Virus record (IMG/VR): IMGVR_UViG_3300009128_000130
Span: 1 to 24,042 of that record
Origin: a virus
Direction: 5' to 3' (one strand)
Length of the DNA stretch: 24,042 bases
Positions 1-24,042 of the stretch are shown here, one piece after another. Each line of letters opens with the position of its first letter. Position 1 is the stretch's first letter. Position numbers and translations under genes: made by a program. The notes under the pieces were generated by a model. That model saw only the letters and a program-made list of their open reading frames with translations. It did no database searches and was not told the DNA's origin.

Positions 1-2611
1 TTTCAAGTAGATACAAATGGCGGTCGCCATAAAGCCCCTCGTCTGGAACGGTAGTACCACCCTGTGCGTGTCTGACTTCTCCACCGTCCATCATTACCCC
101 GAGCAACCCGTCGGGTAACATCCCCTCAAGAATACTCCCCCCCAGTACGCCACCTATGCCCCCTGTAAATCCCCCGACAAGTAAGCGGAATACCATTTGG
201 AAGGCAGAAGAAAGTAAGGTTTCTACCAGTTGGTTACGGAGGTTTTCAGCCCATTGTGATACAGCATCCTGCCCCTCTCGTGCAGCACCAAAGAAGCCTT
301 TGGAAAAAGTGGCGAGTTGGTCTGCCATTTTGTTAGCGTCCTCTGCTCGTTGAGTATTGATTTCTTGTTGTATTCCCTGTACTAATTCAAGGTGCTCTAA
401 TTCAGCCAGCCGATAGGCTTCTTGTAATTCTTCTGTATCGCCAAGTAATTCCTGCTGTTCAGCAAGCCATTCTAATTTTTCTGCATAGCGTTCTTCTTCT
501 TTTTCAAAGTCAGTTTGTCCTATTTCGGCTCTTTCTTCGAGATAATCCATAATACCCTGCGAGATTTCCGCCTGCTTCTCTGCTAATTCTTCTGCACGAG
601 CTTCTTCAATAAGTCCCTGTGCTTCGTTAAATTCAGCGAGACTCCCCCCTTCTTCAAGGAGTTGTGTAATTTTTGCAATCTCGGCATCGTATTTGGCGTT
701 TATTTTATCCAGCCCCTCAAGTGCGGAATCATTATATTGGTCGATAACCGCCTGTAGTTCGCTTATCGCACTTACCGCAGCTCCAGCCCCGCTTTCTGTT
801 GCAGAAAAACTACCAGAGATTGACGAACTCGTGGACGCAGTGGTTGCTTCTAATTTTTCAAGGGCTTCTTCTACCTCGGCAATAACTTCCTGCACTATGG
901 GAAGGAACTCTTCAAACAAATTCATTTGAAGCATAAAAGCCTCGGTAGCCTGTAGAGTCGCTAACGCCATTTCTAACTCGGCTTTGGACAAATCGTGTAC
1001 AGAACCTTTTAAGGAGTTTACATCTCCCTCTGCATCACGAATTGCGACCCCAAGAGCGGTGGTAGGTTCAATAACTTCTTCCTCTATTATCCCTAATTTG
1101 ATTAGCCCAGATATCAAGAAATTCACCGAAGCCCTAATAGCCTCTAAAATCGGGACTAATACAAATTCTAAAGCCGACGCAAAGAACTCTACCGCAGGTA
1201 CCGCTGTCTCCAGAATTACACCCGCTAATTCCGCTAAAACTGTTATTTGGTCTCCCACCATTTCCGCCCAGAGAACTATAATTGGCACGAGGTGTTCTAC
1301 CAAAATATCCACGAGTTCCATAATAGGGGGGAGCAACGGAAGCACCGCTTCTATAACAGCGTCAAGGATTGGGAGTAATGCAACCACAAGTTCGTTTACC
1401 AATACTACTACCGCATCACGGAGTTGATCAAAAGCAGGGTCTTGCATAACTTCAAAAACAGTAGTTAAAGTAGATGCTATTGCGTCAAATGCGGGGGTTA
1501 GTTGTGGTACTATTTCTGAAACGAATTCACTAAAACGCTGTATAATATCTACAAGAATCGGCATAAGTGGCTCGAGTGCTGCACCAAGTTGTGCTTGAAA
1601 AACCTGTGCAATCATAGCGATTTCTTCTTTGAATAAAGCCAGAGTCTCCAACGCACCTGCTGGGATTACATTATCCATAGCGTCGGCTACATCGTTTAGA
1701 GAACCCTCCGTGTTTTCCATTACAGCGATAACTTCCTCGCTGGAACTTCCAAAGATAGCATTAGCGGTGGAAGCCATTTCGGTAGCGTCTTCCATCTCTC
1801 CGAGTTTATCAGTAACTAAAGATAATTGTTCATCTGGTGAAAGATTAGCCATATCTTCCATAGCAATCCCGAGGCTATTCATCGCTTCCGCTTGTTCTTC
1901 TGTCACGCTGGAACTCATAATAGTTTCCAGAGATTGTAATGAATCCCCAAAAGTAGAAGCAGAACTACCTGCTTCGGTGAAAATCATCGAATACGCCTGT
2001 GCTTCTTCTGTGCCAATTCCCATAGCCTCAGCATTTGAAATAGTCGCTTCCGCCACCGTTCCGAGCATGCTAATCATACCCAATCCAGCAGTAGTAAAAT
2101 TACTTATTTCAGCATATACTTTCTTGACAGCGTTCGCGTATTTTTCAACAACAGCAGAAGCCATTGCCTTGTGCATTTCTTGTCTAATTTTAGTGGCTTC
2201 TTTTTCTGCTTCAGCAGTTCTACCCGTAGCCTCACCGAGTTCTTCTACTTTTTTTATGCGGTCGGTGTATCCTTCGAAGAAAGCCTCAAGACTACTTTTC
2301 TCTTTCTCGCTTCGTGCATCGAGGATTTTCTGTAAATCTGCGTGTGCCCTTCCGCTATCTTGTGTGGATTTCTTCGTCTCCTTACCAAGTTCAATCATCC
2401 CCTCCTTGACGGCATCGGCAATTTCCTTCTCGTTCTCGAGGGTCTCTGCCAACTCCTCAAGTTCTTCCTTCGCCTCTTTTATCCCCTCGGCAGATTTATC
2501 TGCACCATCTACGAGGGCGGTGAACACATCTGCGTTTTGTTTAATTTTCAACAGCTCCGCACTGACCTCGTCTTTGAGGCGTAGGATAAGTTCTATTATA
2601 TTATTATCCAT
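1..2611 (-). CDS. Tape measure protein, N-terminal 870 residues (partial at left edge)
   Basis: This frame is open without a stop from its ATG to the left edge, so the 3' end is missing. The ATG overlaps the stop of the upstream chaperone gene (TAATG). The first 130 or so residues are charged and coiled-coil-like. Residues about 395-515 are strongly hydrophobic and helical, a Glu-rich helical stretch spans about 570-750, and a glycine-rich stretch containing GGFTGGIGGVLGG lies near 815-830. This composition, the length over 870 residues and the place directly after a tail assembly chaperone are typical of siphovirus tape measure proteins, which set tail length and help DNA entry. The identification rests on architecture and position rather than a catalytic motif. 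The 344-residue open frame on the opposite strand here is a shadow. Confidence 0.86.
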   Translation of the reverse strand, partial: MDNNIIELILRLKDEVSAELLKIKQNADVFTALVDGADKSAEGIKEAKEELEELAETLENEKEIADAVKEGMIELGKETKKSTQDSGRAHADLQKILDARSEKEKSSLEAFFEGYTDRIKKVEELGEATGRTAEAEKEATKIRQEMHKAMASAVVEKYANAVKKVYAEISNFTTAGLGMISMLGTVAEATISNAEAMGIGTEEAQAYSMIFTEAGSSASTFGDSLQSLETIMSSSVTEEQAEAMNSLGIAMEDMANLSPDEQLSLVTDKLGEMEDATEMASTANAIFGSSSEEVIAVMENTEGSLNDVADAMDNVIPAGALETLALFKEEIAMIAQVFQAQLGAALEPLMPILVDIIQRFSEFVSEIVPQLTPAFDAIASTLTTVFEVMQDPAFDQLRDAVVVLVNELVVALLPILDAVIEAVLPLLPPIMELVDILVEHLVPIIVLWAEMVGDQITVLAELAGVILETAVPAVEFFASALEFVLVPILEAIRASVNFLISGLIKLGIIEEEVIEPTTALGVAIRDAEGDVNSLKGSVHDLSKAELEMALATLQATEAFMLQMNLFEEFLPIVQEVIAEVEEALEKLEATTASTSSSISGSFSATESGAGAAVSAISELQAVIDQYNDSALEGLDKINAKYDAEIAKITQLLEEGGSLAEFNEAQGLIEEARAEELAEKQAEISQGIMDYLEERAEIGQTDFEKEEERYAEKLEWLAEQQELLGDTEELQEAYRLAELEHLELVQGIQQEINTQRAEDANKMADQLATFSKGFFGAAREGQDAVSQWAENLRNQLVETLLSSAFQMVFRLLVGGFTGGIGGVLGGSILEGMLPDGLLGVMMDGGEVRHAQGGTTVPDEGLYGDRHLYLLE

Positions 2612-3159
2612 TATTCAGCATCTTTACGCACCCTCGCTTTTTCGGCTTCGGAAACCTCTATGATTGCAAGGACTTTGGACAACTCTTCATCACTCCACCG
2701 TTCAACTTCAAGTGGCGACAATCCATACCTCTGGCAGATTGCGTCTACGACTATGGCGATTCGCTTCTGCCCCTCGAATAAATGTACCTCTTTGTCGGGG
2801 TCGTACGCAGTGCGGTTAATTCCATAAAAGCGAGATTGGGACAATTTGATGATTTCCTTGAAAGCAAAAAGTACATCGGCTATGGGGATGTCCTCAAGGG
2901 AGATTTCGTCTCCGTCAGGATTATCGTGGGGAACAACTTTAGGTGTAACAGAGCAGGCACAAAGCACTTCGCCAGCCTGTTTAACAATCCTGTCGGCTTC
3001 CTCCTGTGAATGTTCGGAGTCAGCACTGAAGCGAATAACGGGTGCCATACCTGACATTAGCATTTCCCGCACCCGATACGCCCTGACCTCTACTTCTACG
3101 CCCAGTGCAGGTAGTCGGATTAACCTCCGAGATAATTTCCTAACATCTCCTGCTTTCAT
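2611..3159 (-). CDS. Tail assembly chaperone-like protein
   Basis: A 182-residue protein between the tail tube and tape measure genes, the standard place for tail assembly chaperones that coat the tape measure during tail assembly. It has an N-terminal beta-rich part (LPALGVEVEVRAYRVREM), a helical middle (IPIADVLFAFKEIIKLS) and a C-terminal part (YGLSPLEVERWSDEELSKV) resembling the downstream chaperone half that many phages make only by ribosomal frameshift. Here both halves lie in one frame and no slippery heptamer is evident near the end. No clear ribosome binding site precedes the ATG. The stop of the tail tube gene is 6 bases upstream, so translational coupling is likely. The function is inferred from position and general pattern. 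Confidence 0.68.
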   Translation of the reverse strand: MKAGDVRKLSRRLIRLPALGVEVEVRAYRVREMLMSGMAPVIRFSADSEHSQEEADRIVKQAGEVLCACSVTPKVVPHDNPDGDEISLEDIPIADVLFAFKEIIKLSQSRFYGINRTAYDPDKEVHLFEGQKRIAIVVDAICQRYGLSPLEVERWSDEELSKVLAIIEVSEAEKARVRKDAE

Positions 3160-3165
3160 TTTTTA

Positions 3166-4170
3166 TCATATACTGTCAAGGGAGTTTGTTGTGGTTAACT
3201 GTATCAATGCAGGGGATTTGTCAAGAGAAACCATATTTATACTGCACGATTCTCTACCCCAACTGGTTGGATTTCGGCTTACTGAATCTATATAACTATC
3301 ACCAAAGGTAATACTAATCTCTCGCTCATCCCCATCAGCTTCTCCATTGTTCCACACAAGTGAATTTGTCCCTGTAAATTCTGTAGTCGGATCACCCATA
3401 AGCGAATGTGCGGAGTCGTCCATTCTTATGTTAAAATTCCACTTCACGCCCCGATGTCCACTCCTGCCGATAAACGGTAATACGGTCGGGGTAGTTGTAG
3501 CGAGGTCAAACTCGCCTTCTACGAGCGACGCATCTAGGTCGCCTTTAACTGAACCGAGCCGATAGGTAGAAGCACCGTTCAGAGTTGCGGTGAGTTCCGT
3601 CCACTTTACTGCTTCGGTAGATTGCACCGTAGTTAGAGATGCATTCGTTGTTGTCCTCGCTCTGGCAGTCGCTATTCCAGAAACTGTCATATCTGCACTT
3701 TTACCAACGCTCTGCGAAATACTTATGGCGGACACGGCAACATTAGTGAAAGTCTCAAAAATAACTTCGTCCTCCTGAGCTCCTTGCTCCGTGTATTCCA
3801 ACCGTAGAGCACCAAATAGAACTTTGTCAGCAAGAGATTGCGTGTGCGTATAAGGTGCGGGTGCTTCTGAAGTTGAAATTGACCCCCCAGCCCAGAGGCG
3901 AAAAAACTTCTCTCGGTTACTATAGGAGAGCGGAAGTTCAAGCGACCAAGTGAAATACTTTCCCCCTGTAACATAATCAGACAGGTCTACATCTAATTCG
4001 TCCACCAAGGATTTTGAGTTACGAATGTTATAAGAAAAGCCCCCCGCTTTTATTTTAACGCAGGTGTAATTATCCTCCGTTACAGTTCCGTCAAAAGTGC
4101 TTCCAGTTGCTGCAACTTCGTTCTGGATGGTTATACATACCCGAGCATTTTGTCCTATAAAATATGCCAT
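3166..4170 (-). CDS. Major tail tube protein
   Basis: A 334-residue beta-rich protein with many Ser/Thr and few Cys. It begins MAYFIGQNARVCITIQNE and has typical tail-tube strands and loops (YFTWSLELPLSYSN; VLFGALRLEYTEQ). Its size, composition and place before the chaperone and tape measure fit the major tail protein of a long non-contractile tail. No sheath-like gene lies next to it. The ATG follows AAAGGA at a suitable distance and overlaps the upstream stop. The C-terminal 120 residues (after about residue 215) may be an extra surface domain, since simple tube proteins are often 150-250 residues. Family assignment is by architecture, not a diagnostic motif. Confidence 0.8.
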   Translation of the reverse strand: MAYFIGQNARVCITIQNEVAATGSTFDGTVTEDNYTCVKIKAGGFSYNIRNSKSLVDELDVDLSDYVTGGKYFTWSLELPLSYSNREKFFRLWAGGSISTSEAPAPYTHTQSLADKVLFGALRLEYTEQGAQEDEVIFETFTNVAVSAISISQSVGKSADMTVSGIATARARTTTNASLTTVQSTEAVKWTELTATLNGASTYRLGSVKGDLDASLVEGEFDLATTTPTVLPFIGRSGHRGVKWNFNIRMDDSAHSLMGDPTTEFTGTNSLVWNNGEADGDEREISITFGDSYIDSVSRNPTSWGRESCSINMVSLDKSPALIQLTTTNSLDSI

Positions 4171-4358
4171 TAGTCAGTTCCTTTCTTTTTTACCCGAGGG
4201 TTAGGTACCTTCTTCCAAAGGGGTTCCTTCAATTTTGACCTCGCCATTTTGGGGCAAAACTCCACTATATCATTCGGCTGAACTTTATGCCAACCTCTGT
4301 CCCAATACTTTGCTGGCAAGGTGCCTATATATTTTAGTTTTATTTTCGCTTCGTCCAT
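4170..4358 (-). CDS. Small basic structural-region protein
   Basis: A 62-residue, Lys/Trp-rich protein (KIKLKYIGTLPAKYWDRGWHK) located between the tail terminator and tail tube genes. The ATG is preceded by TGGAGGAATA and overlaps the upstream stop by one base. The opening strand pattern followed by a hydrophobic core resembles short phage proteins with a YqbF-like N-terminal domain, but this is a weak resemblance. It is probably co-translated with the tail genes. I do not assign a function. Confidence 0.72.
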   Translation of the reverse strand: MDEAKIKLKYIGTLPAKYWDRGWHKVQPNDIVEFCPKMARSKLKEPLWKKVPNPRVKKKGTD

Positions 4359-4792
4359 TATTCCTCCATAATTCTTACATTTAGAGTTATTGTCGCTGTT
4401 ATGCCAGCATTTGAATCTATCATTTTCTCTGCATTGTTACAGGTGGCGAGTTCTATTTCGCTCCTCCCAAAGGGGGGAAAGCCGTGTCCGATTGAATTAC
4501 AAGCCTCTTCAATTAAGGGAATGGCTGTATCTATTGCAATATCCTGTGCTTCGTCATTGTCTCGCCTTGCTATAATTCCTACTATATAGGTAGCATCTCT
4601 GCAAGGCTCGTTGGGGATAAGGCTGAGATTTTCCAGTAGTCGCATAGATTGAAATGTTACAAGGACACACATTGGAATTTGAGTGTTGGACAAAGCCTCG
4701 GAGATATTAGTTGTAACGAAATACCCACTGCCTAATTCTGTTTGGAGATGAGTTTTGATGGCAGTGCTTATCGCTCTATAATCTACGCTCAT
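4358..4792 (-). CDS. Tail terminator/tail completion-like protein
   Basis: A 144-residue protein beginning MSVDYRAISTAIKTHLQTEL. It has an alpha-beta pattern with a central strand (PMCVLVTFQSMRL) and an acidic end. It lies between the gpG-like protein and the tail tube, where siphoviruses and Mu-like phages encode the tail terminator (Mu gp37-like), which caps the growing tube and joins it to the head. The start overlaps the previous stop in an ATGA arrangement, indicating coupling. The call rests on gene order, size and fold pattern. Confidence 0.62.
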   Translation of the reverse strand: MSVDYRAISTAIKTHLQTELGSGYFVTTNISEALSNTQIPMCVLVTFQSMRLLENLSLIPNEPCRDATYIVGIIARRDNDEAQDIAIDTAIPLIEEACNSIGHGFPPFGRSEIELATCNNAEKMIDSNAGITATITLNVRIMEE

Positions 4793-5277
4793 TCTGTGAA
4801 TCCTTCTTTTTTATAGTAGTACGCCATATATTCAGAAAGCAGTTCCAGTCCCTTTGTGGTGGCATATTCGCCTTCGGGTACATAAGGTCGGGGAGGTCTC
4901 CGAGTGCCGTCCACGCCTCTCGCTACGACACCTGCATAAATCAAATGCGAACCTGCTGTTACCGTTCTGGTGTTTTCACTATAATTACAGAATATACTCG
5001 CCTTCAAATCCCCCGAGAGGATATTGGCGAGTTCATGCCCCTTTGTGCGTAACTTCCACGAAGCGTATTTGGGAGACGACTGGCGTAAGGGAATCCATTT
5101 CTCCCCACCTCGTTGCCCCTGTTCTTTGAAAGATAACTGAGTTTCTCTACCTACCCACGCAGTGAAGCGAGCCCCCCATTGCCGGAGACACTCGTCTTTG
5201 TGCAGCGAGATGAGGGATAGTTTTTCGCTTAACTTCTCGTCGAGGTCATATGGGTCAAATTCAAGAATAAAAGCCAC
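4789..5277 (-). CDS. Mu gpG-like virion morphogenesis protein (tail completion)
   Basis: A 162-residue protein. The central part (GGEKWIPLRQSSPKYASWK, then ILSGDLKASIF) matches the characteristic pattern of the phage virion morphogenesis family (Mu gpG, tail completion protein S): a 'G-x-x-W-x-P-L' segment followed by 'I-L-x-x-G-D-L-x-x-S-I'. A basic proline-rich stretch (RRPPRPYVP) and a helical end follow. The family helps join head and tail. The start is GTG, overlapping the previous stop (TAGTG), with GAGGATAGG upstream as a ribosome binding site. Confidence 0.74.
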   Translation of the reverse strand: MAFILEFDPYDLDEKLSEKLSLISLHKDECLRQWGARFTAWVGRETQLSFKEQGQRGGEKWIPLRQSSPKYASWKLRTKGHELANILSGDLKASIFCNYSENTRTVTAGSHLIYAGVVARGVDGTRRPPRPYVPEGEYATTKGLELLSEYMAYYYKKEGFTE

Positions 5278-6068
5278 TACCTATCCTCTTCTCTATCGCT
5301 ATCGCATTTCCAATTAACAGGGTCGCCTGTGTCTGCAAAGGGATAACTGCTTCCCTCATATGTGGGAGCATACGATAATGGCTCTCGCACCGTTCCTGTT
5401 GTGTCGTAGAGTTCCCCTTTAAGTATAGTCTCATACGCTTCTGTAATATACACGCTTAAATCTTCTAATAGTTTTGACCCTGCCCCACCTGAAAGATTAG
5501 AACGAGCCTGACCCTGTAATAACTGAATAGTGCTTTGCCATACATTCAAAGAGACAAGAATATCGAAGGTGCGTAAGCCCCCTGAAAACGCCGTAAGAGA
5601 CGCTACGGAGCAGTCATCTTCTAAAGTAAGGTAATTGTATTCAGTACCGCTCTTTCTCGCATACAGCGTAATCGTATCGTTGTCTGCGAGGCAAGCATTG
5701 ATATGGAGATTAACGGTTGTGTCTGTATGGTAACTCCCAGTTTCATATTCGTTGATAGCACTTATTAGGTTGACTGCAGTATTCACAAGTGCCGACCCTA
5801 TCAAAACATCGTTTGCAGACGCAAGCGTCTCAACAAAAGTATAAGTCTTACTACCAAGCGTAATCGTATCTTCGGCAGTCGGTTGACCAGAAAAATCAAT
5901 AGACGCAGTTGCTTTCACAGAAATCGGAATGGCATAAGCACGACATAATTTAGCGTCAATAATCTGTGCTTGTGTTTCAAGTGATGACAGTAACACTTTG
6001 TCAGCGTAGGAGGTACTACTGAAAACTGGACAGATTGTAACTAAGTCGTCTTTGCTTGCGTATGCCAT
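5277..6068 (-). CDS. Head-tail connector (DUF1320/Mu gp36-like) with an inserted domain
   Basis: A 263-residue protein. Residues 1 to about 50 (MAYASKDDLVTICPVF; IDAKLCRAYAIPI) look like the start of the helical DUF1320 connector family, and residues about 165-225 (LNVWQSTIQLLQ; LEDLSVYITEAYETIL) look like its end. Between them, about residues 54-163 form a beta-rich module with a recognisable pattern: IDFSGQPTAEDTITLGSKTY, then SAINEYETGS, then NDTITLYARKSGTEYN. Similar modules occur in many phage structural proteins. The normal family length is about 130-150, so the extra length equals the insert. The ATG has a good AAAGGA site. The last 30 residues are low in structure and acidic. Confidence 0.72.
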   Translation of the reverse strand: MAYASKDDLVTICPVFSSTSYADKVLLSSLETQAQIIDAKLCRAYAIPISVKATASIDFSGQPTAEDTITLGSKTYTFVETLASANDVLIGSALVNTAVNLISAINEYETGSYHTDTTVNLHINACLADNDTITLYARKSGTEYNYLTLEDDCSVASLTAFSGGLRTFDILVSLNVWQSTIQLLQGQARSNLSGGAGSKLLEDLSVYITEAYETILKGELYDTTGTVREPLSYAPTYEGSSYPFADTGDPVNWKCDSDREEDR

Positions 6069-6083
6069 TTTTTCCTTTCAGTA

Positions 6084-6105
6084 GGGGTGGTCACACACCC
6101 ACCCC
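6084..6105 (-). other. Hairpin between capsid and connector genes
   Basis: A perfect 7-bp inverted repeat, ggggtgg (6084-6090) and ccacccc (6099-6105), with an 8-base loop. It sits in the 59-base gap between the major capsid stop and the connector start. No T-run follows in the minus direction, so it is not a standard terminator. It could stabilise the capsid mRNA 3' end or lower read-through. Confidence 0.4.
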
Positions 6106-6127
6106 CACTTCCTTTCTTGCTCACTTA

Positions 6128-7039
6128 TTAAGAAAGGGCTCCAAAGATGTAGTATGCGGATGTTTCATCAACCATAACAAGGTCTCTGCTATCACGGAGA
6201 ATGAATTTCGTCCCTGGAGGGTCGTTGAGAACTTCGGTCGTTGTCTTCGTAAGAGCATTCTGTCTGATAGTGTATGAGAAACTCGGTGCATTGGTAGAGC
6301 CCGCTGGACTTCTGTAAAAGAACCAAACATTACCCGTGCCCCATATTTGTGACATACTGATAGTCTTTTTCTTACCCGTTGTATCATATTGAGCGTAACC
6401 GACTTGGATTTCAGGAATACCCATCCAGTTGGCGATTTCAGTTCCGTCCGCCATTTTAGAAGCACCACCAGCCATCCTCTGTTCCGCTACATGTTGCTGA
6501 AGGAACAGAAAAACATCAGGCGACATTACGCAGACATTAGGCATTCTGCCTATTTTGGAGAGAATTGTTGATTTCGCTGTTCTTACATCTCCGAGAATAT
6601 CCTCGCTTGCACCAGACCAATCGGTGACATCTGCTGATGTCGTAAAGTTTCCAGCCGTTTTCATCCAAGTTGCAACTTCAAGTTCCTGTTCTACCTGCAT
6701 ACTTTCCTGCAAATCTTCCATACCGTGAGTAACGAGGCTGATAGGAATATCACTCTGCATTTCAATCTCTTCAGGTATAAAAATGCTTCCCCTTCGGATT
6801 TCGCAGTTGAACGATATTGTGGTGAGGTCGTTATCAATTTGCGTCGCAGGAGAATACGGACCTACTTTGAAGTTAGTATTCTTCATATGCTTTCTGCCAA
6901 ATTTCGGGATATAACCCTGTTTGCCGGCAACATCTATTACGGGAGATATTTTGTCCCAGATATAGAGGTCGTTCCTGTACGCCAGAGCCGTCTTCGTTAT
7001 GATGTACTGTAATTGAACATCGCTTAGTTTAATAGCCAT
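6128..7039 (-). CDS. Major capsid protein (HK97 fold)
   Basis: A 303-residue protein placed after the decoration gene and before the connector. It has features of Mu/encapsulin-type HK97-fold capsid proteins: an N-terminal arm (VQLQYIITKTALAYRNDLY), a long spine-helix region (LVTHGMEDLQESMQVEQEL), a segment predicted as the P-domain end (PNVCVMSPDVFLFLQQH), and a C-terminal beta region (VWFFYRSPAG; TKFILRDSRDLVMVDET). The ATG overlaps the stop of the decoration gene, with AGGTAGG upstream. The 303-residue length with no added N-terminal delta domain fits the separate scaffold/protease gene upstream. Confidence 0.86.
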   Translation of the reverse strand: MAIKLSDVQLQYIITKTALAYRNDLYIWDKISPVIDVAGKQGYIPKFGRKHMKNTNFKVGPYSPATQIDNDLTTISFNCEIRRGSIFIPEEIEMQSDIPISLVTHGMEDLQESMQVEQELEVATWMKTAGNFTTSADVTDWSGASEDILGDVRTAKSTILSKIGRMPNVCVMSPDVFLFLQQHVAEQRMAGGASKMADGTEIANWMGIPEIQVGYAQYDTTGKKKTISMSQIWGTGNVWFFYRSPAGSTNAPSFSYTIRQNALTKTTTEVLNDPPGTKFILRDSRDLVMVDETSAYYIFGALS

Positions 7040-7434
7040 TATGCAACACCTACCTGTCCCTGTTTGACGAGTACGAGTATATATTCATCCGCTGCTGTTG
7101 CAGATTCCATCGCTATTGCTCCATAGATGTCCAAGTCGGTGTCGGCTTTTACGCCCCTACCACTTGCATCCGATTTCAAGAAATCACCTTTGCCAATGTC
7201 AACTGCGTCCCCGTCAACTTTCAGAACATACAATCCAGTATGTTTCACATCGCCGTACTCACCGCTGGCTGTTCCTTCTACGGAGATACCCAAAGTGGCT
7301 TCTCCTGCGTCAGCAACCCGCAATCCGCTGTTGCCGTCCTTCACAAAGAGATATTCGGTAATCGCTTCAGCAGCAACAAAACCACCGTAGATACCGTACT
7401 CTTTCTCTTTACTTGGGACTTCATAGTTTCCCAT
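7039..7434 (-). CDS. Capsid decoration/cement protein (DUF2190-like)
   Basis: A 131-residue glycine- and alanine-rich protein without Cys. The second half (GKGDFLKSDASGRGVKAD, then IYGAIAMESATAADE, then ILVLVKQG) follows the common pattern of the phage capsid cement/DUF2190 group, in which a short beta-barrel protein stabilises the shell. It lies immediately upstream of the major capsid gene. GAAAGGAAAACTA precedes its ATG, a strong late-type ribosome binding site fitting high expression. Confidence 0.72.
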   Translation of the reverse strand: MGNYEVPSKEKEYGIYGGFVAAEAITEYLFVKDGNSGLRVADAGEATLGISVEGTASGEYGDVKHTGLYVLKVDGDAVDIGKGDFLKSDASGRGVKADTDLDIYGAIAMESATAADEYILVLVKQGQVGVA

Positions 7435-7449
7435 TAGTTTTCCTTTCGT

Positions 7450-8664
7450 TTATGTTTCCGCACCATTTTGCTTCATCACTATATCAAAAGCGTCCGCCAT
7501 CGTGCAACCACGGGTCGCCATTATTTTGTCAACCGAAGTAGCCAATCTACCCCTAATAAGATACCCATCGTTCGCCTTCACTTCTCTACTCATTTCTGGC
7601 TCCTGTCGTTTTTCTTGATGCCAATATCGGACTATGGATTGTAACTGCTGGTCAGTTATACCAAATACGCCAGCGTCAAGATCAACTATTGTATAACCGT
7701 CATCTAATAAGTTAAGTATATCTACCACAACATCTTCGTCAACGCTACAGGTAGCGAGAAAACTCACGCCGAGCGTAGTAGAGAAACGGTCTGCATAAAT
7801 TTGTCTCCTTGAAAGGTGATTGGTTACCATCTTATAGAAGGGCTCTTTGATAATCGCTTCATACACGCCCTCAACACCGATGCCCGATTCTCTCAAAACT
7901 TTTTCAAAATTGTGTTCTTTAAAATGGAATTCAATTAAGAACTCAAGTTCCGCCAGCCCCTCTGTTCTGCTGTGGGTTTTTATGTATTTTAAGAGATAGT
8001 CACATGTATCGGCATTAAACAGAACATCCAGAATCTCGCCGATTATGAAATCATCACCCAGACTCGCGTTCACTTTATCCATTTTCTCGCCTCCACTTAG
8101 ACGGCTAAGCCTATCGTTAGTGGGGTCTCCAAGGTGTTTTACGGTCATCTGATAATAAGGGTCTTTGATAAAATCTTCATACAGTCCAGCAATATCATAG
8201 CCATATTCATCAAACTGCCCCTCAACCACACGCCTCAGTTCTTCTATTCCTTCTGCTTTAGTGTGTGTTCTTATGTAGGTCAATAGGTACTCACAATCGG
8301 GGTCATTGAACAGAGCATCTAATATACCTCCACCTTTGTATGCTCTAATTCGTCGACTAAAAAACGGCAGGGATATGTTTAAGTGTTTACCGTGTTTATC
8401 TAATAGCAATAATCCTCGGTTTAGTAAACTTCGTACTTGTTCTATATTAAGGTTTCTAAAACCCGTGACATTACCCATAACCTCGTGACAATACCTATCC
8501 CACTCATCATCCCCTGCAAGCATAACATCTATTGCTCGTAACCTTTCGATAAGTGTTTTACTAACCTCAAACACTACCTTGCAATTCTTACTCAAATATT
8601 GTTTGCCACGCTCTACCGTTTCGTTGTTTTTTTGGAACGCTGTCTTTGCCGTCACTTTATCCAT
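7450..8664 (-). CDS. Unknown capsid-region protein with internal duplication
   Basis: A 404-residue protein I cannot name. Residues 114-178 (ILDALFNDPDCEYLLTYI ... MTVKHL) and 211-284 (ILDVLFNADTCDYLLKYI ... MVTNHL) are imperfect copies of one helical unit. The C-terminus (VDKIMATRGCTMADAFDIV) resembles the C-terminus of the upstream protease/scaffold gene (VNKICSERGLSRANAFDVW). The ATG follows GTGGAGGCAAACAA and overlaps the upstream gene by 13 bases. An almost identical site and ATG recurs in frame at residue 195. The position between scaffold and decoration genes, and the shared C-terminal motif, suggest a role in head assembly, possibly as an additional scaffold or capsid-binding factor. 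No catalytic motif is visible. Confidence 0.85.
   Translation of the reverse strand: MDKVTAKTAFQKNNETVERGKQYLSKNCKVVFEVSKTLIERLRAIDVMLAGDDEWDRYCHEVMGNVTGFRNLNIEQVRSLLNRGLLLLDKHGKHLNISLPFFSRRIRAYKGGGILDALFNDPDCEYLLTYIRTHTKAEGIEELRRVVEGQFDEYGYDIAGLYEDFIKDPYYQMTVKHLGDPTNDRLSRLSGGEKMDKVNASLGDDFIIGEILDVLFNADTCDYLLKYIKTHSRTEGLAELEFLIEFHFKEHNFEKVLRESGIGVEGVYEAIIKEPFYKMVTNHLSRRQIYADRFSTTLGVSFLATCSVDEDVVVDILNLLDDGYTIVDLDAGVFGITDQQLQSIVRYWHQEKRQEPEMSREVKANDGYLIRGRLATSVDKIMATRGCTMADAFDIVMKQNGAET
8080..8097 (-). promoter_or_regulatory. Internal in-frame ribosome binding site and ATG within the 404-residue gene
   Basis: GTGGAGGCGAGAAA followed by ATGGATAAAGTGA at 8082 closely copies the gene's own start region at 8664, 582 bases (194 codons) upstream and in the same frame. 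Use of this start would give a 210-residue C-terminal product containing the second repeat and the C-terminal motif. Confidence 0.45.
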
Positions 8665-9707
8665 TTGTTTGCCTCCACAGGATTCTCCTTACACCAGACA
8701 TCGAAGGCATTTGCCCTACTTAGTCCTCTTTCGGAGCAAATCTTATTTACTGCTTTTTCCATCGTTCCCGTGTCGTTCTCTGTAACTCGAGACTCAAGCA
8801 TAGGCTTCTTTGCTCTAAGTGAAGGCATATCTCTAACAAGGCGTTCTGCTTCGGCTCTTAGTCTTGGATTTCCTCTCGTCTTTTGCTCAAGGAACTTACG
8901 GTCTCCATAAGCGATTCTTCTTAAACTTGCTGGTGCACCAAACAAGAACAGGAAGTCCTCGCAGTCGGATTCTGTTCTTAAAGAATTATATGCTTGCCTG
9001 GCCTCACTTTCTGTGGGATACGCTATTTGTCTCTTCTTTATCATAAGTACTTCTACAGAATCGAGCTTCACTGTTACAGTGTAGGTTTCCTCGCTGTGGT
9101 CTATATATAATTCTACATGATGGTCACCAAATATGCCTTCTATAATTTTGTCTTCCGTCCGATTTTTCCCCTTGGGGTATTCTTCAGCATAAATCTGATT
9201 TGTGTTTCGCCTCGAAAAAGAAGTATTGTTCATTAGATAGTATAAATCAATTACCTCCTCTGCCTGTACTTTTGTCCAATTAAATGAATCCATTATTATA
9301 GCAGTCAAATCAGGACTACCGATGCCTGCTGGGAACTGCTGTATTTCGGTGCAAAATTGTTCAAAATCCTTTTCTTTAACACCTACTTTTGCCAATGATT
9401 CTGTAACTATTTTTGAAGATGCCTGGACACGGGCTGCTTCTGTCTTTTCTTCTTCGTTCTTATTCTCTTCGGTTGTAGCAGGTTCTTCTTTCTTCTCTTC
9501 TGCTGGGCTTTTCTTTTGGAGACCCCCCACAGTTTCCTCAAGTTCTTTAATCCGCTTGAGCAAATTAGCGAGTTGGTCTTCTATGCTAAGTTCTTCTGTT
9601 TTTTCTTCCTCTTCTTTTTGAATCTCCTCTGGTGCGGCGGTAGCCTCACCTTCTGAAGTAGTTGTCGAGGTCTTTTTCTCTTCCGCTTCTGCGATTACTA
9701 TAGTCAC
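8652..9707 (-). CDS. Predicted nested scaffold product from an internal GTG start
   Basis: At residue 164 of the protease/scaffold gene, exactly where the protease domain ends and the low-complexity scaffold begins, the sequence GAAAGGAAACAGA is followed by an in-frame GTG (9707). This matches the AAAGGA sites that start other late genes here (connector, decoration, ParB-like). Mu (I/Z) and lambda (C/Nu3) make their scaffold from such a nested start. The product would have 351 residues. It is inferred from the sequence only. Confidence 0.47.
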   Translation of the reverse strand: MTIVIAEAEEKKTSTTTSEGEATAAPEEIQKEEEEKTEELSIEDQLANLLKRIKELEETVGGLQKKSPAEEKKEEPATTEENKNEEEKTEAARVQASSKIVTESLAKVGVKEKDFEQFCTEIQQFPAGIGSPDLTAIIMDSFNWTKVQAEEVIDLYYLMNNTSFSRRNTNQIYAEEYPKGKNRTEDKIIEGIFGDHHVELYIDHSEETYTVTVKLDSVEVLMIKKRQIAYPTESEARQAYNSLRTESDCEDFLFLFGAPASLRRIAYGDRKFLEQKTRGNPRLRAEAERLVRDMPSLRAKKPMLESRVTENDTGTMEKAVNKICSERGLSRANAFDVWCKENPVEANKWIK

Positions 9708-10196
9708 TCTGTTTCCTTTCTTACCTGTTGCGGCAATTTGTGGGACTGCTGGGAGGGTTCCTGCTGGTAGCACCGCCCACGAAGTTATTTCCAAACCGAG
9801 AGTACGGTCGCCATAATAAGACGGACTCGTTACATCAAAAGTACCTTCCAGTGATAATTGCATAGTCTTGTCTTTTATTGAAGAAGCGATTTCCTCTACC
9901 GTTGCTAATAATACCTTCCCCCTGCCGTCTCCGAAATCCTTTGTAGCAGGTTGGGTTATCTTTAAGTCGGCATAAACCTGTCCATCTTTAACTAAGGCAT
10001 TATCCATAAGCCCCACACCTATAGCCTGTTCGTTTTGGCTATGAGTGTATTTCAAAGTGACAGGTACACCGAGTTTACATCGTTTATTTATGCACCACGC
10101 TACATCGTCTATGTGTTTTTTGTTGACGGTAAACCGCCCCGTGTCTGCATCGAAAGTACCTGTACGAAGTACCCACTGTTTTGGAAGTACTATCAT
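8652..10196 (-). CDS. Mu gpI-like prohead protease fused to scaffold
   Basis: A 514-residue protein. Residues 1 to about 155 form a beta-rich domain (MIVLPKQWVLRTGTFD; VTLKYTHSQNEQAIGVG; LGLEITSWAVLPAGTLPAVP) with the layout of Mu gpI-type prohead proteases. Candidate catalytic residues are the His of YTHS and the Ser of LSLEG, but I cannot confirm the active site. Residues about 170-260 are Glu/Lys-rich, low complexity and coiled-coil-like (IEDQLANLLKRIKELEETV), typical of scaffold. The C-terminal 250 residues are an additional region ending in a motif shared with the next gene. Maturation proteases of this kind cut scaffold and capsid during assembly. AAGGAGA precedes the ATG, which overlaps the upstream stop (ATGA). 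Confidence 0.76.
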   Translation of the reverse strand: MIVLPKQWVLRTGTFDADTGRFTVNKKHIDDVAWCINKRCKLGVPVTLKYTHSQNEQAIGVGLMDNALVKDGQVYADLKITQPATKDFGDGRGKVLLATVEEIASSIKDKTMQLSLEGTFDVTSPSYYGDRTLGLEITSWAVLPAGTLPAVPQIAATGKKGNRVTIVIAEAEEKKTSTTTSEGEATAAPEEIQKEEEEKTEELSIEDQLANLLKRIKELEETVGGLQKKSPAEEKKEEPATTEENKNEEEKTEAARVQASSKIVTESLAKVGVKEKDFEQFCTEIQQFPAGIGSPDLTAIIMDSFNWTKVQAEEVIDLYYLMNNTSFSRRNTNQIYAEEYPKGKNRTEDKIIEGIFGDHHVELYIDHSEETYTVTVKLDSVEVLMIKKRQIAYPTESEARQAYNSLRTESDCEDFLFLFGAPASLRRIAYGDRKFLEQKTRGNPRLRAEAERLVRDMPSLRAKKPMLESRVTENDTGTMEKAVNKICSERGLSRANAFDVWCKENPVEANKWIK

Positions 10197-10492
10197 TTTC
10201 TGTACATCTCCTTCAATTCTCTGTGGAAGACCGCCCTTTTTGCGTCAGGGTTCATCCGAGGGTCGAGAGCCATCTCGTCTACCTGTTCTGCATATCCCTT
10301 CCCAAATCGGTCATACACTGCTATAACCGTTACTGTTAGCCCTAAAGAATTCGCTTCGTGTAAACACTTTTCGCACAATATCTGCGGTGGGTTTACTGCG
10401 GTTAGGTTGACCTCATACCAGCGAGGAGAGTCGTCGGTTCTACAAGATGCGCAAATTAAGTTTGTTATATCCAACATTATGTTCCGCCCCAT
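10193..10492 (-). CDS. Small zinc-ribbon-like protein
   Basis: A 99-residue protein. Two Cys pairs (ICASCRTDD near residue 13 and LCEKCLHEA near residue 40) suggest one zinc site of the CxxC-CxxC type. The second half is helical and charged (FHRELKEMYRK). It overlaps the end of the portal gene by 16 bases and the protease gene by 4, so it is embedded in the head operon. Two ATGs lie five codons apart and either could be used. Function unknown. Confidence 0.74.
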   Translation of the reverse strand: MGRNIMLDITNLICASCRTDDSPRWYEVNLTAVNPPQILCEKCLHEANSLGLTVTVIAVYDRFGKGYAEQVDEMALDPRMNPDAKRAVFHRELKEMYRK

Positions 10493-12627
10493 CCTTCGGC
10501 TATATCAGCCGACATTTTTTTGCTCTTGGAGAAAGAAGTCCACTCCCCATTACCGAGCGGTTCTTCTCCTGTGAATATTGGAATTAACTGGCTTCGGCAA
10601 TTATACCACATCGGAGGCAGTGGGAGGTTGGGGTCGTCTACCTTAAAATTATGCCCGTTATAGAGTTTGCAGATTTCGGTAGTTACATCGTCCATAATTG
10701 CAGAAAAATGGTAACCGATAATCCCCCCAGGACTTTCACCCAATGGGTCAGAAAGGGGAGAGAATATAGCCATCCTACCGTCGTTATAAGCCGACATCAA
10801 GGATGTGTTCACCATCTGCTTTACCTTTGTTGTGGGCATTCCGTTAATTCTTAACTCTTCGGTTATTCGAGAGATTGCGATATTGGGGGAAATGTTCCCT
10901 TTAAGTGCGTTCTCTAATTGGTAATAAAGTGTTGAAGCCAACTCACCGTATCGCTTCTCAAGAAGCAAGAAAGTCCGCTGATTCATCATATCGTCAGCCA
11001 TTCCTTCGGTAACAATTACTGGAGTAGTAAGCAGGCTTGCTCCTATTGGTCTCTGTTCCTCTGCGGATTTCTTGCCGTTATCCCACTGCTCGACCATTTT
11101 CTCTTTGAGCAGAGTGCGTAAGTTGGCTCCACCAGAGGTAACAGCCCTCTGGATAGAGTTACGCACCTCGCCGAATTTAGTTGACTTCCACGCCCCCGTG
11201 TCGTCTATAAGTTCTCCTGTGAGCGACTTCACCAGCAATGGTAGTTGCTTTTTCCACATCTTCAAGAAATCAGATACCGCCTGTTCTTCTTTCTGGATAA
11301 TCTCTTCCTTCTGTCTCTTTAGTGAACTCTCATTCCTATTAGATGGCAGTCGTTTAGCGGTAATTTGTTTCAATGGCTCTGCGGTCACCTGCTGTTCCTC
11401 GAGGTTTATTCCAATCGGTGCGAGCACTTTAGACAACATTTCATACTGCACAGACTCGGGCAGGGTGATAGAAAAGAGTGAACTGCTTAGCGTCTTTACA
11501 ACTGCGTCTACTATCGGTACTGGGTCAGTATCGTCTTTAGAAACAGGTTCGGGAACGAGTTTTGGCACAGGGTATTGTCCTAAGCCATTCCATTCGAGGA
11601 ACCGAGAAAACAACTGCTTTGCAATTTCGTCACAATATGCCTTCCCCTCTGAAGCCATTGCTTCGTACACTGTAGATTGCGATACTTTCTTGGAGGCATA
11701 ACTGCCTGTTTTCATTCCCTCAGCGTTGAAAGTGTCGTCATAGAGAATAGACTTCTTTATCTCCTTGTTACACAATTCGTTAATACCCTTGATGAAATTA
11801 CCACCAGCATCAGATGAGGGGAGTTGTAAGTCCATTTTATAACTTTCTGGTAATACAACGGAGGCGTACTCTGACATATTCTGCAGCATTTGGAGGGTCG
11901 CCTGCTTGTCCCTTTGGAACTCTGTGTCGGGGATATGGGCTACACGAATGCCAGACGCATTAACGGTGGCAAGAACTGCGTATAGTCGAAAGAGCGTCTG
12001 CTTCAATTTCCACGCATTATAGCAAGAATAGAGTAGAGATTCCCCATAGGGATTCCACGGGGTTGAACGATAGGCGTAATAGATTACATCCTCCAGCAGA
12101 ACCTTAATCTCGCCTTTGCTTGTAACTTGTGTGAAGCCGATTATATCCCCTTGCGGGGTGCTATCTATCCTGCCTTCGAAGGTCTCCGACGGTCGCACTG
12201 CAAGTGTCTGAACCCCCACGATGTCACCGAAGGATTGTGTGCTAATAATCTTCTGTGTAGGTTCTACAATTAGCATACCCGTAACCAGAGCCTCTTTCAG
12301 CATTTGGTCACGGAGAACTGTCAGCAATGCACCCGACATACTATCGCAAATCACCTTACAGATACGATAGGCTTCCTTTGCCTCCTCTGTGCCGTTTCGA
12401 GGTTCTATGTGAACTCCTGGCATCATCGCAGTTAGGCGTATATTCATATCAGATGAAACTTCGCTGTCCCGTAGCAATTCTCTAAATACATCCAGACCCT
12501 TATCCGCTACATCGAGTTCCACAGAAATGGGGGCGAAGGGCAAGCCATAGGTATCTACGGCGTGAGTTCGCCTCTTCTTTTTATATGACTTTACGCCAGC
12601 TTTAACTGATGCTATTATGCCAGACAG
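10477..12627 (-). CDS. Portal protein fused to a MuF-type head protein; probable CTG start
   Basis: The first two thirds look like a DUF935/Mu gp29-type portal (LLEDVIYYAYRSTPWNPYG; LKQTLFRLYAVLATVN), the ring through which DNA is packaged. The last 130 residues follow the MuF/SPP1 gp7 minor head pattern: VNTSLMSAYNDGRMAIF, then FSAIMDDVTTEICKLYNG, then PPMWYNCRSQLIPI, with Asp-Asp, Cys and an N-C-R triad in order. The two are separate genes in many phages. No good start exists at the first TTG (12543). The frame extends upstream to CTG at 12627, which lies 5 bases after GGGAGG and adds a basic N-terminus (SGIIASVKAGVKSYKKKRR). There is no in-frame ATG or GTG before the upstream stop. The total is 716 residues. 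Confidence 0.85.
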   Translation of the reverse strand: MSGIIASVKAGVKSYKKKRRTHAVDTYGLPFAPISVELDVADKGLDVFRELLRDSEVSSDMNIRLTAMMPGVHIEPRNGTEEAKEAYRICKVICDSMSGALLTVLRDQMLKEALVTGMLIVEPTQKIISTQSFGDIVGVQTLAVRPSETFEGRIDSTPQGDIIGFTQVTSKGEIKVLLEDVIYYAYRSTPWNPYGESLLYSCYNAWKLKQTLFRLYAVLATVNASGIRVAHIPDTEFQRDKQATLQMLQNMSEYASVVLPESYKMDLQLPSSDAGGNFIKGINELCNKEIKKSILYDDTFNAEGMKTGSYASKKVSQSTVYEAMASEGKAYCDEIAKQLFSRFLEWNGLGQYPVPKLVPEPVSKDDTDPVPIVDAVVKTLSSSLFSITLPESVQYEMLSKVLAPIGINLEEQQVTAEPLKQITAKRLPSNRNESSLKRQKEEIIQKEEQAVSDFLKMWKKQLPLLVKSLTGELIDDTGAWKSTKFGEVRNSIQRAVTSGGANLRTLLKEKMVEQWDNGKKSAEEQRPIGASLLTTPVIVTEGMADDMMNQRTFLLLEKRYGELASTLYYQLENALKGNISPNIAISRITEELRINGMPTTKVKQMVNTSLMSAYNDGRMAIFSPLSDPLGESPGGIIGYHFSAIMDDVTTEICKLYNGHNFKVDDPNLPLPPMWYNCRSQLIPIFTGEEPLGNGEWTSFSKSKKMSADIAEGWGGT

Positions 12628-12654
12628 GGTGACCTCCCTTGAATTGTTATATCT

Positions 12655-12682
12655 AATTTACTACGAATTCCAGAATTGTCAA
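12655..12682 (-). promoter_or_regulatory. Candidate late promoter for portal and downstream head genes
   Basis: In the 59-base gap after the terminase stop lies TTGACA (12682-12677), a 16-base spacer and TAAATT (12660-12655). The -35 is perfect; the -10 matches only four of six. The GGGAGG site of the portal gene follows about 20 bases later. Confidence 0.42.
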
Positions 12683-12686
12683 GTAC

Positions 12687-14081
12687 CTATGCGTATATAA
12701 TGTCAGATGGGCGTATCCACGGTGGCGGTGTGTAGACTGCCATAGCGACCGCATCCGCTCTATCTGGCGAGCGTTTGATGAGTTTCTTTATCCTATCTTT
12801 GCCTTCCAGTTTAATCTTACCCCCACTGGTCATTGCCCAAGTGGTCGCCAGAAGTTCCTCCTTGAGTTTGCGGTCGTTGGGTAAAGCGAGGTCACCTGCC
12901 TGTAGTCGTTCTCTTAAACGCCAGTAGGATTCGGCTCGGCAGTTTAGGAATAAATCCTCCTTCGGTCGCCCCGATGCTGCGAAGCGGAGTACATCCAATT
13001 CCATTTCCTTCAACCGAGCGAAAACTCCTGCCCCCACTCCGATACCGTCAATGGAGGCACGGGCATCGTTTTCTCGTAGGTGCCGTGCTACAAAGCCCGT
13101 CAGCACCATAAGGTCGCTTCCTTGATACACTTGTATATCCAGCACCCCGTCCTCTGCACAGATAGCGATTACACTTTCGTCGTCTCCGTATTCTGCTACA
13201 TCCACTCCAATATGCGAGGGTCGCTTCGTGGCAACCTTATCCATAGCACGGTCAATCCAAGCGAGGTTAAACAACGCTCCACTTTCGGCTCCTGCGAACT
13301 CACCCAGAATGTGCTGGCGGTACATTGGAGAATCTTCGCCCCACTGCTCTGCCCTGCGGTCTATGAAAGTTTGTGCAACCGCACCGCAATCGAGAGCATC
13401 TTCGTGATTTATCTTAATTACATTCCAGTCGCTGTACCGCCCCGAGCAGATTTCGTAGAACCTACCAACTGGTGCCCCAGGTGTTGACAAATAACAGTAC
13501 CGTGTGTCGCCCTTAACCCCAACTCCCTCCAGCCCGTCCATAATACTATCCAATTGCCCCTTCATTTCGTCACCTACAACCAGCGTCTCTTCAGCGTGTA
13601 ATCCTTCAAGTTTGTTGGGGTCGTTACAACTCGCTGCATACGCGAAACCGTGCGGAAGTTGAATGGAGATACCTCGAAGTTGCAGGTGATTCCACTGCTT
13701 ACCAACTAACCCCCAATCTATTTTAGATGCCCACTTGTGTATTTCGGGCCAAAGGTAACTTGAAACTTGCAGCCAAGAACTGGCGATTGTAAGTGCCTTC
13801 CACGAAACCCCTCGGGCTTCCCGAGTTAGTGCGAACCAGAGTACAATTAAGGCAGCAGGGCAGGTTTTCCCCACGCCTCTGGGGGCATAAATAGCATTAC
13901 GATAGTTATCACCGACTGCTTCGAGTAATTCTTCTTGGTATGGGTAAAGTTGAAGAGACGGGATAAATACCTCGCAGAATTTTAGTGGGGAATTGTAGAC
14001 ATCATCTGCAAGAAGTCGCCCCCCGTTAAGCCTCAGTCTCCTCAAGTATTCTACGAGCTTCTTCTTCTGATACCCCTGCAA
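12687..14081 (-). CDS. terL: Terminase large subunit (ATPase and nuclease)
   Basis: A 464-residue DNA-packaging motor. The Walker A is APRGVGKT (residues 66-73) and the Walker B is TLVVGDE (166-172), with the catalytic acid after VVGD. The C-terminal RNase H-like nuclease has its expected acidic residues in IGVDVAEYGDDES (D294), ASIDGIGVG (D345) and SPDRADAVAMAVY (D443). The motor docks on the portal, pumps DNA and cuts concatemers. The start is TTG inside the end of the small subunit gene (56-base overlap); AGGAAG lies about 10 bases upstream. No better start exists before the conserved N-terminal segment (LQLYPYQEELLEAV). Confidence 0.93.
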   Translation of the reverse strand: MQGYQKKKLVEYLRRLRLNGGRLLADDVYNSPLKFCEVFIPSLQLYPYQEELLEAVGDNYRNAIYAPRGVGKTCPAALIVLWFALTREARGVSWKALTIASSWLQVSSYLWPEIHKWASKIDWGLVGKQWNHLQLRGISIQLPHGFAYAASCNDPNKLEGLHAEETLVVGDEMKGQLDSIMDGLEGVGVKGDTRYCYLSTPGAPVGRFYEICSGRYSDWNVIKINHEDALDCGAVAQTFIDRRAEQWGEDSPMYRQHILGEFAGAESGALFNLAWIDRAMDKVATKRPSHIGVDVAEYGDDESVIAICAEDGVLDIQVYQGSDLMVLTGFVARHLRENDARASIDGIGVGAGVFARLKEMELDVLRFAASGRPKEDLFLNCRAESYWRLRERLQAGDLALPNDRKLKEELLATTWAMTSGGKIKLEGKDRIKKLIKRSPDRADAVAMAVYTPPPWIRPSDIIYA

Positions 14082-14544
14082 TTCTCGCTACTTCCTTTAA
14101 GAGTTCAACATCAATATCCTGCCACGACTTTAGTTCGAGCGTAGCGTCCGACATTCCCATCGCCTTGCGTTCCGTGTCTTGCCCGTGTTTCAAGATTTGC
14201 AAGGCGAGGTACGGGGAGACCTCACCGTCTTCAGTCGCCTTAATAATCCGCCGCATACCGATGGCTTCTAATTGTCTACCTATTTTGAGCAACTTAGTGC
14301 GTATCTCCACTTCGTGTTCACGGGCATTTGCCCTCACCTGTGTCTGTATATTGTATCGGTATTGTTGCCTTTTCTCTACCCACTTCCCGTCGGCACATTT
14401 CTCTTTAAGCGTCTGTAAACTTGGTGTTTTGTCAATCTGCTCGAGGAGTAAAGTATCGTGCATCGCTTGTAGGGTAACATCGTCGTCCCCCTGCACATAA
14501 ACCTCCTCTATAAACTCCCACGGATATTGTCTTTTATTCCCCAT
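14026..14544 (-). CDS. terS: Terminase small subunit-like protein
   Basis: A 172-residue protein. The N-terminal part (YPWEFIEEVYVQGDDDVTLQ, then PSLQTLKEKCADGKWVEKRQ) has the helix pattern of a DNA-binding domain seen in phage small terminases. A helical oligomerisation-type middle follows (VRANAREHEVEIRTKLLKIG), then an acidic helical tail (VARIAGVSEEEARRILEE). It directly precedes and overlaps the large subunit, the usual arrangement. AAAGGG lies upstream of the ATG, which overlaps the end of the radical SAM gene by 11 bases. Small subunits recognise the phage DNA and regulate the motor. Confidence 0.78.
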   Translation of the reverse strand: MGNKRQYPWEFIEEVYVQGDDDVTLQAMHDTLLLEQIDKTPSLQTLKEKCADGKWVEKRQQYRYNIQTQVRANAREHEVEIRTKLLKIGRQLEAIGMRRIIKATEDGEVSPYLALQILKHGQDTERKAMGMSDATLELKSWQDIDVELLKEVARIAGVSEEEARRILEETEA

Positions 14545-15889
14545 TCTGCATCCCTTTATTAGCGAACCTGTATATTATATCGCCATTACCGTCAATTCCG
14601 TCGGGGTAAACCGCCCCGCTAAAATACTTGTACGGACTATGAACTGAGTTAGGCTCATTCCACTTCGACCTAATATAATCATACATCGTCTGTTTGTAAC
14701 GCTTAACTCTCTTGAGTTGCGTCCCCGTATTAAAGCCCGACGCATTCCTCCACATGAATGTTTTGTAGTTACCCATATATGGCGATACATCCGACCAATA
14801 GACCACCCCGTTCTTTTTGGCTATCATCAATGCTTCTGTGAACTGCCCCTTGCTATATTTCATATTCGAGGGTATTCCGCAACACACCCCAGAACAGCCC
14901 TCTTCTTTTAAGTGAGCGTCGCTAATATGAAACCGCATTCCAACTTCCTTGCAGGCTTCTTTCATTTCCCTCACATAGGGCTTCTTCACATTTCTGTTTA
15001 GGCGAAGATAGCCTGCTCCGCGGGAAAGTCGCTTATACATTTCTACTATATCAAACCCTAATGCGTCGCTCATATTCTGATAACGGGTTCTTATTAACTC
15101 CCCTGCCCTGCGTTCAAGGCAAAAGAATTCAGTAGACATAGCCTCCGCTCCCTTCTCGCTGGCTTCTTTAATCAGTTTGATGTGTTCGTCATTCCTATCT
15201 GACATCCCTATAATAAACGGTCTTAACCGCAGAATAGCCCCTCCGCAATTTAGGTCTGCTATATTCCCGAGGGCTTCCACTCTCTCTGCTGGCGATGGCA
15301 CCCCGCATTCGATTTTACGAGCGAGGCTCTCATCCTTATTGATAATTGAAATCATAAACACCCAGTTCTTCTGCCCCTTGATGAGGTCAAGATACCGCTT
15401 GTCTTTAAGCCACCATGTCGCCTTTGTGGAGAAGCGGAGTGGGTAGTTTATCCCTTTGAAGAACTTTAGCATTTCAAGAGTAATTCCGTAACGCCTCTCG
15501 TACTCACAGAAGGGGTCAGTCAACCCCCCCCACTGCATAGTAATTTTATTGTCTATGTATTCTCTAAATTGTCGGGCATCAACCGTAGTTCGCTCTCCAG
15601 TAAAAATCGACTTCACATATTCGGTGCCGATACACCGCACCTCTTGGGCGTTTAGAGAAGGTCCCCCTCGTGGTGATATCTGTGTAGCCTTCTGATATAC
15701 CCCGAAACAATAGAGACACCCATACCCACATTTACTATAAGTGTCGAAGGTTAGTGGCATACCACAGTCCAGTATTTCCCCCGACCACCGAGGTGCTTGA
15801 TAGTTATGGACAATCCCCCTTACTGGGGTATCTTCCTGCTCTCCAACAAAGCCTTGCCCTGCGGAGTCCTCAAGATTCCCTTCCGCCAC
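14534..15889 (-). CDS. Radical SAM enzyme, spore photoproduct lyase-like (COG1533 type)
   Basis: A 451-residue protein. The 4Fe-4S/SAM motif is CGYGCLYC (C54, C58, C61), spaced CxxxCxxC. It is followed by the family landmarks WGGLTDPFCEYER (residues 120-132), FSTKATWW (153-160) and GVPSPAERVEAL (196-207), in the order seen in spore photoproduct lyase-like enzymes. A second Cys cluster, CSGVCC (332-337), may hold an extra metal site. Family members use SAM to make a 5'-deoxyadenosyl radical, with DNA repair or modification roles known for some. The start is GTG, inside the preceding glycosyltransferase gene (70-base overlap), with only a weak site (AGAAAG). Its place beside glycosyltransferase and ParB-like genes suggests work on DNA bases, but the substrate is unknown. 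Confidence 0.84.
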   Translation of the reverse strand: MAEGNLEDSAGQGFVGEQEDTPVRGIVHNYQAPRWSGEILDCGMPLTFDTYSKCGYGCLYCFGVYQKATQISPRGGPSLNAQEVRCIGTEYVKSIFTGERTTVDARQFREYIDNKITMQWGGLTDPFCEYERRYGITLEMLKFFKGINYPLRFSTKATWWLKDKRYLDLIKGQKNWVFMISIINKDESLARKIECGVPSPAERVEALGNIADLNCGGAILRLRPFIIGMSDRNDEHIKLIKEASEKGAEAMSTEFFCLERRAGELIRTRYQNMSDALGFDIVEMYKRLSRGAGYLRLNRNVKKPYVREMKEACKEVGMRFHISDAHLKEEGCSGVCCGIPSNMKYSKGQFTEALMIAKKNGVVYWSDVSPYMGNYKTFMWRNASGFNTGTQLKRVKRYKQTMYDYIRSKWNEPNSVHSPYKYFSGAVYPDGIDGNGDIIYRFANKGMQNGE

Positions 15890-16653
15890 TTTCTAATACC
15901 TCTCTCCGTTGTGATTCGTATATTTATTTCGGAATAAGGAGCGTGGTCTTTTTTAGACACATATTTGAGTAAGTCGGGGTATTTCTTCATAAGGAACTTA
16001 GCGTCTTTTATGTATCTCGCCTCTCTTTCTTTCCGCGAGCCTATGCCCCCTTCCATATAATGTTTGCGTTTAGCGAACAGGTGGTCGTTTCGGAGAAGTC
16101 GCCCATCGTTGAATAAGTGGCTGGCGGTCATATCGAACTCTTCTCTTATGTAAAGTCGTTCGTCGAATCGGTATGTACTCTTCTTAATGGCACAGCACTT
16201 CGTCTGGACAAAGCAGGAAGTTTTATACCTCGACCTGCGAAACATCAGATTAGAATTGGTCGCCGTGCCATAAAGCCAGATGTCGTTAGCGTCGCAGGTG
16301 TGCAGGTCGTCTCGCATAAGGCAGATGAACTCTTCTCCCGTGATTTTTACTTCCTCGCCCCTAACTACTTTAGTCCAGCCGAGTAGGTTATCGTCCAGTA
16401 AAATAATCCAATCCCCAAACTCTCCATAGTCCAGCGACCTGTTCCTTGTGGGCAAGAGGCTCGTTTCTACGTGGGGGATAATAGTGATTTCGTTTAATGT
16501 CTTATTAGCCTTGTAATCCGCTAACTCACTCTGTGGCACTAATACTTTTACATTTTTAGAGAACTTGCCGAGACTCTGTGGGGTGGTGATTAGGTTCGAC
16601 CTGCCTTTGGAAATAATAATTATCGGGATTTCTCCTGTGTTAGGTTTAGCCAC
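15820..16653 (-). CDS. GT-A glycosyltransferase, TET-associated (TAGT)-like, copy 2
   Basis: A 277-residue protein. The order of motifs fits GT-A enzymes of the TET-associated glycosyltransferase type: nucleotide-sugar segment IIIISKGRSN (residues 11-20), LPTRNRSLDYG (67-77), acidic metal site ILLDDN (84-89), then REEFDMTASHLFNDG (170-184) as the acidic catalytic region, and YMEGGIGSRKERE (199-211). Related enzymes in phages attach sugars to hydroxymethylated bases in DNA. It lies between a second such enzyme and a radical SAM gene and overlaps both. The start is GTG with GGGAGAAG upstream. Sugar donor and acceptor are not known. Confidence 0.72.
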   Translation of the reverse strand: MAKPNTGEIPIIIISKGRSNLITTPQSLGKFSKNVKVLVPQSELADYKANKTLNEITIIPHVETSLLPTRNRSLDYGEFGDWIILLDDNLLGWTKVVRGEEVKITGEEFICLMRDDLHTCDANDIWLYGTATNSNLMFRRSRYKTSCFVQTKCCAIKKSTYRFDERLYIREEFDMTASHLFNDGRLLRNDHLFAKRKHYMEGGIGSRKEREARYIKDAKFLMKKYPDLLKYVSKKDHAPYSEINIRITTERGIRKWRKGILRTPQGKALLESRKIPQ

Positions 16654-17474
16654 CTTCTCCCATCCTCTCGTAGTCGCTTCCAGTTTACAGTAAAATTCAT
16701 CCTTGCCTTTTTTTCCCGACGGAGTTTCACATACTTCTCACCGTACTTCTCAAGAATATAGCAGGAACACCTCGTCGCTTCGGTGGCATTCCAATCGCTA
16801 AAGCAACCGTCGCTCCGCTCCAATCTTTCCTTTTTCTTAATATCACCACTCCACGCTCTGAATGAATATCTATTCAGAGTACAGGTTTCAACACCTTTGA
16901 GCATTGTTTGCATTTGGATGTCTATGTCCTCGAATAATCGTAATTTTTCGTCGTAGCGAATCCCTAACTTCTGTATGGCTGTGAGGTTAAATGCTGAAAA
17001 ACTATATGATTTCCTCCCCCACGAATATTTGCTCTTTTCTGCACGCCACGCCACATCGAATACAGGCATCCCCACATATCCTGCATAAGGTAATATTTCA
17101 AGGATAGAGTCTATAACCTCTGGGATAAGGTTGAATACCTCATACTTCCTTTCAAGGTTTCGCTTGTAGAAAGCGAATATATCGTCGTCGGGTTGAATCA
17201 AGTACGGTACATCGTGGAAGTGATCGAGTATCTTGTTTCTAACGAACGCCACTCCCATATTATTAGAGCCTATATTTACAAGATTGGGGTACCCCTGTTC
17301 TTTGTAGGCATCATAGTCCTGCGGTTCTACGAAAATATAAATAAGTTCCCTGTAGTGTGGGGCAAGTAAATCGTAAGTGCTTTGTTTGTCGGGACGCCCC
17401 TTTGAAGGGATAGCAATTCTAAAATTCGTCAAGATGAGGTCGCAATTCTTGGAAGTGCACAGTCCGAGTGCCAT
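16620..17474 (-). CDS. GT-A glycosyltransferase, TET-associated (TAGT)-like, copy 1
   Basis: A 284-residue protein sharing the plan of its neighbour: FRIAIPSKGRP (residues 18-28), IFVEPQDYDAY (47-57), FVRNKILDHF (77-86), QPDDDIFAFY (94-103; the DDD is the likely metal/donor site) and LFEDIDIQMQ (180-189). This order is typical of TAGT-type enzymes linked in phages to DNA base hypermodification. The start is uncertain: ATG at 17474 has no visible ribosome binding site, while TTG at 17432 would give MTNFRIAIPSKGRP and overlap the ParB-like stop by only 14 bases. Either way translation is probably coupled to the ParB-like gene. Confidence 0.76.
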   Translation of the reverse strand: MALGLCTSKNCDLILTNFRIAIPSKGRPDKQSTYDLLAPHYRELIYIFVEPQDYDAYKEQGYPNLVNIGSNNMGVAFVRNKILDHFHDVPYLIQPDDDIFAFYKRNLERKYEVFNLIPEVIDSILEILPYAGYVGMPVFDVAWRAEKSKYSWGRKSYSFSAFNLTAIQKLGIRYDEKLRLFEDIDIQMQTMLKGVETCTLNRYSFRAWSGDIKKKERLERSDGCFSDWNATEATRCSCYILEKYGEKYVKLRREKKARMNFTVNWKRLREDGRRWLNLTQEKSR

Positions 17475-17997
17475 CTTCTAATTGAAGATAGTCAAGCATT
17501 TCTTTGTAGTCTGCGAGAGCCTCAAATCGGATTACGAGCCACTGCCCCATTCCGTCTACCTTGCCAAGCAGTTCACTATCTGGAAGGTCGTCGGGGAGGT
17601 TCAGGGGTTCCCTTGTCATAAATTCAAACTCCAGTTCCCTCTCGTCGAAGCCCCACTCCTCTAATTCGTCAAGGCTGAAGTAATCAGATAAAGCATCCCA
17701 ATCCCACTCTCCAAGATTTTGGTTAAGTCGGATGTTTAATTCCCTTTCTTTGTCTAATGGGAGATTTAGGTAGGTGCAGGGAATTTCCTTCATTCCGAGA
17801 TTCGTAGCGACACGAACACGCTGATGCCCCCCGATGATGATATTCTCCCTGCCTTTGTGTGAGTTGATAATGATAGGGTCAACTATTCCGAAACGCTTAA
17901 TGGAATCGGTAAGTGCCTTAACCTGCTCTATGGTCATCTGCCGAGGATTATACTCTGCAAAAACCAAGTCGCTTATTTTAACATCTGTGACTTTCAT
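17419..17997 (-). CDS. ParB/Srx-fold protein, stand-alone
   Basis: A 192-residue protein. Residues 1 to about 95 are a ParB N-terminal (Srx-like) domain: SDLVFAEYNPRQ, then VKALTDSIKRFGIVDPIII, then the nucleotide-binding motif GGHQR, then LGMKEIPC. It is followed by LNIRLNQNLGEWDWDALSDY, the link region that in many phages precedes a fused DNA methylase. Here no methylase follows. The start is the ATG at 17997 with GAAAGGAAATA before it; the longer frame upstream lacks such a site and would include a promoter. It is the first gene of a unit with two glycosyltransferases and a radical SAM enzyme. Such proteins may bind or hydrolyse nucleotides and act in DNA modification; the exact role is unknown. 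Confidence 0.86.
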   Translation of the reverse strand: MKVTDVKISDLVFAEYNPRQMTIEQVKALTDSIKRFGIVDPIIINSHKGRENIIIGGHQRVRVATNLGMKEIPCTYLNLPLDKERELNIRLNQNLGEWDWDALSDYFSLDELEEWGFDERELEFEFMTREPLNLPDDLPDSELLGKVDGMGQWLVIRFEALADYKEMLDYLQLEDGTRTVHFQELRPHLDEF

Positions 17998-18025
17998 TAT
18001 TTCCTTTCTGGTAAGAGTTAACCCT

Positions 18026-18053
18026 ATCATACTATTGTAGGTTAATCTGTCAA
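18026..18053 (-). promoter_or_regulatory. Promoter for the ParB/glycosyltransferase/radical SAM unit
   Basis: TTGACA (18053-18048), a 16-base spacer and TATGAT (18031-18026): a perfect -35 and a five-of-six -10. The -35 lies inside the last codons of the winged-helix gene. Transcription would start near 18019, just before the AAAGGA site of the ParB-like gene. It marks the boundary between the replication region and the modification/virion region. Confidence 0.6.
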
Positions 18054-18287
18054 GACCGTGACAGGCAACCTGCTCGCTGCCCAATCTATAGAATACTCCG
18101 CAACCAAACACTTCTCGTTGTCACGATTACGAACAACAACTCGCTGAACGGTTACCGCCCAGCCATCTGCTCTAAGGTCGTATATCCTTGAGGCTAACCG
18201 AGATACACCGAGCCAACTTAAAGCCTCGGCTTGGGTTATCGTACCGTGTCTTTTTATATACCTGAGTATTTTTACTTTTTGTGTCAT
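18042..18287 (-). CDS. Winged-helix protein (HTH_39-like)
   Basis: An 81-residue protein. The sequence KILRYIKRHGTITQAEAL followed by LGVSRLASRIYDLRADGW is the winged helix-turn-helix pattern of a small family common in phages, ending in a beta wing (KCLVAEYSID). The ATG follows AAAGGAGGAGAA, a strong site, and overlaps the replication gene stop by 4 bases. The protein probably binds DNA. Its location just before the late-type promoter makes a regulatory role possible, but target and sign are unknown. Confidence 0.82.
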   Translation of the reverse strand: MTQKVKILRYIKRHGTITQAEALSWLGVSRLASRIYDLRADGWAVTVQRVVVRNRDNEKCLVAEYSIDWAASRLPVTVLTD

Positions 18288-19108
18288 TTCTCCTCCTTTG
18301 TATAAGTTCCCGAGCCATTATCAACAAGGTTGTGTTTGAGAATAAAAGTATCTCGCTTTGCCTCCCAATCGTCTCCCTTGAAAGGCTGGTAGAACTGTTT
18401 TCCATTGAGTACCGCATAGATACCCCCACTGGGAATGCGTTTATCTTTCTTTGATTTCTCTATCTCGGGGATGTCCTCCCACCCTGCACGGTTGAGCCAA
18501 GTACTTGGATGCGGGATAAACCGCCCCCCGTCTTTTCGCCATTGCTCATTATCCCTCCAAAGATTAACCGACCTCACAATTTCCTTAACCATAGATTTCA
18601 GCCCCCACTGTGACCAAATCCGTTCAGCGTTGCGTTTCCCGACCTTCCGTGGATAAGCCCCCCAGAACTCCTCAAACTCCGCAGGGTAGATAAACTCTAC
18701 TGGCTTGGGTTCGTCTTTGGGTTTCTCACCTTTAGGCTTCGAGTGACGCCTCTTGCCTGCATCTACCCGACGCTGGTGTTTTCCTGCTTGGTCATCCCCT
18801 ATAGCGATTAGGCGAGGAATGACAATCTTGCCCATTTTCCCCTCGAATAAATCCTGCTCCCGATTCAACCGTCCACGCTCCTCTAACTCGTTCAATATTC
18901 GCCTCATCTTAACTTTGCCAACTCGTAAGAATTGGGCGAGGTCATCTCCGGACATTTCAACTATTCCTGGAGTTCCCTTCTCCCACGACAGGCACATTAA
19001 GTCAATAAGGACACCCCTCGCTTCTATGGAACAAAGTCTTAACTGCATACTTGTAAGCCAGTCTTTAGTATAAAGGGGGAACCAATCCCTAACTGCGTGG
19101 TGATTCAT
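18284..19108 (-). CDS. Replisome organiser/replication initiator-like protein
   Basis: A 274-residue protein. The N-terminal 90 residues (WFPLYTKDWLTSMQLRLCSI; SGDDLAQFLRVGKVKMRRIL) form a DUF1376-like winged-helix domain. A basic, Lys-rich linker spans about residues 108-135. The second domain (FEEFWGAYPRKVGKRNAER and FIPHPSTWLNRAGWED) is the pattern found in phage replication proteins of the replisome organiser type, which bind the origin and recruit a helicase. It is placed with ssDNA-binding and RecA-like genes. The start is ATG, one base after the HNH gene's stop, with GGGGGA upstream. No helicase or polymerase is seen in the window, so the host may provide these. Confidence 0.76.
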   Translation of the reverse strand: MNHHAVRDWFPLYTKDWLTSMQLRLCSIEARGVLIDLMCLSWEKGTPGIVEMSGDDLAQFLRVGKVKMRRILNELEERGRLNREQDLFEGKMGKIVIPRLIAIGDDQAGKHQRRVDAGKRRHSKPKGEKPKDEPKPVEFIYPAEFEEFWGAYPRKVGKRNAERIWSQWGLKSMVKEIVRSVNLWRDNEQWRKDGGRFIPHPSTWLNRAGWEDIPEIEKSKKDKRIPSGGIYAVLNGKQFYQPFKGDDWEAKRDTFILKHNLVDNGSGTYTKEEK

Positions 19109-19109
19109 A

Positions 19110-19370
19110 TTATTTTTCCCCCAATTTCAAATCTACCCATCCTAACCAGACATCTTCATGCCCGAAGTTATTTATCCAACTTTCCTTTCCTGCGTGAATC
19201 GAACCGCCCCTACCTCCTGTACGGTGATGATAAGGGCATAGCGGTATCACTTTCGTATGCTTCCGTTTTTCTCCGTACCGCCTAACATGATGTATCTCGG
19301 CAGGGCTGTTACATATACAGCATCTAAGTTCTGCCACTTTATCAAGATATTCTTTCTCATCTTTAGTCAT
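19110..19370 (-). CDS. HNH nuclease, Ref (RecA-dependent)-like
   Basis: With the ATG at 19370 the protein has 86 residues. It has zinc and active-site features: CCIC (residues 17-20), EIHHVR (25-30), KVIPLCPYHHRTG (40-52), then GGSIHAGK (55-62) and FGHEDVW. This matches the Ref/RecA-dependent nuclease pattern, whose P1 member cuts DNA within RecA filaments. A RecA-fold ATPase gene lies 0.7 kb upstream. The chosen start overlaps the upstream stop (ATGACTAA) and gives the usual N-terminus of the family (MTKDEKEYLDKVAELR). A longer form from ATG 19421 is possible; neither has a clear ribosome binding site. Confidence 0.78.
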   Translation of the reverse strand: MTKDEKEYLDKVAELRCCICNSPAEIHHVRRYGEKRKHTKVIPLCPYHHRTGGRGGSIHAGKESWINNFGHEDVWLGWVDLKLGEK

Positions 19371-19602
19371 TCCAAGGTACGCTTTCGCAATTGTCTGAAC
19401 TTTTGTTTGTCCAAAGTTCATTTTTGCAAGCCAAGCAACACTCCTCACACACCCATTGCCACGCCTCTTCGCACCACCGCAGGTCATCATCATCATCTAC
19501 ATCTTCTGGATTAACCCAGCGTAATTTCTCGTCACATATTTCACAATGATTAGGATTCTTTCCCATCGCTATCCAGCGAGCAGTCCCCTTATCTTTCGCC
19601 AT
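19363..19602 (-). CDS. Small zinc-ribbon-like acidic protein
   Basis: A 79-residue protein with CEICDEK (about residue 20) and WVCEECCLACKNE (about residues 50-62), giving CxxC plus CxxC and one further Cys. Between them is a run of acidic residues (EDVDDDDD). AAAGGAGGACATA before the ATG is a strong site. It overlaps the HNH gene by 8 bases. The Cys pattern suggests one zinc site. Function unknown; it sits in the recombination cassette. Confidence 0.78.
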   Translation of the reverse strand: MAKDKGTARWIAMGKNPNHCEICDEKLRWVNPEDVDDDDDLRWCEEAWQWVCEECCLACKNELWTNKSSDNCESVPWND

Positions 19603-19620
19603 TATGTCCTCCTTTGTTTC

Positions 19621-19642
19621 TGGGGCAGTAGGTACTGCCCCA
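19621..19642. other. Strong inverted repeat in a recombination-cassette gap
   Basis: tggggcagta (19621-19630) and tactgcccca (19633-19642) are perfect inverted repeats separated by two bases. They lie between the ssDNA-binding gene and the AAAGGAGG site of the zinc-ribbon gene. In the minus direction no T-run follows, so termination there is unlikely; the T-rich side is on the plus strand, where no gene reads into it. A role in mRNA stability or differential expression is possible. Confidence 0.5.
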
Positions 19643-19656
19643 TCGTTTGTTTTTGA

Positions 19657-20097
19657 TTAGAACGGTATATCATCAAGTTGGGGTTCCTTCGGATTCCCCC
19701 GTTTAATTTCCAGAGTACTCCCTGCCTCACCCGAAGGCATTTTCCAGTAGGCAATTTTGGCTCGCTTCTCACCCTGCCAGATTTCGTGCCGTATAACTAC
19801 ACCCCCAGTTGCTCCCACTAACTGGTCGGGGTGGACATTCCGTTTTAAGGTTGCATCCATTCCACAGGCGTGAAGTATATTGCCTATCTTTTTCCCAGCA
19901 TAGTCATTGTAAACTATGTAGTCCCAGAGGTGGCTACCTTTCGCTTTCCCGTCAAGCACCTTAACCACCAGCACAAGCATATCATTTCCTTGAGCCGACA
20001 CCTCTTCGGTTGCTTCGGCGATTTCGACAATGTGTTCTCCAAGTTCGGGGATTTCAAAGGTGTGTTCCTCGAAATTCCCATCGTAAACAAACGGCAT
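19657..20097 (-). CDS. DUF669-type ssDNA-binding protein with SSB-like tail
   Basis: With the ATG at 20097, preceded by AAAGGAAGGTAACTAAT and two bases after the ATPase stop, the protein has 146 residues. The body has an OB-like beta pattern (HIVEIAEATEE; DMLVLVVKVLDGKAKGSHLW; KKIGNILHACGMD) as in the DUF669 group found next to Sak4 genes. The last residues PQLDDIPF end in DDIPF, identical to the tip of E. coli SSB that docks partner proteins. Its likely job is to bind ssDNA and present it to recombination and replication partners, including host SSB-interacting enzymes. Confidence 0.85.
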   Translation of the reverse strand: MPFVYDGNFEEHTFEIPELGEHIVEIAEATEEVSAQGNDMLVLVVKVLDGKAKGSHLWDYIVYNDYAGKKIGNILHACGMDATLKRNVHPDQLVGATGGVVIRHEIWQGEKRAKIAYWKMPSGEAGSTLEIKRGNPKEPQLDDIPF

Positions 20098-20098
20098 A

Positions 20099-20791
20099 TT
20101 AGTTACCTTCCTTTGTGTAAAGTTCAATTAGTGAGCCAAGATTCGCCTCCCAGTACATTTCCGCACCAAAGCGATTTTTAGCGACGATATTTTCAGTCGG
20201 CTGAAGCCGTAAAAACCTCTGACCCTCTTTGGCTTTTTCTGCACTGACTTCCATATGGGCGACTATATCGAACAGTCCGCAGATTTCGGGAGCCAGTTTT
20301 CTTCCCATCATTGGATAGGAACGAGTGCGAATTATACCGTCGTGTTGTTCAAGTTCAAGGGGCATTTCTAATGCGGTAACTACCACATTGACCCCCCTGT
20401 CTCGCATATCACGAAGCCTCCGCATATAGTCGCGCATCCTGAAAGAGACAACCCCGTAGTCGTGAAGCGAGGGCATCCCCTTATTTCGGCTTTGATTAGC
20501 CAATTGGATAAGCATCATCTTTTCCAATTCCGTAGCACTATCCAACATTACGGTAGTGTGTTTATCAAGACTCAGCAAATTGTCGAATATGGGCTTGAGA
20601 TTACCGAGGTCGTCTGAAACCCTAACCACATCAACTTCCTCTTTCGCTAAACTTGCAATACCCCCCTCAATGTCTATCAGCAAAACATTGGGGAGAGTTT
20701 TAGCGAGGGTGGTTTTACCCAGCCCACTATCTCCGTAGACGAGGATTGTTACCCCGTTTTTGTCCTGCTGATTAGTTTTCCGTATCTCCAT
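20099..20791 (-). CDS. Sak4-like RecA-fold ATPase (single-strand annealing/recombinase)
   Basis: A 230-residue protein. The Walker A is GDSGLGKTT (residues 20-28), and the Walker B region is TTVMLDSATE (D84). The family pattern includes VLLIDIEGG after the first helix and VVVTALE later. A short RecA core without the extra domains of bacterial RecA fits the phage Sak4/AAA_24 group, which promotes annealing with an SSB partner. The partner gene follows directly and a Cas4-like nuclease precedes it with a 20-base overlap. AAAGGAGGACAAAA precedes the ATG. Confidence 0.86.
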   Translation of the reverse strand: MEIRKTNQQDKNGVTILVYGDSGLGKTTLAKTLPNVLLIDIEGGIASLAKEEVDVVRVSDDLGNLKPIFDNLLSLDKHTTVMLDSATELEKMMLIQLANQSRNKGMPSLHDYGVVSFRMRDYMRRLRDMRDRGVNVVVTALEMPLELEQHDGIIRTRSYPMMGRKLAPEICGLFDIVAHMEVSAEKAKEGQRFLRLQPTENIVAKNRFGAEMYWEANLGSLIELYTKEGN

Positions 20792-21620
20792 TTTTGTCCT
20801 CCTTTGAACAAGTGAAATTTCCTTCCCTCGCCTCGGGTGTATCTTCCAAGCAGATGTCCTTGAATGGGCATCGTCTGAAAGTAGTTTTGCAATTCAACGG
20901 CGATGGGTAGAATGATTTGTCTTTCTGCGTCCGACTAATATCGGCACAGGTAGAAATTAAATCCCTCTCGAATATAGCAAGTTGGGATTGGTCTCTAAAG
21001 ACATACTGCACGACGAACCTATTTTCGCTCTCGTACCACTTTCTAATCCGTTCTATAAACTCCTCCTCTGTTTCAGATTTCTTCTGTCGTAACTTCGATT
21101 TCTTGGCTATGAGATACCTCACTCCTTTCACATCATAGCCTAATTTTCTCGCACCGTAAATGTAAGCAGTCGCCTGTTCGTCTCTCAATAAGTCGTCAAG
21201 ATACTTCTCCCCAAATGCACCAGTAGTTTTGAGTTCGTGCACCCATAAACCATTTTTATCCACACATATTCCATCAAAATACCCCTGCAACTTATTCCCG
21301 TCGGGAAGGTCAACCACAAAGTGTTCCTCTAAATTAGTAAACTTTGGGCGGTTGCCTGACTTGTCGTAGGTTTCCATTGCGACTAAACACTTCTCTAACT
21401 CAACGCCCCCTCCTTCCCATTCGTCTCTCATCAATTCTGTAACTTCTTTTATCCCATTATCTTTGGCAAGGCATTCAAATCCCTTATGGAAAACTGACCC
21501 AAAATGCAGAGCGTTTCCATAAGAGACAGGAGACAATCCTTCAATATACTTGAAGTAAAACTGCCTCTTGCAATATTTGAAAGTCCCTATCCTTGACGCA
21601 CTAACTGTCAATACGGGCAT
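20772..21620 (-). CDS. PD-(D/E)XK nuclease, Cas4/RecB-like with Fe-S cysteines
   Basis: A 282-residue protein. Catalytic landmarks are GSVFHKGFE (H45), LQGYFDGI (D116), VHELKTT (E129 and K131) and the Q motif RDEQATAYIYGA (Q149). Four cysteines frame the domain: C17 in KYCKRQ and C244, C251, C257 in NCKTTFRRCPFKDIC, the layout of the 4Fe-4S cluster in Cas4 and AddB nucleases. It is probably a 5'-3' type exonuclease that prepares ends for the Sak4/ssDNA-binding pair downstream. The ATG follows AGGAGGAGGAGAA. No other Cas genes are present, so a CRISPR role is unlikely. Confidence 0.88.
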   Translation of the reverse strand: MPVLTVSASRIGTFKYCKRQFYFKYIEGLSPVSYGNALHFGSVFHKGFECLAKDNGIKEVTELMRDEWEGGGVELEKCLVAMETYDKSGNRPKFTNLEEHFVVDLPDGNKLQGYFDGICVDKNGLWVHELKTTGAFGEKYLDDLLRDEQATAYIYGARKLGYDVKGVRYLIAKKSKLRQKKSETEEEFIERIRKWYESENRFVVQYVFRDQSQLAIFERDLISTCADISRTQKDKSFYPSPLNCKTTFRRCPFKDICLEDTPEAREGNFTCSKEDKNGDTEN

Positions 21621-21798
21621 TTCTCCTCCTCCTTTTATATGCGGCGAATTCCCTACTTCGCCTCACAATTCCTCTAATTGTAGCAGATAAATTCTCTCCA
21701 CCTACACGCACCTGCTCTTCACCGAATTCCTTTAATTCTTTATCTACAAGCAGGTACCAGACTTTTGAATATCTGCCTCTCCTAACCTTTGTCGCCAA
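21601..21798 (-). CDS. Small basic protein, TTG start
   Basis: A 65-residue, Arg/Lys-rich protein (ATKVRRGRYSKVWYLLVDKE; SATIRGIVRRSREFAAYK; RRRRNARIDS). I place the start at TTG 21798 because AGAGGAGGAAGCCA lies immediately upstream; the more upstream TTG has no such site. It overlaps the nuclease gene by 20 bases and the zinc microprotein by 17. The highly basic C-terminus and a predicted helical middle suggest nucleic acid binding. No family recognised. Confidence 0.7.
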   Translation of the reverse strand: MATKVRRGRYSKVWYLLVDKELKEFGEEQVRVGGENLSATIRGIVRRSREFAAYKRRRRNARIDS

Positions 21799-21937
21799 TG
21801 GCTTCCTCCTCTTCTCTGAATTTCTTGGCAATATAAGCCATTACCTTCCGAGTAATGCAATCGTCGCAGACTTCGTGGTCACGATTTTGCATACCCTCCA
21901 CAGGTTCCATTTCAATCCCACATTCCCTGCAATTCAT
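21782..21937 (-). CDS. 51-residue zinc-finger microprotein
   Basis: A short frame, MNCRECGIEMEPVEG then VCDDCITRKVMAYI, with two CxxC pairs (residues 3-6 and 24-27) that would bind one zinc. It starts with AAAGGAGGAAAAAAATG, one of the best ribosome binding sites in the window, and overlaps both neighbours, which supports it being real. Function unknown. Confidence 0.78.
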   Translation of the reverse strand: MNCRECGIEMEPVEGMQNRDHEVCDDCITRKVMAYIAKKFREEEEAIGDKG

Positions 21938-22074
21938 TTTTTTCCTCCTTTCCATTCAATAATATGCACACCTGTCTTCGTGGTCTTCACCCAAGCAGGC
22001 TCTATCATTGTTATCTTTTGATTAGCAAACTTTATCCTCGGCTGGATTACCAACCTATAGCCTCTAATCTTCAT
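21934..22074 (-). CDS. 46-residue hypothetical protein
   Basis: A short frame (MKIRGYRLVIQPRIKF ... HIIEWKGGKK) that starts inside the end of the upstream zinc-ribbon gene and stops in an ATGA overlap with the next microprotein. The beta-strand pattern and basic charge look protein-like, and it fills what would otherwise be a gap in a tight operon. There is no clear ribosome binding site, so coupling to the upstream gene is assumed. Function unknown. Confidence 0.58.
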   Translation of the reverse strand: MKIRGYRLVIQPRIKFANQKITMIEPAWVKTTKTGVHIIEWKGGKK

Positions 22075-22261
22075 CCATAGATGTCTCAACATTTTCAACT
22101 CTCCCTTCGAGCCACTTTAAGTATGGCTCTCTTTTCATCATATCCTCAATTGCTTCTCTCGTACCGCAACTTGAGCAGATTTTTATATCCGCTCTCCTAC
22201 TCAAGGCAGAGTGCGTCATATCTCTCAACTCTTTGCACCGTGGACACTGTAGTATTCTCAT
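22064..22261 (-). CDS. Zinc-ribbon protein
   Basis: A 65-residue protein: MRILQCPRCKELRDM (C6, C9) and IKICSSCGTREAIEDM (C29, C32) form a classical zinc-ribbon, and the rest is a charged helix (YLKWLEGRVENVE). GGAGGGAGGTGAGATAAA precedes the ATG. Short zinc ribbons of this type are common in phage early operons and may bind nucleic acid or host proteins. Exact role unknown. Confidence 0.8.
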   Translation of the reverse strand: MRILQCPRCKELRDMTHSALSRRADIKICSSCGTREAIEDMMKREPYLKWLEGRVENVETSMDED

Positions 22262-22325
22262 TTTATCTCACCTCCCTCCTCTATTTTTATCTATACAATA
22301 TATAATTGTTCGAACTGTCTTGTAC

Positions 22326-22604
22326 TTACACATTTTCCCTTATCCATTTCCGTGCCTCCTCATAAGTTGTAAAATCCTCGTCTATTAGGCGACCTATTTT
22401 GAGTGTGACAGAATCGACTTCGTTAATTTTCACGAACATCTTTTTTTCCCTACCAAACATATCGCTCCACATAGAAGTTGTACGGAGCAGGAAAACCCGC
22501 CCCTTTCTTGAATGTAACTTATACTCGGTATCTCCAAAGAAGGCAGGGTTGCCGTCTGCAAACCATCTTCGATTGGCTCCCTTAACCTGGGCTAAATTAA
22601 CCAT
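22326..22604 (-). CDS. Hypothetical early protein
   Basis: A 92-residue protein with a mixed alpha/beta pattern (NPAFFGDTEYKLHSR; GRVFLLRTTSMW; SVTLKIGRLID) and a final helix (TYEEARKWIREN). GAGGAGGAATTAG precedes the ATG, which overlaps the upstream stop by 8 bases. No family recognised. The 64 bases after it hold only an 8-base palindrome (gttcgaac, 22308-22315) and the next ribosome binding site. Confidence 0.76.
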   Translation of the reverse strand: MVNLAQVKGANRRWFADGNPAFFGDTEYKLHSRKGRVFLLRTTSMWSDMFGREKKMFVKINEVDSVTLKIGRLIDEDFTTYEEARKWIRENV

Positions 22605-22866
22605 CTAATTCCTCCTCTGTCATTATAATCACATTGCCTACGATACCAGTATCCCAGCCGTATAGATTACACATTTCTGTTGCTCGTTCATTTTTTCGCA
22701 AGCCCAGTAGTTTACCCTCTTCGTTTAGTACCATAAGCACGCCTTCTTTTTTTGTCGGTATTACCTCTATATAACCCCCTACACCCCGTTGCAAATATTC
22801 TAATTCTGTTCCTCTTGTCCATTCCTCTATCGGTAACCTGTCATCGGAGGGAATCCACTTCGCCAT
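22597..22866 (-). CDS. DUF3846-like protein
   Basis: An 89-residue protein. GGYIEVIPTKKEG, then VLNEEGKLLGLRKNERATEM, then IVGNVIIMTEEE follow the conserved pattern of DUF3846, a small family frequent in phages and plasmids (N-E-E-G-K-L then V-G-N-V-I-I). The first 25 residues add a Trp-rich N-terminus. The start is one base after the upstream stop. Function of the family is not known. Confidence 0.82.
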   Translation of the reverse strand: MAKWIPSDDRLPIEEWTRGTELEYLQRGVGGYIEVIPTKKEGVLMVLNEEGKLLGLRKNERATEMCNLYGWDTGIVGNVIIMTEEELDG

Positions 22867-22867
22867 C

Positions 22868-23068
22868 TTACCTCACCTCAAAATACTTACAGGCTGTCTG
22901 CAGTAAGTGGTCGTAGTCTCCAGCCATCATTTCGCTCTGGATTTTCTCCCAATCCATACCGTTCTGTTTCGCTACCCTAACACACTTTCCGAGAATTACG
23001 AAGGCGTTGCCGTCTCTCCCGACCAGTTTCACTACTGGCTTGCTCTCTGCTATTTTTTCTTCATCCAT
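22868..23068 (-). CDS. Conserved small phage protein
   Basis: A 66-residue protein. The core KPVVKLVGRDGNAFVILGK, then MDWEKIQSEMMAGDYDHLL, then TACKYFEV is a pattern I recognise as widespread in phage and plasmid genomes without known function. GAGGGGAAAATA lies before the ATG, and the start overlaps the upstream stop by 8 bases. It may be a small alpha/beta protein in the early region. Confidence 0.8.
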   Translation of the reverse strand: MDEEKIAESKPVVKLVGRDGNAFVILGKCVRVAKQNGMDWEKIQSEMMAGDYDHLLQTACKYFEVR

Positions 23069-23315
23069 TATTTTCCCCTCTTTCCTTTTCTTGCAGATAT
23101 GTGATTAACAATTCTCTGATAAGTCCGAACTTGGCGTGAATTCCAAGAATACGATAATCGGAGTCGTTGTCGAGAATTTCAAGTATATCCTCTATCGTTC
23201 TCTCAGCGTATTCGAGCCAAGTTTCCTCGTCATCGAGTTGATTAGATGAAGCGTCAGGTCGGGTAACACCCTCTATGAATCTGTCCAACGCTCCACTATC
23301 GAGTGAAGATTTCAT
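23061..23315 (-). CDS. Acidic hypothetical protein, first gene of the early operon
   Basis: An 84-residue acidic helical protein (MKSSLDSGALDRFIEG; AERTIEDILEILDNDSD; IRELLITYLQEKER). The start is the ATG at 23315, preceded by AAAAGGAGGAAATAAA; a longer reading frame would run through the promoter and leader. It is the first gene after the strong promoter at 23371-23399. No family recognised. The N-terminus (DRFIEGVTRPDASSN) could be flexible. Confidence 0.76.
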   Translation of the reverse strand: MKSSLDSGALDRFIEGVTRPDASSNQLDDEETWLEYAERTIEDILEILDNDSDYRILGIHAKFGLIRELLITYLQEKERGENNG

Positions 23316-23370
23316 TTTATTTCCTCCTTTTGATTGAAACCCCGAGGGGGAACGCCCCCCCCGTTTTATA

Positions 23371-23399
23371 AATATAAAAAACGGTAAAGGTAATGTCAA
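23371..23399 (-). promoter_or_regulatory. Strong early promoter
   Basis: TTGACA (23399-23394), exactly 17 bases, then TATATT (23376-23371): a perfect -35, five-of-six -10 and ideal spacing. Transcription would start near 23364, about 50 bases before the first early gene. The leader contains a G/C-rich hairpin (gggggaacgccccc on the plus strand, 23346-23359) before the ribosome binding site. Confidence 0.72.
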
Positions 23400-23417
23400 G
23401 CCCCGTTTTACCGTAAA
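23381..23417. promoter_or_regulatory. Operator-like repeats around the early promoter
   Basis: TTTACCGTAAA (23407-23417) is a palindrome with one central base, lying 8 bases upstream of the -35. A half-site with the same bases, acggtaaa (23381-23388), lies in the spacer. The 10-mer ccccgtttta occurs at 23359-23368 and 23401-23410. The positions would let a bound regulator block or help polymerase. Confidence 0.5.
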
Positions 23418-23428
23418 TGCTTATTATG

Positions 23429-23474
23429 TAATAAAATAGGGGAGTCCGTGTATTCTAATTACGGACTCCCCTAT
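23429..23474 (-). terminator. Rho-independent terminator
   Basis: A perfect 14-bp inverted repeat (23436-23449 and 23461-23474, core aggggagtccgt) with an 11-base loop. In the minus direction it is followed by TTTATTA, giving U-rich RNA after a G/C-rich stem. It separates the small-RNA promoter from the early promoter. Confidence 0.75.
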
Positions 23475-23503
23475 GGGAGATAGACACAAAGGAGGATTGT
23501 GTC
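23429..23503 (-). ncRNA. Candidate small RNA with an anti-Shine-Dalgarno loop
   Basis: Starting 7 bases after the -10 of a strong promoter, the predicted RNA begins with a perfect hairpin: stem GACACAA (23503-23497), loop TCCTCCT (23496-23490), stem TTGTGTC (23489-23483). A short single-stranded stretch and the 14-bp terminator follow, giving about 75 nt. No start codon with a ribosome binding site is present. The loop is the exact complement of AGGAGGA, the binding site of eight early genes here. The layout is like that of bacterial small RNAs that block translation through C-rich loops. It is a prediction from sequence only; a simple 5' leader is the alternative. Confidence 0.55.
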
Positions 23504-23509
23504 GGTACA

Positions 23510-23537
23510 AATATAGTAATCGGCTATGTTATGTCAA
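23510..23537 (-). promoter_or_regulatory. Promoter of the candidate small RNA
   Basis: TTGACA (23537-23532), a 16-base spacer and TATATT (23515-23510). The -35 lies in the last codons of the VRR-NUC gene. A start 7 bases after the -10 falls on the G of the first hairpin stem. Confidence 0.62.
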
Positions 23538-23859
23538 CCCTCTTATGACCTGCGTCCATTAGGGTAGTCACAACTTCCGCTACACTTCTACATATTGCGG
23601 TATGCCACCCCTCGCTGTTTAAGTCACAAAGCCACTGCGTCTGTGTCGGGGTAGGTTTACGCTTCCCGACTTTTAATTCAATAGCCACTCGTGGCTCTGT
23701 GAATATCAAAATATCGGGGACACCTCGCTTCAAGCCTGCTCGCTTTAGGTTAGCCCCTGCTATTGGAGAACGCTTCCCCTCATTTGGACAGTGACACCAG
23801 AGCAGTCCTAATAAATCCAACACCTCGGCGACCCTGTTCTGGAGTTCTCTTTCTTTCAT
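23524..23859 (-). CDS. VRR-NUC domain nuclease
   Basis: With the ATG at 23859 the protein has 111 residues. It has an N-terminal helix (MKERELQNRVAEVLDLLG), then KRGVPDILIF (GxPD motif) and RVAIELKVGKRKPTPTQTQW (ExK motif followed by a Q), the pattern of stand-alone phage VRR-NUC proteins, which are PD-(D/E)XK-fold nucleases able to cut branched DNA. The length equals the family domain alone. A longer form from TTG 23904 would add residues coded by a 10-base repeat, but it has no ribosome binding site. The site at 23859 is weak (AAGAGAAG). Confidence 0.85.
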   Translation of the reverse strand: MKERELQNRVAEVLDLLGLLWCHCPNEGKRSPIAGANLKRAGLKRGVPDILIFTEPRVAIELKVGKRKPTPTQTQWLCDLNSEGWHTAICRSVAEVVTTLMDAGHKRVDIT

Positions 23860-23860
23860 C

Positions 23861-23896
23861 TTCTCTTGTCTTCTCTTGTCTTCTCTTGTCTTCTCT
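23861..23896. repeat. 10-bp tandem repeat before the VRR-NUC gene
   Basis: ttctcttgtc occurs three times without change (23861-23890) and a fourth partial copy (ttctct) follows. On the coding strand this is GACAAGAGAA repeated, a purine-rich block ending just before the ATG. It could change expression by slipped copy number or act as the weak ribosome binding region. Confidence 0.8.
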
Positions 23897-23899
23897 GTA

Positions 23900-23986
23900 A
23901 GCAATGCTTTAGCAATGCTTTAGCACTGCACGCTACAATTCTAAAGCAATGCTAACGGAATACTGAAGCATATCTTCAGCAATGTT
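23900..23986. repeat. Iteron-like cluster of AGCAATGCT
   Basis: AGCAATGCT occurs at 23900, 23911 and 23945, with variants agcactgca at 23922 and agcaatgtt at 23978. Spacings are 11, 11, 23 and 33 bases, close to whole helical turns, so sites would face one side of the DNA. An inverted repeat ctgaag/cttcag (23963-23979) lies inside. It resembles a binding array for a replication or regulatory protein upstream of VRR-NUC. Confidence 0.55.
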
Positions 23987-24042
23987 GTAGCCTAATCCAG
24001 CCCCTATGGAAACTCCGCTCCAAACAACCTTCGCTATGCGGA
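23933..24042 (-). CDS. C-terminal end of an unidentified gene (partial at right edge)
   Basis: A minus-strand frame is open from the right edge to TAG at 23935-23933, giving 35 residues (RIAKVVWSGVSIGAGLGYN then AEDMLQYSVSIALEL). The hydrophobic, glycine-rich content could be the end of a small membrane or hydrophobic protein. It agrees in strand with all other genes. Too little is visible to name it, and part of the frame overlaps the iteron-like repeats. Confidence 0.45.
   Translation of the reverse strand, partial: RIAKVVWSGVSIGAGLGYNIAEDMLQYSVSIALEL

Follow-up and report, generated by a model that had tools for sequence, protein, structure and literature searches.

Small RNAs that display the complement of the Shine-Dalgarno (SD) sequence in a loop are known in bacteria and scarcely in phages. 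Bacterial anti-SD-loop RNAs repress translation, and include the csRNAs (PMC4438229, PMC4507080, PMC3091779) and NfeR1 (PMC10746234). The streptococcal CiaR-dependent csRNAs (ccnA-E) are 51 to 202 nt long, combine an intergenic promoter and an intrinsic terminator with an unpaired anti-SD sequence, frequently a CCUCCU in the first loop, and are thought to block translation initiation (PMC3091779, PMC4438229, PMC4507080). Streptococcal phages have been noted to show limited similarity to csRNAs (PMC3091779), and in pneumococcal phages csRNA3P is located at attP (PMC9764711). The cuckoo RNAs, or ar14 (NfeR1), of rhizobia form hairpins with unpaired anti-SD sequences that silence mRNAs at the ribosome-binding site (PMC10746234). 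The c4 RNA of phages P1 and P7 and the sar RNA of P22 are phage RNAs that block translation initiation of a phage regulatory gene, and a term search of a 2025 review of phage-derived RNAs found no anti-SD class (PMC12197685).

Among these systems, the csRNAs come closest in architecture to a locus that we analyzed in an uncultivated phage, represented in IMG/VR by a linear record 24,042 bases long (the window, here the whole stretch), where all main genes lie on the minus strand: a promoter, an anti-SD sequence in a loop and a terminator are common to both (Table 1).

Architecture of the minus-strand unit

A first-pass annotation had proposed a small-RNA gene composed of a TTGACA-N16-TATATT promoter, a start on the first base of a 7-bp hairpin whose loop reads UCCUCCU, and a 14-bp terminator followed by TTTATTA. 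The promoter, P1, is present base for base on the minus strand, the arms of both hairpins are fully complementary, and the tail reads as described. The final codons of the VRR-NUC gene contain the P1 -35 element, and the predicted start, G23503, is the seventh base after the -10 element and the first base of the 5′ hairpin, which an 8-nt linker (UAUCUCCC) separates from the terminator. The window has three promoters that match at least 11 of 12 consensus positions, where simulated genomes average 0.36; none of 150 simulated 24-kb sequences contained the complete unit.

The structure prediction suggested in the annotation for positions 23503 to 23429 returned the two hairpins with a minimum free energy (MFE) of -33.5 kcal/mol (z -7.9), and none of 200 shuffles was as stable. 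The MFE and centroid structures agree, each containing both hairpins; folded alone, the 5′ hairpin reaches -7.1 kcal/mol (z -4.1) and the terminator hairpin -25.2 kcal/mol (z -7.1). The same two hairpins can form on the reverse strand, but a T tract follows the hairpin on the minus strand only, so the direction of the unit is clear. Since the terminator has a long loop (11 nt) and its U tract is broken by an A, termination is perhaps only moderately efficient, and read-through may occur.

The annotation had also stated that no protein start is present. This holds for ATG, which does not occur in the predicted RNA, but not for alternative starts: there is a GUG frame of 10 codons and a UUG frame of about 21 codons, both without an SD sequence. 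With neither an ATG nor an SD, the protein-coding reading was set aside, as was the reading of TCCTCCT as the SD of a plus-strand gene, for which there is no start codon at the proper spacing. No overlapping gene was found at the unit. In csRNAs an anti-start codon (CAU, or anti-GUG/UUG) stands unpaired near the anti-SD; in the predicted RNA a CAU lies at the boundary of linker and terminator, partly within the terminator stem. What one would ask of a generic trans-acting anti-SD small RNA (its own promoter, its own terminator, an exposed SD complement and no protein) was found at this locus. These sequence features give good support to a self-contained small-RNA gene that displays an anti-SD in a loop, and the predicted RNA is likely to be transcribed.

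Table 1. Positions of the predicted small-RNA unit, its neighboring elements and candidate targets in the window
Feature	Position	Strand	Description
VRR-NUC nuclease gene, upstream of P1	23524..23859	-	Pfam PF08774, E 4.5e-6
Promoter P1	23510..23537	-	TTGACA 23537-23532, 16-nt spacer, TATATT 23515-23510; 11/12 consensus positions
Predicted small RNA, 75 nt	23429..23503	-	Putative transcript; start G23503, end in U tract
5′ hairpin	23483..23503	-	GACACAA-UCCUCCU-UUGUGUC; perfect 7 bp; 7-nt anti-SD loop 23496-23490
Intrinsic terminator	23429..23474	-	14-bp perfect stem (23474-23461 / 23449-23436), 11-nt loop, UUUAUUA tail
Promoter P2 of early operon	23371..23399	-	TTGACA-N17-TATATT; ACGGTAAA/TTTACCGT inverted repeat (23381-23388, 23407-23414) around -35
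Candidate target: SD AAAGGAGGA of first early gene (start 23315)	23322..23330	-	9-nt perfect complement of loop
Candidate target: SD AAAGGAGGA of PD-(D/E)XK exonuclease gene (start 21620)	21627..21635	-	9 nt
Candidate target: SD CAAAGGAGGA of Sak4-like annealing ATPase gene	20797..20806	-	10 nt
Candidate target: SD ACAAAGGAGGA, gene start 19602	19607..19617	-	11 nt perfect; 14/15 with hairpin arm
Candidate target: SD ACAAAGGAGGA, gene start 18287	18291..18301	-	11 nt

Promoter neighborhood and related records

Promoter P2 lies downstream of P1 at a spacing of 138-139 bp. The two are alike beyond their hexamers (with the hexamers held fixed, 5 of 20,000 P1 shuffles align as well), which suggests that P1 is a diverged duplicate of P2 or that both share a regulator. 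The inverted repeat at P2 looks like an operator. Along with the inverted repeat, P2 (23358-23414) carries two copies of a direct repeat, CCCCGTTTTA. Just past the P2 start, the leader of the first early gene forms a strong G-run/C-run hairpin (23340-23364). The early and replication genes downstream of the unit encode a PD-(D/E)XK exonuclease, a Sak4-like ATPase, a DUF3846 protein and a single-strand-binding-like protein, and are followed by the packaging and structural genes, including the terminase. On the other side, three tandem copies of TTCTCTTGTC (minus strand GACAAGAGAA) stand directly upstream of the VRR-NUC start codon, in the SD position (23861-23890), and imperfect 11-bp repeats of the AGCAATGCTTT type, possibly iterons or operators, occur near the contig end (23899-23992).

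The nearest record by adjacent gene, L005, shares 68% identity in VRR-NUC, and its VRR-NUC gene likewise has a purine-rich repeat upstream. A single early promoter follows that gene and has GGGGCTTGACATTA in common with P2; around its -35 element, at the place equivalent to P2, it carries an inverted repeat of its own (CACGAGG/CCTCGTG), as if the operator had diverged with its repressor. Neither P1 nor either hairpin was found at the corresponding place in L005, so that either this lineage gained the predicted RNA gene or L005 lost it. Relatives that keep the promoter and lose the stem and loop had been named in the annotation as evidence against the unit. L005 does have an early promoter without the unit; however, the relationship is remote, and the counterpart of that promoter here is P2 rather than P1.

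Terminase relatives reach only about 40% identity, and searches with the first early gene, the PD-(D/E)XK gene, VRR-NUC and the terminase gave no relative near enough for covariation analysis. The unit showed no DNA similarity to phage records and no match to Rfam families, and its pattern was absent from five related records. The exact hairpin motif had two matches in IMG/VR (L003 and L004), neither with the second hairpin; the L004 match was rejected, as it resembles a plain ribosome-binding site of an opposite-strand gene.

Candidate targets and alternative readings

The loop with its 3′ flank (UCCUCCUUUGU) has a perfect complement at five early SD sequences (Table 1). A match between the loop and the phage's own early genes had been proposed in the annotation, with the caution that complementarity to an SD is partly expected by chance. 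The proposal holds up in a weak form: the mean duplex energy of the loop was -11.3 at early and -7.3 at late genes (p 0.003; a few of the gene starts compared were set by us and could be wrong, a source of noise in either group). Its specificity is less clear, as the generic 16S tail follows the same trend (-10.5 early versus -7.0 late) and the early-gene excess of the small RNA over the 16S tail has a p of 0.07. The loop beats the generic tail at the genes starting at 23315, 22604, 21620, 20791, 19602 and 18287; when the UCCUCCU core was fixed and the flanks randomized, an equally good match arose in 4-10% of trials. Most pairing between loop and ribosome-binding sites is generic SD complementarity. 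Given the parallel behavior of the 16S tail and of random flanks, SD pairing by the loop is expected, the early preference likely arises from strong early SD sequences, and a match specially tuned to the phage early genes is only suggested. Against longer pairing, a duplex that reaches into the stem has to open nucleotides 6-18, at a cost of about 7.7 kcal/mol.

We lean, with confidence only slightly better than even, toward reading the unit as the gene of a trans-acting anti-SD small RNA that would act on SD sequences; that the phage's own early genes, and not those of the host, are its main target is a more tentative proposal, which we hold as possible. P1, as a diverged copy of P2, would give rise to a transcript of ~75 nt running from the first base of the 5′ hairpin to the intrinsic terminator ahead of P2. 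The 5′ hairpin would display UCCUCCU as a mimic of the 16S rRNA anti-SD, and this loop could pair with AGGAGGA-type ribosome-binding sites, the duplex zipping into the weak 3′ arm to give 9-11 bp at at least five early genes and so blocking their translation. Since P1 resembles P2, the RNA and the early mRNA would probably be produced together, in which case the RNA may damp or time the early and replication proteins in an incoherent feed-forward loop. Such an RNA, if real, would be a minimal device that sets the translation of the phage's early operon (or of the host's messages) through the ribosome-binding site itself, and its promoter looks like a copy of the early one.

The main rival, which we regard as unlikely, is a leader with a conditional terminator. 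P1 would then be a second promoter of the early operon, and the terminator would stop most transcripts; read-through, by antitermination or through low efficiency, would give a long mRNA whose 5′ loop reaches 157 nt downstream to pair in cis with AAAGGAGGA at the first early gene. The tandem arrangement and likeness of P1 and P2 are consistent with such a leader, as are the imperfect U tract and the full complementarity, over 9 nt, of loop and first SD within one read-through transcript. The hairpins also stand right after an early promoter, like the put sites of phage HK022, where two hairpins after an early promoter let RNA polymerase pass terminators. Yet P2 already serves the operon past the terminator, and the predicted ensemble, in which MFE and centroid coincide, holds no alternative antiterminator fold.

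Two further readings dispense with a phage target. In one, the loop imitates the 16S tail (CCUCCUUU) and reduces the translation of many host messages that have a strong SD. The strongest matches fall on early phage genes, so the phage would also strike its own replication genes, and a single RNA at an ordinary level would be unlikely to outcompete ribosomes globally; even though the loop with its flank, UCCUCCUUU, is close to the 16S tail and target specificity past the SD core is marginal (P 0.04-0.10), we think a host-directed mimic distinctly unlikely. In the other, the hairpin at 23429..23474 is simply the VRR-NUC terminator, accompanied by promoter-like and loop sequences that arose by chance and have no small-RNA function. 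A terminator between VRR-NUC and the early promoter would serve a purpose of its own, and L005 does without an RNA at this place; against this, the promoter and start position agree with the 5′ hairpin and its anti-SD loop, a combination absent from the simulations, and P1 resembles P2, which makes the chance reading highly improbable in our view.

Similar units in other phages and comparison with known RNAs

The pattern TTGACA-N16-18-TATANT-N5-30-TCCTCCT matched at least 119 loci in IMG/VR. Near duplicates and SDs of opposite-strand genes were removed (L190 and probably L087 were dropped on the latter ground) and the window was left out, giving 73 loci. Among the matches listed, a strong terminator followed the promoter and TCCTCCT in 13 of 73, against 8 of 158 with scrambled motifs (Fisher p 0.0027), the control being pooled from two motifs with 6/81 and 2/77 among the matches listed and including one locus that is itself a TCCTCCT unit (L133) and another, L249, counted under both motifs. 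The enrichment statistics are modest. The units are short, mostly intergenic and apparently unrelated, and CCTCC is sometimes repeated (L133, L139, L166, L184). Two, L141 and L088, fold like the RNA predicted here: the loop of a 5′ hairpin holds the anti-SD, and a second hairpin comes after it, in L088 without a clear T tract. Genes beside the units encode terminase, head proteins, helicase, endolysin, antirepressor, replication initiator and an Erf-like protein. An Rfam scan of 15 such loci gave no match, and neither did comparison of L184, L139, L133, L166, L117 and L196 with phage records.

When 3.3 Mb of phage DNA, selected without regard to TCCTCCT, was searched blind to the motif, 17 strict promoter-terminator units emerged, none with CCTCC; the promoter-CCTCC-terminator class is therefore rare, and we do not claim it to be common. 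From the sequence patterns, anti-SD RNAs may recur in phages. It is doubtful, in our assessment, that many phage lineages independently evolved minimal anti-SD RNA genes, of which the one here would be driven by a duplicated early promoter and act as a brake on the phage's own early translation. The enrichment leads to the general prediction that phage transcriptomes hold short anti-SD RNAs, which annotation would overlook because they encode no protein and have no conserved sequence.

Two other groups of loci were noted. A conserved promoter-proximal RNA, GGGCTAATG...TTCCTCCTTT...CATTAGCCC, occurs in loci of ~4-8 kb (L125, L129, L134, L137, L145, L153, L168, L185, L200, L202), several on contigs of microvirus size; it is closed by a 9-bp stem with the anti-SD inside and sometimes a start codon soon after, and three members (L185, L200, L202) had no match in Rfam. 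At L091, L101, L108, L109 and L180, a repeated promoter is accompanied, right where transcription should start, by a GCCCGGCAGG-TTCCTCCTCTCCCTCTCC-CTGCCGGGC hairpin whose loop is rich in C and U; no obvious terminator follows.

The unpaired anti-SD and the intrinsic terminator that mark the csRNAs are both found in the predicted RNA. In contrast to the csRNA genes, no CiaR box (TTTAAG-N5-TTTAAG) lies upstream of P1, where the minus strand at 23538-23560 reads AATGGACGCAGGTCATAAGAGGG; P1 has instead a normal TTGACA -35 element of the phage early type, and there is no Rfam or sequence match. The cuckoo RNA NfeR1 has a mode of action similar to that proposed here, but cuckoo RNAs have three hairpins with CCUCCUCCC in each, whereas a single UCCUCCU hairpin and a terminator are seen in this unit, again with no Rfam match. 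Lacking the CiaR box, the triple CCUCCUCCC hairpins and any Rfam match, the predicted RNA belongs to neither the csRNAs nor the cuckoo RNAs. RsaE/RoxS also covers SD sequences with an unpaired C/U-rich seed; against that family (RF01820) the unit scored 14.6 bits, with a threshold of 79 (E 2.8), and does not belong to it. The c4 and sar RNAs pair with one specific antirepressor mRNA, whereas the seed of the RNA predicted here is the SD complement itself, and several genes match it.
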